Of a stretch of 64,000 nt of DNA, positions 1 through 64,000 are shown one piece after another. The position numbers and the translations under genes were made by a program. The notes under the pieces are model-generated. The model worked only from the letters and a program-made list of their open reading frames with translations, searched no databases and was not told the origin of the DNA. The DNA is from Synechococcus sp. 1G10 (GTDB lineage Bacteria > Cyanobacteriota > Cyanobacteriia > PCC-6307 > Cyanobiaceae): the NCBI RefSeq assembly GCF_002252625.1, contig NZ_NQKW01000009.1, positions 62,001-126,000 of the forward strand. The letters are read 5' to 3'. Position 1 is the first letter of the stretch. Each line of letters starts with the position of its first letter.

Positions 1-2246
1 CAGGCTGCATCATGGATGGGATCGGCACCGCCCCCGAAAGTGGCCTGGCTTGACTGAGGACTCTCACCCATCGGCTCAGCATCAACGTTCGTCTGATTCT
101 GTCGGGGTTGATAATGCTCCAAGGCATGGACCAAGTCAGATGGAACGATCGGTTTGCCGAGAAAAGCATCCATGCCGGCACTCTTACAGCTCTTCCGGTC
201 CTCAGGGCTGACATGGGCGGTCATGGCGATGATCCAGGGTTGCAGCACCGGCAGGGGCAACCGGCGGATGGCCCTCGTTGCCTCATACCCGTCGAGTTCG
301 GGCATCTGAACGTCCATGAAGAGCACGTCGAAGGGCCGCTCCTGAACGGCCCGCACCGCCTCAGCACCGGAAGGAACGGCGTCGGCCCGGTAGCCGAGGC
401 GATCCAGCAACTTGAGCGCCAGCTTTCGGTTCACTGGGATGTCATCAACCACAAGGATTCGCAGCGGAAGGCGATCGGCCAGGCGGCTAACACCGTCTGC
501 GGCCGCGGACCGGGGGGGAAGAAGAGGCTTCAGCGCAGAGGAAGGGAGGTTCGCCTCCACCGGATCTGACGGGCCTTGAAGCTGACGTACGAGGGCCGAG
601 CGGAGCTGATCGAACCTCACTGGCTTGCCGATCACCACAGGGATTCTGTCGGGGAAAAGCCCCGGCTCCAGCTCTTCATGCCTGTAGGCAAGGACGATCC
701 AGGGATACCGGCTCAGAGGCGGCAGCTGCCAGAGCTGCGGGTGACTCAAAGCACGGGCAGCAGCGAGTAACCGAGCATCGATGACAACCACCACACGGCT
801 CAACGGATCAAGGCTTGGAAGTTGGGCCCACCAGCCGTCCTGAAAAGCATCAGGGGCAGTCACGTCAAAGCCCAGTTGAGCCAGCTGCCGGGCCAAGACC
901 TGACGCAGGCTGGCATTGGGGATCAGGAGCAAGATCGACGCAGCCGAGATGGGGAACGAGACAGGCACTGCAGGGGCAGCTGGGTCCAGTCGCAGCAACA
1001 GGGTGAAAGTGAACGCGCTGCCATCCCCTTCGGCGCTGGCCACCTCGATCGTGCCCCCCATCAGTTCGCATAACCGTCGGGTGATCGCCAGACCGAGCCC
1101 AGTGCCTCCAAAGCGTCGAGCCATCGACGGGTCGGCCTGGCGAAAGGGTTCGAAAAGCTGGGAGATCAGCTCAGATGGGATCCCGATACCGGTGTCACGG
1201 ATCTGAATCGTGAATCGGCACGGTGTGGGTAGACCAGGTTCAGAGTCGAGAACCTCGGCGGAGCCCACAACGACGATCTCACCAGCAGAGGTGAACTTGA
1301 CGGCGTTGCTGAGCAGGTTCCAGAGAATCTGACGCAGACGGGTGAGATCACCGATGACCGCGCTGGGAAATCCGGGCTCGAGATCCAGGATCAGATCCAG
1401 ATCCTTTTCAACGATCCTTGACCCGATCAGATCAAGTGCCTCTTCAATGCAGATGCGAAGATCAAAGTGCTGCTCGTCGAGATGCATCGCTCCCGACTCG
1501 ATCTTCGAGAAGTCAAGGATGTCATTGATAATGGTAAGAAGTGAGTCCGTGCTGCTGTTGATGATTTCAACATAGTCCCTCTCAACAGGCCCAAGCTGTG
1601 ATTCCTGAAGGAGTCCGGCCATCCCCATGATGGCGTTCATCGGTGTTCTGATCTCATGACTCATCGTGGCCAGGAAGGTATCCTTGGCGGAATTGGCATC
1701 CTCTGCCGTCCGCTTGGCAGCCTCCAGCTCCTCATTGAGAGAGGACAGGCGCTGGGTGCTTTCCCGCAACTCGCGGCGCTGTGAAATCAGAATTTCATTC
1801 AGCTTCTGACTTTCCTCAAGAGCAACGTTCCGAGCCTGCAACAGAAAAAGATAGTCAACCAGAGAGTCCTGAAAAGGAAAGTCGTTAATCTTCAGACCTA
1901 AGGAGCTGAGATCATCCAGCTTCAGCACCCAGGGTGTCCCCACGACAAGCAGCCGTTCGTGTTCAACCAGACAGCAGATCTGACACTTGAGTTGAAGGGC
2001 AATCGTGCGTGATTCCAGGATCACCAGCTGATCGATGCATTGCCGCAGGCCACCGAAGCTGATGGCGCCTTCAGGACGTTTCAGCCGAAAATGATCATGC
2101 AGCAGATCTCCAAGCAATGACCCTCTCTGAAGAATCCGTTCCAAAACGGATCCTGCTGCAAGAATGCGGAGCTCGGAATCGAGTACGAGATGAAAGGGGA
2201 GTAACCGGTCAAAATGCTCAACCGATAGCTCAGGTGAAGACGACAT
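1..2246 (-). CDS. HNOBA-domain hybrid sensor histidine kinase (3' end outside window)
   Basis: This is a soluble hybrid kinase expected to act with the H-NOX protein just upstream. The first ~110 residues match the HNOBA (haem-NO-binding-associated) domain, with FDRLLPFHLVLDSELRI near the N-terminus. A coiled-coil-like linker follows, then a HisKA box MSHEIRTPMN with His197, and an HATPase region with N, G1 (RDTGIGIP) and G2 (GGTGLGL) boxes. A degenerate receiver-like segment (roughly 450-570) precedes a canonical receiver with phospho-acceptor Asp645 in FMDVQMPELDG. The frame stays open to base 1, so the C-terminus is missing. Its ATG (2246-2244) overlaps the TGA of the H-NOX gene by one base, indicating translational coupling. 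HNOBA domains are known partners of H-NOX in guanylate cyclases and kinases; NO responsiveness here is inferred. Confidence 0.9.
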   Translation of the reverse strand, partial: MSSSPELSVEHFDRLLPFHLVLDSELRILAAGSVLERILQRGSLLGDLLHDHFRLKRPEGAISFGGLRQCIDQLVILESRTIALQLKCQICCLVEHERLLVVGTPWVLKLDDLSSLGLKINDFPFQDSLVDYLFLLQARNVALEESQKLNEILISQRRELRESTQRLSSLNEELEAAKRTAEDANSAKDTFLATMSHEIRTPMNAIMGMAGLLQESQLGPVERDYVEIINSSTDSLLTIINDILDFSKIESGAMHLDEQHFDLRICIEEALDLIGSRIVEKDLDLILDLEPGFPSAVIGDLTRLRQILWNLLSNAVKFTSAGEIVVVGSAEVLDSEPGLPTPCRFTIQIRDTGIGIPSELISQLFEPFRQADPSMARRFGGTGLGLAITRRLCELMGGTIEVASAEGDGSAFTFTLLLRLDPAAPAVPVSFPISAASILLLIPNASLRQVLARQLAQLGFDVTAPDAFQDGWWAQLPSLDPLSRVVVVIDARLLAAARALSHPQLWQLPPLSRYPWIVLAYRHEELEPGLFPDRIPVVIGKPVRFDQLRSALVRQLQGPSDPVEANLPSSALKPLLPPRSAAADGVSRLADRLPLRILVVDDIPVNRKLALKLLDRLGYRADAVPSGAEAVRAVQERPFDVLFMDVQMPELDGYEATRAIRRLPLPVLQPWIIAMTAHVSPEDRKSCKSAGMDAFLGKPIVPSDLVHALEHYQPRQNQTNVDAEPMGESPQSSQATFGGGADPIHDAA

Positions 2247-2866
2247 CACCTCTGAGCGTGGTCATGAGATACCCCATCGGAATCAGTCTCAGAATTAGTT
2301 TCAGAAGCTACTGACTGATCAGAATAGCGTACATGGAAGAGATCTCTGGCATCTCCTCGATCCCGAGACGCTGTCTGCTCCACCATGACGGAATTGCCGA
2401 ATCTCTTGCCCAGGCCATGCAGAAGCCCGATCACCATCGGAGCAAGCCCCTGGCGCTTCGAGCGATACTCCAGATCCACCGACTGGTCGGCAGCATGCTC
2501 GCAGCGGAATGATGGGGGTTGCAACTTCGGGAAGGAAAGGCCTGCCCTGGCATGGAGATTATCCAGATGATCCAGGAATTCCGGCAATGTTTCACCGGTA
2601 CTTTCGAGCAGCTGTTCATAGCCTTCCGAAGCCGTGTATGTGATCCAGTACTCACCGAAAGCCTGCATGATTTGGTCGCCGGACAAGCCAAGTTCGTCCG
2701 AGGCAGCGGCAACTAATCGGTGCGTCACGTCATCGGGATAGGCCTGAAAGGTGGAGAAGAAATCCAGGTCCTCAAGATCGGCTTTCGCCTTGATCCGCTT
2801 CCACACATCCTCACCATGCTGTGTGGTCACCATCTGCTGAATGGCCCGGTTGACAAGCCCGTACAT
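2246..2866 (-). CDS. H-NOX haem nitric oxide sensor
   Basis: This is a single-domain H-NOX protein of about 206 residues. Numbered from the MYGLV start, it has the proximal haem ligand His105 in LDNLHAR, the conserved Pro118, and the haem-propionate-binding YxSxR motif at Tyr134-Ser136-Arg138 (YRSKRQGLAP). The position matching the distal Tyr of O2-binding H-NOX proteins (five residues after the YxSxR Arg) is Pro143, so an NO/CO-selective sensor is likelier than an O2 binder. The residues after ~180 are polar and low in complexity. A GTG and two further ATG codons lie directly upstream (up to 2875); I chose the last ATG because the family starts MYGL. The stop overlaps the kinase start. It lies 62 bases after the wzy-like gene on the same strand. 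Confidence 0.92.
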   Translation of the reverse strand: MYGLVNRAIQQMVTTQHGEDVWKRIKAKADLEDLDFFSTFQAYPDDVTHRLVAAASDELGLSGDQIMQAFGEYWITYTASEGYEQLLESTGETLPEFLDHLDNLHARAGLSFPKLQPPSFRCEHAADQSVDLEYRSKRQGLAPMVIGLLHGLGKRFGNSVMVEQTASRDRGDARDLFHVRYSDQSVASETNSETDSDGVSHDHAQR

Positions 2867-2928
2867 CATCATCACTCAGTTCATTCCAAAATCTAGCAAA
2901 GCTGATGGGTGATGGTGCAAACAGGGGC

Positions 2929-4365
2929 TCAAGCGCGTTCTGCCTGAGCATCAAATTCAGGCCTCTCAGCTGAGCGGCTCACCTGCTCATCGCCATCGGT
3001 CAACTCAGTTGCAGTGAGAATGAGTTGAGGGCCTACGGCATTAGCCATCGCTGGCGACTTCACTTCTTGCAAAGCCATTCCCATCATGATCATTCCTGGC
3101 CAGTAGAGATAGACAAGGATTTCCAGGTTCTCGCCAAAGGTATAGAGAAATAGGATCACGATCATGCTGAGGCCGACGGAGCCCAGCTGATAGCGTGGAT
3201 TCGATGCACGACGTAGCAGATCAATTATCGTAGCTACCATTGGGACTGCCAGCGCAAAGAAGCCCACGATTCCCTTCACGAACAGCAAGCCGGCCCAGGT
3301 GTGATGTGAGCCGATCGGCATCGCCTCTACCAGGTGAGGGCCAGGCTCGACGATGCCATGACCCCAGAGTGGAGCTTCCTTCTCCCATCGATACACAGCA
3401 ATGCGCTTGAGTGCCATCCGAACACGTGTGGATCCTGCCCTTGCGCCTTTGAATCCGTCCCAGAAGTCACTGATCAGCTGCAGCAGAACCGGAGACAAAA
3501 TGCCACCGACATACGAGGCAATACCCAGACCTATTAATGTAACGGGTCTTCGGATTCGCGAGACTATGAATATGATAGTGGGTATGAGGATAATGCAAAC
3601 CTGGGCAAGACGGGATTTGCAGACGAAGCACATCACAATCGAGCCGGCCATGCCGAATATTTTCCAGCGCCGTTCCTTCTCCAGGAGGCTGAGCATGAAG
3701 TTCACATTGCCCACGAATCCCAGTGCAGGACCCCAGGGAGTGAACAGGCGCCAGCGCATGTCGCCGGTGCTGCCGTCAATCTCATAGAGCGGCACATCAA
3801 AGAATTCGTTGCCAGGTCCGCCGATTGCCCTCAAGGGGGACACATACAAAACCTGGGGGAGGCCCAGATGCGGTGTGAGCAGCAGGATTGGGGTAATGAT
3901 GAGCGTATGCAGGCCCACGATGCAGATGGCCCTGCTGATGATCTTGCTGCGGATGTTCAGGCATCCAGCGAGGGGGTAAAGAGCCAGCGCTGCCCATCCT
4001 TTGCCCCAGCCAATCGATGACTTGATAATCATCGCTATGCCAAGGTTGAAGTCCACATGACCCATCACCAGCGCAACCTGCATCACCAGCATCCCCACCA
4101 CCCAGAGCCAGATCACCGGCGAGATATTCACTTCCTCGTTCTGCTCAGGGTGATCCATCCCCGCTAGGATCTTGATGATCAGGCAGAACAACAACAGCCA
4201 TCCCAGAACGGAGCCCACCACATAGAGACCGCCGACCAGCCAGATTGGATAGGTGAAGATAATGGAGTACCAGATGAGGCGCTCCGGCCAGTTCTGAGGC
4301 TGCAGATCAGGGGCTGAAGATTGGCAATCATCAGCCTTTGGGCGTATCCAGCTCCTGAGTCCCAT
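2929..4365 (-). CDS. Wzy/O-antigen-ligase-like polysaccharide polymerase
   Basis: This is a polytopic inner-membrane protein of about 478 residues with roughly 11-12 hydrophobic segments and a long central loop (around residues 180-230), the layout of Wzy/O-antigen ligase proteins. It probably polymerises lipid-linked repeat units in the periplasm. Sequence conservation in such proteins is low, so the call rests on topology and position directly after the wza- and wzz-like genes. I chose ATG 4365, seven bases after the wzz-like stop, rather than a start at 4476 inside that gene. The last ~50 residues are hydrophilic. Confidence 0.7.
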   Translation of the reverse strand: MGLRSWIRPKADDCQSSAPDLQPQNWPERLIWYSIIFTYPIWLVGGLYVVGSVLGWLLLFCLIIKILAGMDHPEQNEEVNISPVIWLWVVGMLVMQVALVMGHVDFNLGIAMIIKSSIGWGKGWAALALYPLAGCLNIRSKIISRAICIVGLHTLIITPILLLTPHLGLPQVLYVSPLRAIGGPGNEFFDVPLYEIDGSTGDMRWRLFTPWGPALGFVGNVNFMLSLLEKERRWKIFGMAGSIVMCFVCKSRLAQVCIILIPTIIFIVSRIRRPVTLIGLGIASYVGGILSPVLLQLISDFWDGFKGARAGSTRVRMALKRIAVYRWEKEAPLWGHGIVEPGPHLVEAMPIGSHHTWAGLLFVKGIVGFFALAVPMVATIIDLLRRASNPRYQLGSVGLSMIVILFLYTFGENLEILVYLYWPGMIMMGMALQEVKSPAMANAVGPQLILTATELTDGDEQVSRSAERPEFDAQAERA

Positions 4366-4372
4366 GCCTCGC

Positions 4373-5893
4373 TCAGGTGGAGATCCAGGTCGAGAGACGC
4401 TTGATCCAGGGCTTGCGAATCCAGAGAATCCATAGTCCCAGGCTGGTGAGGATGGAGCCGAAGGCGGCCCCTGCAAGCAGCAGACCCTTCTTGGGTGTGG
4501 TGGGTGTGGTGGGAAGGGTTGGATCCACGGCCATCTGGATCAGGGGGAAGGCCGCAAAGACATCTGCCTGGCCTAGGTCCAGCTTGGCCAGGGTGGAAGC
4601 AAAGACCGCTTCGGCGATCTGCTCGGTCCGCTTGAGACTCTCCAGGGTGGGCTGGCGCTGCGACATCCTCTGAAGACGACCTTCGAGGACGCCGATCTGC
4701 TGATCCAGCTTGCTCACCTGAGCTGCCGCACCGATCGCATCAGACTGATAAGTGACCAGGCTCTGGAAAAGCGTATCTCTGCCTGAACCAGTGTTCGTCA
4801 GAGCCAGCCGTGTGAGGGTACCGCCCGTGGGTTTTCGGCCCAGCACAGTGCGTGCACGTAGATCCATGGCCTGCTCGGCCGCCTTCTGACGCTTCACCTC
4901 CTTGATCATGCGCGGATGATTGGGGCCGAACTTCGAGGTCTGGACCTTGAGGATGGAGGTGGCTTCGCTGTAGTCCTTGAGATTCTGCTGGAAAATCTGG
5001 TCGGCCTGCAGCTTGAAGGCATCTGCCGCTTCAGCAGGGCTGAGGTTGAGGTTTCCGCGAAGCTTCTGGAGACGCGCTTCCGACAGAGCTTGCTGAGCCG
5101 CGAACTCGGCACGTTGGCGCCGCAACTGTTCGATATTGGTGGAGATCGTTTCGACCTGCTCCGTGGAGTTCAGACCAGATTTCAGCTTGTATGCGGAGAC
5201 GGCCTTTTGGGCCTCCTCAAGTTTCGAGCGCGTCTGCAGAAGAATGTTCTGTGTTGGTCCCTCCCTCTGATTCATCTCACTGATTCGCAACTGATTCAAG
5301 CGTTCCTTCATGGCGTCGTAAAGAGCGAAGGCTTTCTTGCGCGAGACTTCAGGGGATGGTCCGGTCATATCGATCTGCATCACGGTGGTGTTATCAATGT
5401 TCTTGATGCGGGGTTCGCCGAAAGTGTCGATCGGTAGTCCAGAATTTTTAGCTGCCTGTTGAATCACCTGCTCACTGCTGAAGATGTATTCGTAATTGGC
5501 TCGCGGATCAAACGTCGAGGTGGCTACACCTGCAGAACCACTTGAAGCGGATGTCTGACCGATTTCGGGGAGGTTGACATTCACTGAATTGATGCTGCCA
5601 GGCAGAATCAGGGCAAAGCTGCTTGTGTACGTCGGCTTGGCCGTGGCCAGGATCAGCAGACTTGAGCCCCAGATGACGGCGTTCGCCGCCCCACTCACCA
5701 CGATGTAGCGACTCCAGCGCAGCTTGTCCGTCCGGCTCAGTCCTCCCCACCAGGCGCGGGGATGCTGCGGCCTTGGGATCGGCACGTTTCGCAGCTGCTC
5801 GGTGAACAGCCGACGCGCCTTGTACAGTGGATCGGGACCGGTCGATTCCTGCTCCGGTGGTGCCGGCTGTCCTGGCAGACCCAACTTCACCAT
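4373..5893 (-). CDS. Wzz/GumC-type polysaccharide co-polymerase
   Basis: This 506-residue chain-length/export regulator has an N-terminal cytoplasmic stretch of ~65 residues, a first membrane segment near 65-85, a long periplasmic part rich in predicted coiled coil (about 190-420), and a second membrane segment near 470-490. A Pro/Thr-rich motif (PTTPTTPKKG) sits just before that segment, as is usual in Wzz/GumC proteins. No tyrosine-kinase Walker motif follows, so this is the co-polymerase without the fused BY-kinase. It starts 4 bases after the wza-like gene and is followed at once by the polymerase. The protein should span the inner membrane and touch the Wza-like channel. Confidence 0.87.
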   Translation of the reverse strand: MVKLGLPGQPAPPEQESTGPDPLYKARRLFTEQLRNVPIPRPQHPRAWWGGLSRTDKLRWSRYIVVSGAANAVIWGSSLLILATAKPTYTSSFALILPGSINSVNVNLPEIGQTSASSGSAGVATSTFDPRANYEYIFSSEQVIQQAAKNSGLPIDTFGEPRIKNIDNTTVMQIDMTGPSPEVSRKKAFALYDAMKERLNQLRISEMNQREGPTQNILLQTRSKLEEAQKAVSAYKLKSGLNSTEQVETISTNIEQLRRQRAEFAAQQALSEARLQKLRGNLNLSPAEAADAFKLQADQIFQQNLKDYSEATSILKVQTSKFGPNHPRMIKEVKRQKAAEQAMDLRARTVLGRKPTGGTLTRLALTNTGSGRDTLFQSLVTYQSDAIGAAAQVSKLDQQIGVLEGRLQRMSQRQPTLESLKRTEQIAEAVFASTLAKLDLGQADVFAAFPLIQMAVDPTLPTTPTTPKKGLLLAGAAFGSILTSLGLWILWIRKPWIKRLSTWIST

Positions 5894-5897
5894 CTCC

Positions 5898-6944
5898 TCA
5901 CGGGGTAATCAGGTCGTAGATCAGGGCCCCTGGGACAAGGATGTCCCTGATCAGTCCCATGACATCTCGAAGGTTGGTCACGCCCGAGTCGTAGCAGGCA
6001 ACGGCATCATTGGCCATCAGGTAGGGATTGTTGCCGCCGTCGCTGGAGCGGCGCAGGAGTTCCTCCACCCCCCGCTCCAGAACGGTGGTCTTGCCGGATT
6101 GCGCGTCGGTGTTCACCAGAACGGCGCGACGTCGAGCATTGGTCAACATGGTGCCCCCGGCACAGTTGCCTGAGACGACCGCCTGGGAAAACCGGGATCC
6201 ATAGGGAAATGAGGTGGCGTCTCTCCCGATCGCCGAACTGGCATTGCTAGCTGACGGCACGGTGAGATTGGAGATGAAAATCTTGACGCCGATTGGAGTG
6301 ATCTGGGAAGGCCTCACGATCGTCGGGTTGATCACCCCGGTGTCGGGGACCACCACCCTGTCGCCGGCGATCAATGGCACATCAATGAACGGCTCACCGG
6401 TGAAGATCCCGGAAAGATCGAGGACTTGTCGGCGCCCGCCTCGGACCAACTCCACCGAGCTGACATCCGCAGTGGGAGTGACACCACCAGCCTGGCGGAT
6501 CGCGGCGGAAAGGAAGCGCTTGAGTGGCGCCTGACCGGAGAGTTGAACAGGTGTCTGGGTCTGTTCTGCATCGCTCCACTCGTTGATCAGGACCCGCCCA
6601 GGTTGAAACGTGGAGCCACTGACGAACACCTCGACCGGTGCCCACTGCACGACATTTACGCTGACCCTGAGAAAGGAGGGTTGGAAGTATCCCTGTGCGA
6701 CGAGTGCCTGGTGAATGCGTTGCTCCACTTCCCTGGGCTCGATTCCAGAGGCCTGGATTCCCCTCACATAGGGAAGTTCCAATTCACCGCTAAGACTGAC
6801 TTCGAAGATTCCACTGAATTCCTCACCTTCGGGGATGGTGACCTTGACCCGATCTCCAGCAGAGAGGGGAAGAGCAAGAGCAGGGGAAGCCGGCAATGCC
6901 AGTGCGATCAGGAATACGGCCACCGAAGCAAGACGCTTCACCAT
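5898..6944 (-). CDS. Wza-like polysaccharide export outer-membrane protein
   Basis: This 348-residue protein has a cleavable signal peptide (basic start, hydrophobic core, ALA-type end near residue 24) and no lipobox Cys, unlike E. coli Wza. The Poly_export domain begins directly after it (SAGDRVKVTIPEGEEFSG), followed by SLBB-like segments (APVEVFVSG, and AGDRVVVPDTG near 190). The family forms the outer-membrane/periplasmic channel for capsule or exopolysaccharide. It is the first gene of the minus-strand arm wza-wzz-wzy-(H-NOX-kinase). Its promoter should lie in the 272-base divergent intergenic region to the right. Confidence 0.88.
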   Translation of the reverse strand: MVKRLASVAVFLIALALPASPALALPLSAGDRVKVTIPEGEEFSGIFEVSLSGELELPYVRGIQASGIEPREVEQRIHQALVAQGYFQPSFLRVSVNVVQWAPVEVFVSGSTFQPGRVLINEWSDAEQTQTPVQLSGQAPLKRFLSAAIRQAGGVTPTADVSSVELVRGGRRQVLDLSGIFTGEPFIDVPLIAGDRVVVPDTGVINPTIVRPSQITPIGVKIFISNLTVPSASNASSAIGRDATSFPYGSRFSQAVVSGNCAGGTMLTNARRRAVLVNTDAQSGKTTVLERGVEELLRRSSDGGNNPYLMANDAVACYDSGVTNLRDVMGLIRDILVPGALIYDLITP

Positions 6945-7216
6945 GGAGTTTGATCACCGGGCATGACTGAGCACTGGGATGCCTGAGGAGCGGGTTGATT
7001 GAATCCGCACGCTGGCACCCAGGGGGTACACCATTCCGTCAGATGGGTGCGCAGAGGCGCAGCGGGATGTGAAAACTCTGTCATGGCCTATAGGCGCTAC
7101 CCTAGCTTAAACGCTGGAGAGAATCTCAGCCGCTCATTTGCAGGTAGCTGCCGTAGTCCTTACGGCAGCTACCTGGGGAATGACGAGGTAGGGCGCACAA
7201 AAGGGAGACATGCTCT
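6945..7216. promoter_or_regulatory. Divergent intergenic region of the polysaccharide locus
   Basis: These 272 bases separate the minus-strand export arm from the plus-strand biosynthesis arm, so promoters for both must be here or inside the flanking genes. The only strong structure is the inverted repeat at 7141-7175. An AAGGGAG ribosome binding site at 7201-7207 serves the plus-strand gene. I cannot pick out -35/-10 boxes with confidence. Confidence 0.6.
7141..7175. promoter_or_regulatory. Perfect 15-bp inverted repeat (operator or leader hairpin)
   Basis: The arms CAGGTAGCTGCCGTA and TACGGCAGCTACCTG are exact reverse complements around a 5-base loop, GTCCT. The element ends 41 bases before the TTG start at 7217. 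There is no T-run after it on the plus strand, so it does not look like a simple intrinsic terminator. It could be a dimeric regulator's operator serving both divergent arms, or a 5' leader hairpin of the plus-strand transcript. Confidence 0.75.
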
Positions 7217-8323
7217 TTGGGTCACGCGACAGCTCACCACATCCCGGATCCATCGGTGCGTATCGGCCTGATCAATGCGTACAGCACCCTGAACCTGGGT
7301 GATGCCGCCATATACAGCGCCCTTCGGTCCTTGCTGCCGGATGCGGACCTGGAAGCCCGCGTGCAGGACTCTGAGCCCGATCCCAGCCTGGGGATCACAT
7401 TTTTGGAGGGTCGCCCCGTCGATTGTTCCGCCTACGTGAGCGTGGGTGGCGACATCTTCAATAATTCACGCGAGTGGCTGATCACCAAGGCGTTTCTCAA
7501 GAACCTTGGTGAGCTCACCCGTCACCCTGGCCGCACGGTGCTGTTCGGGCAGTCGATCCCCCGCTCCTGCCACGGTCTGAGTTTTTTCGCCCTGAGCCGC
7601 TGCCTGCGTCGCCTGGCAGCCGTGTGCGTGCGTGATGCCCAGAGCCACCAGCGCCTGCGTAAAGCGGGGGTCGAAGCTCGGCTGTCCTTCGACACCGCCT
7701 TCGTGCTGGAGGGCTCGGAGCCCGCGCGCCATGCCGCTCTCGCCCTGTTCCAGGCCAGCAATCTTGATCCGTCTCGCTCAGCCGTTGTGTCGGTGCGGGC
7801 TTTCGACAGCATGTATACCCACGACAACGAACTCTTCGTGGACCGCATGGCAGCCCTGTGCCGCGGGCTCGAGCAGGCCGATCTCACCCCCGTGGTTCTG
7901 ATCCAGTCGCGGGCCTATGGCGCTGACAACGATCTTGAGGTGGCACGCCTGATCGCCGCCCAGGCCCCAGGAACCGTCATCCTCGACCCATTCCTCAAGG
8001 ATCCAGCTGTTCCCTGCTGGCAACTGGCCATGGCGGTGTTCGAGCTGGCTCAGAGGGTGATTGCGGTGCGGTATCACACGGCTGTGCTCGCCTTGGCTAC
8101 CGGCAAGGTGCCCTTTCACCTGCATTACTCCAACAAGGGTCAGGATCTGTGTGAGCGTCTGCAGCTTCCGGGCTCGGCTCTGGGCGACTTCGATCCGGCA
8201 GCCACCCTCCACGCTGTGCTGTCGGCACCTTGCGACGGCTTTGATCACCATGCCCTTCGCGATCAGGTACGGCGTGATTTCGAGTGGTGCATGGGGAGGC
8301 TGACTCCCTTAGAGAGGCCCTGA
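7217..8323 (+). CDS. Polysaccharide pyruvyl transferase family protein
   Basis: This 368-residue protein has the WcaK/CsaB fold signature: an N-terminal INAYSTLNLGDAAIYSAL segment, a central VSVGGDIF, and a C-terminal VIAVRYHTAVLALATGKVPF block. The family transfers pyruvate ketals from PEP to sugars of cell-surface polymers. The start is TTG 7217, supported by AAGGGAG nine bases upstream; a GTG at 7256 is the alternative. It is the first gene of the plus-strand biosynthesis operon, one base before the GT4 gene. Confidence 0.85.
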   Translation: MGHATAHHIPDPSVRIGLINAYSTLNLGDAAIYSALRSLLPDADLEARVQDSEPDPSLGITFLEGRPVDCSAYVSVGGDIFNNSREWLITKAFLKNLGELTRHPGRTVLFGQSIPRSCHGLSFFALSRCLRRLAAVCVRDAQSHQRLRKAGVEARLSFDTAFVLEGSEPARHAALALFQASNLDPSRSAVVSVRAFDSMYTHDNELFVDRMAALCRGLEQADLTPVVLIQSRAYGADNDLEVARLIAAQAPGTVILDPFLKDPAVPCWQLAMAVFELAQRVIAVRYHTAVLALATGKVPFHLHYSNKGQDLCERLQLPGSALGDFDPAATLHAVLSAPCDGFDHHALRDQVRRDFEWCMGRLTPLERP

Positions 8324-8324
8324 G

Positions 8325-9317
8325 ATGCGCGTCCTGCATGTGCTGCCGAGCGGCGGCATGGGCTGGAGCGGCGGCATCCGCCCCACCCTCCGCAGCCTCG
8401 CCGACTCGGAGCTCGGCGGTCGTCACAGCTTCGAGGTCACTGGCCAGGATGAGCTCCGGGGCACCCTGGCCGACTGGCCGGCGGATCTGCTGGTCTGGCA
8501 TGTCGCCTGCTCCTGGAGGAGCCTGCCCCGCCTGCTGGCCTGGCGTGGTCGGCGACAGATCCTGTTCGAGCACCACTACTGCGCAGGGTTCGAGCACCAC
8601 AACGTGCCCTCTACCCGGCGATTTCGAACCATGCTGCGCCTTAGCTATGGCTGCATGGAGCGGGTGGTGGCGGTGTCTCGGGGGCAGCAGGCCTGGATGA
8701 ATCAGGCACGGCTGCTGGCACCCAGGCGTCTGCGGTTGCTGCTGTCCTCCCGGCGGCTGGATGAATTCCTGGCTCTGCCCCTTCCCAAGCCATCCCCACC
8801 GGGAAGTCCCCTGCGGCTGCTGGCCTACGGACGCCTCACCCCTCAGAAGGGTTTCGATCTGCTGATCCGGGCGATGGCCCGCCTTCCCGAGGCTCCGCTG
8901 CGATTGCAGCTTGTGGGCGATGGGCCCCAGCGGCAGGAGCTGGAGCAGCTGGCGGCCGGCGACCGGCGTATCAGCCTGGTGGGCGCGCGGGACGACATCC
9001 CTCAGCTGCTGGCGGCGGCCGACGCCGTGGTGGTTCCCTCGCGCTGGGAGCCCTGGGGCAATATCTGCCTGGAAGCCCGCGCCGCTGGCCGTCCCGTGAT
9101 CATCTGCCCCGTCGATGGACTGCCGGAGCAGGTTCAGGGCTGCGGCCTTCAGGCCACGGCCGGCACTGAGCAGGCGCTGGCCGCGGAGCTCGAGACCCTG
9201 CTGCGGAGCAGCCAGGCGCAGCGCAGCCATTGGTCAGAGGCTGGCCGCCTCTCCGCCGGGGGTTCCTGGCAGGACTATCTCGAAGGCTGGGCAGACCTGC
9301 TGGCTGAACCCCGATGA
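8325..9317 (+). CDS. Glycosyltransferase family 4 (GT-B fold)
   Basis: This 330-residue retaining glycosyltransferase has the C-terminal GT4 hallmarks: YGRLTPQKGFDLLIRAM (around 168), LVGDGPQRQELE, and the nucleotide-sugar site SRWEPWGNICLEARAAG with its Glu pair. The N-terminal acceptor domain starts with HVLPSGGMGWSGGI. It probably adds one sugar to the lipid-linked repeat unit at the cytoplasmic membrane. Its stop overlaps the flippase ATG at 9314 (ATGA). The sugar and linkage cannot be read from sequence. Confidence 0.87.
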   Translation: MRVLHVLPSGGMGWSGGIRPTLRSLADSELGGRHSFEVTGQDELRGTLADWPADLLVWHVACSWRSLPRLLAWRGRRQILFEHHYCAGFEHHNVPSTRRFRTMLRLSYGCMERVVAVSRGQQAWMNQARLLAPRRLRLLLSSRRLDEFLALPLPKPSPPGSPLRLLAYGRLTPQKGFDLLIRAMARLPEAPLRLQLVGDGPQRQELEQLAAGDRRISLVGARDDIPQLLAAADAVVVPSRWEPWGNICLEARAAGRPVIICPVDGLPEQVQGCGLQATAGTEQALAAELETLLRSSQAQRSHWSEAGRLSAGGSWQDYLEGWADLLAEPR

Positions 9318-10588
9318 CTCTGCTTGAGCGGCTGCGCCGCCGGATGCCCAAGGACAGCTTCTTACGCAACATCGGCTGGATGGGGATCGGAGAGGTGGGG
9401 ATCCGCGTCTCCAGGCTTCTGGCCACCGTGCTGCTGGCACGTCTGCTCACCGCTGAGGACTATGGCGTTGCCGCGATCGTGCTGATGACCACCGAGTTCG
9501 TGCGGGTCTTCACCCGGAACGGCATCGGAGACAAGCTCGTGCAGGCCGACGCGGACGAGGTCAGCGAGCTCTGCCAGACGGCCTGGTGCCTGAACTGGTT
9601 GATCGGCATCGGGCTGTTCGTGGTGCAGCTGGGCGGATCTTTTGCGGTGGCCCGCTTCTACGACAACCAACGGCTCATCCTTCCGATCATGCTGGTGGGC
9701 TGCACTTATCTGATCTATCCGCTGGCCATGGTGCAGACGGCCCTCGTGCGCCGCGAGAACCGTCTCAAGATCTTCAGTCTCACCAACCTGGCCCAGGTGG
9801 TGGCCGACAACCTGCTCACCGGCCTGCTGGCGGTCCTGGGCTTCGGCATGTGGGCGATCGTTCTGCCCAAGCTGCTGGTGGCGCCTGTGTGGGTGGGAAT
9901 GATGCTGTATCACCAGCGCTGGCGGCCCCGCGCCGTGTTCACCCTGGAGCGCTGGCGACGGATTCTCGGCTTCGGCAGCCGCATCCTCGGGGTGGAAATG
10001 CTCAACACCTTCCGCGAGAACGTTGACTATCTGTTAATCGGCCGCTTCATCGGCATGAAGGCACTTGGGGTGTATTTCTTCGCCTTCAATGCGGGCCTGG
10101 GCCTGAGCCTGAGCGTGATCAACGCCCTCGGGGTATCGCTCTATTCCGATCTCTGCCTCGTCAGTTCCCAGCCGGATCTGTTACGCCAACGCTTCGGCCG
10201 GAACCTGATCACAATTTCCAAGGTGATTGTCCCCATTGTTTTGCTTCAGGCGAGCCTGTCGCCGCTGTACGTGCCGCTCGTGTTCGGCCAGAAGTGGGTC
10301 ACGGAAGGGGCGGTGCCGATCCTCGTGCTGATCTGCCTCTCAGCCCTCTCTCGCCCCTTCGCCAACGCCGCCTCGATGCTGTTGCGCTCCGTGGGTCTGC
10401 CTCAGGTGGATCTGATCTGGAACTTGGCCTTCACCGTGGTGCTCACCCTTGGCGTTCTGGTGGGAACCGGCTGGGGGAGTCTGGGGGTGGCGGCCGCCGT
10501 TGCCGTGATTCACCTGGGTCTGCAACCTCTTTACCTGCTTCTAGCCCGCCGGCTGGTGTTCGGCCAAGGGAAGTCCGTCACCGTCTGA
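9314..10588 (+). CDS. Wzx-type lipid-linked oligosaccharide flippase (MOP superfamily)
   Basis: This 424-residue polytopic protein of the WzxC/polysaccharide-transport type opens with the typical amphipathic start followed by GWMGIGEVGIRVSRLLATVL. It has about 12 hydrophobic segments and a central cationic region (LERWRRILGFGSRILGVE). It should flip undecaprenyl-linked repeat units to the periplasm, feeding the polymerase encoded on the opposite arm. It overlaps the GT4 gene by 4 bases and is followed 7 bases later by the double GT2 gene. Confidence 0.88.
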   Translation: MTLLERLRRRMPKDSFLRNIGWMGIGEVGIRVSRLLATVLLARLLTAEDYGVAAIVLMTTEFVRVFTRNGIGDKLVQADADEVSELCQTAWCLNWLIGIGLFVVQLGGSFAVARFYDNQRLILPIMLVGCTYLIYPLAMVQTALVRRENRLKIFSLTNLAQVVADNLLTGLLAVLGFGMWAIVLPKLLVAPVWVGMMLYHQRWRPRAVFTLERWRRILGFGSRILGVEMLNTFRENVDYLLIGRFIGMKALGVYFFAFNAGLGLSLSVINALGVSLYSDLCLVSSQPDLLRQRFGRNLITISKVIVPIVLLQASLSPLYVPLVFGQKWVTEGAVPILVLICLSALSRPFANAASMLLRSVGLPQVDLIWNLAFTVVLTLGVLVGTGWGSLGVAAAVAVIHLGLQPLYLLLARRLVFGQGKSVTV

Positions 10589-10595
10589 AATCCCC

Positions 10596-12698
10596 ATGCA
10601 CGCTGCCGGCTCCTCTATCGAGACCCCAAAGCCATCGATGCCGCGCGTCTCGGTGGTGATGCCGATTCACAATGCCGCCACCTTTCTGCGCCAGACCCTG
10701 CGCACCCTGCAGGAGCAGAGATTCGGCGACTGGGAACTGATCGCCATCGACGACGGCTCCCGCGACGACAGTGCAGCCATCGTGGCTGAGATCGCCCGGG
10801 AGGACCCCCGCATCCGGCTGCTGCAGCAGCCCAATGCCGGGGTCTCGATTGCCCGCAACCGGGGCGTGGCGGCCAGCCAAGCGCCGTTGATCGCCTTCCT
10901 CGATGCCGACGACCTCTGGCATCCCGACAAGTTGCAGCAGCACGTGGCCCGCCATGAACGGGACCCGGGGCTGGGGGTGAGCTTCGCCCGGGTGGAGTTC
11001 CTCACGCCCGCCGGGATTCCCACGGGCCAGGTGGCTTCCCAGCCGCGATCGCTGCTGCGGCCCGCCACCTTTCTCTACGAGAACCCCACCACCACCACCT
11101 CCAACTGGGTGCTGCGACGGGAGGTGTTCGAGGCGCTGGGCGGCTTCATCCCGGAGATGAGCTATTCGGAGGATCTGGAGTGGTTGCTGCGGGTGGCCTG
11201 CCAGGGGAGGTGGCGGATCGAGCTCATCAATCGGGTGCTCACCTACTACCGCACCAGCGATGGGGGGCTCTCTGCCAGCCTGGAGCGAATGGAAAGTGGC
11301 TGGCTGCGGCTGGTGGTGGAGGCTCGCCGCTATGCCCCGTCTCTGGTGGACCAGCATTTCGCCAGGGCCCAGGCAACGCATCTGCGTTATCTGGCCCGCC
11401 GTTCCCTGCGGTTGAGGATTCCGCCGGAGATGGGCAGCGCGTTCATGGCCCGGGCCCTGCGCTCGGATCCCTGGCTGCTGCTGCGCGAACCACGGCGCAC
11501 CGGCCTCACGGCGCTGGCGGTCTTCGGCCGTTCCATCCTGGAACCACTGCGACGGCGCCAGACCGACAGCCATGCCGCCCCGCCTGCCCTTGCTGCCGAA
11601 CCGCTCGCCGTGCACAGTGCCGTTTTCTCCACCGAACCCCTGGTGTCGGTGGTCATGCCGCTCTACAACTCGGCCAGCACCGTGGCCGCCAGCCTGGACT
11701 CGGTCCTGGCGCAGACCTATCTCAACATCGAGATCCTGGTGGTGGACGACGGATCGACGGACGATGGGGTGAGACTCTGCCGCCAGTACGGCGATGCCCG
11801 CATTCGTATCGTCCAGCAGAAGAATCGCGGCCTAGCGGGAGCTCGGAACACCGGCATCCGAAACGCCACCGGGTCGATCCTGGCCTTTCTCGACAGTGAC
11901 GATCTCTGGCTGCCTGAAAAGGTCGAGCGGCACGTGCAGCACCTGCGGGCCAATCCAGTGGTGGGGGTGAGCTATTCGCGCTCGGCTTTCATCGACGCCG
12001 CCGGACGACCGCTGGGCATCTACCAGACCCCACCGCTGCACGGGATCACCCCGGAGCTGATTCTCTGCCGCAATCCGATCAGCAACGGGTCGTGCGTGGT
12101 GATGCGTCGGGAGGTGCTCGACGGGATCCGCTTCGAGGCCAACCTCTACGGCAGTCCAGAGAGCTACTGGTTTGACGACAGCTTTCGCCAGTCGGAGGAC
12201 ATCGAATGCTGGCTGCGTATCGCCCTGCTGACCCAGTGGCGCATCGAGGGCATCCCCGAGGCGCTCACCCTCTATCGGGTGAGCAGTGGCGGACTCTCGG
12301 CCAACATCGAGAAGCAGTTCGCCAGCTGGCAACGTGTGCTCGACAAGACGGAGCACTACGCCCCGGAGCTGATCCGCCGCCATGGCGAGAGGGCCTTGGG
12401 CTACCAACTGCGCTATCTGGCCCGCCGCTCCATCCGCGAAGGCCAGCCACGCCTCGGCGTGAAGCTTGCCCATCAGGCACTGAACCACTACCCGCGCCTG
12501 TGGCGCGAGGAACCGATCCGCACCCTGATCACCCTGGCGGCGGCACATCTCGGGGTGCTGCTGCCTCAGGGCCTCTATAAGCTGCTCGAGGGGTTGATGA
12601 TGAAGATCACGGGTCTGATGCAGCGCCTGAAGATGGGGCGCCAGGCCCGTGCACTGGCACCCCACTCCGGCTCGCTGGCGGAATCAGGAGGGAAGTGA
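10596..12698 (+). CDS. Tandem two-domain GT2 glycosyltransferase
   Basis: This 700-residue protein contains two GT-A (GT2) units. The first starts at VSVVMPIHNAATFLRQTL (about 18) with DDGSRDD and the metal-binding AFLDADDLWHP. The second starts at VSVVMPLYNSASTVAASL (about 352) with DDGSTDD and AFLDSDDLWLP. Each ends in a related basic tail (RYLARRSLR / RYLARRSIRE), so the protein looks like an internal duplication. Two DxD motifs imply two catalytic sites adding two sugars, or one residue repeatedly. It belongs to the plus-strand repeat-unit assembly operon. Confidence 0.88.
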   Translation: MHAAGSSIETPKPSMPRVSVVMPIHNAATFLRQTLRTLQEQRFGDWELIAIDDGSRDDSAAIVAEIAREDPRIRLLQQPNAGVSIARNRGVAASQAPLIAFLDADDLWHPDKLQQHVARHERDPGLGVSFARVEFLTPAGIPTGQVASQPRSLLRPATFLYENPTTTTSNWVLRREVFEALGGFIPEMSYSEDLEWLLRVACQGRWRIELINRVLTYYRTSDGGLSASLERMESGWLRLVVEARRYAPSLVDQHFARAQATHLRYLARRSLRLRIPPEMGSAFMARALRSDPWLLLREPRRTGLTALAVFGRSILEPLRRRQTDSHAAPPALAAEPLAVHSAVFSTEPLVSVVMPLYNSASTVAASLDSVLAQTYLNIEILVVDDGSTDDGVRLCRQYGDARIRIVQQKNRGLAGARNTGIRNATGSILAFLDSDDLWLPEKVERHVQHLRANPVVGVSYSRSAFIDAAGRPLGIYQTPPLHGITPELILCRNPISNGSCVVMRREVLDGIRFEANLYGSPESYWFDDSFRQSEDIECWLRIALLTQWRIEGIPEALTLYRVSSGGLSANIEKQFASWQRVLDKTEHYAPELIRRHGERALGYQLRYLARRSIREGQPRLGVKLAHQALNHYPRLWREEPIRTLITLAAAHLGVLLPQGLYKLLEGLMMKITGLMQRLKMGRQARALAPHSGSLAESGGK

Positions 12699-12702
12699 GC
12701 TG

Positions 12703-13188
12703 ATGCGTCTGCTGCTCGTGTGCTCCTCCGGCGGACACTTCAAGGGTCTCCTCCAGCTGCAACCGTTCTGGAGCAAGCACCAGCGCAGCTGGGTGACCTT
12801 CGACACGGCCACCACCCGGGCAGCCCTGGAGGGGGAGCCCGTGATCTGGGCCCACAGCCCCACCAACCGCAACCTGCCCAACCTCATCCGCAACGCCATG
12901 CTCTCCTGGCAGGTGCTGCGACGACCCAGGCCCGACGTGGTCCTCTCCACCGGTGCAGGGGTGGCAGTTCCCTTCCTGATCCTCGGCAAGCTCCTGGGCT
13001 GCCGCACGGTGTTCGTCGAATCGATCACTCGCATCGAGACGCTCAGCCTCTCGGCCCGGCTGGCTCTGCCCTTCCTCGACGTGCTCTATGTGCACTGGCC
13101 CCAGCTGCAGATCCGCTACCCACGAGCGGAGCTGATCAGCGCGGCGTCGGAGGGGCAGCCGGCCGGTGCCTGGGAGGAGTCCCGATGA
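12703..13188 (+). CDS. PssD/Cps14F-like (Alg14 family) glycosyltransferase subunit
   Basis: This 161-residue protein matches the Alg14-like half of split GT28 enzymes: LLLVCSSGGHFKGLLQL at the N-terminus, RPDVVLSTGAGVAVPFLI and VFVESITRIETLSLSARL in the middle. In this family the subunit anchors the catalytic partner at the membrane and binds the acceptor. ATG 12703 is chosen for its AGGAGGG ribosome binding site; upstream in-frame sequence belongs to the previous gene. The stop overlaps the next gene's ATG (ATGA, 13185-13188), the usual PssD/PssE coupling. Confidence 0.88.
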   Translation: MRLLLVCSSGGHFKGLLQLQPFWSKHQRSWVTFDTATTRAALEGEPVIWAHSPTNRNLPNLIRNAMLSWQVLRRPRPDVVLSTGAGVAVPFLILGKLLGCRTVFVESITRIETLSLSARLALPFLDVLYVHWPQLQIRYPRAELISAASEGQPAGAWEESR

Positions 13189-13709
13189 TCCTGATCACGG
13201 TGGGCACAGAAAAGTTTCCCTTCAACCGCCTGATGCGCTGGGTGGATCTGCTTCTTCAGCACGACCTGATCGGCGAGGAGGAGGTGGTTGTTCAGTACGG
13301 CACCTGCACCGTCCTGCCGGGCGGCGCGAGGGTCTATCGCCTGCTGAAAGAGCAGGACTTCCAGGACCTGGTGCGCCGGGCCCGGCTGGTGATCGCCCAC
13401 TGCGGCGAGGGCACCGTGTTGCTGCTCGACAGCATGGATACTCCGTTCCTGCTGGTGCCCCGCAGCCAGCGCTACCAGGAGCACGTCGACGACCATCAGC
13501 TGGAACTGGCTCAGGCGCTGGCTTCGATCGGAGTGCCGATCGCCTGGGGACCAGCCGATCTGGTGCGCTTCCTGGCGGAGCCCTCCAAAGTGTCGATCGG
13601 TGATCTCTCTGTGGCAGCCGCCCGGGCGGTTTGCCATCGGCTGGAGCAGCTCTTTCCGGCCGGATCCCCATCGCCACAACCGCTGTTACCCCCACCCCTG
13701 ACCCGATGA
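13185..13709 (+). CDS. PssE/Cps14G-like (Alg13 family) glycosyltransferase catalytic subunit
   Basis: This 174-residue protein resembles Alg13/PssE: MILITVGTEKFPFNRLMRW at the start, YRLLKEQDFQDLVRRARLVI, and a sugar-nucleotide-binding AHCGEGTVLLLDS segment followed by LVPRSQRYQEHVDDHQ. It forms the donor-binding half of the two-subunit enzyme with the preceding gene. Start and stop both overlap neighbours by 4 bases (ATGA at 13185 and 13706), so PssD, PssE and the STAS-sugar transferase are probably co-translated. Confidence 0.88.
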   Translation: MILITVGTEKFPFNRLMRWVDLLLQHDLIGEEEVVVQYGTCTVLPGGARVYRLLKEQDFQDLVRRARLVIAHCGEGTVLLLDSMDTPFLLVPRSQRYQEHVDDHQLELAQALASIGVPIAWGPADLVRFLAEPSKVSIGDLSVAAARAVCHRLEQLFPAGSPSPQPLLPPPLTR

Positions 13710-14692
13710 CGAGCTCTGGTGTCACGGTGACCTCGCACCGGGGGCTGCTGCTGCTCGGCTTCCCGCGTCGCTTCACAGTCGCCGAGGCGGTGCGCTTCCG
13801 CCAAGGCCTGGAGGAGCTGTTGCCCCGCTACCCCGACACGAGGCGCATCGTGCTGGATTTCAGCCGCACCGAGCTGATCGACAGCAGCGGCCTGGGCTCC
13901 TTGATCCCCAACCTGAAGCTGGCCCGCGCCCGGCAAATTCCGCTGGAGGCCTGGAGCGCTGGGGCCCAGGTGAAGCTGGCACTCTCGCTGATGGGACTGG
14001 ACCAGGCGCTGCCGGTGGTGGTCGGAAGCGAGGGGCTGAATCCGGCCCAGGCGGTGAACACCAAGGAGCGGCCCGCCATCACCCATCCCTCGGTGCGATC
14101 GCTGCCCAAGCGCCTGCTCGACATCGTGGGGGCACTGGTCGGCCTGGCGATCACGCTGCTGCTGTTTCCGTTCCTCGCCCTGGCGATACGGCTGGACAGC
14201 CCTGGGCCGATCCTGTTCGGCCAGGTGCGGCTGGGCTGGATGGGGCGACGGTTCCGGCTGTGGAAACTGCGCTCGATGGTGGTGAACGCCGAAGCGCTGC
14301 GCACGTCGGTGCGGAATGAGGCCACTGGCGCATTCTTCAAGAACGCCAACGACCCCCGCATCACCCGGGTGGGGAGGTTCCTGCGCCGCACCAGCCTCGA
14401 CGAGCTGCCCCAGTTCTGGAACGTGCTGATCGGCGACATGAGCCTGGTGGGGACCAGGCCGCCCACGCCGGATGAGGTGGATCGCTACGCAGTTCCCAAT
14501 TGGCAGCGGTTGGATGTGCGGCCGGGACTCACCGGTGAATGGCAGGTGAACGGACGCTCCAAGGTGCTCGACTTCGAGGATGTGATCCGGCTTGACCTGC
14601 GCTACCAGGAGAACTGGAGTTTCGCCTATGACCTGAAGCTGATTCTCAAGACCCTCGCCGTGATCTTCAGCACGCGCTCGGGGGCCTCCTGA
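13706..14692 (+). CDS. STAS-domain / undecaprenyl-phosphate sugar phosphotransferase fusion
   Basis: This 328-residue protein joins two domains. Residues ~5-110 form a STAS (anti-sigma-factor-antagonist) domain with the phosphorylatable motif TELIDSSGLGSL (Ser60/Ser61). Residues ~130-328 form a bacterial sugar transferase (WcaJ/PssY type): KRLLDIVGALVGL with one hydrophobic helix, GQVRLGWMGRRFRLWKLRSM, RTSLDELPQFWNVL, SLVGTRPP and RPGLTGEWQVNGRS. The enzyme should start repeat-unit synthesis by loading a sugar-1-phosphate on undecaprenyl phosphate. The next gene encodes an RsbW-like kinase, so phosphorylation of the STAS Ser could tune the initiating step. That link is inference; both domains are clear. 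Confidence 0.92.
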   Translation: MTSSGVTVTSHRGLLLLGFPRRFTVAEAVRFRQGLEELLPRYPDTRRIVLDFSRTELIDSSGLGSLIPNLKLARARQIPLEAWSAGAQVKLALSLMGLDQALPVVVGSEGLNPAQAVNTKERPAITHPSVRSLPKRLLDIVGALVGLAITLLLFPFLALAIRLDSPGPILFGQVRLGWMGRRFRLWKLRSMVVNAEALRTSVRNEATGAFFKNANDPRITRVGRFLRRTSLDELPQFWNVLIGDMSLVGTRPPTPDEVDRYAVPNWQRLDVRPGLTGEWQVNGRSKVLDFEDVIRLDLRYQENWSFAYDLKLILKTLAVIFSTRSGAS

Positions 14693-14694
14693 CG

Positions 14695-15204
14695 ATGTCG
14701 CAGCAGCTTCCCGATGGTGGCGGCCAGGCCAGTTTCCCCAGCCGGCTGGAGGAGACCCAGGCCCTGCTCGACTGGTTCGAGCTGACCAGCCCTCCCGGCC
14801 TGGACCCGATGCTGTGGATCCAGGCCCAGACGGTTCTGGTGGAGGGGTTCACCAACGCCGTGCGCCATGCAAATGCTCACCTGACGAACCCGCCGCCGGT
14901 GGAGGTTGCGCTGGAGGTCACGCCGGAGCACCTGCAACTCCGGATCCGCGATCACGGCGCACCCTTCGACATCAGTGTCGCCTGGGCCGAGGCGGAAGAG
15001 CCTCTGGGAGAGGGGCAGCCCGGCGGCGATCCGCCTACCCCAGCGGCGCCGGATGGGGATGGCCTGCCGGCACTGCCCGATCGGGAAGCCCATTGGGGGT
15101 TGATCATGCTGGGCAGGCTCCGGCGGGACTTCGGCTGGGCAATCAGCTACGAACATCTCCCTGGAGGGGGCAACGAACTGGTGCTCCAGCGGGCACTGTC
15201 CTGA
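14695..15204 (+). CDS. RsbW-like anti-sigma regulatory kinase (HATPase_c_2)
   Basis: This 169-residue GHKL-fold protein has the RsbW/SpoIIAB N-box EGFTNAVRHA, the G1 box IRDHGAPFD and a C-terminal GLIML glycine element. Between them is a ~40-residue Gly/Pro/Glu-rich insertion (residues ~98-137), longer than usual. In partner switching such proteins bind or phosphorylate STAS proteins. The gene starts 2 bases after the STAS-sugar transferase stop and ends the operon. No sigma factor or PP2C phosphatase lies nearby, so other partners must be encoded elsewhere. Confidence 0.88.
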   Translation: MSQQLPDGGGQASFPSRLEETQALLDWFELTSPPGLDPMLWIQAQTVLVEGFTNAVRHANAHLTNPPPVEVALEVTPEHLQLRIRDHGAPFDISVAWAEAEEPLGEGQPGGDPPTPAAPDGDGLPALPDREAHWGLIMLGRLRRDFGWAISYEHLPGGGNELVLQRALS

Positions 15205-15222
15205 GCCATCCATACGCCTTGA

Positions 15223-15729
15223 TCAGCCCGGGCCCGCCCTTGAACTGCCGGGCCGGAAGAAGTCGACGCCGAAGCGCTCGGGATGGCCACAGGCTTCCGG
15301 ATGCAACCAGGTCCAGCGGGTCCACAGTTCCAGATACATCTGGCTGCCGTCGGGTCCCTGGCCTCGGCCCACGCCGGGAAAGTCTCCCCAGACCACGGGG
15401 GAGCGGCCGGAGTAATGGCTGCGGACCCGCACAGCATCGATCTCGCTCCTGTGCAGGATCGGTCTGCCGTCGTAGGTGAAGACCGGCTGAAGACCGGCGA
15501 CCGCAGGTTCGTTGATCCGGAACCACACCTTCTTGCTGTGCTGTAGGTACCAGAACCGCCAGGTGCAGTGCGGAACGGATCTGTCCCCATGGGTGGAGAA
15601 CCCTGCCCCGCGGGCGTGTTCGAGGGGAGCGCCGGTGGGGAGCATCGATCGCGGGACGTCGGAGCGGCCATCGCTGGGCATGGCGACAGCTGTGAGCAGC
15701 ACGACCGCGGCCAGCCAGGTCCTGGTCAC
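15223..15729 (-). CDS. Secreted hypothetical protein
   Basis: This protein of about 168 residues begins with a clear signal peptide (MTRTWLAAVVLLTAVAMP). The mature part is rich in Trp and Tyr with a conserved feel (TWRFWYLQHSKKVWFRIN, MYLELWTRWTWLHPEACG) but I do not recognise the family. The start is GTG at 15729. It converges on the polysaccharide operon, ending 18 bases from the RsbW-like stop. Export to periplasm or medium is inferred from the signal sequence. Confidence 0.6.
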   Translation of the reverse strand: MTRTWLAAVVLLTAVAMPSDGRSDVPRSMLPTGAPLEHARGAGFSTHGDRSVPHCTWRFWYLQHSKKVWFRINEPAVAGLQPVFTYDGRPILHRSEIDAVRVRSHYSGRSPVVWGDFPGVGRGQGPDGSQMYLELWTRWTWLHPEACGHPERFGVDFFRPGSSRAGPG

Positions 15730-15857
15730 GGATCAGCTGTTGGTGAAACTCCGTCCTAGCGGATCAGGCTGACCCCAACGCTCTGGCATCTCGTTCACAA
15801 GCCGCGGATGCCGGTGACCTTCCCCTTCACAATGGAACTGCCCGCCTCTTCAGCGCG

Positions 15858-17825
15858 ATGCCCGACGCCACGATCGAATCGGTGCTCCAGGAGGGGAGGA
15901 TCTTCCAGCCCCCCGCCGAACTGGCAGCCCGGGCGCGGATCGGTTCGATGGAGGCCTATCGCGAACTGGTCGCGCGGGCGGAGGCCGACCCCGACGCCTT
16001 CTGGGGCGAGCAGGCAAGGGAGCAGCTGCACTGGTTCGAGCCCTTCCACACCGTGCTCGATTGGAGCAACCCGCCCTTCGCCCGCTGGTTCGAGGGGGGC
16101 ACCACCAACCTTGCGTATAACTGCCTCGATCGCCATCTCGATGGCCCCAGAGCCGAGAAGACCGCCCTGATCTGGGAAGGGGAGCCCGGGGACAGCCGCC
16201 GCTTCACCTACCGGGAACTGCACGCTGAGGTCTGCAAGGCCGCCAATGCCCTCAAGGCCCTCGGGATCGGCAAGGGCGACCTGGTGGCCCTCTACATGCC
16301 GATGGTGCCGGAAGCGGCCATTGCCATGCTGGCCTGCGCCCGCATCGGCGCTCCCCACTCGGTGGTGTTCGGCGGCTTCTCCGCCGAGGCCCTGCGGGAT
16401 CGGCTGATCGATGGCGGCGTCAAGGCTGTGATCACCGCCGACGGGGGCTTCCGCAAGGACAAGGCCGTGGCGCTCAAGCCTGCCGTGGATCAGGCCCTCG
16501 CCGATGGCGCCTGCCCCACCGTGGAGCATGTGCTGGTGGTGCGCCGCACCGGGGAGCCCACCGCCATGGAGGAAGGCCGCGACCGCTGGTGGCATGAACT
16601 GGTGGACAGCCAGAGCAGCGATTGCCCGGCTGAGCCGATGGCCAGCGAAGACCGCCTGTTCGTTCTCTACACCTCAGGCTCCACCGGCAAACCAAAGGGC
16701 GTGGTGCACACCACCGCCGGCTACAACCTCTGGGCCCACCTCACCTTCCAGTGGATCTTCGACATCCGCGACGACGACATCCACTGGTGCACCGCCGATG
16801 TGGGCTGGATCACCGGCCACAGCTACATCGTGTATGGCCCGCTCTCCAATGGCGCCACCACCGTGATGTACGAGGGTGCCCCAAGGCCATCCAAACCCGG
16901 TGCGTTCTGGGAGGTGATCCAGAAACACAAGGTGAGCATCTTCTACACCGCACCCACGGCGATTCGCGCCTTCATGAAGAGCGGGCGCGAGGTGCCTGAT
17001 CAGTACGACATGAGCACACTGCGCATCCTCGGAACAGTGGGTGAGCCGATCAATCCCGAGGCCTGGATGTGGTATCGGGAGGTGATCGGGCATGGCCGCT
17101 GCCCGGTGATCGACACCTGGTGGCAGACCGAAACCGGCGGCGTGATGATCAGCCCCCTGCCCGGCGCCACCCCCACCAAGCCGGGATCCGCCACCCTGCC
17201 CCTGCCCGGCATCGCCGCCGACATCGTCGACAACGAAGGCCAGAGCGTGGGCGTGGATGAAGGGGGTTACCTGGCGGTGCGCCGCCCCTGGCCGGGGATG
17301 ATGCGCACCGTTCACGGCGACCCCGAGCGCTTCCGCAAGAGCTACTGGGAGCACATCCTCGGCGCCGATGGCCGCCCGCTGTATTTCGCCGGTGATGGCG
17401 CCCGCCGCGACGCCGACGGCTATTACTGGGTGATGGGCCGCGTCGATGACGTCATCAGCGTCTCAGGTCACCGGCTGGGTTCGATGGAGATCGAATCAGC
17501 CCTGGTGAGCCATCCGTCCGTGGCCGAAGCCGCCGTTGTGGGCCGGCCTGACGACCTCAAGGGGGAGGGCATCGTGGCCTTCGTGACTCTTCAGACGGGG
17601 CTCAGCGGTGACGCAGCCCTTGGCGCCGAACTGCGCAAGCACGTGAGCGCCGAGATCGGTCCGATCGCCAGACCCGATGAGATCCGCTTCAGCGACGCCC
17701 TCCCCAAGACCCGCAGCGGCAAAATCATGCGCCGCATCCTGCGGGCCCTGGCGGCCGGTGAAGAAGTGAGCGGCGACACCAGCACCCTGGAGGACCGCTC
17801 GGTGCTCGACGCACTGCGGGTGTGA
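15858..17825 (+). CDS. acs: Acetyl-CoA synthetase (AMP-forming)
   Basis: At 655 residues this is the normal length for Acs. It has the P-loop [11 protein letters not shown] (about 273), the adenylation motif [30 protein letters not shown], and the C-terminal catalytic Lys in [14 protein letters not shown] that is the usual acetylation site. It converts acetate, ATP and CoA to acetyl-CoA in the cytosol, for acetate salvage or lipid synthesis. It is monocistronic between oppositely oriented neighbours. Confidence 0.96.
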
Positions 17826-17840
17826 GGCGTTGCGCCTGGT

Positions 17841-18176
17841 TCAGGCGATCGAGGGCTGGGCGTAGAGCACGATCAGCCAGATCGCACCGATGAGCGGAAT
17901 CAGGCCGATCAGAATCCAGGGCCAGGGTTTGCCGATGTCGCGGAGGCGCCGCACCGCCAGAGGCAGACCCGGCACGATCGAGGCAATCGCATACAGGCTA
18001 TAGATCGTGCCGAAGACGTTCGAGATCGCCGAAGTGCCAGAAGAGGGAATCAGCAACACAACGCTGACGATTGCCGAGGCGAGCGCAAACCACCAGAACT
18101 CGGCGCGCTTGGTGCGTCCGGTGTAGTCGAAAGATCGTTTCCAGCCGCTGATGAAGGCGTCGATCATCGGTTGCAT
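17841..18176 (-). CDS. DUF805 family membrane protein
   Basis: This small inner-membrane protein of about 111 residues has the DUF805 signature: SFDYTGRTKRAEFWWFALAS near the N-terminus, three to four hydrophobic segments, and VRRLRDIGKPWPWIL. The function of the family is unknown. I chose the Met beginning MQPMIDAF over one 33 bases upstream because the family begins close to the FDY motif. It converges with acs. Confidence 0.85.
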   Translation of the reverse strand: MQPMIDAFISGWKRSFDYTGRTKRAEFWWFALASAIVSVVLLIPSSGTSAISNVFGTIYSLYAIASIVPGLPLAVRRLRDIGKPWPWILIGLIPLIGAIWLIVLYAQPSIA

Positions 18177-18271
18177 GGGCCTGCGGAAGGATGGGAACAC
18201 GCTCCACACCCTGCGGGATCGGTGCCCTCAGTCAACGGAACTGTTGGCAAACGTTGAAGCTGGGGTCAGCT

Positions 18272-19012
18272 TCAGACTGGGGTCACCGCTTGGTGGAACC
18301 AGTTGTCGATGCTGCTTGCCAGCCGCTCAATCTGGCGCTGGCGGGCGGGGTCATCGGCCCAGGTGCCAAGCAGGTTCTGGCGCAGGCCGGCGCTGGCGGG
18401 GGTGAGGTGATCACCTCCCAGCTGCAGCAGGGAGCTGCTGTCACCAGGACGTTGCTGGAGCACCTCCAGCAGCGGGGGACTCTGGTCGAGGGCGTCGCTG
18501 CCGAAACGAATCAGCAGGTTGCGCGGCACGCCGTAGAGCTGGCTCACCAGGCGCAGGGTTTCCTGCGGCGATGGGCTGAATTCAGTGCGAACCCCCAGCC
18601 GGGGAGCCAGGTCAGCCAGCAGGGGGATCGAGCGGTCGGCGGAGAAGTTGTTGAAGCTCATGGCCACCAGGGCACTGCTGCCCCGGCCCCCATCCGGGGC
18701 CAGCAGGTGCAGCTTGCAGCCGAGGCTGTGGCCAAGGCGCAGCACCGGCTGCGCGGACGCCCCCGCCACGGTGTCCTGCCGCGCCGTGCGGAAGGCCCGC
18801 CAGGCCTCGGTGGCCTGGGCCTGATGGTCGAAACCGGGCACGTAACTCCAGGCCCGCAGGCTGAGCCCGCGGCGACAGAGAGCCTCCAGCAGGCGCCGAT
18901 AGCTGATCTGCGGGGTGGCAGCCAGGACACTGCCACCGATAAACTCGATCACACCGGTTGAACTGGGCGGCTCCAGACACCAGAGACTCCCCTGCTGACG
19001 CCAGCGACTCAC
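18272..19012 (-). CDS. DUF1350 family alpha/beta-hydrolase-like protein
   Basis: This protein of about 246 residues belongs to the DUF1350 family of cyanobacteria and plastids. It has the hydrolase-fold elements VIEFIGGSVLAATPQISYR, SYVPGFDHQAQA, LGHSLGCKLHLL (nucleophile-elbow-like GHSLG) and FNNFSAD. The GTG start at 19012 lies 5 bases after the PrxQ stop, so the two genes are probably one transcript. Substrate unknown. Confidence 0.8.
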   Translation of the reverse strand: MSRWRQQGSLWCLEPPSSTGVIEFIGGSVLAATPQISYRRLLEALCRRGLSLRAWSYVPGFDHQAQATEAWRAFRTARQDTVAGASAQPVLRLGHSLGCKLHLLAPDGGRGSSALVAMSFNNFSADRSIPLLADLAPRLGVRTEFSPSPQETLRLVSQLYGVPRNLLIRFGSDALDQSPPLLEVLQQRPGDSSSLLQLGGDHLTPASAGLRQNLLGTWADDPARQRQIERLASSIDNWFHQAVTPV

Positions 19013-19017
19013 CGCCT

Positions 19018-19488
19018 TCAGGCCTGGGGAACCAGCCGCTGCAGGGCGGCCATGGCCTCGCGGGCATGGGCCGGTCCATCCAGCAGGTTGTTGAAAACGT
19101 GGCGCACCACCCCACCCCCATCGATCACGTAGGTGACGCGGCCCGGCAGCAGGTTGAGCAGGGCGCCGGGTACCCCGAAGGCCTGACGCAGGCTGTTGCC
19201 CTGGTCCACCAGCAGGGGGTAAGGGAGCTGGTGCCGTTGGGAGAAGCGCCCATGGCTGGCGCCGTCGTCGCCGCTCACGCCCCACACCTCAGCGCCGAGG
19301 GCCTGCAACTCGCTGTAGTTGTCGCGGAATGCGCAGGCCTCCATCGTGCAGCCGGGGGTGTCGTCCTTGGGATAGAAGAAGAGCACCAGCGGCCTGCCTG
19401 CGAGCTGATCGCTGCGGCGCTCGGTCCCGTTCTGATCCTTCAGGTCGATCAGGGGTGCCCTGTCACCGACCTGGATGGCCTTACCCAC
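19018..19488 (-). CDS. Peroxiredoxin Q/BCP
   Basis: This 156-residue thiol peroxidase begins with VGDRAPLIDLKDQNG and has the PrxQ active site FYPKDDTPGCTMEACAF, with peroxidatic and resolving Cys five residues apart, then PYPLLVDQ and a C-terminal TYVIDGGGVVRHVFN. It reduces hydroperoxides with thioredoxin as the family's usual donor. The start is set at GTG 19488, which gives the normal BCP length; in-frame sequence further upstream is antisense to the exonuclease gene and unlikely to be coding. It is followed by DUF1350. Confidence 0.9.
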   Translation of the reverse strand: MGKAIQVGDRAPLIDLKDQNGTERRSDQLAGRPLVLFFYPKDDTPGCTMEACAFRDNYSELQALGAEVWGVSGDDGASHGRFSQRHQLPYPLLVDQGNSLRQAFGVPGALLNLLPGRVTYVIDGGGVVRHVFNNLLDGPAHAREAMAALQRLVPQA

Positions 19489-19612
19489 GGATGCGTCAAT
19501 TGCAATGAAAGTCAGCCTAGGCAGCGTGGGGGCCCGGCGATCGCGCCATCCCTGCCATTCGCTCGCCGGAGCTGGGATCATGGGAGCAAACCAAGCTGGG
19601 GTGAGCTGGCCC

Positions 19613-20461
19613 ATGGCCCAACCGACCCACCGCTGGCAGCAGACCAGCCTGCTCAGCGTCGTGCCCGCCGCCACCGCCGCCGAAGCGGGAGCGGAAGCTG
19701 AGGCGGAAGCGGAGCCTGCTGAACCAGCCGAAACCACCAGCTCCGCCGTGGCCTGTCCCCAGCGTCTGCTGATCCTCGACACGGAGACCACAGGCCTGGA
19801 TCCCGAGCGCGACCACTGCATCGAAGTGGGAGCGGTGCTGTTTCATGTCCCCAGCCGCGCCGTGCTCAGCCAGCTTTCGCTGCTGCTGCCCTGCCACAGC
19901 AACCCGGCGAAGGCCATCAACGGCATCGATGCCGCCGTGAGTCGGCTGGAGCAGCCCTGGCAGGCCGGGCTCACCTATTTCCAGGAGCTGGTGGCCAGCG
20001 CCGATGCGGTGGTGGCCCATAACGCCGCCTTCGATCGGGCCTGGTTCGGCCGTGGCCACCTGCCTGGGATCGAGAAACCCTGGATCTGCAGCATGGAAGA
20101 CCTGCGCTGGCCGAGCGAGTGCCGCCTGAAGGCCACCCCTTCGGTGCGTGATCTGGCCCTGGCGTTCGGCATCCCAGTCTGGGCCGCTCACCGGGCACTC
20201 ACCGATTGCATCTACCTGGCCCAGGTGTTCGAGCGCTGCGAGGCTCTGGAATCTCTGCTGCTGGCGGGGCTGGAGCCACGGCGCCTCTACCGGGCCGAGC
20301 TGCCTTACGAGCAGCGCCATCGGGCACGGGAAGCGGGATTCCGCTGGAACGAGCCGGTGGCGAAGGCCTGGAGCCGCCGCCTGAGCGAGCGGGAGGTCAA
20401 GGAGCTCGATTTCCCCGTCAGGCCGGTGGAGCCGGATACGGCCGGGCGCCACGCCGCCTGA
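19613..20461 (+). CDS. DnaQ-like 3'-5' exonuclease
   Basis: This protein of about 282 residues has a DEDDh exonuclease core: ExoI LLILDTETTGLD, ExoII VVAHNAAFDRAWF and ExoIII AHRALTDCIYLAQ with the catalytic His and Asp. A ~40-residue Ala/Glu-rich leader precedes the core and a ~75-residue basic C-terminal extension (LPYEQRHRAREAGFRWNE) follows. Such proteins act in proofreading or repair; a stand-alone form is common in cyanobacteria. ATG 19613 is preferred (GGGGTGAG upstream); ATG 19580 is possible. Confidence 0.85.
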   Translation: MAQPTHRWQQTSLLSVVPAATAAEAGAEAEAEAEPAEPAETTSSAVACPQRLLILDTETTGLDPERDHCIEVGAVLFHVPSRAVLSQLSLLLPCHSNPAKAINGIDAAVSRLEQPWQAGLTYFQELVASADAVVAHNAAFDRAWFGRGHLPGIEKPWICSMEDLRWPSECRLKATPSVRDLALAFGIPVWAAHRALTDCIYLAQVFERCEALESLLLAGLEPRRLYRAELPYEQRHRAREAGFRWNEPVAKAWSRRLSEREVKELDFPVRPVEPDTAGRHAA

Positions 20462-20600
20462 ACCCACCGCCGAGGTGGCCTGCCTCGATGCCGGCGCACG
20501 CCGCGATTGCATCCGATCACGACTCCATTGCCTCCAAACGCTGTCAAGCGCAGCCGCCAGACGCAAGCTGTTGGCAGCGGCGCAATTCCCGAGGGCAACC

Positions 20601-20858
20601 ATGGCAATGGAGCAGCGGGCAGGGGCAGTCCGGCTGGAGAGGCGCCGCCATCAGCAGCAGTTGCGCCGCTGGCAGAAGGCGCGCACCTGGGCACGACTGA
20701 TCCGTGAGGCAGAAGCCCTCTGGAGGGTGAACGTGCGGGATCTGCGCCGCCTGGGGGCCCTTGAGCTCGACCAGTTGCTGCAGGAAGTGCCCCCCTCGAT
20801 CCGGCCCCGGGTGAACCGCTGGCTGGCGGGGTACGGAGCGCTCACCAGGTTGGCCTGA
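20601..20858 (+). CDS. Small basic hypothetical protein
   Basis: The predicted protein has about 85 residues, is Arg-rich and probably helical (RLERRRHQQQLRRWQKARTW then VNVRDLRRLGALELDQLL). No family recognised. ATG 20601 has a GAGGG site 6 bases upstream. It follows the exonuclease on the same strand and may share its transcript. A soluble nucleic-acid-binding role would fit its charge, but nothing shows it. Confidence 0.5.
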   Translation: MAMEQRAGAVRLERRRHQQQLRRWQKARTWARLIREAEALWRVNVRDLRRLGALELDQLLQEVPPSIRPRVNRWLAGYGALTRLA

Positions 20859-20986
20859 GCATGGATGGCGGCGCCGAGGCGGAGCTGCCGAGAGCCTCCG
20901 GTGCTCCCCCATGCCCCGCGATGTCGCCCAGGTAGCAACGCGGCGGGGGCAGGTCGTCTCAACTGCAGAACCTTTCCGCTGATCTC

Positions 20987-21139
20987 ATGACAGGCCTGCT
21001 CTGGGAACGCCGCGCACAGATCGGCGGCTGCCTGCTGCTGCAGGGAAGCCTGCTGGCTACGGGCCTGGTGCTCGAGCACCTGCTCCAGCGCACCGCCCCC
21101 TCCCCTGGTGGAGCGAGTGTGGCTACAACGCGTGGATGA
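20987..21139 (+). CDS. Small ORF overlapping the corA start
   Basis: This is a 50-codon frame beginning MTGLLWERRAQIGGCLLLQ, with a moderately hydrophobic centre. Its TGA (21137-21139) overlaps the corA ATG at 21136 in the ATGA arrangement seen repeatedly in this genome, suggesting translational coupling. No homologue recognised. It may instead be an untranslated leader that is open by chance in GC-rich DNA. Confidence 0.3.
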   Translation: MTGLLWERRAQIGGCLLLQGSLLATGLVLEHLLQRTAPSPGGASVATTRG

Positions 21140-22239
21140 CGCGCTTTGACCCGGGCACCCTCCGCTCCAGACGACTGGCGGAGCGGCCCGGTGATCTGCC
21201 AAGCCAGCTCTTCATCCACGGCGGCCGGGCACCCACGCGGCTCTCGGTGGTCTGTTTTGAGCCAACCGGGATCGAGGAGCGCGAGCTGGGGGGAGCCCAG
21301 GAGCTCGAGCCCCTGCTGAGCCGCGGGGTGCCGCTCTGGGTTCGCCTCCAGGGCCTGGCCGACACGACCATGATCCGCACGGTGCTCGACACCCTCGGGG
21401 TGCCGCCCCAGGTGCAGGCTCCCCTGCTGGAGCATCCCCAGCGGCCGCGGGTGGATTCGATCGGTGATGTGGTGCTGGCGGTGCTGCACCGCTTCAGTTT
21501 CTCCGAGACACCCGACCGCCTGATCGGCGAGCAGGTGGGCTTCCTGCTGCTGCCCGACCTGCTGATCAGCCTGGAGGAAGTGCCCAGCGCTGGGTCGTTC
21601 CCCCAGCTCACCCAGTGGCTCTCCTACCTGGATCCAGCACCGACGCGGGACGACCTCGATGACATTCTCCACTTCCTGATTGATGAACTGCTCGACGGTT
21701 TCTTTCCACTGCTGGAACATCTGGCGGAACTGCTGGAGCAACTGGAGGAGGCCGCCCTGCTGCGGCCCAAGCCACGGCTGCTCAGCCGCACCTACCAGAC
21801 CCGAAGCAGCCTGCGGGACATCCGTGGACAGGTGTGGCCCCTGCGCCATCAGATCATGGTGCTCCTGCGCCAGAACCAGCGGTTGCTTGGGCCTGATGCC
21901 CTGCACGGTTTCCACGACATGGAGCAGCGGGTGGTGCTGATCTTCGAGGCCTGTGAGCTGCTGCGGCACCAGTGCGACTCGGTGACCGATGCCTACATGG
22001 CCAGCATCAGCAATCGCATGAACCAGGTGATGAAAACGCTCACGATCGTGTCGACGATCTTTGCTCCACTGACCTTCATTGCAGGAATCTATGGCATGAA
22101 TTTCATCAACATGCCCGAGCTCAGCTTGAAATATGGCTACTTTATTATTCTGATCTTGATGGGGCTGGTGGCACTGCTGCAGAGTTTCTGGCTGTGGCGC
22201 CGCGGCTGGTTCCAGGACTGGACAATGTTCGGGCGCTGA
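21136..22239 (+). CDS. corA: CorA family magnesium/cobalt transporter
   Basis: This 367-residue CorA-type channel has a long cytoplasmic N-terminal domain, the stalk helix, and two C-terminal membrane helices separated by the diagnostic pore motif YGMNF (GIYGMNFINMPEL). The end is short and basic-aromatic (LWRRGWFQDW). It mediates Mg2+ (or Co2+/Ni2+) influx across the inner membrane as a pentamer. No Mg-sensing leader is obvious upstream, where a small ORF overlaps the start. Confidence 0.93.
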   Translation: MTRFDPGTLRSRRLAERPGDLPSQLFIHGGRAPTRLSVVCFEPTGIEERELGGAQELEPLLSRGVPLWVRLQGLADTTMIRTVLDTLGVPPQVQAPLLEHPQRPRVDSIGDVVLAVLHRFSFSETPDRLIGEQVGFLLLPDLLISLEEVPSAGSFPQLTQWLSYLDPAPTRDDLDDILHFLIDELLDGFFPLLEHLAELLEQLEEAALLRPKPRLLSRTYQTRSSLRDIRGQVWPLRHQIMVLLRQNQRLLGPDALHGFHDMEQRVVLIFEACELLRHQCDSVTDAYMASISNRMNQVMKTLTIVSTIFAPLTFIAGIYGMNFINMPELSLKYGYFIILILMGLVALLQSFWLWRRGWFQDWTMFGR

Positions 22240-22255
22240 TCAGCGCTGTGACGGC

Positions 22256-22285
22256 TCGGCTGGACTCGGCTGGGCTCGGGTGGAC
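22256..22285 (+). repeat. Three 10-bp tandem units downstream of corA
   Basis: TCGGCTGGAC, TCGGCTGGGC and TCGGGTGGAC follow each other directly, 16 bases after the corA stop. The 10-bp period is not codon-based. It is short enough to be slippage; no hairpin with a T-run is attached. Confidence 0.7.
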
Positions 22286-22437
22286 TGGCGTGAACCCAGG
22301 CAAGCTGAGCGGGTCTTCATCATCCACTGATTAACTTGTTCTTAACCAGTCACCTCTGCGCGACAGTGAATTGGGTTTGATTGACAGATCAATGGCGCTG
22401 CATGATGCTGGCGAATCAGCTCAGATCCTTCCCGCCA

Positions 22438-22698
22438 ATGGTTCCATCCGTTGAACAGTTCATCGAGTGCCTCAAAGCCGACGAGGATCTGCAGTACAAG
22501 GTGAAACTGGCCCTCAAAGCCGAAGACATTTCGGCCCTGGCGGGCGAAGCGGGATTCAGTTTCACGGCGGCGGAACTGGCGAAGAGTTTCGCTCACCTGC
22601 TGCTGGAGAGCGAGGACGAAAGAGCCGTGGCGCTGTTTGATGGACAGGGTTGGGATGCCGGCGAGATGCTCTGGTCTCTCAAAAACTGGGTTGGCTGA
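22438..22698 (+). CDS. Nif11-like leader-domain protein
   Basis: This protein of about 86 residues matches the Nif11/nitrile-hydratase-leader domain: VEQFIECLKADEDLQYKVKL, ALAGEAGFSFTAAEL, then an acidic stretch. In picocyanobacteria such domains serve as leaders of prochlorosin-type lanthipeptide precursors, but many are stand-alone. Here there is no Gly-Gly cleavage site followed by a Cys/Ser/Thr-rich core, and no LanM, YcaO or peptidase-ABC gene nearby, so it is listed as a stand-alone Nif11 protein. Start ATG 22438 lacks a strong ribosome binding site; ATGs at 22402 and 22405 are alternatives. Confidence 0.7.
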   Translation: MVPSVEQFIECLKADEDLQYKVKLALKAEDISALAGEAGFSFTAAELAKSFAHLLLESEDERAVALFDGQGWDAGEMLWSLKNWVG

Positions 22699-22699
22699 G

Positions 22700-23104
22700 T
22701 CAGGGCCGCGGCTCAAGACGCCGTCGCTGGCGGCTCGCCCGGGATCGGCAGATGTTGGAGCAATAGCGGGCATCGCGGCGACGGGCGCTGAAGGCCTCTC
22801 CGCAGAAGCTGCAAAGCCGGGCACTCGGCACACCGGGCTCCTGAGTGAAGCGCAGGCCGATGCGTTCACCCAGCACCAGATCGAGGCCATAGCCCTCCCG
22901 CAACAGGCTCTCGGTGTCGGCATAGCCCAGGCTCTGGGCCAGACCTGGCGCCTCAAGCAGAAAGCGCTGCAACATCCGCACCAGCGCATATCCCTCCCCC
23001 CAGAACCAGCGGCGCCGCTGACGCACCAGTTCGGCCCGCTGCTCCAGCGGTTGATCGCCCAGCCGGTCATCAAAGGCGGGCTCGTCACTCCAGCCAGGAT
23101 CCAT
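22700..23104 (-). CDS. Hypothetical protein with C-terminal zinc-binding motif
   Basis: The predicted protein has about 134 residues. The N-terminal ~90 are helical and charged (LEQRAELVRQRRRWFWGEG). The C-terminus carries four Cys in the pattern CSFCGEAF-(9)-CSNIC followed by a basic tail, suggesting one zinc ion; the spacing resembles CGNR-type zinc fingers. It may bind nucleic acid. ATG 23104 is chosen because upstream in-frame sequence is not protein-like. It converges with the Nif11-like gene, with one base between the stops. Confidence 0.6.
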   Translation of the reverse strand: MDPGWSDEPAFDDRLGDQPLEQRAELVRQRRRWFWGEGYALVRMLQRFLLEAPGLAQSLGYADTESLLREGYGLDLVLGERIGLRFTQEPGVPSARLCSFCGEAFSARRRDARYCSNICRSRASRQRRRLEPRP

Positions 23105-23313
23105 CCGCCTTGAACGTCCGAACGTCTTGAGACGAAGCCTATGGGGTCTAGCGATCAGCCACACCTGCATTGAGTGCTGGGAGCAGGCAGCTTGTTGATG
23201 CCAGCTGTGAAGACAACAACAGCGAAGACGAGAATGTTCTGGGAAGGTGCTGATCCAGAAGCAGACCAGGCGGTTGGGCCGCCTGCAGCCGGAGGTGCTG
23301 GCAGATCAGGACA

Positions 23314-23339
23314 CAAAAAAACCGGCTGGGGGAGCCGGT
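23314..23339 (-). terminator. Intrinsic terminator after tRNA-Pro
   Basis: Read on the minus strand, ACCGGCT-CCCCC-AGCCGGT is followed by a run of T residues. It lies 26 bases past the 3' end of the tRNA and should terminate that transcript. Confidence 0.8.
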
Positions 23340-23364
23340 GAAGAGATGATGAACGGTTGATGAA

Positions 23365-23438
23365 TCGGAGCGGCGGGATTTGAACCCACGACCCCCACTA
23401 CCCCAAAGTGGTGCGCTACCAAGCTGCGCTACGCCCCG
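23365..23438 (-). tRNA. tRNA-Pro (anticodon GGG)
   Basis: A full cloverleaf can be drawn: acceptor CGGGGCG/CGCTCCG, D arm GCGC/GCGC with AGCTTGGTA, anticodon stem CCACT/AGTGG closing the loop TTGGGGT (anticodon GGG), variable loop GGGTC, and T arm GTGGG-TTCAAAT-CCCGC. The discriminator is A and CCA is not encoded. A terminator follows 26 bases downstream. Confidence 0.95.
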
Positions 23439-23453
23439 TCGGAATGGAAGCTA

Positions 23454-23819
23454 TCACAGCCCCCGCGGCAGCCACGACTCCCAGGTGCGCACCCGTTTGA
23501 GCCGCCTCAGAATCTGGATCGTGAGCCGTTCGCGGCTCAAGCTGGCGTAACCCCAGAGCCGCAGGCGCCGCGCCAGCTGACGCAACTGGGCCAGGCTCAG
23601 AGCCGCCAGGCGCAACTCCGGCAACCGTCGCCAGGCACTGGCAGTGACCGGCAAGGGGTTGCCCTGGTTCACCCCGGGGATCGAGCGCATCGCACCGCCG
23701 GCCATCCACTCAGGCACAAGCACGAACAGCACCGCCAGCAGCCCGTAGAGCTCCACAAGCCCCTTCGGCAAGGGGTGAAGCTGTCGTTTTCTCTCCGCGC
23801 CGTCGCTGGGGGTTGCCAA
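23454..23819 (-). CDS. Hypothetical protein with one membrane segment
   Basis: This 121-residue protein has one hydrophobic helix near 20-40 (LVELYGLLAVLFVLVPEWM) and a basic, Leu/Arg-rich C-terminal half (RRLRLWGYASLSRERLTI) that may face the cytoplasm. Family not recognised. The apparent start is TTG at 23819, 5 bases after the stop of the next upstream gene, so it seems to end a three-gene unit with the two small proteins that follow in this list. Confidence 0.6.
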   Translation of the reverse strand: MATPSDGAERKRQLHPLPKGLVELYGLLAVLFVLVPEWMAGGAMRSIPGVNQGNPLPVTASAWRRLPELRLAALSLAQLRQLARRLRLWGYASLSRERLTIQILRRLKRVRTWESWLPRGL

Positions 23820-23824
23820 TGGAT

Positions 23825-24010
23825 TCAGAGCAGGGTGCCCTTCGGCTGGCCCGCCGGGGCGGCAGGACTGCTGCGGCCGGGGGCCTCCTTCCAGAGCAAA
23901 GGGGTCTCCCGGGCCGGCTGAAGCCGCACAGTCCAGAACACCAGGGCCGCCACCGCTCCGAGGGTGATGGCCATCAGCAGCAGCACGGTGCGGTCGGAGA
24001 GGGGTGTCAT
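23825..24010 (-). CDS. Small single-pass membrane protein
   Basis: This 61-residue protein has one hydrophobic helix (VLLLMAITLGAVAALVFWTV) near the N-terminus and a Pro/Ala/Gly-rich tail. ATG 24010 is chosen; it lies 4 bases after the stop of the secreted protein gene at 24015-24377. Function unknown; the tight spacing suggests an operon of envelope proteins. Confidence 0.55.
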   Translation of the reverse strand: MTPLSDRTVLLLMAITLGAVAALVFWTVRLQPARETPLLWKEAPGRSSPAAPAGQPKGTLL

Positions 24011-24014
24011 GCCA

Positions 24015-24377
24015 TCAGACCTGATCAGTGCGCAGGCAGAGCATCCGCTGCGGCAGCCTCTCCAGGGTGAGTTCATCACCGCGCAGGATCAGACGCAGAC
24101 GATCGGTGCCGTAGCGCAGGCCGGGCAGCGGAGAGTCTTCGCGGAAGAGGGTTGTGCGTGAGCGGCCGGCCAGCAGAGAGGCCTGGGCGTCGTTGCGCTC
24201 CACCACCACCTGATTGGTGTCGTTGCAGAGGAAGGTTTCTCGCACCTCATAGTTTTCCCACCAAGGGGAAGACATCGCCACAGCGGCGCCAGAGAGGGGA
24301 AGGCCCATCAGTGGGGCCAGGGCCAGAAGCCCAAGCAAGAGCGGCCTGCGGTGCTGGTTGGTCAACGCCATGCCCAT
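24015..24377 (-). CDS. Secreted hypothetical protein
   Basis: This protein of about 120 residues has a signal peptide (hydrophobic RPLLLGLLALAPLMGLPL followed by an AVA-type cleavage site) and a mature domain beginning WWENYEVRETFLC, with two Cys. Family not recognised. It is first in a run of three closely spaced minus-strand genes, upstream of two small membrane proteins. Confidence 0.6.
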   Translation of the reverse strand: MGMALTNQHRRPLLLGLLALAPLMGLPLSGAAVAMSSPWWENYEVRETFLCNDTNQVVVERNDAQASLLAGRSRTTLFREDSPLPGLRYGTDRLRLILRGDELTLERLPQRMLCLRTDQV

Positions 24378-24459
24378 GACCTGCCTGGACTGAGTTTGCA
24401 CCAGCCTCGCGGGGAACGCCAGGACTGGTGAGCCAGGGTGAGGCTGGGTGAGGTCCTGC

Positions 24460-25260
24460 TCACGGGGAGGCGGCCGGCAGCACCTGGCGATAGCCACCAG
24501 CGCTGCAGACCTGCAGGGGCGTTTCGAACAGCTCGCTGAGGGGTCCATCGGCCAGCAGCTCGTCCACTGGGCCATCAGCCACCAGTTCACCCTGGCGGAG
24601 CATCAGACAGCGGCTGATCTCGGGGATGATCGCCTCGATCTGGTGGGTGACCAGCAGCAGGGTGGTTCCGGCCTGGGCCAGCTCGCGCAGGATCTGCAGC
24701 AGCTGGTGCTTGGCGCGCAGGTCGAGGCCGGTGGTGGGTTCATCCAGCACCAGCACCTGGGGATCGTGCACCAGGGCACGGGCCAGCAGCAGGCGCATGC
24801 GCTGGCCATCCGAGAGCTGGCGGTAGGGGCGAGTGGCCAGATCCTCCAGTCCCAACCTGACCATCAGCTCCTGCACCCGCTGGCGTTGCCCGAGGCTGGG
24901 GTGCTGGCTGGGACCGATCCCCACCGAACCGAAGAAACCCGAGAGCACCACGTCACGGGCTGGTACCGCGCCAACGTATCCAGTCAGGAGATCGCAGGAG
25001 ACCAGGCCGATGCGGGCACGCAGATCCCAGAGGTTGACCGTTTCACGGCCGAACAGGCGCAGGTGTGAACCCGGCTTGACCACTGGGTAGATCTCACGGC
25101 TGAGCAACTTGATCAGGGTGCTCTTGCCGGCCCCGTTCGGCCCCAGGATCACGCTGTTCTCGCCCCGGTGCAGCCGCAGGCTGAGGTTGTCGAACACCCG
25201 CCGGGTCCCCAGGTAGGCCTCCACGGCGCGCAGGTCGAGGTAGGCCTCGGCCGCGGTCAT
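24460..25260 (-). CDS. ABC transporter ATP-binding protein
   Basis: This 266-residue stand-alone ABC ATPase has Walker A GPNGAGKST, the signature LSDGQRMRLLLARAL (SDGQ instead of SGGQ), Walker B VLVLDEPTTG and the switch His in VTHQ. The sequence resembles ModF/YbbL-like soluble ATPases. No permease gene is adjacent. Its ATG overlaps the stop of the Nudix gene (25257-25260), so the two are co-translated; the substrate cannot be inferred. Confidence 0.88.
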   Translation of the reverse strand: MTAAEAYLDLRAVEAYLGTRRVFDNLSLRLHRGENSVILGPNGAGKSTLIKLLSREIYPVVKPGSHLRLFGRETVNLWDLRARIGLVSCDLLTGYVGAVPARDVVLSGFFGSVGIGPSQHPSLGQRQRVQELMVRLGLEDLATRPYRQLSDGQRMRLLLARALVHDPQVLVLDEPTTGLDLRAKHQLLQILRELAQAGTTLLLVTHQIEAIIPEISRCLMLRQGELVADGPVDELLADGPLSELFETPLQVCSAGGYRQVLPAASP

Positions 25261-25673
25261 GGGATCCGGCGCAGGTTCTCCAGCGCCAGTTGCAGAGACT
25301 GGGCCAGGGGACGGGCCTGCTGCAGCCTGGGGCTCCAGACCTGGCCTGTGACCAGCTCCTCGATGCCGGCAAGAACCATGTCCTGGCCTTCCAGCAACTG
25401 AAGGTCGTCAAGGGGCAACGGCAGGCTGGAGCGAAAGAAATGGGCGGTCCGCTGCGGCGTGCTGTGACGGAACCAGAAGGGAAGGTCGCCTGCACACCAG
25501 TTGATTTCCTCCTGCAGCTCCCGCCTCAGGGCCTGATCAGGGCTCTCCCCAGGATCGAGGTGGCCGCCGAAGAGGCCCCAGCAACCTGGAGCGACGATGC
25601 CGGGGATGTCATCACGCAGCTGCACCAGCCAGCGGCCATCACGCTCGAGCATCGCCAGGGCCACCTCCAGCAT
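25257..25673 (-). CDS. Nudix hydrolase
   Basis: This 138-residue protein has the Nudix box GGHLDPGESPDQALRREL followed by QEEIN. The final Gly of the consensus GX5EX7REUXEEXGU is Asn, while the metal-binding Glu residues are kept. The family hydrolyses nucleoside-diphosphate derivatives, usually housecleaning or cofactor turnover. The stop overlaps the ABC ATPase start by 4 bases. Confidence 0.9.
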   Translation of the reverse strand: MLEVALAMLERDGRWLVQLRDDIPGIVAPGCWGLFGGHLDPGESPDQALRRELQEEINWCAGDLPFWFRHSTPQRTAHFFRSSLPLPLDDLQLLEGQDMVLAGIEELVTGQVWSPRLQQARPLAQSLQLALENLRRIP

Positions 25674-25713
25674 CTACCGACTTCAGCGGCAAGGCGTCAA
25701 CGTAATCCAGTCC

Positions 25714-26256
25714 TCAGGGCCGGCGCTCCAGCAGGAACAGATAGGGCCGGGGGTCCCCCTTGGCCTGCATCAACCCGAGCACGGTGTCCTCGTCAACGAG
25801 GCGAAAGGCGTCATGCACCGGCAGGTGGTCGTAGAGCATCGTGGCGCTCACCACGCCACGCACCTCCATCCGCCGAAGGCGAGCCTGGGGGCGCCGGGTG
25901 CGCAACAGCAGCAGCGACCGGCGCAGCAGCGGCCCCGGCAGCTGAAACGCCTGGGGGGACACGCGGCTGGCCAGCTCCAGCGCTCCCGGCAGCGGCCGTA
26001 TCGGGAAGGGTTCGCCCGCTCCGATACGCATCAGCAGCGGATGCACGGTCTCGAAATCGAGAAACTGCTTGCCATACCAGCCGCAGACCTCCAGCCAGCC
26101 CTCCATCGGATGGCCAGTGCGGATTTCGCTCCCCTGCCAGCGGCCCCAGAGCATGGCGGGCTCCACCGGCGCCAGATCGTCGAAGACGGCCAGGGCCTCC
26201 TCGAGGCCGGAGTGGCGCTCACACAGCAGGCGCTGGAGGCTGTTGGCACTGGCCAT
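25714..26256 (-). CDS. DUF4334/GXWXG family protein
   Basis: This 180-residue protein has the GXWXG-type N-terminal motif AMLWGRWQGSEIRTGHPMEG and the DUF4334 C-terminal block MEVRGVVSATMLYDHLPVHDAF. The family is widespread but uncharacterised; a lipocalin-like small-ligand-binding fold is sometimes proposed. It stands 40 bases upstream of the Nudix gene on the same strand, and diverges from the TspO-like gene. Confidence 0.8.
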   Translation of the reverse strand: MASANSLQRLLCERHSGLEEALAVFDDLAPVEPAMLWGRWQGSEIRTGHPMEGWLEVCGWYGKQFLDFETVHPLLMRIGAGEPFPIRPLPGALELASRVSPQAFQLPGPLLRRSLLLLRTRRPQARLRRMEVRGVVSATMLYDHLPVHDAFRLVDEDTVLGLMQAKGDPRPYLFLLERRP

Positions 26257-26358
26257 GGGCAGAACCCTCCCGAGGTACGGATTGATGACGGCACGAGAAA
26301 AAGCGCAACATGGGCGCCCCTCGGGCGGTCAGCCTGGAGAGCCCTGCACTGATGCTCG

Positions 26359-26805
26359 ATGGTGGCGGCCCTGGTGATCCTGGCGGTGATCGTGGCGGTT
26401 GGAGCCCTGCTCAACCCGTCTCAGGACGACTTCCGCTGGTTTCTGCGGCTTCGCCGCCCCCGCTGGCTCAGCTTCGAGCGCTGGATTCCGGCGATCTGGC
26501 TGGCGATCTACCTCTGCTTCTACGCCTCGGCCCTGCTGGTGTGGCAGGCCACCAGCAACCTGGCGCTGATGGCCGGCTACCTGGGGATGGTGGTGCTGGT
26601 TCAGAGCTACACCCTGTTGATCTGCCGAAGCCGCAGCCTGCGCAATGGCACCGTGATCGGCCTGGCCGGCTGGGCCTGGGGGGTGGCGCTGGCGGTGGTG
26701 GTGCTGCAGCTGTCGCGGCCAGCGGCGCTGCTGCTGATCCCCTTCCTGCTCTGGAGCCCGGTGGGCAGCTTCGTGACCTGGCGGATGGAAAGCCTCAACC
26801 GTTGA
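26359..26805 (+). CDS. TspO/MBR-related membrane protein
   Basis: This 148-residue protein has about five hydrophobic segments. Features shared with the TspO/MBR family are RRPRWLSFERWIPAIWLAIYL at the first loop and a closing LLWSPVGSFVTWRMESLN. TspO proteins bind porphyrins and tetrapyrroles. The aromatic, Trp-rich pattern is weaker than in canonical TspO, so this is probably a cyanobacterial paralogue. The 3' end overlaps the convergent small gene by 11 bases. Confidence 0.78.
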   Translation: MVAALVILAVIVAVGALLNPSQDDFRWFLRLRRPRWLSFERWIPAIWLAIYLCFYASALLVWQATSNLALMAGYLGMVVLVQSYTLLICRSRSLRNGTVIGLAGWAWGVALAVVVLQLSRPAALLLIPFLLWSPVGSFVTWRMESLNR

Positions 26806-27004
26806 GGGGGTCGCCGGGGTGCTCGATCCGCTGCTCCACGGCCTCCCAGACCACACGATAAGCGAGGGTCTGAGATTCACTCCAGGCCTGAACGGCGGGT
26901 TGATGCCAGGCCACCTGGCGTGAGAGCTCGCCGAAATCCTCAGGCAACTGCTCCAACCCGAGCAATGTCAGGGCTTCGGGCAAATCCAGGGATTGAACAT
27001 GCAT
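26795..27004 (-). CDS. Small hypothetical protein
   Basis: This protein of about 69 residues begins MHVQSLDLPEALTLLGLEQL and is acidic, with several Trp (VAWHQPAVQAWSESQTLAY). No family recognised. ATG 27004 is chosen because the protein-like composition begins there. The 3' end overlaps the TspO-like gene in the opposite direction. Confidence 0.5.
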   Translation of the reverse strand: MHVQSLDLPEALTLLGLEQLPEDFGELSRQVAWHQPAVQAWSESQTLAYRVVWEAVEQRIEHPGDPLNG

Positions 27005-27091
27005 GGGGAAACCTCCTGCTGGTGCAGCCAGGGACCGGGCAGCGCATGGTGCACTCCCTCCTCCAAGCTGACACGCCACTCCCCAACGCGC

Positions 27092-27313
27092 TCAAGACCG
27101 CTTGATCAGCCTCAGGATCAGCACTGCCAGTGCAGCGCCAATCGCCGCCTTGAGCACGCTGCCCAGGAGCGCATCACCGAGGGAAGGGCCCCAGCCAGCC
27201 AGCACCAGGCCACCGATCAGGGCACCGATGATCCCTGCCACCAGATGCATCACCAGACCACCCGCCAGCCATCCGGCGATCACGCCCACAAGCAGGAACA
27301 ACAGAACGTTCAT
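27092..27313 (-). CDS. GlsB/YeaQ/YmgE family stress membrane protein
   Basis: This 73-residue protein has three glycine-zipper hydrophobic segments typical of the family (VGVIAGWLAGGLVMH, GIIGALIGGLVL). It resembles the protein at 49386-49631, so the window holds two paralogues. Members are small inner-membrane proteins often induced by stress; the older name, transglycosylase-associated, has little functional support. Confidence 0.85.
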   Translation of the reverse strand: MNVLLFLLVGVIAGWLAGGLVMHLVAGIIGALIGGLVLAGWGPSLGDALLGSVLKAAIGAALAVLILRLIKRS

Positions 27314-27445
27314 GGCTTTGGAGGTGCTGGTGGCAGAAAACAGGAGCGGGCGAACCTTACCTCTGGATCAGACACATGCCGTCTTGGCGGAGGTCCAGTG
27401 CTGACGTCGCCGTTCCAGCAAAGCCATCAAGGAGCTGATGCTTGC

Positions 27446-28108
27446 TCAGCTGCAACTTTTGAGATAGGTGGCATCGAAGTCCTGAGGCATCGGCTTGAAG
27501 TCGGGCTTCAGGGCACGACCCTGTCGGAAGCTGGCACAGGCGAGCTCGCGTTGTCCAAGCAGAAAAAGTGTTTCGCCACGATTAAAGTAAGCCCGTGAGT
27601 CACTGGGCTCTAACTCAATGGCCATGTTGTAGTCGGCAAGTGCTCCCTTGTAATCTTTAGATGAGTTCCGGGTCACTCCACGGTTGTTATAGGCCAACCC
27701 ATTCCTGGGGTTGAGTGCGATAGATTTGGCGTAATCTTCAAGGGCACCAGAATAATCAACAGGCACGGAAGCTGCCTTGACATCCGCAAGGCGAAGATAG
27801 GCGTTTGAATTCTCAGGTTCCAGCTCCACGGCCCGACGACAATCCACCATCGCTTCGCTCACCTTGGCGAGTGCAAGCTGGGCCTGACAACGGTCGATCC
27901 AGGCTGCAGTGAGCTTCGGGTTCAGCTCGATCGCCTGGGTGCACAGCTTCACAGCAATCTGCCAATCAGAAGCTTTGATCCCTGCTCTGCACTGCGCCGC
28001 TACATCATCACTGGCTGCAGAAGCTGCGGGCACAACTCCCCGTAGCGCTGCCATGGGGAGCAAGACGCAGGCCACCCAAAAAGGGAGCCAATGGGATCGC
28101 GAAGACAT
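27446..28108 (-). CDS. Exported TPR-repeat protein
   Basis: This 220-residue protein has a signal sequence (SHWLPFWVACVLLPMAAL) and about four tetratricopeptide repeats, visible as recurring A-x-N-x-x-G/A and DY/DC-x-x-A-I-x-L-x-P patterns (CTQAIELNPKLTAAW, YAKSIALNPRNGLAYNNRG, YNMAIELEPSDSRAYFNRG). TPR proteins act as scaffolds for protein complexes; the partner is unknown. The 264 bases upstream to 28372 hold no gene I can support and should contain its promoter. Confidence 0.83.
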   Translation of the reverse strand: MSSRSHWLPFWVACVLLPMAALRGVVPAASAASDDVAAQCRAGIKASDWQIAVKLCTQAIELNPKLTAAWIDRCQAQLALAKVSEAMVDCRRAVELEPENSNAYLRLADVKAASVPVDYSGALEDYAKSIALNPRNGLAYNNRGVTRNSSKDYKGALADYNMAIELEPSDSRAYFNRGETLFLLGQRELACASFRQGRALKPDFKPMPQDFDATYLKSCS

Positions 28109-28372
28109 GATGAGGAGTACTTCTCGAAATCACCGTAGACAAATCCCGATGGCTTGACAATGTCCATCCCAGAGCTGGGCGCTTGAACGCACTTTGCTTA
28201 CTGAGTTGAAGAGGTCAGCTGATCCGACGCTCAAAGGTCGATTTTCCTCGAAGTGAAGAACCATTAGGCGATGGCCGCGAAGCTCTTGTTAGTAGCAGAA
28301 AATAAAAAGAGTTCCAGGAGTGTTACCTTACTGGAACTTTAGAAAGTTATCGAGATCAGAGCGTGAATATGC

Positions 28373-29017
28373 TCAGGAAGGAGTCACCATGGAACCGGAT
28401 TCGAAATCCTCCGAGGCGGGTTGCGTTGGCTCGGTAATCAGGTCGTTCACCATGGCGCCATCGAAGGAGAAGCGGCCTGGACCGATCAGCAGCAGGGCAA
28501 GGCTTCCGCCCAGGTAGAGCAGCACCAGTTCAAGCACATAGATGTTGAGGCCGGCCGTGAGGATGTGCTGGTAGGCAGCCACGGTCATGGTGCCGGTGAT
28601 GGCGAGAGCTCCAATGGGAGTGAGCAGGCCGAGGATCAACAGCCAACTGCCGATCAGCTCTGAGAATCCAGCCGCGTAAGCGAAGAACAGCGGGAACGGG
28701 AGATGCAGCGAGGCCACGTAGGTGTTGGCGAACTGCTGGGGATCGGCGAGTTTCTCCTGGCCGTGGTGAATCATCAGACCACCGATGGCCAGGCGCAGCA
28801 CCAGCAGCGCGATGTTCACCGTCAAGCCCTTTCTCAGGAAATAGCCGCCCAGAGCTTGACGGAGCATGAGACTGCCGCCCGCGTCAGAGCGAACAACCGC
28901 TGCTGAGGAAAGACCTCGTTCGATCCGGGGCGAGGGCCGGCTGAGCACGATGAACCAGAGGGCCATGCCGGCAGCTAGAAAGCCGGCGAAGAGCTCAAGA
29001 AGCAGGAGGGTGGTCAT
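28373..29017 (-). CDS. DoxX family membrane protein
   Basis: This protein of about 214 residues has an N-terminal hydrophobic helix, a polar stretch, and then the DoxX core of four membrane helices (LLVLRLAIGGLMIHHGQEKL, FSELIGSWLLILGLLTPIGA, LVLLYLGGSLALLLIGPGRF). Family members are linked to quinone or thiol redox functions. ATG 29017 is chosen over upstream starts because hydrophobic, family-like sequence begins there. It diverges from the DUF547 gene. Confidence 0.83.
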   Translation of the reverse strand: MTTLLLLELFAGFLAAGMALWFIVLSRPSPRIERGLSSAAVVRSDAGGSLMLRQALGGYFLRKGLTVNIALLVLRLAIGGLMIHHGQEKLADPQQFANTYVASLHLPFPLFFAYAAGFSELIGSWLLILGLLTPIGALAITGTMTVAAYQHILTAGLNIYVLELVLLYLGGSLALLLIGPGRFSFDGAMVNDLITEPTQPASEDFESGSMVTPS

Positions 29018-29147
29018 GGCGGGAGAGCTGACGCAAAAAGTCTGGCAACCTCCGTAAAGAAATGCGAAGCGCCCTGGCGAGAGAGCGGCAACAGCTGCGG
29101 GCCACGCCTTGTCTCGCTGCAACAGCAGTCCACTACGCTTCCAACCA

Positions 29148-29840
29148 ATGGTTGATCTCACCACCTGGGATGGACTGCTCCGCACCTACGTCGATGCTGA
29201 CGGGCGGGTGGATTACCGATCCTGGCTGACCAGGGAGCCAACCATCCTCGCCGACTGGCTGGCCCAGCAATCCTGCGAAACGAAGGGGCACCAGGATCAC
29301 CTGGCCCACTGGATCAACCTCTACAACGCCTTCACGATCCAGGCGGTGCTCAGCCGCTATCCCATCGACTCGATCCGACCCAAGCTGCTCGGCCTGCCCA
29401 ACTGGATCGGCTTTCTGCGCTTCTTCCAACAGCCGGTGCATCGCCTCGGCTCGCAGTTGATCAGCCTGGCGCAGATCGAGAATCGGATGCTGCGTGAACA
29501 AAGCAAAGACCCACGCATTCATTTCGCGATCGTCTGCGCCTCACTGGGGTGTCCGCTGTTGCGCTGCGAGGCCTATACGCCGGAGCGCGTTGAACAACAA
29601 CTCGAGGATGACCTGATGCGCTTCGTCAACAACCCCCAGAAAGTGCGCCTTGATGCCGAAGCCGGCATCCTCCACTGCAGCAAGATCTTCCAGTGGTACA
29701 AAGCCGACTTTCTGGCTGCATCACCCTCCATTCCTGCCTACATCCTGCCCCAGCTTCAGGGCGCGACCGATTTAAAAACTGAGCTGCGGCTGGCTTATCT
29801 TCCCTACGACTGGAGCCTCAATCAGCGGATGTCCTCGTAG
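29148..29840 (+). CDS. DUF547 domain protein
   Basis: This protein of about 230 residues is covered by DUF547: WDGLLRTYVDADGRVDYRSW, HWINLYNAFTIQAVL, HFAIVCASLGCPLL and ILHCSKIFQWYKADF. The Cys/His/Asn set in these motifs suggests a papain-like or metal-dependent fold, but the family's activity is not established. ATG 29148 is chosen. The 3' end overlaps the convergent glycosyltransferase gene by 19 bases. Confidence 0.88.
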   Translation: MVDLTTWDGLLRTYVDADGRVDYRSWLTREPTILADWLAQQSCETKGHQDHLAHWINLYNAFTIQAVLSRYPIDSIRPKLLGLPNWIGFLRFFQQPVHRLGSQLISLAQIENRMLREQSKDPRIHFAIVCASLGCPLLRCEAYTPERVEQQLEDDLMRFVNNPQKVRLDAEAGILHCSKIFQWYKADFLAASPSIPAYILPQLQGATDLKTELRLAYLPYDWSLNQRMSS

Positions 29841-30553
29841 AAACGCTTCAGGCGGCTCGGCGGTACGCCAAGCCCCCAGAAGATGCCGATCGAAAGATAG
29901 GTGGTGATCGCTTTCCATCGTCCCCATTGCTGAACACGGCGATCCGAACTCTCAACCACACGATTGATCAGCACGATGCGCCCCTGGCTCAGCATGCGCA
30001 GGCACAGATCTCCGTCTTCCATGATCGGGAGCTTTGCATCAAATCCACCACACAACCTGAAATCTCGTCGGCGACAGATCATCACCTGATCACCAAAGAG
30101 CAGACGCAATCCCCTCAGGTAAAGATGGGGCCGAAACAGCAGCGGCGCCAGATAGGTTTTCAACAGGTTCAGGGCCGAGATGTCCCAGCGAATGTTGTCG
30201 CCATGGCCCATCAGCGAAATGAAGCCAGCGCAGGCAATTGAGGTATCCGCCAAGGTGCGCTCGGCCACCTGGACCAGGTCGTCGGGGATCAGGGTGTCCG
30301 CATGCAGAAAACAAAGCAGATCACCCGTGGCCGCTCTGGCCCCATGGTTCATCTGGATGGCCCGACCTGCCCCCTCGCTCCTGAGCACCACCACGCCGGC
30401 ATCGGCGGCGATCTGCGCAGTGTTGTCGCTGCTGCCGCCATCCACCACCAGCACCTGCCAGGCAGGCGGGTACAAGGCCTTCACCTGCCGCAACGTGCGC
30501 GCCAGGGTGGTGGCTTCATTCAGGGTGGGAATGATGATTGAAAGCTGTGCCAT
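29822..30553 (-). CDS. TIGR04283-type (arsenosugar cluster) GT2 glycosyltransferase
   Basis: This 243-residue GT-A enzyme has the TIGR04283-type pattern: LSIIIPTLNEATTLARTL, VLVVDGGSSDNTAQIA, GAGRAIQMNHGA, LLCFLHADTLIPDDL, LFGDQVMICRRRDF and MEDGDLCLRM. Relatives lie in arsenosugar/arsenolipid clusters with ArsM and the radical SAM protein ArsS, neither of which is in this window, so the arsenical role is only a family-based hint. ATG 30553 has AGGATGG upstream; ATG 30562 is an alternative. Confidence 0.82.
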   Translation of the reverse strand: MAQLSIIIPTLNEATTLARTLRQVKALYPPAWQVLVVDGGSSDNTAQIAADAGVVVLRSEGAGRAIQMNHGARAATGDLLCFLHADTLIPDDLVQVAERTLADTSIACAGFISLMGHGDNIRWDISALNLLKTYLAPLLFRPHLYLRGLRLLFGDQVMICRRRDFRLCGGFDAKLPIMEDGDLCLRMLSQGRIVLINRVVESSDRRVQQWGRWKAITTYLSIGIFWGLGVPPSRLKRFYEDIR

Positions 30554-30574
30554 CGATGCCATCCTGGGGGAGCC

Positions 30575-31687
30575 TTAACGCCGCATCAGGCCCTGATGGA
30601 GGCCAAGACTGCCCAGCAGGGAAGCAAGGCTGATCAACACGAACTTTGCCGGAATGGCCAGAGAAAGCGGCACCACGAAGAACGCGACGATCACGATCAC
30701 AGGCTGGTGGAGCAGATAGACGGAGAAGGCCGCCTGGTTGCCGTAACTGAGGATGGGGTGGCTGTAGCTCCGGTAGGGCCGTGCCAGAGCCAGCAGAGCC
30801 AGAACCCAGCACCAACTGTTGAAACCTCGAAAGGCCTGATAGGCCATGTAGGGCGCTGAATAGGCTCGCTCCGGCACCATATGCGTGATGCCGAGAGTCA
30901 GCAGGAGCACCATTCCAAGCCCTGCTGTGGCGCAGATGAGCCACCTGTGCTGATCCAGAGCCGACCACAACCAGGTGTCACGGCAGAAGAGAAAGCCATA
31001 GAAAAAGTACAGCAGATAGAGGAGCAGATTGGCCCAGTCGTCGTAGAGGTTCTGAAAGCCGATCCAATGTGGACGCAACAGGGCCTCAACCGCCATCAAC
31101 GGCACGGCCAGCATGATCAGCGATCCCAGGCCAGGGGGCATCGAAAAGAATGAAATGGAATCGCTAGCGGTGGAATCACCTCGCAGCCTCAGCATCACTG
31201 GAAAGCAAGCGATCGAGATCACAAGCAGATAGGCCAGAAACCAGAGATGAGCCCACTCGAAATGACCTAGTGGCCGGATGCCATCAAAGAAGAGGGGGTA
31301 GAACTGCAGGAAGTTACCGATCTCTCTGCCATCCTGGAGCTCGTGGATATACACTTGTGGCGGAACAAGCACCAGGATTCCTATCAGCAGGGGCAGCAGA
31401 AGCCTCCGCAGCCGCTGCCGCAGGTACTCCCCTTGAGAGCGTGCCTGCAGGGAATACCAACTGGCGGCACCGGCCAGAAAGAAAAACAGTGGCATGTGCC
31501 ACTGATGCACGAACTGAATGAACATGCCGAGGCCGGCACTTCTCTGGGCATTGACGACGTAGAAACTGCCCAGTTCCCCCTCGTAGAAGACAGCGGCTGA
31601 GTGAAAGGGGATCAGCAGCACGATGGCCAGCAACCGCAGCCAATCCAGATCATGGGAACGGAGCTGATGGGTCATGGACTTCATCAA
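30575..31687 (-). CDS. Acyltransferase family 3 membrane protein
   Basis: This 370-residue protein has about ten membrane segments and the acyltransferase-3/OpgC pattern: DLDWLRLLAIVLLIPFHSAAVF with the catalytic His near the end of helix 1, MPLFFFLAGAASWYSL, an Arg-rich LRQRLRRLLLPLLIG, and HFEWAHLWFLAYLL. The family O-acylates sugars or lipids on the outer face of the membrane. Its ATG overlaps the rhodanese stop (31684-31687), so the two are coupled; the GT2 gene follows 21 bases later. Confidence 0.87.
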   Translation of the reverse strand: MMKSMTHQLRSHDLDWLRLLAIVLLIPFHSAAVFYEGELGSFYVVNAQRSAGLGMFIQFVHQWHMPLFFFLAGAASWYSLQARSQGEYLRQRLRRLLLPLLIGILVLVPPQVYIHELQDGREIGNFLQFYPLFFDGIRPLGHFEWAHLWFLAYLLVISIACFPVMLRLRGDSTASDSISFFSMPPGLGSLIMLAVPLMAVEALLRPHWIGFQNLYDDWANLLLYLLYFFYGFLFCRDTWLWSALDQHRWLICATAGLGMVLLLTLGITHMVPERAYSAPYMAYQAFRGFNSWCWVLALLALARPYRSYSHPILSYGNQAAFSVYLLHQPVIVIVAFFVVPLSLAIPAKFVLISLASLLGSLGLHQGLMRR

Positions 31688-32169
31688 TCTGTCCTGCCAC
31701 GGTTCTTCGCTGGCAGCAGCCTTCCCCAGAGGTGATTGTATGGGTGAACCAGCAGGGTGGGCTCTCCATCACGTACCAGAGAGCGCCCATCACGAACCCA
31801 CTTGAACAGTCCACCGTCCAGATTGAAAGCCCGAGAAAACCCCGCTCGCCGTAGTTCAGCCACCCGTGCGGCGCTGCGCACTCCCACCGAGCAGCAGACG
31901 ACGATCGACCTGTCCCTGGGCAATGCCTTGATCGATCCCACGTCCGCGATCAAGCCGTCTGCATCGACCAAAGCTGAACCGCCCAGGTGACTGAAAGCGA
32001 ATTCGGCCGGTGATCTCGCATCAAGGATCAACCAGTCGGCAGCCTCATGTCCGGCCAGGATCTGCTCGAGCTGCCCGGCTTCGATGCAGGAAACGGCTGG
32101 ATAGCGCAGCCGGATCCATTGCTTCAGGCAACAGAAAGCGGCATGAGCAGCTGTGAATGGCTGACTCAT
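31684..32169 (-). CDS. Rhodanese-like sulfurtransferase domain protein
   Basis: This 161-residue protein has one rhodanese domain: LILDARSPAEFAFSHLGGSA and an active loop with Cys in VVCCSVGVRSAARVAEL, then FNLDGGLFKWV. ATG 32169 gives a short N-terminal extension with three Cys. It opens a three-gene minus-strand unit with the acyltransferase and GT2 genes. Single-domain rhodaneses move sulfane sulfur or serve redox signalling; the substrate here is unknown. Confidence 0.88.
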   Translation of the reverse strand: MSQPFTAAHAAFCCLKQWIRLRYPAVSCIEAGQLEQILAGHEAADWLILDARSPAEFAFSHLGGSALVDADGLIADVGSIKALPRDRSIVVCCSVGVRSAARVAELRRAGFSRAFNLDGGLFKWVRDGRSLVRDGEPTLLVHPYNHLWGRLLPAKNRGRTD

Positions 32170-32319
32170 GGTGAGGTGTGAACCAGCGATAGCAGCAGGA
32201 TGATTCTTCTGCGACAAGTGATCAACAAAAATTGTGCCCGCTGCTGGATATGGTTCTCACGGTCCTCTCCAGCGCTGGCGGCATCACAATGGTGAGATCG
32301 TCCTGCTTCAGGAGTGCCC

Positions 32320-32502
32320 ATGACCACGACTCTTGAGAAGCCCACCACTCTCAAATGCGCATGCCCGGGCTGTCACTGCACGGTGCAAGCGGAAACAGCG
32401 ATTCGCCGTGGCAGCTTGCTGTTTTGCAGCGATGTCTGCGCCAACGGCCACCCCAACGGTGAACCCTGCCATGCCGGCTGCGGCTGTGAGTGCCAAGGCT
32501 GA
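32320..32502 (+). CDS. Bacterial metallothionein (SmtA type)
   Basis: This 60-residue protein has ten Cys and several His: LKCACPGCHC, LLFCSDVC, then GHPNGEPCHAGCGCECQG. This matches cyanobacterial SmtA, whose zinc-finger-like GATA fold holds four Zn2+ ions. It buffers Zn and Cd in the cytosol. ATG 32320 is preferred over 32314. No smtB repressor gene is adjacent and I do not see an obvious SmtB operator in the ~150 bases upstream. Confidence 0.93.
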   Translation: MTTTLEKPTTLKCACPGCHCTVQAETAIRRGSLLFCSDVCANGHPNGEPCHAGCGCECQG

Positions 32503-32606
32503 GCAGGTCGCCGCTGGCCATTCAGCCTCAGGGCGCGCTCGTGGAAGCCCCAGCCCTCAGGCGGCTCATGGACGTGACAGAGTGTTTACATTCCGTTACG
32601 AGACTC

Positions 32607-32852
32607 ATGACGGTCGGCCAGCTCTTTCTCGAATCCCTCTCCAGCGGAGTCATCACGCCTAACGAGCTCTCCTGGCTCACCCATCAGCAAGACCACTTCT
32701 CCCGGGTGGAGGAAGCCACCGCGCTGCGGCTTGGACGCCTGCTCGATCAGGGGGACATTCACCTCGGCTGCAGGCTCCCCGCATCCAAGCTCCGCCACGA
32801 CACGGTCCGCGAGCAGTGGATCGAGCCCCTGGGACGCAACCGCCACCACTGA
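32607..32852 (+). CDS. Small hypothetical protein
   Basis: This 81-residue protein begins MTVGQLFLESLSSGVITPNE and has a central helix with ATALRLGRLLDQGDIHLG. The pattern resembles small proteins seen beside HLIP or metal-response genes in picocyanobacteria, but I cannot name a family. ATG 32607 is chosen; ATG 32568 would add 13 residues. It lies between the metallothionein and HLIP genes, all on the plus strand. Confidence 0.55.
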   Translation: MTVGQLFLESLSSGVITPNELSWLTHQQDHFSRVEEATALRLGRLLDQGDIHLGCRLPASKLRHDTVREQWIEPLGRNRHH

Positions 32853-32917
32853 ACCCGGCACCCAGCTCGACCACCCATTCAAATTCGTGTTAAGTTTCGA
32901 GAAGTTCCATTTCACCC

Positions 32918-33061
32918 ATGGCTGACTCCACCTCCCGTTTTGGTTTCGTTGCCTTTGCTGAAACCTGGAATGGCCGTATGGCCATGCTCGGCTTCGTCAT
33001 CGGCCTTGCAACAGAACTCCTCACCGGCCAAAGCATTCTTTCCCAGATCGGTCTGGGCTGA
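32918..33061 (+). CDS. High-light-inducible protein (HLIP/Scp)
   Basis: This 47-residue single-helix protein has the chlorophyll-binding signature AETWNGRMAMLGFVIGLATE (ExxNGRxAMxGF). HLIPs bind chlorophyll and carotenoid in thylakoid membranes, protect photosystem II assembly and dissipate energy under high light. The short N-terminus (MADSTSRFGFV) and LTGQSILSQIG end are typical of picocyanobacterial forms. A strong terminator follows 26 bases after the stop. Confidence 0.95.
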   Translation: MADSTSRFGFVAFAETWNGRMAMLGFVIGLATELLTGQSILSQIGLG

Positions 33062-33087
33062 ATTCAGGCTCACAAGTTGAGCTTCTC

Positions 33088-33120
33088 AAGCCCGGACGAC
33101 TTAAGCCGTCCGGGCTTTTG
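33088..33120 (+). terminator. Intrinsic terminator after the HLIP gene
   Basis: AAGCCCGGACG pairs with CGTCCGGGCTT across an 8-base loop and is followed by TT then G. The 11-bp perfect stem is the strongest terminator-like hairpin in the window. Confidence 0.85.
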
Positions 33121-33373
33121 CATGTCTTTGCGTCTGGAATTCATCGCTGTGGCATGACAGTTCCTGCCTCAGTGGCCGTGGTTCTATCCGAGCCAAGCCG
33201 ACTGATAGCAGCCCCGATAGGAGCGGGCGCACCAGCAGCAATATTTTGGCAAAAGGCTCGGAATAACGGTGAGCTTCAGCTCCTGACTGGCTTCCAGTTC
33301 CGATGACATCTGTCCGAGTATTGCCACCAGACGCTGAAGCTGACGCTGGTACCGACGCCATAGCCCTGACCCT
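33121..33373. other. Intergenic region between HLIP terminator and photolyase gene
   Basis: These 253 bases carry no gene I can support. A minus-strand open frame crosses the region into the photolyase gene but has no protein-like features. The promoter of the photolyase-AhpC/TSA operon should be here. Confidence 0.5.
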
Positions 33374-34906
33374 GTGACTTTCACCCTGATCCTTGGCGAC
33401 CAACTGCACCGCCAGTGGTTCACCGCCTCGCAGCTGGAGCTGGCGGCCGGCAGTCAGGTCCTGATGATCGAAGACCTGGCGGTGGCGTCCGCTTACCGCT
33501 ACCACCAGCTGCGCCTGCTACACACCTTCGTGGCGATGCGCAGCTTCCGCGATGCTCTGATCGAGCGGGGCATCGCGGTTCATTATTTCGAGCTGCCGGC
33601 CTCGGCGGGGGTGTCGTTCTGGGAGCGGCTGGCGCTTGAGCTGGCCGGAGCTAAAGAACTGCGGGTGGCGGAGATCGCCGACCGGAGCTTCGCGGCGCGG
33701 TTGGAGCGCATCTGCCAGGAAAAGGAGGTGACCCTCACAGTGTTGCCGTCGCCCGCTTTCCTGGAATCAGGGGCCGAAAGCAGGGCCTGGTTTGAAGGCC
33801 GCCGCCGTCCCTTCATGAAGACCTTCTACGAACGTCAGCGCCGGCGCCTGGGGCTGTTGCTTGAAGCCGACGGCTCGCCGACCGGTGGCCAGTGGAGCTT
33901 CGACGCGGACAACCGGCGGAAGCTGCCGAAGGGATACATCGAGCCGCCGCTGCCGGCGGTGGCGGCCAGCCCCCATGAACCGGCGGTGCGGGCGCTGATC
34001 GCCAGCCACTTCGCCGATCACCCCGGAGAGCTGGGGCCGCTCTGGGTTCCCTTCGATCACGCCGGGGCCCAGGCCTGGCTGCAGCAGTTCCTGATCGAGC
34101 GACTTGAGGATTTCGGCCCCTACGAAGACGCGCTGAGTGCCCACCACGACACCCTGAACCATTCCCTGCTCTCTCCCCTGCTCAACATCGGTCTGCTCAC
34201 GCCCGCCGGCGTGATCGAAGCGACCCTCGCCCACGTGCAGAGCCGGCAGAACAGCGACCAACCGGTCCCGATCGCCTCGCTGGAGGGCTTCCTGCGCCAG
34301 GTGATCGGCTGGCGCGAGTTCGTGCGCGGCATTGACCTGGTGCATGGCCAGCGCCAGGCGAGCAGCAACTTCTGGAACCATCGCCGCCGCCTGGCCCCCT
34401 GCTGGAGCGAGGGCAACACCGGCCTGCCGCCGCTGGATGCCGCGATCGAGCGGCTGAACCGCCTGGGCTACAACCACCACATCGAGCGACTGATGGTGAT
34501 CAGCAACCTGATGCTGCTCTCTGAGATCCATCCCGGCGAGGTGCACCGCTGGTTCATGGAGCGCTACCTGGATTCCTACGAGTGGGTGATGGGCCCCAAC
34601 GTTTATGGCATGGGCCTGATGAGCGATGGCGGCCTGTTCGCCACCAAGCCCTACATCAGCGGCTCCAACTACATCCTCAAGATGAGTGATTTCAAGAAGG
34701 GGCCCTGGTGCGAGATCTGGGACGGTCTGTACTGGCGCTTCATCGAGCGGAACCAGGAGTTCTTCCGCGGGAACCCCCGGCTCTCGATGATGGTGCGCTT
34801 GCTGGAGCGGATGGATCCTCAGCGGCGGCAGATGTTGAACTCCGCCGCGGAGGCGTTTCTGGAGCGGGCGACGATGGTGCCAGCCCTGAGTGAATCCTCC
34901 CTGTGA
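33374..34906 (+). CDS. FeS-BCP/CryPro-type photolyase lacking the Fe-S cysteines
   Basis: This 510-residue protein belongs to the prokaryotic cryptochrome/photolyase group (DPRP N-terminal domain, LILGDQLHRQWF) that normally carries a 4Fe-4S cluster. The FAD-binding core is intact: SLEGFLRQVIGWREFVRG, YNHHIERLMVISNLML and NVYGMGLMSDGGLFATKPYI. In the segment where the family has a cluster of Cys after MSDY, this protein reads MSDFKKGPWCEIWDGLYW, with only Cys446 and a shortened loop, and the Mn-Cys-L site is LPPL. It therefore probably lacks the cluster. A light-driven (6-4) repair or photoreceptor role is expected. The next gene overlaps its stop (GTGA). Confidence 0.88.
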   Translation: MTFTLILGDQLHRQWFTASQLELAAGSQVLMIEDLAVASAYRYHQLRLLHTFVAMRSFRDALIERGIAVHYFELPASAGVSFWERLALELAGAKELRVAEIADRSFAARLERICQEKEVTLTVLPSPAFLESGAESRAWFEGRRRPFMKTFYERQRRRLGLLLEADGSPTGGQWSFDADNRRKLPKGYIEPPLPAVAASPHEPAVRALIASHFADHPGELGPLWVPFDHAGAQAWLQQFLIERLEDFGPYEDALSAHHDTLNHSLLSPLLNIGLLTPAGVIEATLAHVQSRQNSDQPVPIASLEGFLRQVIGWREFVRGIDLVHGQRQASSNFWNHRRRLAPCWSEGNTGLPPLDAAIERLNRLGYNHHIERLMVISNLMLLSEIHPGEVHRWFMERYLDSYEWVMGPNVYGMGLMSDGGLFATKPYISGSNYILKMSDFKKGPWCEIWDGLYWRFIERNQEFFRGNPRLSMMVRLLERMDPQRRQMLNSAAEAFLERATMVPALSESSL

Positions 34907-35694
34907 CTGATCCACTGCCTGTGAGCGAGCCCTTTCCTGTGAGCAACCCAACGGAGAGTGAGCCAAGGCCGGCCGCGCCCGCCGCTCTGCTCGAACGCCT
35001 GGCAGGGGTGGACGGGATGGAGTCGGGCCGCCGCCGGCTGGTGCTCCTGTTCCCCCAGCTGGGCGATTTCGACAGCCTTGAATACGCCCAGGCCCTGGTG
35101 GCGGCCTGGCCGCAGCTGGAGGCCGCCGGCATCGCCGTGCTGGCGATCGGCATCGGTGATGAGGCGAGCCGCCAGCGCTTCTGCGCCTTCACCGGCTTTC
35201 CGCTCGAGCGGCTGCAGGTGGACGCCGAACCGCAGCTGCATCGGGCCCTTGGGCTCTATGAAGGCCTGCGGCAGATCGGCGGCCCCTGGCCGAACCTGCT
35301 GCTGATGTGCGCCGGGATCGGCTCCCCCGGCACCCTGGCCGAGGTGCTGCGGGGCTACACGGGAGATCGCAGCGCGCCCCAGCGCATCGCCGACGACGAG
35401 ACCATCCAGGCCGGGCCCCTGCCGCCGATCCAGGGCTCGTTCTTCGCCAGGGCGGGCGGCCGTGGCTTCCAGCGCCCCTTTGAGCTCGCCACGGTGCGGC
35501 TGCGCAACATGAGCGAAGTGCTGGGCCACTGGCGTACCTACGTGCCCCGCGACGACTTCCTCACCCAGCGGGGCGGCACCTTCCTGCTGGAGGCCGACGA
35601 CACGCTTCTGTACAGACACCGCGACCGCGGCATTCTCGGCTTCTCGGAAACCATGGCCAGGCCGCTCAGCTTCCTGGATCCCTTTCTGGGCTGA
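34903..35694 (+). CDS. AhpC/TSA-like thioredoxin-fold protein
   Basis: This 263-residue protein contains an AhpC/TSA-family core: RLVLLFPQLGDFDSLEYAQ, IAVLAIGIGDEASRQRFCAF, LQVDAEPQLHRALGLYEGL, and a C-terminal GGTFLLEADDTLLYRHRDRG. The usual peroxidatic T-x-x-C is not visible (the first strand ends QLGDFDS), so peroxidase activity is doubtful; related proteins (PRXL2-like) also deviate. The GTG start overlaps the photolyase stop, so the two are co-translated. Confidence 0.75.
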   Translation: MTDPLPVSEPFPVSNPTESEPRPAAPAALLERLAGVDGMESGRRRLVLLFPQLGDFDSLEYAQALVAAWPQLEAAGIAVLAIGIGDEASRQRFCAFTGFPLERLQVDAEPQLHRALGLYEGLRQIGGPWPNLLLMCAGIGSPGTLAEVLRGYTGDRSAPQRIADDETIQAGPLPPIQGSFFARAGGRGFQRPFELATVRLRNMSEVLGHWRTYVPRDDFLTQRGGTFLLEADDTLLYRHRDRGILGFSETMARPLSFLDPFLG

Positions 35695-35730
35695 TCCCGG
35701 CGAAGCGACGGCCGCTTCAGCTGCGCAGGG

Positions 35731-37296
35731 TCAGGCCGAATCAGGGTCGAGCTGCAGGCTGAGCTGCAGCTGTTGATCACCGGCGGCATTCGCCGCCACT
35801 GGCCGCTGCCGCCGCCGCCGCCTGCCGCCACTGGCCGCCAGGCCGGAGCGGCGGGAGCCATGCCTGCGCTGGATCGCATCGGCCAGCTCCCTGAAGTCCT
35901 GCTCCTGACGCCGCGCCCAGATCTTCTCCCTGGCCTGGCGGGCGGCGGCGGCGGGCTCCACGATCGGCAGTGGGTAGTGCACCCCGAGCACGCAGCCGAC
36001 CCGTTGCTGGGTGACCATCGCCATCGTCCACGGCTCATGGATGTGAACAGCCGGCACGTTGCGCAGTTCCGGCAGCCAGCGGCGGATGAAATCGCCGTTG
36101 GGATCGTGCTCGAGGCCCTGCTTGATCGGGTTGTAGATCCGGATCGTGTTGATGCCCGTGGTGCCCGACTGCATCTGGCACTGGCTCCAGTGGATGCCCG
36201 GTTCGTAATCGACGAACAGGCGGGCCAGGTGCAGCCCGCTCTGGCGCCACGGCAACCACAGCTGGTAGCTGGCCACCGACATCAGCATCGCTCGCATGCG
36301 GAAATTGATCCAGCCGCTGGCGATCAGGGCCCGCATGCAGGCATCCACGAACGGCAGCCCGGTACGGCCCTCGGCCCAGGCCGCCAGGCGCTCGGGGTCG
36401 CTGCTGCGCAGGCCGGCAGTGAGCGGATGGAGCTCGCGAAACTCCAGATCTGGCTGGCATTCGAGCTTCTGGATGAAATGGCAGTGCCAGTGCAGCCGCG
36501 CCTCGAAGCCCAGCGGCGCCTTGCGGAGGCGGCGGCTGCGCTGCACCACTTCCCGCATCGACAGCGTGCCCCAGCTGAGGTGGGGCGATAGGCGCGAGCA
36601 GCTCTCGAAGGCCGTGAGCGGGCTTGAGAGCTCACGGTGGTAGCGAGAGCCGCGCTCGCTCAGAAAACTTTCCAGAACGGCCAGTCCCTGCTGCCGCCCC
36701 CCGAGCTGACGACCCGGGCAGGGGTCAGGCGCCAGACCCAGCTCGGCGGCGGCTGGAATGGGACCGGGATCAAGGCCCCCCAGGCAGGGCAGAACCGGCG
36801 GCGGCGGCGCCAGCGGCTCGGCCATGCGCTCCTCCCAGCGGCGCGCCCAGCCGTTGCGGCTGCGCAAGCGGCGGATCACACCGAAGGAGGGCACTTGAGT
36901 CCAGGGGATGCCATGGCTGAGAGCCCACTGGGCCACCTGCCGGTCGCGGTCGTAGGTCCAGCCGTTGCCGGTTTCCTGATGGCTCCAGAGCCCGGCAATG
37001 GCGAACTGGCGGCGGGCCCGCTCCAGCACGTCCAGCGCCGGGCCGATCCGCACCACCAGCGGCTGACCCAGCTCCGCCAGGGCCTGCCTGAGCTCCGCCA
37101 GGCTCTCGGCGCAGAAGGCCCACTGGCGCGCCGAGGCATCACTCTGCTGCCACAGCTCGGGTTCCACCACCAGCAGCGGCAGCACCGGACCAAGGCGACT
37201 GGCCTGGAGCAGCGGCTGGTGATCGGCCACCCGCAGATCCCGTTTGAACCAGACGATCTGCACCGGTTCGAGCACGGGGTTGATGCGCTTCAGCAC
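35731..37296 (-). CDS. Deoxyribodipyrimidine photolyase / cryptochrome-like flavoprotein
   Basis: This 521-residue protein has an N-terminal photolyase alpha/beta domain ([19 protein letters not shown]) and a C-terminal FAD domain: [65 protein letters not shown]. The [11 protein letters not shown] segment is typical of the cryptochrome-like class common in marine cyanobacteria. The C-terminal ~45 residues are basic and low-complexity ([10 protein letters not shown]). GTG 37296 is chosen; it overlaps the DUF393 stop by 7 bases. Light-dependent DNA repair or blue-light sensing is expected. Confidence 0.88.
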
Positions 37297-37685
37297 CCCC
37301 GCAGATCGCAGAGCGTGTTCAGGTCGCCCCGGCCGGTCAGCCGCAGCCGCCAACGGGCCCAGAGCCCATAGAGCGCATCCACCAGCGGCCCGATCAACGG
37401 CCAGGCGGTGGGGGCATAGAGCCAGCCCCAGCCCACCACCCGGTAGGCCTCACGGAAGACGGCCACATCCTTGATCACCCGGCCATCAGCGCCGATGGCG
37501 CGGATGCGGCCCATGGCCTCCCGGTAGCTGATCCCTGCATGGGCCACCGGGTCGTAATCGGCCGCATCGATATCGACGAAGCGGATCAGGCCGCGCCCCT
37601 GATCACGGGCCCGCAGGCTCTCCACCTCGCGCCGGCAGAGGGGGCAGGCCCCGTCGAAAAGGAGGGTGAGGGCAGGTTCAGCCAT
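37290..37685 (-). CDS. DUF393 / DCC-family thiol-disulfide oxidoreductase
   Basis: This 131-residue protein has the DCC motif [17 protein letters not shown] near its N-terminus with a CxxC pair, then [14 protein letters not shown] and [18 protein letters not shown] proteins are thioredoxin-like and probably redox-active. The stop overlaps the photolyase GTG start, so the two genes form an operon. Confidence 0.88.
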
Positions 37686-37841
37686 GGATCAGCCAACGGG
37701 AGATGGCACCGAGCAGGGCGAAAGCAACCCATCAACCAACGCTATCGGGATGGCACTAATCACTGAGAGCTGATCACTCCAGCAGGCACCGATCGCTGCG
37801 CGCAGCGGAGCCCGCGGCAGGATCTGCATAGGGTGAAAGGC

Positions 37842-38897
37842 ATGACGCCCAGCTCCACTCCGGCCCACACCTCCAGGCGCATCCTGCTCACCGGCGCCAG
37901 CTCCGGCATCGGCTATCAGGCGGCCCTGCAGCTGCGCCGCGCCGGCCACCAGCTCACCTTGCCGTGCAGGGATCCGGCCACGGCTGAGGCCACGCTGGCG
38001 CGTCTCGAACAAGACGAGCCTGCGGGGCCATCCCCGCGCGCACCGGTCTGTGACCTGGCCGATCTGGCCAGCGTCGAGCGCTGCGCCGCCGAACTGCTCG
38101 GGCTCGGTGAACCGATCGACAGCCTCGTGCTCAACGCCGGGCTCCAGTACAGCGGCGGCACAGAGCCGAGGCGATCAGCCCAGGGCCATGAACTCACCAT
38201 CGCGGTGAACCACCTCGCCCACCAGGCCCTTGCCCAGCGGCTGCTTCCCCTGCTCGATGGCAGCCAGGCCCCTCGGCTGGTGGTCACCGCCTCGGAGGTG
38301 CATGACCCCGCCGCAGCCGGTGGCCGGGTCGGCCAGCCAGCTGGCCTGGGCGATCTGGCCGGCCTCAGGGCTGGGTCGGGCTTCGAGATGGTGGCTGGCG
38401 GCCTGCCGTTTGATGCCGACAAGGCCTACAAGGACAGCAAGCTCTGCAACCTCCTGTTCGCGCGCGAGCTGGAGCGGCGCCTGCAGGTGCGCGGCACACC
38501 GATGCCGGTGGTCGCCTGGAGCCCGGGCCTGGTGATCCCGCCAGGGAGCGGCGGCTTTTTCCGCTACAGCCGCCGCCACAACGAATGGGGCCAACGCCTG
38601 TTTGCCCTGGTGGCCCGCGACCTGCTGCGCATCACCGCAACGGTTGAGCTCGCCGGAGGGCTGCTGGCGGAGCTCGCCAGCGCTGATGTCCACAGCAGCT
38701 CTGGCTTCAGCTACCGCAGCAACCGGGTGGTGGGTCTGGGCCGCCTGCGCTTCGAGCTGAGCGAACCAAGCGCTGAAGCTCTCGATGACAGCCTGGCCGA
38801 GGCGCTCTGGGCGATCAGCGCCGAGCTGGTGGGGCAGAGCGCCGAACTGCCTTCGCCAGCTGGCGGGGCCAGTCAGCGGGTCGATCGCCGGCCTTGA
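37842..38897 (+). CDS. Short-chain dehydrogenase, protochlorophyllide-reductase-like
   Basis: This 351-residue Rossmann oxidoreductase has the cofactor motif LLTGASSGIGYQAALQL, LVLNAGLQYSGG, VVTASEVHD and the catalytic pair in YKDSK. Length and SKLCNLLFARELERRL followed by SPGLVIPPGSGGFFRYS resemble light-dependent POR rather than generic SDRs, but a true POR should be compared before naming. ATG 37842 is chosen over GTG 37833. The last ~83 bases overlap the 3' end of the cytochrome b gene on the other strand. Confidence 0.85.
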   Translation: MTPSSTPAHTSRRILLTGASSGIGYQAALQLRRAGHQLTLPCRDPATAEATLARLEQDEPAGPSPRAPVCDLADLASVERCAAELLGLGEPIDSLVLNAGLQYSGGTEPRRSAQGHELTIAVNHLAHQALAQRLLPLLDGSQAPRLVVTASEVHDPAAAGGRVGQPAGLGDLAGLRAGSGFEMVAGGLPFDADKAYKDSKLCNLLFARELERRLQVRGTPMPVVAWSPGLVIPPGSGGFFRYSRRHNEWGQRLFALVARDLLRITATVELAGGLLAELASADVHSSSGFSYRSNRVVGLGRLRFELSEPSAEALDDSLAEALWAISAELVGQSAELPSPAGGASQRVDRRP

Positions 38898-39360
38898 ACC
38901 TCAGGCTGGCCATCGAGCCGGCCAGCGGCCAACCACCTCTGGCCAGCACCCCCACCACATGGGCCAGAACCGCCATCGCCATCACGCCCCAGGCGATCAG
39001 ATGGAGGCTGTAGACGATCTGGCTCAGGTTTCCCTGCCGCAACCAGTCCTCCTGCATCAGCTTGCCAGTGCCGATCGCCAGGGCCAGGGCGGCCAGCGCC
39101 AGCGCATTGCTGGCCCTGGCGAGCTGCCGCCGCCCCAGGGTGAAGGCATAGGCAGCGAACAGAACGGCCAGCGGCAGCAACGCCACCCCCACCGTGCCGT
39201 GGATATCGATCCACTCACCGGGCAGGCGGATCGGCAGCCGTCCCCAGCGCCCGTCGTACTGGCTGTAGACGAACAGACCGCTCAGCCAGGCCAGCACAAC
39301 GCCGGCGGCGGTGGTTCCATGCAGCAGCCGCAGCAGGGAGGGTTGGTAGGGACGGGCCAT
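38815..39360 (-). CDS. Cytochrome b561/b6-type membrane protein
   Basis: This 181-residue protein has four membrane helices of the Ni/Fe-hydrogenase cytochrome b/b561 type. Candidate haem-ligating His residues are in LLRLLHGTTAAGVVL, DIHGTVGVALLPL, SLHLIAWG and LAHVVG. It should shuttle electrons in the inner or thylakoid membrane; the partner dehydrogenase is not adjacent. The ATG is 8 bases from the P-type ATPase stop side and both run on the minus strand. The 3' end is antisense to the SDR gene. Confidence 0.82.
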   Translation of the reverse strand: MARPYQPSLLRLLHGTTAAGVVLAWLSGLFVYSQYDGRWGRLPIRLPGEWIDIHGTVGVALLPLAVLFAAYAFTLGRRQLARASNALALAALALAIGTGKLMQEDWLRQGNLSQIVYSLHLIAWGVMAMAVLAHVVGVLARGGWPLAGSMASLRFKAGDRPADWPRQLAKAVRRSAPPARR

Positions 39361-39367
39361 GGCGGAT

Positions 39368-41734
39368 TCAGGGCGAACGCTCAGCGGCTGGATGGGGAGC
39401 CAGCTGCCAGGCCAGCAGCAGGGCGATCGCCGTGGCGGCCAACAGGATGAGGATCTGGGCCGGCAGCAGGGGCGCCAGATTCAGCAGCTGCTGAAGGCTC
39501 GGGAGAGCCAGCAACAACAGCCACAGCCCCAGGCCGATGCCGGGGCCGACGGCGGTGATCGCTTCCCTGGGATCACCGTTGAGCCACACCAGACCCCCAC
39601 CGGCGAGCAGCAGCAGGGAGAACACCAGGCTCCGGCGTGATTCGGCGTCGGTGTCTGGCCAGAAGGCCAGCACCAGGGCGGCTACCACCAACACCGTTCC
39701 CTGGCTGAGGGCCTGGCGCCAGATCTTTGGACCGAACAGGGGCGCCTCCGGCGGGCGGGGCGGTTGCCGCATCAGGCCCGGAGCGGGCGGCAGCGCCTCG
39801 AACACCACCGTGCAGGCCGGATCGATCACCAGGTGCAGCAGGGCGATGTGCATCGGAAGCAGGATCAGCGGCTGGCCACTGAGCAGCGGCACCAGGCCCA
39901 GGGCTGCGATCGGCAGGTGAATGGCGAGGGTGTAGCCGAGGGCCCGGTGCAGGTTGGCGTCGACGCGGCGGCCCAGTTCCAGGGCCCCAACAAGATCGCT
40001 GAAGGCGTCGCCCAGCAGCACCAGATCGGCGGATTCGCGCGCCACGGCGGTGCCGCGTTTGCCCATCGCCACGCCGATGTCGGCGGCCTTGAGGGCCGGG
40101 GCGTCATTGACGCCATCACCGGTCATCGCCACCACCTCACCGGCGGCCTGCAGGGCGCGCACCAGCTGCAGCTTCTGCTGGGGCATCACCCGGGCGAACA
40201 CCGACACCTCGCGGATGGAGGCAGCCAGCGCCTGCGGTGAGAGGGCTTCCAGTTCCTGACCACTCAGCACCGGACCTGGCGGCAGGCCAGCCTGATCGGC
40301 GATCGAGCGGGCCGTCACGGGGCTATCTCCCGTGATCATCACCACGCGAACGCCGGCACTCCGCGCCGTGGCGATCGCCGCCGGCACATCCGAGCGCAGC
40401 GGGTCCGCCAGAGCCAGGAAACCCACCGGCTCGAACAGGTAACCATGCGCATCGTCAGGCAGAGCACCGCTGCTTGCGAACGGCTGCCCGTCGTGAACGG
40501 GCGCGCCATCGAGCCCGCGTGCCACCGCCAGCACCCGCAGCCCCCTGGCGGCGAGTGCATCGGCAGCGGCCAGCAGTGCGGAGCTCTGCCCACCATCGAG
40601 GTGGCAGAGATCGGCGATCGCCTCGGGTGCCCCCTTGGCCGCCAGCTGCAGGCCGCCCTCGCCGTCCCGCCAGAGGCGGGAGAACACCAGCAGATCACTC
40701 TGCAGCGGGTATTCGCGCTCCAGGGGCCAGTCGGGGTGGAGGTGTTCGGTGCCACCTAGATGGTCGGCAGCCAGGCGCTGGATCGCCAGTTCCATCGCAT
40801 CCACCGGATCGCCGCGGCTGGAGAGCACCGCCAGTTCCACCAGAGCGTGAAAGGGTTCTTCCAGGGTCTCCCCGGCACTCCAGCCCTCCAGCGATGGCCA
40901 AGTAAGAAGTTGCTGCACCCCCATACGGTTCTCGGTGAGGGTGCCGGTCTTGTCGACGGCGAGCACCGTGGCACTGCCGAGGCTCTCCACCGCCGCAGGC
41001 CAGCGGGCCAGCACCCCGATCCGGGCCAGACGCAGGGCGCCCAGGGCCAGGAACAGAGCCAGCACCACGGGAATTTCGTTGGGCAGCACCGCCAGGGCCA
41101 GGGCCAGGGCGGCGAGCAGGGCCTGGGGCCAATTGCCGCCCTGGCCCCCCTGGATCAGGGCCAGGGCCGCGCAGAGGGCCAGGGCCAGAACCGTGAGGCG
41201 CCCGGTGAGGCGACGGGTCTGGCGCTGCAGACGGGTGGGCGGCGGTTGCACCGTGGCCAGGCTGCTGCCGAGCCGGCCCAGTTCGGTGGCATCGGCCACG
41301 GCCGTCACCGCCGCCCAGCCGCGGCCGCCCGCCACCAGCGAACCCGCCAGAATTCGCTCCCCGGCACTGGAGCGGGCGACCGGCAGGGATTCACCCGTGA
41401 GCAGGGATTCATCCAGCCACAACCCCACCCCCTCGGTGAGCTCGGCATCGGCCGCCACCCGATCGCCTTCCTCAAGGCGGAGCCGATCACCCAGGCGCAC
41501 CTGCTCGACAGGCAACTCGAGAATCTTTCCGGCCCGCAGCACCCGGGCGCGGGGCGCCGAAAGCCGTGCCAGTTCCGCCAGGGCGCGGCTGCTGCGTTGC
41601 TGCTGGACGGCATCGAGCAGACTGATGCCCAGCACGAACACCAGCAGGATGCCGGCGTCGACCCATTCCCCGATCAGGGCGTAGATCAGGGCGCAAGCCA
41701 GCAGCAGCAGATTGCTGGGCTCCAGCCAGCTCAT
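39368..41734 (-). CDS. P-type cation-transporting ATPase, N-terminally short
   Basis: This protein of about 788 residues has the P-type set: LLTGESLP, the phosphorylation motif AVDKTGTLTENRM with Asp261, MITGDSPVTARSIADQAGL, and MTGDGVNDAPALKAADIGVAMG. The helix-4 motif is AVLPNEIPVVLALF (PNEIP instead of PEGLP), a variant found in a cyanobacterial/proteobacterial P2-like group of unassigned ion. The protein starts directly at the first membrane helix (MSWLEPSNLLLLACALIYAL) and lacks the usual ~70-residue cytoplasmic N-terminus. In-frame sequence upstream to 41887 does not look like that domain. Confidence 0.9.
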   Translation of the reverse strand: MSWLEPSNLLLLACALIYALIGEWVDAGILLVFVLGISLLDAVQQQRSSRALAELARLSAPRARVLRAGKILELPVEQVRLGDRLRLEEGDRVAADAELTEGVGLWLDESLLTGESLPVARSSAGERILAGSLVAGGRGWAAVTAVADATELGRLGSSLATVQPPPTRLQRQTRRLTGRLTVLALALCAALALIQGGQGGNWPQALLAALALALAVLPNEIPVVLALFLALGALRLARIGVLARWPAAVESLGSATVLAVDKTGTLTENRMGVQQLLTWPSLEGWSAGETLEEPFHALVELAVLSSRGDPVDAMELAIQRLAADHLGGTEHLHPDWPLEREYPLQSDLLVFSRLWRDGEGGLQLAAKGAPEAIADLCHLDGGQSSALLAAADALAARGLRVLAVARGLDGAPVHDGQPFASSGALPDDAHGYLFEPVGFLALADPLRSDVPAAIATARSAGVRVVMITGDSPVTARSIADQAGLPPGPVLSGQELEALSPQALAASIREVSVFARVMPQQKLQLVRALQAAGEVVAMTGDGVNDAPALKAADIGVAMGKRGTAVARESADLVLLGDAFSDLVGALELGRRVDANLHRALGYTLAIHLPIAALGLVPLLSGQPLILLPMHIALLHLVIDPACTVVFEALPPAPGLMRQPPRPPEAPLFGPKIWRQALSQGTVLVVAALVLAFWPDTDAESRRSLVFSLLLLAGGGLVWLNGDPREAITAVGPGIGLGLWLLLLALPSLQQLLNLAPLLPAQILILLAATAIALLLAWQLAPHPAAERSP

Positions 41735-42440
41735 TCGGGCTCCGGATCTGGCTTCTTTCTGAAAGCATGTTGCGTGAGCATCACTCGCCGCCAGCACCCC
41801 TCGCACCAGATGCCTGACGACCTCCAGCCGGTGAGGCTTGAGCGCTTTCGTTCGCCGCCTTGCACAACTCACTGGAGATGCTGGCATGGGTGCGGCCTTG
41901 ATCTGCTGGAGCAGTCGATCGAAGATCTGCGCGACACATCCAGCCCGGAAGGAAGACTCCAGCAGCTGAGCGCCGCCAAGGCACTCTCCTGCTGTTGCCG
42001 AAGAAGACCGCCGCTGACTATCGAAATCCGAGCTCCCAAGGATCAGTGGGTGGGGGGCGGCTGATCTTCAGTTCTTTCCTCAACAGCAACTGGCTCTCGG
42101 AGAGCGTAACGATCCACGAGGCAGAATGGCTGTGAAACAACCCTGACTGCTCGAGTCAGGTCGTCGTTCAGACCATTGGGCACGATCTTGGAGATCTCCT
42201 CATTGCAGAGGTGTCCTTGGATCTGTCGTTCTTGATGATTCTGTGGAATCAGTCCCTGTCAGGACCGTTAAGGATCCATGGGAGCTGGGGTCCAGCCGGG
42301 ACCTTGATTCCGCTGGTACGCCCGTTGCTCAAGATCAACGTGGGGCTACCAACCGACCGTGGCTCATGGTGGCGTCACCGGCATGAAGGGTTCATGACTG
42401 GGTGAAACTGAAGCGTTCGCCTGATCCAACCGGTTCACCG
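41735..42440. other. Long region without a supported gene
   Basis: About 700 bases separate the ATPase and the PEP-utilising gene. On the plus strand an 84-codon frame starts at 41810, and on the minus strand a frame around 42061-42260 reads plausibly (GHLCNEEISKIVPNGLNDDL and VVSQPFCLVDRYALREP), but it has no good ATG. I would treat both as unproven. No repeats or RNA-like hairpins stand out. Confidence 0.4.
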
Positions 42441-44090
42441 ATGTCTCCAGCACACGCCAGAGAGCTTGTCTTCTCGCCGCCGGGGGAAGGGTTCTGGGAA
42501 CTCGACCCCGTTCATTTCCCCCGCCCCGTGAGCCGCTACTGGAGGGAGATCCATCCGGCCGCATTCCGCAGCGGCACCGCTGACTTCGCCAGCGCCTACG
42601 GCCTGCTGTTCAAGGCCCTGGAGATGGCCTACGTGCATGGATTCGCCTACCGGCGGGTGACACCCCTAGCCGAAGCCGAGCTGCCCGAACGCTTCCGGCG
42701 CGCCGAGGAGGTGTTCGGCCAGAAGTTCTGGCGCCAGCAGCTGCAGGAATGGAACGACACCGTGAAGCCTGCGGCGATCGCGGCCCACCGGCAGATCCAG
42801 GCAGTGGACCCGGACGCCCTGAGCGACGAAGACCTCGCCGGGTACCTGCATCGCTGCCGTGACCACCACGCCGCGATGCTGGCCCAGCACATGCGCTACA
42901 CGGCGGCCGCCATCGTTCCCACCGGCGACTTCCTGGCCAACGCCGGAGCCTGGACCGGACTGCCCGCCGGCGAGCTGCTCGGACTGATGCGTGGCACCTC
43001 GCCAGTGTCGGCCGGGGCGTCCGATGAGCTCGCCGAGCTGATCGCCGCGCTGCAACAGGATCCCCCTGCCCGCGAAGCCCTCGAATCCACGGACGATCCC
43101 ACCGCCACCATGGCGGCCCTGCGGACGCGCGATGGAGGCACGGGACTTGCTGTGGCGGCTTATCTGGATCTGGTGGGCAATCGCCTGCTCGATGGCTTCG
43201 ATATCACCAACCCCCGTGCTCTGGAGTTGCCCGACGTGCTGCTGCGGGCCATCCGCGCCGCCCTGACGGCTCCCGCCTCGCCGTCCACGCACAGCGATCG
43301 CAGCGCTGAGGTGCGCGCCCGAGTGCCTGAAGCCCACCGCGACGCGTTCGATGCGCTGCTGGCCGAGGCTCGCCTCACCTATCCGATCCGGGATGAACGG
43401 GGCGTATTCAGCGACATCTGGGCGTCGGGACTGATGCGCCGGGCCGCTCAAGCGGCCGGACGCCGCCTGGCGGAGCGGGGGCTGCTGCACGATCCAGGCC
43501 ACATCGTGGATGCCGGCTTCACCGAGATGCTTGCCCTGCTGGGAGCGCCGACACCCTCGGGTGAAGGCGCTCCGTCGGCCGATGACCTGGCGGAGCGCAG
43601 CGCCTACCGCGGGGCCCACGATGCGCACGAGGTTCCCCCAAGCCTGGGTCCCACGCCTCCACCCCCGCCGGATCCCTCCACCCTGCCGCCGGCCGCCGCC
43701 CGGATGATGCAGGCCAGCGGACTGGCGCTGCAGGCCCTGTTCGTCAGTTCCGAGGCGAGCCATGAGCAGCACCTGTTGCGGGGCCTGGCCGCCAGTCCAG
43801 GCGTCTACGAGGGCCCGGTCCGGCGGGTGTCGCACCCGTCGGAATTCGATCGCATCCAGAAGGGCGATGTGCTCGTGACCCAATCCACCACGGAGGCCTT
43901 CAACATCCTGCTGCCCCTGCTCGGCGGGATCGTGACCGAGAGGGGCGGCCTGCTGTCCCACTCGGCGATCGTGGCGCGGGAGTACGGAATCCCTGGGGTG
44001 GTGGGGACCCGCGAAGCCACCCGGCGCCTCGACGACAGCCAGCGGGTGCGGGTCGACGGCACGGCCGGCGAGGTCACGGTGCTGCCGTGA
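42441..44090 (+). CDS. PEP-utilising enzyme, swivelling phosphohistidine half (RPH-like)
   Basis: This 549-residue protein matches the middle and C-terminal parts of rifampin-phosphotransferase-like dikinases. The N-terminus carries the helical substrate domain marker WELDPVHFPRPVSRYWREI. The last ~110 residues are the swivelling domain with catalytic His507 in RGGLLSHSAIVAREYGIPGV and a closing VRVDGTAGEVTVLP. It has no ATP-grasp domain; that is supplied by the next gene, which overlaps it by 4 bases (GTGA). Together they could transfer phosphate from ATP to a small molecule or pyruvate; the substrate is unknown. Confidence 0.85.
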   Translation: MSPAHARELVFSPPGEGFWELDPVHFPRPVSRYWREIHPAAFRSGTADFASAYGLLFKALEMAYVHGFAYRRVTPLAEAELPERFRRAEEVFGQKFWRQQLQEWNDTVKPAAIAAHRQIQAVDPDALSDEDLAGYLHRCRDHHAAMLAQHMRYTAAAIVPTGDFLANAGAWTGLPAGELLGLMRGTSPVSAGASDELAELIAALQQDPPAREALESTDDPTATMAALRTRDGGTGLAVAAYLDLVGNRLLDGFDITNPRALELPDVLLRAIRAALTAPASPSTHSDRSAEVRARVPEAHRDAFDALLAEARLTYPIRDERGVFSDIWASGLMRRAAQAAGRRLAERGLLHDPGHIVDAGFTEMLALLGAPTPSGEGAPSADDLAERSAYRGAHDAHEVPPSLGPTPPPPPDPSTLPPAAARMMQASGLALQALFVSSEASHEQHLLRGLAASPGVYEGPVRRVSHPSEFDRIQKGDVLVTQSTTEAFNILLPLLGGIVTERGGLLSHSAIVAREYGIPGVVGTREATRRLDDSQRVRVDGTAGEVTVLP

Positions 44091-44905
44091 ACGGGGTCGT
44101 CGCGCTCGAGCAGGCCAGCGAGCTGGCCGCCTTCGGCGCCAAGGCCGTGAGCCTGGGCCAGGCCCTGCGGGATGGCCTGCCGGTGCCCCCGGGCTTCGCC
44201 CTCTCCGGAGCGTTCGTGGATGCGGTGGCCGCGGCCGATGACGCCGCCATCGTCACACTGGTGCAGCAGGTGGCGCCGTTAGCGGGGCCACTGGCGGTGC
44301 GCTCCTCCGCCATCGACGAGGACGGAGCCGCCGCCAGTTTTGCCGGCCAGCACCAGACCCTGCTCAATGTGCTCTCAGTAGACGACCTGGCGGAGGCTGT
44401 GCGCGAAATCTGGTGGTCGGCGAATTCCGACGCCGCCATCACCTACCGCAAGAAGGTGGGGCTGTTCTCACGCCCGAACGTGGGGGTGGTGGTGCAAAAG
44501 CTGCTGGCCCCCGACACGGCCGGGGTCCTGTTCACACGCAATCCCATAAGCGGAGCCGATGAACGGGTGATCGAGGCGAGCTGGGGTCTGGGGGAAGCGG
44601 TGGTGGCCGGCCTTGTGATCCCCGACCACGTCTGCCTGAGCCGTCAGGGCCAGGTGCGCGAGCGCCGGGTGGGATACAAGACGGTGTCGATCCGTCCCGT
44701 CGCCGGCGGCGGCACCGTGGAGGTGGAGCTTCCTCTCGAACTGGTGGAGCGCTTCTGCCTTGAGGACAGCCAGCTGGAGGCCCTGAACCGCCTGGCTGGC
44801 CTCTGCGAGGAGGTGTTCGGGCCGGGACGCGATCTGGAGTGGGCCTTCGAGCGCGGCACGCTCCATCTGCTTCAGTGCCGGGCGATCACCACGGCCAGAA
44901 CCTGA
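44087..44905 (+). CDS. PPDK_N ATP-grasp half of a split PEP-utilising dikinase
   Basis: This 272-residue protein is a complete PEP/pyruvate-dikinase ATP-binding domain: FGAKAVSLGQALRDGLPVPPG, LAVRSSAIDEDGAAASFAGQ, VVVQKLLAPDTAGVLFTRNP and GRDLEWAFERGTLHLLQCRA. In normal RPH and PEP synthase this domain is N-terminal on one chain; here it is a separate protein encoded after the phosphohistidine half. GTG 44087 overlaps the previous stop and the TGA overlaps the next ATG (TGATG), indicating a stoichiometric three-protein operon. Confidence 0.9.
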   Translation: MNGVVALEQASELAAFGAKAVSLGQALRDGLPVPPGFALSGAFVDAVAAADDAAIVTLVQQVAPLAGPLAVRSSAIDEDGAAASFAGQHQTLLNVLSVDDLAEAVREIWWSANSDAAITYRKKVGLFSRPNVGVVVQKLLAPDTAGVLFTRNPISGADERVIEASWGLGEAVVAGLVIPDHVCLSRQGQVRERRVGYKTVSIRPVAGGGTVEVELPLELVERFCLEDSQLEALNRLAGLCEEVFGPGRDLEWAFERGTLHLLQCRAITTART

Positions 44906-45321
44906 TGCGCGGTGCCCCGATCGATGTGCTCGAGCGCGTCCCCCTGTTCCACGACCTCGACCAAGGCGAGATAGGCCAGATCGCCCTGCTGTTCAAGGAA
45001 CGGGATTTCGAGGCCGGAGAAACGATCATCCAGGAGGGCTCGGGCGGCGCAGCCTTCTACGTGATCGAGACGGGCGAAGCCAGCGTCACGATTCAGGGCA
45101 AACCCCATTCGGTCCTGCGGCAAGGGGATTACTTCGGTGAGATCGCCCTAATCGACGAGGGCCCGCGCATGGCGACCATCACCGCCGCCAGCCGCCTCGA
45201 TTGCTGGGGGCTCACTTACTGGGACTTCAGGCCGCTCGTGGAAGCCAACGGCGTGATCGGCTGGAAGCTGCTGCAGCGGATGGCGATGATGCTGCGCGAC
45301 GCCAGGGCCGGGGGCCAATGA
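44905..45321 (+). CDS. Cyclic-nucleotide-binding domain protein
   Basis: This 138-residue protein is a single cNMP-binding beta-roll: LERVPLFHDLDQGEIGQIAL, AGETIIQEGSGGAAFYVIETG, the phosphate-binding cassette GDYFGEIALIDEGPRMATIT with the ligand Glu and Arg, and an ending helix. It has no HTH or enzymatic domain, so it may act as a regulatory subunit. ATG 44905 overlaps the stop of the ATP-grasp gene, which suggests it controls the split dikinase in response to cAMP or cGMP. Confidence 0.9.
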   Translation: MRGAPIDVLERVPLFHDLDQGEIGQIALLFKERDFEAGETIIQEGSGGAAFYVIETGEASVTIQGKPHSVLRQGDYFGEIALIDEGPRMATITAASRLDCWGLTYWDFRPLVEANGVIGWKLLQRMAMMLRDARAGGQ

Positions 45322-45354
45322 AGACCTTGCATCGCCGTTGAACAGAGCTCAGTC

Positions 45355-45505
45355 CTGGATCGGTTCGTTGGAGCTGCGCCCAGACCATTTCGGGCAAGAG
45401 GAAGCTGGCACCGGGGAAGGGGGTGAGGCGAACACCGCTGGGACGGGCGGAGCAGTAGGGCCGGCAGCCAGGACGGGCTAGGTACTGCTGGTAGTGACTG
45501 AAACG
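45355..45505 (-). pseudogene. Decayed 3' fragment of msrA
   Basis: The minus strand encodes HYQQYLARPGCRPYCSARPS followed by a GVRLTPFPGASF-type stretch. This closely matches residues ~195-235 of the intact MsrA at 54126-54884, including the paired Cys of GCRPYC. Nothing of the N-terminal active site (GCFWGAE) is present upstream, so only the last fifth of the gene remains. Divergence at the very C-terminus shows it is not a recent copy. Confidence 0.8.
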
Positions 45506-46339
45506 GGAAGGCATGGCCAATTCTTTGCATCTTGCCCGACTGACGGAGCACCTCCGGCGTCCTGAGGGGCCGATCGGCCTCGGCGGCCAGGCTGGCGGGG
45601 GATCCCTTCCAGGCCGTCGCGTACTTGGTGGGCCTTCTCGAACCTCAGCTTCTCGCCGGCCTCCAGCACCACCAGCCGGCCCTCCAGCGCCCCGGTCTCC
45701 AGCTCCGCAAAGCGGTCCTGAGCTGCCTTGAACCGACTCTGGGAAAGCCTGAAAAATGCTGATCTTGCCGATAAAGAAGTCGTCCCTGGTGTAACGGTTA
45801 ACCGTAAGTTGAAAATTGCACAGACGCCCCACGTAAAGCGAGCTCCAGTCGCCCAGGATTCACTTGCCGGCCGGCAGTCGAACCGTGAACACCATCGGCA
45901 CCCCGGCGCAACTCCAATGGCCGGGCTCGGAACCCTGAGCCAGCAGGGGTTCGCTCCCGCTCAGTCCCTGTGCCTGGATCCAGGGGCCAAGCTCTGCAGT
46001 GGCCACGGGCCAGGTGGTCTGCATTGCACCGGCGCGGGGGTCTCTTGGCCTGATGGGTTCACCGCTGCTGCCGCAGCCCAGCAGCACGCCGCGTTCGACC
46101 TCACAGCTGCAGGTGCAGCAATCGGCGGGTGACCTTCACCATCCCCCACTTCAAAGAAGCCCAGGTCAACGACACCGGCCACCATCCCCGCCGGTCCATT
46201 CCTGCAGCAGGCCCGCCCGCGGCGGGCACGTGCCTGGCCTCTGCCTCAGCGTTGGCCACCACGCTGGTGTCGTCCTCACCCAAGGGGATGAAATGCTGCC
46301 CAACCGGCCAAGCAGGACTTCATAGCCACCAAGTCTGCG
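45506..46339. other. Degenerate region with no supported gene
   Basis: About 830 bases of broken coding sequence. The minus strand shows a protein-like stretch around 45600-45720 (LVVLEAGEKLRFEKAHQVRD) that breaks by frame change, and a 76-codon frame at 45860-46087 ending WSCAGVPMVFTVRLPAGK. Neither has a convincing start or a recognisable family. A 12-bp palindrome ACGGTTAACCGT lies at 45794-45805. The region looks like gene debris between the msrA fragment and the IS3 remnant. Confidence 0.5.
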
Positions 46340-46720
46340 ATGGATCTCACCAAGTCCAGCCGCTGCTCCAGCGCCGGTGAGCCGTTGCTCCGCTCAGACC
46401 CCACCAGACCACGGCGCCGGCTCACGGTGCAGCAAAAGACCGAGATCGTGGAGATCTGCCTGCAGGAGCACCTTTCCTGCAATGACGTGGCCCAGCGGCT
46501 TGGTCTTACCTCCAGCCGCCTGGCGCGCTGGGTGCGCCAGGCCCGCGTCGACCACGGTCAGGCTGGACCCAGGGATCAAAACCTGCTCACTAGCGAGGAA
46601 CGGGCTGTGCTCAACCGGCTCCGCAAGGAGAACGAAGAGTTCAGGAGGGAGAGGGATTTTTTCAGGCTGGCGGCAGCACAAATTGCGAAGGAGCAGCTGC
46701 CGCCGAGAGGTTTCGCCTGA
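46340..46720 (+). pseudogene. IS3-family transposase OrfA (element inactivated)
   Basis: This 126-codon frame encodes an IS3-type OrfA: LTVQQKTEIVEICLQEHLSC, an HTH (DVAQRLGLTSSRLARWVRQA), and a leucine-zipper-like LNRLRKENEEFRRERDFFRL for multimerisation. OrfA itself is intact, but OrfB downstream is reduced to ~55 codons with a stop, so the element cannot transpose alone. Confidence 0.85.
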
Positions 46721-46870
46721 TCGATCAGCTCGCCGGTCAGCACTCCGTCTCCTGGCTGTGCCGGCTGTTGGGGGTGGCCCGCAGCGGCTACTTCGCCTGA
46801 CGACAGCGGCAGGAGGCGCCAGGAAAGCGGGCGGAGGGGAACGCCCGGCTCATGCGTCGAGCTGAGCTGA
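46708..46870 (+). pseudogene. IS3-family OrfB remnant
   Basis: In the -1 frame relative to OrfA, the start of an OrfB can be read (FRLIDQLAGQHSVSWLCRLL then GVARSGYFA). A TGA at 46798-46800 stands where the family usually has Trp. About 20 more family-like codons follow, after which similarity ends, and the DDE catalytic domain is missing. The 229 bases from here to 47099 hold no gene I can support. Confidence 0.8.
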
Positions 46871-47099
46871 GGGACCCCCCGGTTAGGTGGCTTAAGCGCG
46901 CGAGAAGCTTGCTCGATCGCATACCCAACATCGTCAGGCCCTTGGGGCTCTCCCCTCTCCAGGATGGCGATCGGAACGGCCATCTCCTGATATCCAGCTG
47001 GTCAGCAAGGCCGAGCCGGTACGCAGCATCACGGACAGCCGCACGGGACACGGCGATCGGTGAAGCCAGGCCCATGGATCTGACTCCCGGCGTCCGTGC

Positions 47100-47828
47100 T
47101 CAAAGCCCCCGGTTCTGGGGGGCACCTTCGCAGGGAAGGGCATGGGCGCGGGGATCCTTGTCATTCCACGCCAGGTAGGCGGTGCCGGGTTCCGGGCGGC
47201 GCAGGGGAATGGCCGGCGCCACGCTCGGGTTCGTGGGATAACTGCGTCCGTCGTAGCGCAGCTCGGCGTAGTAGCCGGTGCCGGCATCCACCCGCACCCG
47301 GGTGATCAGTTCCTTCCAGCGGTTGTGGCGCCGCTCGGTCACGATCAAGGGATCCTTGAACAAGCTCATCCGGGTGATGAGCTGCAGGCGGCCGGGGCTG
47401 GGCTCGCGAAAGATCAGCAGCGGGCAGCCGCCTGTGCCGCAGAACAGCGTTCCCAACACCTGGGCCACCACCTCGGGTCTGCCATCGCCGTTGAGATCCA
47501 CCCGGCTCCAGGCGTAGCGAGGGGCACGCATACGCTCGCATTCGGCCTTGATCTTGTTGCGCTTCACCATCTCGCCCTCGGCGCTGCCGGGATCGGGGCC
47601 GTGACCCTGGCCGTCGTCGATGCGTACCGGGAAGAGAACCTCCCGCAGGGCTGCCTCAAGGGCAGGGTTGGGCCGGGACTCGGGCGGCACCGAGCGCACC
47701 ACCGTGGGGCTGGCGCGGGTGGGAGTCTGGGCCTGCAGTGGTGGTGCCAGGGCGTTGCTGGCCGCAAGAGGCAGGAGGGGCAGGATGACACGCAGCGAAA
47801 GAGGGAAGCGGCGGTGAAGGCGGTCCAT
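47100..47828 (-). CDS. Secreted hypothetical protein with FG-GAP-like motif
   Basis: This protein of about 242 residues has a signal peptide (RFPLSLRVILPLLPLAASNA then an AQA-type site). The mature part has a calcium-loop-like WSRVDLNGDGRPEVVAQVLG, two nearby Cys (FCGTGGCPLLIF) and a Tyr-rich end. I do not recognise a named family. It is last of four minus-strand envelope genes (49062 to 47100). Confidence 0.6.
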   Translation of the reverse strand: MDRLHRRFPLSLRVILPLLPLAASNALAPPLQAQTPTRASPTVVRSVPPESRPNPALEAALREVLFPVRIDDGQGHGPDPGSAEGEMVKRNKIKAECERMRAPRYAWSRVDLNGDGRPEVVAQVLGTLFCGTGGCPLLIFREPSPGRLQLITRMSLFKDPLIVTERRHNRWKELITRVRVDAGTGYYAELRYDGRSYPTNPSVAPAIPLRRPEPGTAYLAWNDKDPRAHALPCEGAPQNRGL

Positions 47829-47881
47829 CCAGGTGAAGGAAGAGTGAATCTCTTCATACCCCCACCACTGGGAGCCGACCA

Positions 47882-48373
47882 TCACAGATACCCGTAGGCA
47901 TAGGGAGGTTCCTGTCCGTCGCGGCGCTGCAGCAGCCAGGCAGGCCCGGGAAAGAAGCCGGGGCAGCGCACGTACCAGATCCAGTGGTCCACCACCGTTT
48001 CGCCCTGTTCCGGCGGGAACAACCGCGTGCCATCGGCCGCCTGAGGTTCCTCGCCCGCGGGCAGCAGGTGGAAGGCCAGATCGGGATCGCCCTCCAGGCC
48101 CTGCAGGATCACCGCGCGAATCTGATCACCGCTGGCGCTGGCGGTGAGCCCGAAGCTTTCGGGTTGGGAGGTCACCATGACGGCGAAGCCGTCGCGGTTC
48201 GGATCGATCCGGCAGGGCTCGAACAGGGCCGGCAGGCTGCGGCGAAAGGCCTGCAGGGCATCGAGGCTGCCCGGCAGGGCCTGCTGCGCCTGGTGCACCT
48301 CGGCCTCGAAGCGGTAGGCGGGGGGCAGGCCCTGCTCTTGAAGGGATGCATTGAAGTCTGCGGCGTAAGCCAT
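47882..48373 (-). CDS. Hypothetical protein
   Basis: This protein of about 163 residues begins MAYAADFNASLQEQGLPPAY with no signal peptide. It has CRIDPNRDGFAVMVTSQPES and a Trp-rich end (VVDHWIWYVRCPGFFPGPAW). Family not recognised. It lies between two genes for exported proteins, 20 bases after the LprI-like gene, on the same strand. Confidence 0.55.
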   Translation of the reverse strand: MAYAADFNASLQEQGLPPAYRFEAEVHQAQQALPGSLDALQAFRRSLPALFEPCRIDPNRDGFAVMVTSQPESFGLTASASGDQIRAVILQGLEGDPDLAFHLLPAGEEPQAADGTRLFPPEQGETVVDHWIWYVRCPGFFPGPAWLLQRRDGQEPPYAYGYL

Positions 48374-48393
48374 GGGGAGGGAGCCATGGCCAT

Positions 48394-49062
48394 TCACTGT
48401 GGAGGATGCCCAGGCGGCGCAACCTCTCCAGGGGGCTGATCGTGAAGGAACCGGCAGCGAACCGCGCTGCCCTCGAGAGGTTCGAGCCGGATCCCTTCGT
48501 TCTCCATGACGATGCGAAGAAAGGGCGTCCAGTCATCCCGAGGCTGGAGGGAGCTGGCCACCACGAGAACCGTGCCGCGGTTGTCCTCAATGTTGAGCGG
48601 CCCCTCGTGGCTCGAGTGAAGACGCACCGGCCCGTTGCCCCAGGGAGCGGTGTTGCAGACCACCGGGAGTGCCGCAGGGCGCCACTGACTGGCCGCCCGC
48701 CCTGCAAGGGCGGAAAGGATCTCGATCCGCTCGCGGTAGGCCGCCCTCAGGCAGGCGGCATGGCGGTCCGAGAAGGCACAGCGGCTCCTCCTGCGGAACC
48801 ACACCGCTTGCGGTTCAAACCAGTGCAGCAGTGAAGCCGGTACTGACGAGCTGGCGGCTGCCAGCAGCCGGACCATCCTGTGATCGAGAGCCAGCAGAGC
48901 GGGATCGGCACACACCAGCTGATCACTGGCGTAGGTGGGTGTGGAACAGTTCGCAGCGCTCTGCTCCGGCGGTGGAGGCACGGCCGCAGAGCCTGCGCAC
49001 CGGGCCAAGACCGCAACCGCCAGCGCGGCCGGCAGGAACTTGAGCGGAGACACCTCTCTCAC
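48394..49062 (-). CDS. LprI-like lipoprotein
   Basis: This 222-residue protein has a lipoprotein signal (FLPAALAVAVLARCAGS, lipobox LARC) and an LprI/DUF1311-like Cys-containing domain: NCSTPTYASDQLVCADPALL, then CAFSDRHAACLRAAYRERIE. LprI-type domains include lysozyme inhibitors; that activity is not shown here. The C-terminal ~100 residues form a second, unrecognised domain. It is first of the three-gene minus-strand run. Confidence 0.7.
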   Translation of the reverse strand: MREVSPLKFLPAALAVAVLARCAGSAAVPPPPEQSAANCSTPTYASDQLVCADPALLALDHRMVRLLAAASSSVPASLLHWFEPQAVWFRRRSRCAFSDRHAACLRAAYRERIEILSALAGRAASQWRPAALPVVCNTAPWGNGPVRLHSSHEGPLNIEDNRGTVLVVASSLQPRDDWTPFLRIVMENEGIRLEPLEGSAVRCRFLHDQPPGEVAPPGHPPQ

Positions 49063-49080
49063 CGACCGGAACCTGAGGGG

Positions 49081-49305
49081 TCAGTCCCCCTTCCCGCCGA
49101 GTCCCTTGATGGCATCACCGATGGCGCCGGCAGCCCCCTGGACCTGGTCCTTGAGGTCGCCGGCGGCCCCCATCACCTTGGCCTGGAGCTGCTTGGCTTC
49201 ACCTTCCGTTTTGAGGCGATCGTCGCCGGTGAGTTCCCCGGCAGCGGCCTGGAGCTTGCCCTCGGTGTCTTTGGCGGTGGCCCTGATCTTGTCGTCCAGG
49301 CTCAT
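49081..49305 (-). CDS. CsbD-family stress protein
   Basis: This 74-residue, highly charged helical protein begins MSLDDKIRATAKDTEGKLQA and continues AGELTGDDRLKTEGEAKQLQ, the CsbD pattern. Such proteins are abundant under general stress; a biochemical role is not established. It is next to a GlsB-like gene, another common stress gene. Confidence 0.88.
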   Translation of the reverse strand: MSLDDKIRATAKDTEGKLQAAAGELTGDDRLKTEGEAKQLQAKVMGAAGDLKDQVQGAAGAIGDAIKGLGGKGD

Positions 49306-49385
49306 GGTGGTTCGGCAAGAGAACGGTGAAGGGGCACCGGGCTGGCCCGAGCGCCTCTTCCAAGACCGTAGCCAGCCGGATCCGA

Positions 49386-49631
49386 TCAGGCCCGCTTGAG
49401 CACTCGCAGCACCACCAGGAGGATCACAGCGCCGAGGGTGGCCACCAGGATGCTGCCCAGCACACCGCCACCGGCCGCACCGGCGAGGCCACTGAAGAGC
49501 AGGCCACCGATCAGGGCGCCGATGATGCCTACCACCAGATCGCCGATCAACCCGAAGCCACCGCCCTTGACGATCACACCCGCCAGCCAGCCGGCGATGA
49601 CGCCGACGAGGAGAAACCAGAGAACGTTCAT
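49386..49631 (-). CDS. GlsB/YeaQ/YmgE family stress membrane protein
   Basis: This 81-residue protein has three hydrophobic glycine-zipper helices: VGVIAGWLAGVIVKGGGFGL, GIIGALIGGLLFSGL and LGSILVATLGAVILLVVLRV. It is a paralogue of the protein at 27092-27313. ATG 49631 is chosen; the ~36 residues upstream are not family-like. It precedes csbD on the same strand. Confidence 0.87.
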   Translation of the reverse strand: MNVLWFLLVGVIAGWLAGVIVKGGGFGLIGDLVVGIIGALIGGLLFSGLAGAAGGGVLGSILVATLGAVILLVVLRVLKRA

Positions 49632-49902
49632 GGGTTGACCCCTGTAGCTGGATGATGGAATAGCAATGGCAAGGTATGTTACGTTCGTTTGCTTGCCTTC
49701 TTTCTGGAAGAAATCGTTATTCGAGCAGCAAACCTGCACGGTGAAGGCGGTGGTCTCCAGGAGCGATGGTGTGGCAATCGAAATCGTCGCCCTTGCTGCT
49801 GTCAGGCCTCGAAGTGGTCTCCAGGGTCTTCACGATGAGTGCCACCCGACCAGCTCAGGCAAGCAAGCTGTGTAGAACATCGTCATTGGCGAGGCCGGCG
49901 AG

Positions 49903-50175
49903 ATGGTGGCAACCCTGTCTCTGTTGATCGGCCGTCCACTGCTCATCCTGGCCGTGGCTCTGCTGTGGGTCCTGGCGGCCCTGGCCTTTTCCCGCAGCCG
50001 TCAGTCGCTGTTCGCCAACACCTTGGCCTGGCTGGCTTTCGCCTGCTGGGAGTCGCTTGTTCAGGCGATCACGCCCGAGGCCAACATCCGGGTGGATCTG
50101 CTGCTGATCGGTCCTCTGCTCATCGCCCTGGGACTTTGGGCCCTGGTGGCGATGCTGCGAAGCGGGGGGCGGTGA
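49903..50175 (+). CDS. Small membrane protein
   Basis: This 90-residue protein has three hydrophobic segments (PLLILAVALLWVLAALAF, NTLAWLAFACWESLV, LLLIGPLLIALGLWALVAML). It has a GGCGAG site just before ATG 49903. Function unknown; the family is not recognised. Confidence 0.6.
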   Translation: MVATLSLLIGRPLLILAVALLWVLAALAFSRSRQSLFANTLAWLAFACWESLVQAITPEANIRVDLLLIGPLLIALGLWALVAMLRSGGR

Positions 50176-50283
50176 ACACAACCCCTGGGACTCCTCTTGA
50201 ACCACTCGAGATCCTTGCTGCCGGCCCAACCCAGTCCTACAGTCGCATTGATATGTTCACGCCGTATCTTCAGGAGAAGTCTG

Positions 50284-50673
50284 GTGCAGAATCTTGTGCA
50301 GAATGTTGCAAAGTCCACTCATCGCTTCGCTCCTCTGCTAAGCGCTGCCTTGCTGAGTTTTGGTGGGATGTCTGCCGTGCTTCCAGTGCAGGCTGATACG
50401 GTCAAGGCCCGCTGCGATGTGTTTCCGAAGGGTGAGGATCGGGCCACCTCCTCTGGGTTGTGCACCTTTTCACAGAGGCAAGGTTTTGTGAGCATCCAGC
50501 TCAAGAATGGCCAACGCGTAGAGCTGACCCCCGTCGGCAATAAACCCAATGCTTATCACGATTCAAATGGCAAGCCGGCAACGCGCGAACTTGAAAATAA
50601 TGGCAATATCCATATCTACAGACTGGCCAAGCAGTCAATCTTCGTCTACTGGGATACAACCCCCTACAAGTAA
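50284..50673 (+). CDS. Secreted hypothetical protein
   Basis: This 129-residue protein starts at GTG 50284 with AGGAG eight bases upstream. It has a signal peptide (APLLSAALLSFGGMSAVLPV then QA) and a mature domain with two Cys (RCDVFPKGEDRATSSGLCTF) and FVSIQLKNGQRVELTPVG. It resembles small exported cyanobacterial proteins of unknown function. Its AT-richer 3' part differs from the flanking GC-rich genes. Confidence 0.65.
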   Translation: MQNLVQNVAKSTHRFAPLLSAALLSFGGMSAVLPVQADTVKARCDVFPKGEDRATSSGLCTFSQRQGFVSIQLKNGQRVELTPVGNKPNAYHDSNGKPATRELENNGNIHIYRLAKQSIFVYWDTTPYK

Positions 50674-50792
50674 ATCCAGCAATTGAGACTCCTGCTGCCT
50701 GCAGGACTGCCATTCATGACTCAGCGCTTCGGGGACCGAGAACGGTGTATCCTCCCTGATCATGGCCCGCTAAACCGTCTTTATTGCTGAAC

Positions 50793-50819
50793 GGACTGAC
50801 TGGACTGACTGGGCTGACT
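50793..50819 (+). repeat. Three 9-bp tandem units
   Basis: GGACTGACT, GGACTGACT and GGGCTGACT follow one another in the spacer between two plus-strand genes. The run is short, non-hairpin, and may be slippage. Confidence 0.7.
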
Positions 50820-50871
50820 GTTAGGATGCAGAAGTCATCTTCGCATTATGGCCTAACTTAGTCAGGGTAGA

Positions 50872-51219
50872 ATGAAGCTAATAGGATGGTACCAATATTT
50901 GGCCATTGTTGGCTCAGCCTTGTGGGCTGGCACTGGGGCCCTGGCAATTGTCAGCATCGCCTTGAGCCCCCGCAACTGGATACCCAATCTTTTGATGGGA
51001 CTGTTTTTCATTTGCTTTGGCTGGTATTTGTATTTTCGCGCGATCAGCTTCTCTCGCTATTATTCTGCCAGGCCCGCCGATTTTCGCAAGAATCCTATCG
51101 GCCTTCGATTTTTGCGCTTGGATCTACTGCTTGTTTTGCTGTCGTGTCTTGCTGGTGCACTCCTGCTCCTGGCGAGCGGTGGTCGAGTATTCAGAGAGGG
51201 TTATGCCGTCTTTGGCTAA
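50872..51219 (+). CDS. Hypothetical membrane protein
   Basis: This 115-residue protein has three hydrophobic segments (YLAIVGSALWAGTGALAIVS, LLMGLFFICFGWYLYF, LDLLLVLLSCLAGALLLLAS). Codon use is more AT-rich than its neighbours, suggesting acquisition. No family recognised. The decayed IS5 element begins about 20 bases after its stop. Confidence 0.6.
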   Translation: MKLIGWYQYLAIVGSALWAGTGALAIVSIALSPRNWIPNLLMGLFFICFGWYLYFRAISFSRYYSARPADFRKNPIGLRFLRLDLLLVLLSCLAGALLLLASGGRVFREGYAVFG

Positions 51220-51641
51220 CTGTGGGCCAACTTATCTAAGGAGCCTCTGGAAAATAGAGCCCAATCGCGGGACAATGACCACGTGATCTTTCGCTAGGAC
51301 TGGGTTAATGGGCGGCAAGCAGCTCGGTTTCGGTGATTACCAGTAGACCACTGCCAAGAAACGCACCAAACGCGAGATGTTCCTCGCCGATATGGACCAA
51401 GTGGTGCCCGGCAGGCACTGATCTAACCGATCTACCCCTACTACCCCAGGACCAGCAAGAAAGGCGGTCGTCCGCCTTAGCCGCTGGCCACGATGCTGCG
51501 GATCTACCTGCTGCAGCAGTGGTTCACGCTTTCAGATCCCTTGATGGAGGAGATGCTGATCGATACGCCCTGATTCCGCCGCTTCGCCGGAATCGAGACG
51601 ATGGATGGGAGGATCCCTGATGAGACCACGATCCTCAACCA

Positions 51642-51664
51642 CTCCTGCGGAGAAGGCTTCGCCT
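51642..51664 (+). repeat. Double-hairpin mini-repeat, class 1 copy A
   Basis: CTCC-TGC-GGAG, one A, then AGGC-TTC-GCCT: two adjacent 4-bp hairpins with 3-base loops. It interrupts the transposase frame between ETTILN and HLLEEHR, where IS5 proteins normally have only a few residues, and adds 24 bases in frame. Confidence 0.8.
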
Positions 51665-51801
51665 ACCAGCATCTGCTGGAAGAGCACCGGATCGCGGAGC
51701 AGATCCTTGAGGGTGTGAACCAGATGCTGAGCGAGAGGGGAGTGATGCTGAGGGAAGGAACGATCCTTGATGCCACGATCATCAATGCCCCCAGCTCCAC
51801 C

Positions 51802-51837
51802 CTTACCGAGGCCGCAGGCCGAGCGTGGCGGAGCCAC
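51802..51837 (+). repeat. Double-hairpin mini-repeat, class 2 copy B
   Basis: CTTACCGA, then GGCC-GCA-GGCC, GAGC, then GTGGC-GGA-GCCAC: two adjacent triloop hairpins in 36 bases. It falls between the IS5 motifs NAPSST and NKRKERDPEM, which are normally almost contiguous. Confidence 0.85.
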
Positions 51838-51902
51838 TAGAACAAGCGGAAGGAGAGGGATCCTGAAATGCACTCGGTGGCCAAGGGCAAGCAGTGGTTC
51901 CA

Positions 51903-51925
51903 CTGCTTCGCAGAAGGCTTCGCCT
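51903..51925 (+). repeat. Double-hairpin mini-repeat, class 1 copy C
   Basis: CTGC-TTC-GCAG, one A, then AGGC-TTC-GCCT. It matches copy A except for one loop base and a compensated C-G to G-C pair in the first stem. It falls between GKQWF and RCHIGVD of the transposase. Confidence 0.8.
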
Positions 51926-52313
51926 ATGGGCTGCGCTGCCACATCGGCGTTGATGCCGCATCTGGCCTGGTCCACTCTGTTGAGAGCACCGCCGCCAACG
52001 TTCATGAGCTGAACACAGCAGCTGAGCGGCTCCATGGGGATGAACGCCTCATCAATGGGGATGCCGGCCACATCGGCAACCGCTGCGCGGAAGCCGTTGG
52101 CAACGAGAAACGAAACGACTTCCAGAACTGCGAGGCTGAGTTCAGGATTGCCATGAAGCCCGGCCAGCGCAGAGTGCTTCCAGGGACACCAGAGGGCAGG
52201 CTTCTGGATCTGATTGAGACGGCGAAAGCCCACTTCCGCGCCAAAGTGGAGCATCCCTTTCGGATCATCAAATGCCAGTTTGGCTTCCGGTAGGTCTTCT
52301 ACAGAGGCATCCG

Positions 52314-52349
52314 CTTACCGAGCCCGCAGGGCGAGCGTGGCGGAGCCAC
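52314..52349 (+). repeat. Double-hairpin mini-repeat, class 2 copy D
   Basis: CTTACCGA, then GCCC-GCA-GGGC, GAGC, then GTGGC-GGA-GCCAC. It is identical to copy B over 36 bases except for two positions that form one base pair (G-C in B, C-G in D). It lies near the 3' end of the transposase, before NDLKLKLLFALANLW-like sequence. Confidence 0.85.
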
Positions 52350-52430
52350 CAGAACGACCTCAAACTGAAGTTGCTCTTTGCCCTGGCAAACCTTTGGATG
52401 GTGAGGAAACGAATACCTGATCCACCGTAG

Positions 52431-52767
52431 TACAAGGGTTTAGTGTGTCTTAGTCGACATTCATCCAGAAATCCAGGCAAACCGCACAGTGGAGACTGTC
52501 CGAAGGTCTCAGCGAGGGTTGCTGTGAGCAAAAGCGCGCTAATATGCTCAGTATCGTCTCAGCGACGAGAGTGCGACTAGGTTGCTTGGATTAAGCTGTC
52601 TTGATCAGAGCTTCCCTAAGGAGTTATGTAACTCCGGAGGACCAACTCTATCGTAGCCGAGGCTGACAGCTCGCCTCCCTCAGGCCTGGGCTGTAGCGAT
52701 AGGTGGGCCGGTCTATGACCCTGTTCGGAGTACTACCACCAAACCGAACACAGACCATGCCCGCTTC
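52431..52767. other. Spacer between two transposase remnants
   Basis: About 340 bases with no gene I can support and a lower GC content than the surroundings. The one visible structure is the inverted repeat at 52620-52635. The right end of the IS5 element should be in this stretch. Confidence 0.45.
52620..52635. repeat. Short inverted repeat
   Basis: GGAGTTA-TG-TAACTCC is a perfect 7-bp palindrome with a 2-base centre, followed by GGAGG. It lies between two transposase remnants; its role is unknown. Confidence 0.6.
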
Positions 52768-53037
52768 CCCTATGTCTACCCCGATGCGACATAGCTCCAC
52801 CTCCGGCTGGCAGGAATATGCAGGTGGTGTCGTGGGCCGTGGTGGTGGCGATCGGCATAAATGCCCTCGGCTACCGAGAGGTGCTTGGCATTGCCATCGG
52901 CGACAGCGTGTCGGCGGGCTTCTGGACCGGCCTTCTTGCGGCGCTGTGTTAGCGCGGGCTCACTGGCGTGCAGCTGGTGATCAGTGACGCACACACAGCC
53001 CTCAAGAAGGCGATCGCCCGCTGCTGCCAGGGTGGAT
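52768..53037 (+). pseudogene. IS256/Mutator-family transposase fragment
   Basis: After a frameshift near 52810, the plus strand encodes the central Mutator-transposase block: AVVVAIGINALGYREVLGIA, then GDSVSAGFWTGLL and RGLTGVQLVISDAHTALKKA. It has an internal TAG at about 52950 and a TAG near 52790. Both ends of the gene are missing, so it is a dead fragment. Confidence 0.82.
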
Positions 53038-53095
53038 CAACTGAAGCAGCAGCGGGGCTATGGATGTCAGGTCAGGCTATGGACCTGATGGCTTC

Positions 53096-53650
53096 TCATT
53101 CTACTTTCTTGAACACACCACTGGAATTGTAGGTGCAAACGAAGGACTGAGTGTAGTTGGTGGAAGCATCGTACTGCCCGTACACCGTGTAGGTGCCATT
53201 GGACTGGCGGACGGGCGCGTTGGTTGTGATGTAGCGAGGACTCTGCTTGAACTTCTCAGCCGCCATACCGGTGCAATACCGTGCCATGTCCTCCACATTC
53301 ACACTCTCCCTGGCGGTACCGCCACTGTTCCCGCTGGAGCGCTTGTCGCTGGTCATCGTGACGCCGTCGAATTCACGATGCTGGTTGAACTCGCAGTAGA
53401 AAAACAGAGCCCGATCGCCATCCGAAGGGGTCTGCCCGTAGACGCGGTAGTTGTTGTTCGTGCGCTCCACCGGAAGGGTGCTGATGTCGCGAGGGCTCAC
53501 GCTGTACTTGGAGGCCGCTTCGCCCTGACAGAACCTCATCATGTTGGAGACATCGATGTTGGGGCGGCTCTCCTTGGCCTGCAACGGCACAGCAAGGCCG
53601 GAGGTGCTCAGGAGAACGGCAGAGGCAAGCAGGATGGCCGGAGAACGCAT
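53096..53650 (-). CDS. Secreted protein with two tandem ~65-residue repeats
   Basis: This 184-residue protein has a signal peptide (PAILLASAVLLSTSGLAVPL then QA). The mature part contains two copies of one domain: repeat 1 (about 31-100) has MMRFCQGEAASKYSVSPRDI, YRVYGQ and FFYCEFNQHREF; repeat 2 (about 115-184) has MARYCTGMAAEKFKQSPRYI, YTVYGQ and FVCTYNSSGVF. Each carries two Cys that could form a disulfide. Family name not recognised. Confidence 0.75.
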   Translation of the reverse strand: MRSPAILLASAVLLSTSGLAVPLQAKESRPNIDVSNMMRFCQGEAASKYSVSPRDISTLPVERTNNNYRVYGQTPSDGDRALFFYCEFNQHREFDGVTMTSDKRSSGNSGGTARESVNVEDMARYCTGMAAEKFKQSPRYITTNAPVRQSNGTYTVYGQYDASTNYTQSFVCTYNSSGVFKKVE

Positions 53651-54125
53651 GACGCTTGATTGTTGAAGGCAGATTCTGAGGTACCACCTCCCAGCTGGGC
53701 TCTTTCCGGTATGCCAGTTCAGGCCATCCTTGTCAGCATCAACTCACAGGAGGCAGGCCCCCTGTCTGGATGACCGGGTGTGAGCCCGATGGTGGATCCC
53801 AGGCACGGCGAGCGGCCGCAATCACGATGCGAGTTGACTGCCTGCAGTCCCGGATGGATACCGCCGATCTCACTGCCCGCCATGAAGGTCTTCGGTCGTG
53901 CCGCCACGGATGCTGCAGTCCTTCTCCGTCCTTGTGTCTGTCGCCGCCGACGCGGCTTTGGCGGCACTCCATCACGGAGGGCCGTCTTTCCCATGAGCCC
54001 AGGAGTTCCCGGTAGGGTTCCGCGGCTGGCCGGAATCGGCTCCCGCTCCATGTAGCGCGCCTGGCCACAGTCCCCTGCTGCCATCGCCCCGCAGCAACGC
54101 TGGGGCCCTGCGTCGCCGATTGGCT
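53651..54125. other. Region without a supported gene
   Basis: About 475 bases between the secreted repeat protein and msrA. Open frames exist on both strands, including ~110 codons on the minus strand, but they are Arg/Pro/Ser-rich and not protein-like. It may be gene debris at the right border of the transposon-rich zone. Confidence 0.5.
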
Positions 54126-54884
54126 TCAGAGCGTGATGGGACCGCCGGGGCTGCGCAGGACGCAATGGGGCTGGCTCCAGTCGTAGTGCTCCCAGACCGA
54201 GGCCGGGAGCTTGAAGTCGGCGCCGGGGAAGGCAGTGAGGCGAATGCCGCTGGGGCGTGCGGAGCAGTAAGGGCGGCAGCCGGGGCGGGCCAGGTACTGC
54301 TGGTGGTGGGTTTCGGCGAAGTAGAAGGGCTTGCCGGCCAGCAGTTCGGTGGTGATCGCCGGGAAGCCGGCGGCGCTGAGCTGCTGCTGGTAGTGATCGC
54401 GGCTGGCGTGGGCCAGCTCGGCCTGGGCCTCGGTGCTGGTCACGATCGCGGAGCGGTACTGGCTGCCGCTGTCGTTCCCCTGGGCCATGCCCTGGGTGGG
54501 GTCGTGGCATTCCCAGAACAGCTTGAGCAGATCGGCGAAGCCCACCTGATCGGTGTCCCACACCACCCGCACCGCTTCAGTGTGGCCGGTGCGGCCGGAG
54601 CAGACCTCCTCGTAGGTGGGATTGGGGGTGTGACCGCCGCAGTAACCCACGGCGGTGGTGATCACCCCGGGCAGTCGCCAGAAACCCTTCTCCGCTCCCC
54701 AGAAGCAACCGCAGCCGAACAAGGCCTCCTCCTGGCCGGGCTGGAGCGGCGCCTGCAGGGGGCTGCCCAGGACCACATGCGTGCCTGCCGTGGGGATCGG
54801 GGTGTCGCGCCCCGGCAGGGCCTCATCAGCCGAAACGATCCGGCCTTTGGCCGCGCCGAGGGCCTGGTTGAAGAGTCCGAACAT
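54126..54884 (-). CDS. msrA: Peptide methionine sulfoxide reductase A
   Basis: This 252-residue protein has the MsrA catalytic motif EEALFGCGCFWGAEKGFW, VGYCGGHTPNPTYEEVCSG, GNDSGSQYRSAI and a C-terminal Cys pair in ARPGCRPYCSARPSG. It reduces methionine-S-sulfoxide in oxidised proteins, using thioredoxin. The first ~40 residues are an extension common in cyanobacterial and plastid forms. A decayed copy of its 3' end is at 45355-45505. Confidence 0.94.
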   Translation of the reverse strand: MFGLFNQALGAAKGRIVSADEALPGRDTPIPTAGTHVVLGSPLQAPLQPGQEEALFGCGCFWGAEKGFWRLPGVITTAVGYCGGHTPNPTYEEVCSGRTGHTEAVRVVWDTDQVGFADLLKLFWECHDPTQGMAQGNDSGSQYRSAIVTSTEAQAELAHASRDHYQQQLSAAGFPAITTELLAGKPFYFAETHHQQYLARPGCRPYCSARPSGIRLTAFPGADFKLPASVWEHYDWSQPHCVLRSPGGPITL

Positions 54885-54908
54885 GACTGCTGGTTCAAGG
54901 CTCAGACC

Positions 54909-55172
54909 CTAAGCAACACGGTCCGGGGCCGGAGAAGGATCGAGGGCGATGTGGTTGAGCAGGGTGGTGGTGAAGGCGAAGAGCAGGAATGGCAGCGAGA
55001 GCACCAGGATCACCCCCACCCCCACGAGGGCGAAGATCGGCTTGCTGGAGCCCATCAGAGCCAGCCCCGCCGCCAGACTCACGAAAATCACCAGCATCCA
55101 GACCAGCACCTGGCCGTAGATGTCGCCGAAGGTGAGCGTGCAGCGCAGGTTGTAGCCCTTGGGGTTCTCCAT
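54909..55172 (-). CDS. Small conserved membrane protein
   Basis: This 87-residue protein begins MENPKGYNLRCTLTFGDIYG and has two hydrophobic segments (VLVWMLVIFVSLAAGLALMG, FALVGVGVILVLSLPFLLFA). It looks like a conserved cyanobacterial protein, but I cannot name the family. ATG 55172 is chosen over an in-frame start at 55235. It lies between the ABC transporter and msrA genes, all on the minus strand. Confidence 0.6.
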   Translation of the reverse strand: MENPKGYNLRCTLTFGDIYGQVLVWMLVIFVSLAAGLALMGSSKPIFALVGVGVILVLSLPFLLFAFTTTLLNHIALDPSPAPDRVA

Positions 55173-55245
55173 CGTCCTCGCAGGATCTGCCTCAGCTAAG
55201 CCCCTCCCCGCGGGCTTGTCTGTGCTGTTCAACAACTCGTGCGAA

Positions 55246-56997
55246 TCAGGCCACCTGCTGCAGCCGTTCCTCTGCCTGCTGCCGCTCCCACAGGCGCCGG
55301 TAGGTGCCGGGGATCGCCACCAGCTCCTGGTGATGGCCCTGCTGCACCAGACGGCCGTCCTCCATCACCAGCACACGGTCACAGGCGGCGGCGGCGGAGA
55401 GCTGATGGCTGATCATCAGAATTGTGCGCCCCTTTTCGGCACGGATCGAATCAAGAATCGCTGCGGCCGTGTTGTTATCGACGCTGGCCAGGGCGTCGTC
55501 AAGCACCAGCAGGGGAGCTGAGACCAGCAGGGCCCGGCCAAGAGCCGCCCGCTGGCGTTGACCGCCGCTGAGGGTGATGCCCCGCTCCCCCACCAGGGTC
55601 TGGTAGCCATCGGGGAAGCCGCGGATGTCACCGGCGAGGCGGGCCTGCTTGGCCGCCGCCTCCACCCGCGCGTCGTCGGCGTCCGGGTCGCCGTAGCGCA
55701 GGTTATCGGCCAGGGTGGCGGTGAACAGATAGCCCTCCTGGGGCACCAGGGCCACCTGGCGGCGGAGGTCATCGAGGCTGAGAGCCGTGACATCGACCCC
55801 ATCGAGGAACAGCTGCCCCTCGGGCACCTCCACCATCCGCCCCAGGGCCCGGGCCAGGGTGGTCTTGCCGCACCCCACCGGGCCCACCAGCGCCACCAGT
55901 TCTCCTGGCCGCAACTGGAAACTCACCTCCTTGAGGGCATCGCGCTGGGCGCCGTCGTAGCGCACGCTCAACCCCCGGGCCTCCACCGCTCCGCGCGCGA
56001 CCCGGGCCGGCGCCTGGGGCACGGGCGGCGAAACCACCCGCGGCTGCCGCGCCAGCAGCTCCTCCACCCGCTCCAGGCTCACCTGGCCGGTCTGGAAGGT
56101 GTTGAGAGTGAAGCCCAGCAGGGCGGTGGGGAACACCAGCCGCTCCACGAACAGGATCAGGGCCACCAGATTGCCGATGCTGAGCCGGCCGCTCTCGAGC
56201 TGGCCGCTGCCCAGGGCCAGCAACAGCAGCAGGCTGATCGAGGAAATGCCCTCCAGCAGCGGGAAGAGCGTGCTGCGGGTCCGGGCCAGGGACAGCGCCG
56301 CATCGCGGTAGAGGTCGTTGCGGCGGGAGAAGGCCCCCTGCTCATGGTTCTCCTGTCCGTAGATCTTGATGGCGCTGATGCCGGAGAGATCTTCCTGGAT
56401 CAGGTCGCTGAGGCTGCCGAGTGCCTCCTGCTGGCGCCTCTGCTGACGCATCATCCGCCCGCCGAACAGGCGCACCACCATCAGCATCACCGGATAGAGC
56501 CCAACTGCCGCGAGGGTGAGCAAAGGGTCGATCGCCAGCATCGCCGGCAGGGTGAGGGCATAGGCCAGAGCGGTGTTGGAGAGGCTGAGCACGGCGAAAC
56601 CCAGCAGCCGGCGCACGTTCTCCACATCGCTGGTGGCGCGGCTGATCACTTCTCCGCTGCCGGTGGCCTGCACCCAGCCAGGCTCCTGGCGCAGCATGTG
56701 ATCGAACAGGCGCTGGCGCAGGTCGGCCTCCACCTGCCGTCCGACGCCGAAGACGAGCATGCGCGAGGTCTGGCGGGCGGCCGCCATCACGGTGGCGAGC
56801 AGCACGATCAGCCCCGCCTGACGCAGGACCGTCGAGGCGGCGAAACCGTCATGGAGGTCGTCGATGACGCCTCTCACCAGCAGCGGAATACTGACGCTCA
56901 GCAGGTTCACCACCAACAGGGCGGCGACACCTAAGTAGACCTCGCGCCGATGGGGGCGGAGGTAGCGCCAGATCAGGCCCAGACGTATGGCGGCCAT
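55246..56997 (-). CDS. ABC half-transporter (fused permease/ATPase)
   Basis: This 583-residue exporter has six N-terminal membrane helices and a C-terminal ATPase: Walker A VGPVGCGKTTL, signature TLSGGQRQRAALGRALL, Walker B LLVLDDALASVD and switch His ISHQLSAA. The base after Walker B is Asp instead of the catalytic Glu, a change seen in the MdlA/YheI half of heterodimeric exporters, so it may pair with another half-transporter encoded elsewhere. Lipid or drug export is usual for the family; the substrate is unknown. Confidence 0.92.
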   Translation of the reverse strand: MAAIRLGLIWRYLRPHRREVYLGVAALLVVNLLSVSIPLLVRGVIDDLHDGFAASTVLRQAGLIVLLATVMAAARQTSRMLVFGVGRQVEADLRQRLFDHMLRQEPGWVQATGSGEVISRATSDVENVRRLLGFAVLSLSNTALAYALTLPAMLAIDPLLTLAAVGLYPVMLMVVRLFGGRMMRQQRRQQEALGSLSDLIQEDLSGISAIKIYGQENHEQGAFSRRNDLYRDAALSLARTRSTLFPLLEGISSISLLLLLALGSGQLESGRLSIGNLVALILFVERLVFPTALLGFTLNTFQTGQVSLERVEELLARQPRVVSPPVPQAPARVARGAVEARGLSVRYDGAQRDALKEVSFQLRPGELVALVGPVGCGKTTLARALGRMVEVPEGQLFLDGVDVTALSLDDLRRQVALVPQEGYLFTATLADNLRYGDPDADDARVEAAAKQARLAGDIRGFPDGYQTLVGERGITLSGGQRQRAALGRALLVSAPLLVLDDALASVDNNTAAAILDSIRAEKGRTILMISHQLSAAAACDRVLVMEDGRLVQQGHHQELVAIPGTYRRLWERQQAEERLQQVA

Positions 56998-57035
56998 GAT
57001 GCGGAGCAGATGGACCCAACCTAAGGATTCGCCCC

Positions 57036-57365
57036 ATGGCCCCGTCCGACGGCTCCGCCGCCCACTCCCAGGCCCATCCCCTCTATGCCACCGACAGGGA
57101 GCTGGTGGACGGCCTGCTGGCGGCCCAGCAACCCAGCGACGGCCAGCTGACGGAACTGGCCAGGCTGCTCAACCGATACGACGGCTTCCCCGGCGCCGAT
57201 GACCTGCAGGAGGATCTCGGCAAGACCCTGCGCCTCTGGGGCCTGAGCCTGGAGGAGCTGCATCAGCGCACCCGCGCCATCTGGGCACAGGGCTACCGCC
57301 CCGGAGCTGTTGTGGGTGCCGAGGCGGTGGGCAGTGGCTTCGACACCGCCTCGACCGAGGGGTAA
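57036..57365 (+). CDS. DUF3288 family protein
   Basis: This 109-residue soluble protein has the cyanobacterial DUF3288 pattern: HPLYATDRELVDGLLAAQQP, ELARLLNRYDGFPGADDLQE, LRLWGLSLEELHQRTRAIWA. The function is unknown. It diverges from the ABC transporter across a 38-base gap and is followed by a terminator hairpin 103 bases after the stop. Confidence 0.85.
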   Translation: MAPSDGSAAHSQAHPLYATDRELVDGLLAAQQPSDGQLTELARLLNRYDGFPGADDLQEDLGKTLRLWGLSLEELHQRTRAIWAQGYRPGAVVGAEAVGSGFDTASTEG

Positions 57366-57467
57366 CGAACCGAGGAGTAACGAACGGTGAGCAAGGGCAC
57401 GGTCGGTGCCTTGGCTGGCCGAAGCGGAGCGTCGCAGGGGGAGATAGTGGAGATTCCCCATCACCCG

Positions 57468-57497
57468 GCCCGGCGTGCCTCGCACCCGGGCTTTTTT
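57468..57497 (+). terminator. Intrinsic terminator before trpD
   Basis: GCCCGG-C-GTGC pairs with GCAC-CCGGGC (one bulged C, loop CTC) and is followed by six T. It should end the DUF3288 transcript. No Trp-codon-rich leader peptide precedes it, so it does not look like a trp attenuator. Confidence 0.75.
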
Positions 57498-57545
57498 CTG
57501 ACCGCGCCTCCCTTACCGCGCCTCAACTACCTCCCTCTCACACCG

Positions 57546-58592
57546 ATGGCTGCTCCCTCCCCCTGGCCCACCCTGCTGGAGCAGCTGCTGCAGGGCCAGG
57601 CGCTCTCGGAGCCGCAGGCAACGGCCTTGATGCAGGGCTGGTTGTCGGGGGGCCTGGAGCCCGAACTCACCGGTGCCCTGCTGGCGGCCCTGCGCTGCAA
57701 GGGGCTGAGCGGCGAGGAACTGGCGGCGATGGCACGGGTGCTGCGGGAGGCATCCTGCCTGCCCGGTGAGCGCCCGCCCCTGAAGCTGGTCGACACCTGC
57801 GGCACCGGCGGCGACGGGGCCGACACCTTCAACATCTCCACGGCCGTGGCGTTCGTGGCGGCTGCCTGTGGCGCGACGGTGGCCAAGCACGGCAACCGCA
57901 GCGCCAGCGGCAAGGTGGGCTCGGCCGATGTGCTCGAAGCGATCGGCCTCAACCTCAAAGCTGATCTCAATACGGTTGTGGCCGCCCTGCCCAGCAGCGG
58001 GGTCACCTTCCTGTTTGCCCCGGGCTGGCATCCGGCGCTGGTGGAACTTGCCCCCGTGCGTCGGCGCCTGGGGGTGCGCACCGTCTTCAACCTGCTCGGC
58101 CCGCTGGTGAATCCCATGCGGCCGGAAGCGCAGGTGCTGGGGGTGGCCAAAGCGGAGTTGCTGGAGCCGATGGCCGATGCCCTCGCGCGGCTGGGGCTGG
58201 AGCGAGCGGTGGTGGTGCACGGCCATGGCGGCCTGGATGAGGCCTCCCTGGCGGGGGTCAATCAGCTGCGGCTGGTGGAGGGGGGCACGGTGCGTGCCCT
58301 GGAGGTCGACCCCCAGGAGCTGGGCCTGGAGCTGGCCCCCCTCTCGGCACTGGCCGGCGGAGATCTCGAGACCAACCGCCGCATCCTCGAAGCCGTGCTG
58401 CGCGGAGAGGGCAGCGCCCCCCAACGCGAGGTGGTGGCCCTGAACACGGCCCTGGTGCTCTGGGCCGCCGGGCTGGCCGACTCGGTGCCAGAGGGGCTGG
58501 AGCAGGCCCTCGTGGCCCTCAGCGGCGAGGCCCCCTGGCAACGGCTCGAGCAGCTCAAAGCGGCCCTGCAGGAGCCACCTTCAGACAGCTGA
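57546..58592 (+). CDS. trpD: Anthranilate phosphoribosyltransferase
   Basis: This 348-residue enzyme has the PRPP-binding motif [18 protein letters not shown], the anthranilate site [30 protein letters not shown] and [13 protein letters not shown]. It catalyses the second step of tryptophan synthesis in the cytosol. ATG 57546 is chosen: the ~53 residues of open frame upstream run through the terminator and are not TrpD-like. It is followed by carA after 14 bases. Confidence 0.95.
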
Positions 58593-58606
58593 GCGCCGCC
58601 TGGGAG

Positions 58607-59821
58607 ATGATCGATTCACCTGAGCATTCCCCCTTGAGCGCTGCAGCCCCGGCATCGGCCAGCACCACCGACCCTGCCAGCGCCAGCCCGACTGCCAACG
58701 AGGCCGTGCTGGTGCTTGCCGATGGCACCCTGCTGCGGGGCACGGCCTTCGGGGCGCGGGGCACCGCCATCGGTGAAGTGGTGTTCAACACCGGCATGAC
58801 GGGCTATCAGGAGGTGATGACCGATCCCAGCTACTCCGGTCAGCTGGTGACTTTCACCTACCCGGAACTGGGCAACACCGGCGTCAACCCGGAGGATCAG
58901 GAGGCCGACGCCCCTCACGTGCGCGGCGTGATCGCCCGCCAGCTGGCGCCCACCCCCAGCAGCTGGCGCAGCCGGGGCGACCTACCCAGCTGGCTGGCCT
59001 CCCACGGGGTGGTGGGCATCGCCGGGGTGGACACCCGCGCCCTGGTGCGCCACCTGCGCGAGCGGGGCGCCATGAACGGCGTGATCTGCAGCGATGGCAC
59101 CACCCCCCGCGAGCTGCTGGAGCTGGTGCGGCGCAGCCCCTCGATGGAGGGACTCAACCTGGCTGCGCAGGTGAGCACCCCCAGCGCCTACCCCTGGCAG
59201 CAGCTGTGCGCCACCGGTTTCGATCAGCGCCTGCAACCCTCGCCGGAGAAGCCGTATCAGGTGGTGGCGATCGATTTCGGCATCAAGCGCGCCATCCTCG
59301 AGCGGCTCACGGCCCATGGCTGCGCGGTCACGGTGCTTCCAGCCAGCGCCAGCCTCTCCGACGTGCTGGCGCTGGAGCCGGAGGGGGTGTTCCTCTCCAA
59401 TGGCCCGGGCGATCCGGCGGCAGTGGCGGAAGGCATCGCCCTGGCCAAGGGGCTGCTCGGGCACGCCGATCTGCCGGTGTTCGGCATCTGCCTGGGCCAC
59501 CAGATTCTGGGCCTGGCGCTGGGCGGCAGCACCTTCAAGCTCGCCTATGGCCACCGCGGCCTGAACCATCCCTGTGGCGGTGAGGGCCTGGTGGAGATCA
59601 CCAGCCAGAACCACGGCTTCGCGCTCGAGCCCAGCTCCCTGCCCCAGGACCTGGTGGAGATCACCCACCACAACCTCAACGACCGCACCGTGGCGGCCCT
59701 GCGCCATCGCCATCAGCCGGTATTCGGGGTGCAGTACCATCCCGAGGCCAGCCCCGGCCCCCACGACGCGGATCACCACTTCGGCCGGTTCGTGCGCCTG
59801 ATGGCCGAGCGGCGCAACTGA
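58607..59821 (+). CDS. carA: Carbamoyl-phosphate synthase small subunit
   Basis: This 404-residue protein has the CarA N-terminal domain ([31 protein letters not shown]) and a class I glutamine amidotransferase domain with nucleophile Cys in [13 protein letters not shown] and the His/Glu in YHPEASPGP. It supplies ammonia to CarB for pyrimidine and arginine synthesis. The first ~30 residues are an Ala/Ser/Pro-rich extension. It is part of the trpD-carA-STAS-mrnC-rlmB run. Confidence 0.95.
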
Positions 59822-59872
59822 ACTCAGGGTCCAGGTGTTGCAGCTCCCATCACTGCTTACACTTCGTGCCTC

Positions 59873-60265
59873 TTGATTCCCGCGAGGGCTGGAACGATTT
59901 CTGAACTGCAACGGTTGACCGTATCCCTGCGGGGCGGCTTCGAGCGACGGGAGACTTGTCTGCTGTTCAGCTTCACCGGCCAGCTCGACGCCTACTCCGA
60001 CAAGCAGTTCCGCGAGTTCATCACCGAACACCGCGGCAGCGATCAGCGGGCGGTGCTGCTGGATCTCACCCACATCGATTTCATCGATTCCTCCGGGCTG
60101 GGGGTGCTGGTCCAACTGGCCAAGCAATGCGCCGATGCCAAGGTCGCCTTTGTGATGGTGGGCAATGCCCGGGTGATCCAGACGGTGAAACTGGTGCGGT
60201 TGGAGCAGTTCCTGCACCTCCAACCCGACCTGGAGACGGCCCTGGCCGCCCTTGCCAAACCCTGA
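59873..60265 (+). CDS. STAS-domain anti-sigma-factor antagonist
   Basis: This protein of about 130 residues is a single STAS domain: CLLFSFTGQLDAYSDKQFRE, LLDLTHIDFIDSSGLGVLVQ with the phosphorylatable Ser, and VIQTVKLVRLEQFLHLQPDL. It is the SpoIIAA/RsbV type used in partner switching with RsbW-like kinases, of which one lies at 14695-15204. Only TTG starts are available (59873 or 59915). The 3' end overlaps the mini-RNase III gene by 14 bases. Confidence 0.9.
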   Translation: MIPARAGTISELQRLTVSLRGGFERRETCLLFSFTGQLDAYSDKQFREFITEHRGSDQRAVLLDLTHIDFIDSSGLGVLVQLAKQCADAKVAFVMVGNARVIQTVKLVRLEQFLHLQPDLETALAALAKP

Positions 60266-60707
60266 CCCCGACGGCCGGGCCTGGCTGCGCCAGATCCAAC
60301 CTGACCCCCGGCATCGGCATCAGCCCGAGCGCCTCGGTGCCCTCCAGCTCGCCTGGCTGGGGGACGCGGTGTGGGAGCTCCACCAGCGCCTGCGCCACTG
60401 CCACCAGGCAGGGCGCCCCGATGAGCTGCACCAGGCAGTGGTTGCCCAGGTGCGGGCCCAGGCCCAGGCCCGCGCACTGGAGCGGCTGGAGCCGCTGCTG
60501 GATGAACGGGAGCGGGAACTGGTGCGCCGCGGCCGCAACCGTGCCGGCCGCGGCCCTCGCGGCGGTGATCCGGCCAGCTACGGCCGGGCCACGGGATTTG
60601 AGACAATGGTGGGCTGGCTCTTTTTGCGGAATCCCGAGCGGCTTGCCCAGCTTCTGGATCATCTGGACGAGACCGACCTTTCTGACCCTTTGCCGAGCGA
60701 CCCATGA
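60252..60707 (+). CDS. mrnC: Mini-ribonuclease III
   Basis: This 151-residue protein has an RNase III catalytic fold without a dsRNA-binding domain: LGALQLAWLGDAVWELHQRL with the metal-binding Asp, LVRRGRNRAGRG and the second acidic site in GRATGFETMVGWLFL. In bacteria the enzyme matures 23S rRNA. The start is TTG 60252, inside the end of the STAS gene, and the stop overlaps the rlmB ATG (ATGA). Pairing with a 23S rRNA methylase fits a ribosome-assembly operon. Confidence 0.88.
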   Translation: MPNPDPDGRAWLRQIQPDPRHRHQPERLGALQLAWLGDAVWELHQRLRHCHQAGRPDELHQAVVAQVRAQAQARALERLEPLLDERERELVRRGRNRAGRGPRGGDPASYGRATGFETMVGWLFLRNPERLAQLLDHLDETDLSDPLPSDP

Positions 60708-62674
60708 GCCAACGTTTTGAGGGCCGCAGGCCAAAGGGTGCCAGCTCCGGTGATCGCCCTTCCGGCGGAGCCAGGGGAGGTAAACCCTCCCGCTTCGGCA
60801 GTCCCCGCCCCGAATGGCGCGGCAGCGGCGGCAGCGGCACCGGTGGAGGCTCCGGCGGCAGCTCCGAGCGCGACAGCCGTGACGGGCGTGCCGGTCGGCC
60901 CCAGGACAGCCGTGGCGGCTACCGGCCGGACGCCCCCCGGCGTGAGAGTTTCCAGCGCCCCCAGGGGGAGGCCCGCCCGGCGGGCCGTCCCACCCGCGTG
61001 ATCGGCACCCGCCCCGCGTCACGGCGCTTCGACGACCAGCGCCCGGGAGCGGGACGGCGGCCTGAGGGACGCTACGAAGGCAAACCCGAGCGCCGCCCAT
61101 CGCCCTCGGGCCGCTCCGAAGGGCGCCCTGAGGGCCGCCCTGAGGGTCGTCCAGCGACCCGTCCTGAAGGCCGTCGCCCCAGCTTCGGAGCTCCGCGCTT
61201 CAGCCGACCCGATGGGGACAGGCCCCGCTTTCAGCCGGGGCGCCCCCCCGCCCGCACGCCCCGTTTCAGCGAACCGGAGGCGCCAGGACCCGAGAGCAGC
61301 GGCAGCTCCGAGCGGTTCGGAGCCGAGCCGGCCGACGACCTGATCTGGGGCCGCCACTCGACCCAGGCCGCCCTGGAGGGTGACCGTCCGATCCACCGCA
61401 TCTGGTGTACCCCGGAGCTGCGCTTCGCTCCGCGCTTCCTGCAACTGCTGCGCGATGCCAAGGCCAGTGGCGTGCTGGTGGAGGAAGTCACCTGGGCACG
61501 CCTGGGACAGATCAGCGGCGGCGCCGTCCACCAGGGAATCGTGCTGCAGGCCGCGGCGGCGGAAACCCTGGATCTGGCCAGCCTGATCGAAGGCTGCAGC
61601 GGCATCGGTGAAGCGCCGCTGCTGATGGCGGTGGACGGCCTCACCGATCCCCACAACCTGGGAGCGATCGTGCGCAGCGCCGAGGCCCTTGGCGCCCATG
61701 GCCTGGTGCTGCCCCAGCGACGCAACGCGGGTCTCACCGGCTCGGTGGCCAAGGTGGCGGCCGGCGCCCTCGAGCACCTGCCCGTGGCCCGGGTGGTGAA
61801 TCTCAACCGCTCGATCGAGCAGCTCAAGGACGCGGGTTACCGCGTGGTGGGCCTGGCCGAGGAAGGCAATGTGAGCCTGATCGAAGCTGATCTCGATGGC
61901 CCCCTGGTGGTGGTCACCGGCTCGGAGGCCGATGGCCTCTCGATGCTCACCCGCAAACATTGCGACCAGCTGATCCGCATCCCCCTGCGTGGTGCCACCC
62001 CCAGCCTGAACGCCTCGGTGGCCACCGCGCTGCTGCTCTACGAAATCGCCCGACGGGGCTGGATGAAGAACATCAGCGGCAACGCCCCGGCTCCGCGGCT
62101 GGTGCGGCCCCAGGTGCCCACCACCGCAGCCGCCAGCAACAGCAGCCCAGCCCTGGAAACCGCACAGGAGCCGGATGCCGCCCTGAGCGACAGCGAATCA
62201 GGCACGACAACCACAACCGATGCCTCGATCGAACCAGCACCAGAGACCACAAGCCCAGATCCGGAAGCAAAAGCTCAGATCGATCCAACCCCCCAAGCCG
62301 ACACTCCGTTTGAGCCAACCCCAGAAGCCAACGCTTCTTTTGAGCCAACACCAGAGGCCCACGACTCGTTCAATCCAGCTCCGGATGCGAGCAGCGTGGG
62401 CGAAATCGAGGCTGTCGTCGAGGACGTGATCGATCAGGAGATTCATGCGAACACACAACGAGTGATCCAGGAGGCAAATGAGGACGTGGTCCGGGAGGGG
62501 ATCGATGACGTGATCCAGGACGTAACCGAGGACGTGATCCAAGACGAGAGTCCGGAGGTTGCTGCAGAGGAACCCGCTCCTGAGCTGGACCTGCGGGTGT
62601 CCCTCCCGGAAGAGATCGAGCTGGGTTTCACACCCGCCACCGGCTCGCCGTTCCAGGGGGACATCCGCCTGTGA
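60704..62674 (+). CDS. rlmB: SpoU/TrmH 23S rRNA 2'-O-methyltransferase with long disordered tails
   Basis: Of 656 residues only ~205-455 form the RlmB/TrmH enzyme: DLIWGRHSTQAALEGDRPIH, LLMAVDGLTDPHNLGAIVRS, and the knotted SAM site LVVVTGSEADGLSMLTRKHC and LNASVATALLLYEIAR. The N-terminal ~200 residues are Arg/Gly/Pro-rich with repeats of EGRPEGRP. The C-terminal ~195 are acidic, with three PTPEA-type repeats (FEPTPEANASFEPTPEA) followed by DVI/VIQ-spaced repeats. Family members are usually 240-300 residues. The tails may bind rRNA or proteins, or may be poorly constrained. Confidence 0.92.
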   Translation: MSQRFEGRRPKGASSGDRPSGGARGGKPSRFGSPRPEWRGSGGSGTGGGSGGSSERDSRDGRAGRPQDSRGGYRPDAPRRESFQRPQGEARPAGRPTRVIGTRPASRRFDDQRPGAGRRPEGRYEGKPERRPSPSGRSEGRPEGRPEGRPATRPEGRRPSFGAPRFSRPDGDRPRFQPGRPPARTPRFSEPEAPGPESSGSSERFGAEPADDLIWGRHSTQAALEGDRPIHRIWCTPELRFAPRFLQLLRDAKASGVLVEEVTWARLGQISGGAVHQGIVLQAAAAETLDLASLIEGCSGIGEAPLLMAVDGLTDPHNLGAIVRSAEALGAHGLVLPQRRNAGLTGSVAKVAAGALEHLPVARVVNLNRSIEQLKDAGYRVVGLAEEGNVSLIEADLDGPLVVVTGSEADGLSMLTRKHCDQLIRIPLRGATPSLNASVATALLLYEIARRGWMKNISGNAPAPRLVRPQVPTTAAASNSSPALETAQEPDAALSDSESGTTTTTDASIEPAPETTSPDPEAKAQIDPTPQADTPFEPTPEANASFEPTPEAHDSFNPAPDASSVGEIEAVVEDVIDQEIHANTQRVIQEANEDVVREGIDDVIQDVTEDVIQDESPEVAAEEPAPELDLRVSLPEEIELGFTPATGSPFQGDIRL

Positions 62675-62756
62675 TGCATCGGCCCCTGACTGCGCCGGAT
62701 TCGATACGGGGGCGGGGCCCTTCGATCGGCACAATGGTGCGGTTCGCCACGGTTCG

Positions 62757-63005
62757 ATGAACCCCTTGATTCGGCTGCTCAGAGGCATGGCCAACGGTCT
62801 TGGGGTGGCCTGGTGGGCACGGGTGGAAACCCAGGCGCCGCATGTCGTCTACTGGTTCGGGCCGTTCGTGCGCCGGGAGGATCTGGAGGCAAAGCTTCCT
62901 GTTTTTCTCGGCGATGTGAGCAATGAGCAACCGGGCTCGATGGAGCACGAACTGCTGCAGGTCCGCCGCGGCGAACCCCTCACCGAAGACCTGGACCCTG
63001 GCTGA
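62757..63005 (+). CDS. DUF1816 / CpcD-like domain protein
   Basis: This 82-residue protein has the DUF1816 pattern: [50 protein letters not shown]. The domain is related to the CpcD linker domain of phycobilisomes. It is short and soluble; its role is unknown. ATG 62757 is chosen. It stands between rlmB and gatA, the arrangement seen in other picocyanobacteria. Confidence 0.88.
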
Positions 63006-63034
63006 TAGCGTCGCTCGATGCAAGGCAAGGGCTG

Positions 63035-64000
63035 ATGGGGATCGCCGAGTGGCGTGGGCAACTGGAGCGCGGCGAGATGTCGGCCCGGGAGCTCACCGAC
63101 CAGCATCTGGCCCGGATCGAGGCCGTCGACGCAGAGCTGCATTCCTTCCTGGAAGTGACCGCGGAGCGGGCCCGCGCCGATGCTGACCGCATCGATGCAG
63201 CCCGGGCGGCTGGCGACACCCTGCCGCCCCTGGCCGGCGTCCCCCTGGCGATCAAGGACAACCTCTGCACCAAGGGCATCCGCACCACCTGCTCCAGCCG
63301 GATGCTGGAGCACTTCGTGCCCCCCTATGAGTCCACCGTGACCGAGCGGCTCTGGCAGGCCGGCGGAATCCTGATCGGCAAGACCAACCTCGACGAGTTC
63401 GCCATGGGCAGCTCGACGGAAACCTCCGCCTTCGGGCCCAGCCGCAACCCCTGGAACCCTGAGCGGGTGCCGGGCGGCAGTTCCGGTGGCAGCGCCGCCG
63501 CCGTGGCCGCCGGCGAATGCGTCGCCTCCCTGGGCTCCGACACCGGCGGCTCGATCCGTCAGCCGGCCGCCTTCTGCGGTGTGGTGGGCCTCAAACCCAC
63601 CTACGGCCGGGTGAGCCGCTGGGGCCTGGTGGCCTTCGCCAGCTCCCTGGATCAGGTGGGGCCATTCAGCACCAGCGTGGCCGATGCCGCCGAGCTGCTT
63701 CAGGTGATCGCCGGTGAGGACCGCCGTGATGGCACCTGCCTCAAGGCCCCGGTTCCCGACTACCGCGCTGCCCTGCAGAAGCCTGTGAAGGGCCTGCGGG
63801 TGGGGCTGGTGAAGGAATGCTTCGAGGCCGATGGTCTCGATCCCCAGGTGAAGGCCTCGGTGCTGGCGGCCGCCGCCCAGCTGGAGGCCCTCGGCTGCGA
63901 GCTGGTGGAGGTGAGCTGCCCCCGCTTCAACGACGGGATCGCCACGTACTACGTGATCGCCCCATCGGAGGCATCGGCCAACCTGGCCCGCTACGACGGC
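63035..64000 (+). CDS. gatA: Glutamyl-tRNA(Gln) amidotransferase subunit A (3' end outside window)
   Basis: The 322 codons present cover most of the amidase-signature domain: [20 protein letters not shown] with the catalytic Lys, [19 protein letters not shown] with the cis-Ser, and [20 protein letters not shown] with the nucleophilic Ser. GatA releases ammonia from glutamine and, with GatB and GatC, converts Glu-tRNA(Gln) to Gln-tRNA(Gln). The frame is open to the last base. ATG 63035 is the only in-frame Met near the family start. Confidence 0.95.

Follow-up and report, generated by a model that had tools for sequence, protein, structure and literature searches.

Two 36-mers in a decayed IS5-family transposase gene of Synechococcus sp. 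1G10 belong to a dispersed family of double-hairpin inserts

Small palindromic elements and the double-hairpin repeats

Small dispersed repeats (SDR), sequences of 21-27 nt, were reportedly described by Elhai et al. in 2008 in Nostoc punctiforme and its relatives, which are filamentous cyanobacteria, and RNA-mediated insertion is said to have been proposed for them. Here we analyzed a window of 64,000 nucleotides from Synechococcus sp. 1G10 (contig NZ_NQKW01000009.1, positions 62,001 to 126,000), in which two 36-mers proved to be copies of a dispersed family of double-hairpin inserts and not ancestral transposase sequence. The SDR of Nostoc are similar in being cyanobacterial, tiny, thought to be mobile, subject to compensatory stem changes and present inside other mobile elements; a shared structure with compensatory changes was also found in the present family, as a general feature only. 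The elements reported here differ in measuring 34-37 nt across the family, in having two adjacent hairpins, in occurring in picocyanobacteria and in lying mostly within coding genes.

Mitochondrial GC clusters, or double-hairpin elements, are likewise short mobile units built of two adjacent hairpins. Those of fungi are described as being about 40 nt long, GC-rich and palindromic with AG at the target, as lying mostly between genes with AG or ACT direct repeats on their flanks, and as occurring sporadically at homologous sites, for which exchange by recombination and co-conversion was proposed (PMC4478555). Our element shares the size, the GC-richness, the palindromes, the two hairpins, the sporadic presence, the AG at the target and a proposed exchange by recombination, a likeness at the level of description, whereas the GC clusters are mitochondrial, mostly intergenic and bounded by direct repeats, and the element has AG on its right side only.

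REP/REPIN sequences, which go with RAYT, are small non-autonomous palindromic repeats according to two accounts (PMC3116915, PMC3733652), and the element is small, non-autonomous and palindromic as well. The REP end tag GTAG (or CGTC) was absent; most rows of our alignment end in CACTAG, so the reverse strand begins with CTAGTG. Nor were the copies extragenic and numerous, being mostly intragenic and numbering 1-8 per genome in 35 genomes. Rickettsia palindromic elements are described as lying in frame in the ORFs of likely functional proteins (PMC3733652); type A of our element also lies in ORFs but causes a frameshift or introduces a stop, and a second kind of insert in the window, class 1, is more like the Rickettsia elements than type A is. 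Yeast mitochondrial translational-bypass inserts are short and intragenic and disrupt the reading frame (PMC5009743). Our element breaks the frame too, but the signs that its hosts are functional were mixed and gave no clear indication. No published description of this double-hairpin family was found at the title and abstract level of the literature search, most subscription papers being outside its reach. For mobile DNA, the elements are of very small size; their target is short and recurrent, filled and empty sites form clean pairs, and the stems covary. The family offers a bacterial counterpart of the mitochondrial GC clusters, and the movement of gene-less hairpin repeats, an old question, becomes testable in culturable cyanobacteria.

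The two repeats, their host gene and their family

The segments 51802-51837 and 52314-52349 are the same at 34 of 36 positions. The mismatches, at positions 10 and 18 of the 36-mer (51811 G against 52323 C, and 51819 C against 52331 G), are facing bases that form one swapped G-C/C-G pair: the first stem reads GGCC-GCA-GGCC in copy 1 and GCCC-GCA-GGGC in copy 2, and the second, GTGGC-GGA-GCCAC, is the same in both. The original prediction, made from the letters of the window, had given the identity, the compensated pair and the unchanged second stem exactly to the base. It had also placed the segments in a decayed IS5-family transposase gene carrying two class 1 inserts, and this proved correct (Table 1). 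Similarity between the copies reaches 42 nt at 93%, and since the runner-up to the 36-mer inside the window was 23/36 and the best match in 20 order-1 random windows 24/36, the match is beyond chance. A genome-wide count, which the prediction had proposed, was run on the own genome, which is 3.34 Mb long and 99.9% complete. With up to 3 mismatches allowed, it returned only the two window copies, and the reversed-pattern control gave 0. In addition, covariance models found a subtype B copy on another contig, with an E-value of 0.0028 under model R1, built without that copy, and 9.4e-12 under model R2, built with it.

Table 1. Positions of the elements, their parts and their host gene in the window
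Feature	Position	Strand	Remark
IS5-family transposase gene remnant	51240..52430 (limits approximate)	+	5 stops in 298 aligned codons
Class 1 insert, first copy (different family, D2)	51639..51665	+	
Element copy 1, type A: CT + TACCGAGGCCGCAGGCCGAGCGTGGCGGAGCCACT	51802..51838	+	Replaces A of AAG; net +36 nt; in-frame TAG created
Stem-loop 1 of copy 1 (GGCC-GCA-GGCC)	51810..51820	+	
Stem-loop 2 of copy 1 (GTGGC-GGA-GCCAC)	51825..51837	+	
AG from target, 3' junction of copy 1	51839..51840	+	Junction comparison
Class 1 insert, second copy	51900..51926	+	
Element copy 2, type A, stem 1 GCCC-GCA-GGGC: T + TACCGAGCCCGCAGGGCGAGCGTGGCGGAGCCACC	52315..52350	+	Net +35 nt; frame shifted
AG from target, 3' junction of copy 2	52351..52352	+	Junction comparison

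The host remnant contains a DDE_Tnp_1 match at 51868-52293. Its contig also carries an intact paralogue (locus L025), whose 387-aa open frame matches the NCBIfam IS5 family model at 317 bits against a cut-off of 140. No Rfam family matched the window between 51200 and 52700 at E<=1. The junction of copy 1 was read from homologous IS5 genes (...acc AAG aac..., rows L004 and L062), the copy's own row being mis-anchored; at the site of copy 2, element-free counterparts read ggcatccgCAAGaacgac in L091 and ggtatccgCAAGaacgac in L026. That the 36-mers are part of the ancestral transposase, or its internal duplication, has next to no probability: one gene does hold both copies, but intact IS5 genes lack the element (L025 in the own genome and L148 in a relative) and the element also occurs in unrelated genes. 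Ancestral transposase sequence is ruled out by these element-free homologues, in agreement with the prediction that the segments had been inserted. As for the class 1 inserts, they add a net 8 codons in frame (e.g., HRFAEVFAY against F) and also stand at two sites of the otherwise intact frame of L025 (1045-1068 and 1582-1605); they therefore seem to be tolerated within an open gene.

Three forms of the element were distinguished. The type A core is TACC-GA-GGCC-GCA-GGCC-GA-GC-GTGGC-GGA-GCCAC-TAG; type B has one base fewer on each side of stem 1 (TACC-TGGCC-GCA-GGCCA-GC-...); and in the third form, TCGACC-AAC-GGTCGA, the GA/GA foot of type A is turned into Watson-Crick pairs. With up to 3 mismatches, copies of the pattern were present in 13 of 201 family genomes and those of the reversed control in none. 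With a covariance model of 17 copies, matches at E<=1e-4 were obtained in 33 of 400 genomes of the family and, at E<=0.01, in 7 of 9 genomes of the genus. At E<=0.001, a second model of 47 copies matched 100 places; the 35 genomes concerned had been picked beforehand as positive or borderline. A search with the exact degenerate pattern in one genome per species (84,980 species) found 31 DNA stretches, 30 of them titled cyanobacterial (Cyanobium, Synechococcus, Vulcanococcus and unnamed bins) and one from a Rhodobacterales bin. Among the named records with copies are Synechococcus sp. WH 5701, Synechococcus sp. Cruz-7E5 and Cyanobium sp. Morenito 9A2. Neither the exact pattern searched against viral contigs nor one type A query against phage and plasmid carriers gave a match. 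The Rhodobacterales contig (L066, JAPLPF010000117.1), binned from Lake Pavin, bears both element types; horizontal transfer and misbinning are both possible, the latter because Lake Pavin also yielded a positive cyanobacterial bin. At another locus (L116, 801-853), the copy carries a partial tandem duplication of its second hairpin region (net +48), as though copies were able to grow.

The pairing constraint expected among family copies was observed. The covariation score of the 47-copy alignment was 0.158 against a shuffle mean of 0.049, with none of 500 shuffles as high and slid-partner controls at 0.007-0.040. Four pairs changed on both sides (23 cells, which are not independent events because the copies are related). 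In stem 1, the most frequent compensated change is the very swap that distinguishes the two window copies (GC 39, CG 5, GU 2, AU 1), and the compensated pair of stem 2 was GC in 31, CG in 14 and other in 2 copies; an alignment of 108 matches agrees with this picture, but it was fitted to the model. These results showed that both hairpins are maintained across the family by compensatory change. The two foot pairs of stem 1 were standard in 3 and non-standard in 34 of the 37 rows with letters there. Folding of type A was no better than that of shuffles (z -0.59 as DNA and -0.15 as RNA), the values being -1.81 and -1.51 for type B and -3.30 and -2.77 for the third form, respectively, the RNA of which takes another fold.

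Insertion junctions and host genes

Copies for the junction and cluster analyses were taken from the loci of the genome searches and from named records of the exact-pattern search. An element-free homologue was present for 47 of 100 unique copies among the loci compared, and in 40 of the 47 the net gain was 33, 35 or 36 nt; these homologues are diverged and therefore only stand in for the true pre-insertion sequence. The modal net insert was 35 nt in 20 and 36 nt in 11 copies with the 37-nt core, and 33 nt in 8 copies with the 35-nt core. The other eight comprised L001 and L012 (42 nt, an anchoring artefact against L052 caused by a repeated ACC), L116 (48 nt, owing to its internal partial duplication), L119 (32), L131 (37), L132 (34), L035 (34) and L041 (35, its element having lost one base). 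The typical change runs from ...C-AAG... to ...C-(C)YTACC...CACT-AG... with the loss of one A, and the modal triplet without the element was AAG in 25 of 47, AAA in 8, AGG in 5, AAC in 5 and other or none in 4. The right junction is regular at AG, and the left varies by one base. Of the two features that would mark a MITE mobilized by a DDE enzyme, neither was seen: the filled/empty comparisons revealed one lost base instead of a target-site duplication, and by eye the two ends, YTACC and CCACT(AG), lack the complementarity of terminal inverted repeats, both hairpins being internal.

The cleanest filled/empty pair comes from a single genome bin, in which the flanks of L042 (filled) and L070 (empty) are identical at 79/79 and 244/251 positions, 323/330 together. 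At least one insertion is thus shown to be recent. In the element-free IS5 gene L148, CCAAG occurs five times in sense and once in antisense, and four of the five sense occurrences are used sites; in the second IS5 gene examined, L025, a used site lies at one of three.

By their flanks, 96 of the 100 copies were grouped into 36 clusters; four weak model matches (L136, L139, L140 and L141) were left out, and a few copies of similar weakness, L137 and L138 among them, stayed in. By our own assignment, made partly by eye, 67 of the 96 lie in transposase or integrase genes: IS5 38, IS1182-like 10, IS3-like 6, IS630-like 4, ISAs1-like 2, IstB 1 and integron-type integrase 6. Of the other 29, HNH-HIT genes hold 13 and DUF3427 genes 8; 5 lie in a RelE-like gene or beside a deletion adjoining it, and 3 are unassigned, one of which (L058) has a Sulfate_transp match far from the element. 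By reading, 93 of the 96 copies are in or beside named genes. Family matches back the host classes at IstB L015, DUF772 L005 and L009, DDE_3 L092, DUF3427 L045, HNH plus HIT L111 and HIT L125, and a phage integrase match was obtained for 3 of 32 proteins; the remaining loci were classed by cluster membership or by eye, and the IS3- and IS1182-like matches fall below NCBIfam cut-offs. The ISAs1-like (2 copies) and RelE-like (5) hosts were presumed to be such from sequence likeness without a family match. The original idea of a decayed transposase as a permissive target fits the majority in transposase and integrase genes. Its other suggestion, that such elements travel with IS5, was upheld in part: an IS with element remains occurs at two places of one bin, but 29 of 96 copies are outside transposase and integrase genes or unassigned.

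When 58 matches were compared with an IS5 protein, 32 fell inside an IS5 match, all in sense orientation, 2 lay beside IS5 on the other strand and 24 had none near. Outside IS5 the element is present in both orientations. Type B occupies one position of HNH-HIT genes in 13 copies from several genomes (loci L036, L039, L103, L104, L105, L109, L110, L111, L117, L125, L133 and L138), mostly open in the sense frame, with the usual TAG changed to TAC, GAC or TAA and with several copies per contig in some genomes. Type B is also present in integron-type integrases, where it lies in antisense orientation within or close to the conserved RHSFATHLL region (L046, L068, L095, L122, L127 and L130, the assignment of L122, L127 and L130 being by similarity or by eye).

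If the element were silent in expression, through ribosome bypass or removal from RNA, its host genes could stay functional. Several filled IS5 genes indeed have no stop outside the element (L070 0/322 and L073 0/323 aligned codons), and some filled pairs show low dN/dS, namely L070-L073 0.14 and L014-L073 0.08 among five filled pairs other than those of the clade of the window (range 0.08-0.37); the net insert size ignores the reading frame. Against this, the window copy has 5 stops outside the element and several other filled genes have 1-4, dN/dS is 0.23-0.45 among filled copies of the clade of the window and 0.26-0.37 in the three remaining filled pairs, as against 0.09 and 0.12 in two element-free pairs, low values fit recent insertion as well, and antisense insertions exist. 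We regard a silent insert as very improbable; judged from these alignments, disruption at various times followed by decay appears to fit better.

Probable mobilization and spread among IS5 copies

The 36-mers are probably a non-autonomous mobile element of 34-37 nt, dependent on its fold and moved in trans, whose spread is aided by IS transposition and perhaps recombination. Such an element would move in single-stranded, folded form, either as DNA or as RNA, and an enzyme acting in trans would read the hairpins and a short target and place it. Tolerance of insertions may explain why it persists chiefly in transposases and other accessory genes, and later spread might occur through transposition of the host IS and perhaps through recombination of element-bearing with element-free IS copies. 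Several observations count against this explanation: no moving enzyme was found when Y1 and RVT_1 were sought, copy number is low, type A folds no better than shuffles, the foot pairs are mostly non-standard, and only one of the three CCAAG of L025 is used. In addition, the tie between variants and sites counts against untargeted insertion at C-AAG, since such insertion does not predict it.

The original prediction had proposed looking for a RAYT or other Y1 transposase and for target-site duplications, and neither turned up: the own genome gave 0 matches to Y1/RAYT (PF01797), and no duplication was seen at the junctions compared. A REP/REPIN-type element moved by RAYT or another Y1 (HUH) transposase of the IS200/IS605 group would account for the hairpins, the lack of target duplication, the fixed short end motif CTAG and the strand-specific insertion, and Y1 is somewhat commoner in element-bearing genomes (6/33 against 27/367 others, Fisher p 0.043, the two 400-genome draws being taken as the same set). 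Yet 27 of the 33 element-bearing genomes, like the own genome, are without Y1_Tnp, the motif is CTAG instead of GTAG, and the copies are few and mostly intragenic, so that we think this origin unlikely. An insert whose transcript is reverse transcribed into the target is judged equally improbable. The regular right junction at AG, with a left junction that varies by a base as with an imprecise 5' end, speaks for it, but RVT_1 was not found in the own genome and is present in only 9 of 33 element-bearing genomes, and the left variation, being largely tied to the site, may be inherited.

How the element reached so many IS5 copies can be approached through four IS5 sites, at which element identity exceeded flank identity in 129 of 133 pairs (62/66, 28/28, 36/36 and 3/3). 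In 20 of the 133, elements were at least 97% identical and flanks 66-82%; high element identity is partly ascertainment, because the copies were found by element likeness. In a tree of 35 IS5 copies, filled ones are scattered among empty ones, which are under-sampled because loci were mostly drawn for holding elements, and particular element variants tend to occupy particular IS5 sites. Recurrent entry, perhaps with recombination between IS copies, fits these data better than inheritance alone.

Spread could instead be due mainly to homologous recombination, a homing-like co-conversion of empty IS copies by filled ones after very few original insertions at each site. A single site may hold the same variant and junction form across IS5 lineages with diverged flanks, and identity within 6 codons of the element was raised for same-variant over filled-empty pairs at site E (0.89 in 12 pairs against 0.72 in 158) and site R (0.73 in 4 pairs against 0.60 in 121). 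At sites A (0.62 against 0.60) and I (0.81 against 0.78), however, there was no clear rise, the pairs are few, and entry into about eight gene families is left unexplained; we hold this account to be possible, at well under even chances. A bolder view, which we find rather unlikely, is that of a homing-like minimal transposon parasite, a gene-less 35-nt fold that would enter diverged IS5 transposases again and again at the same few bases, from genome to genome and with variants tied to sites, through fold-guided targeting or short co-conversion.

Some loci bear traces of exchange or loss around the elements. At an upstream site, both L042 and L070 retain the last 10 nt of an element, complete in L070 and cut off in L042; because they share these remains and their surroundings differ past the right IS end, the element-bearing IS was itself copied. 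L129 (801-840) seems, from its flanks, to be the product of recombination between two elements in one gene, the left flank resembling IS5 site E by eye, without a BLAST match, and the right flank being site R. Finally, compared with L051 (6327-6960), L118 (801-840) and L066 (6974-7013) lack some 415 nt, as far as the left edge of the type A element, a deletion next to the element that includes the type B element of L051.
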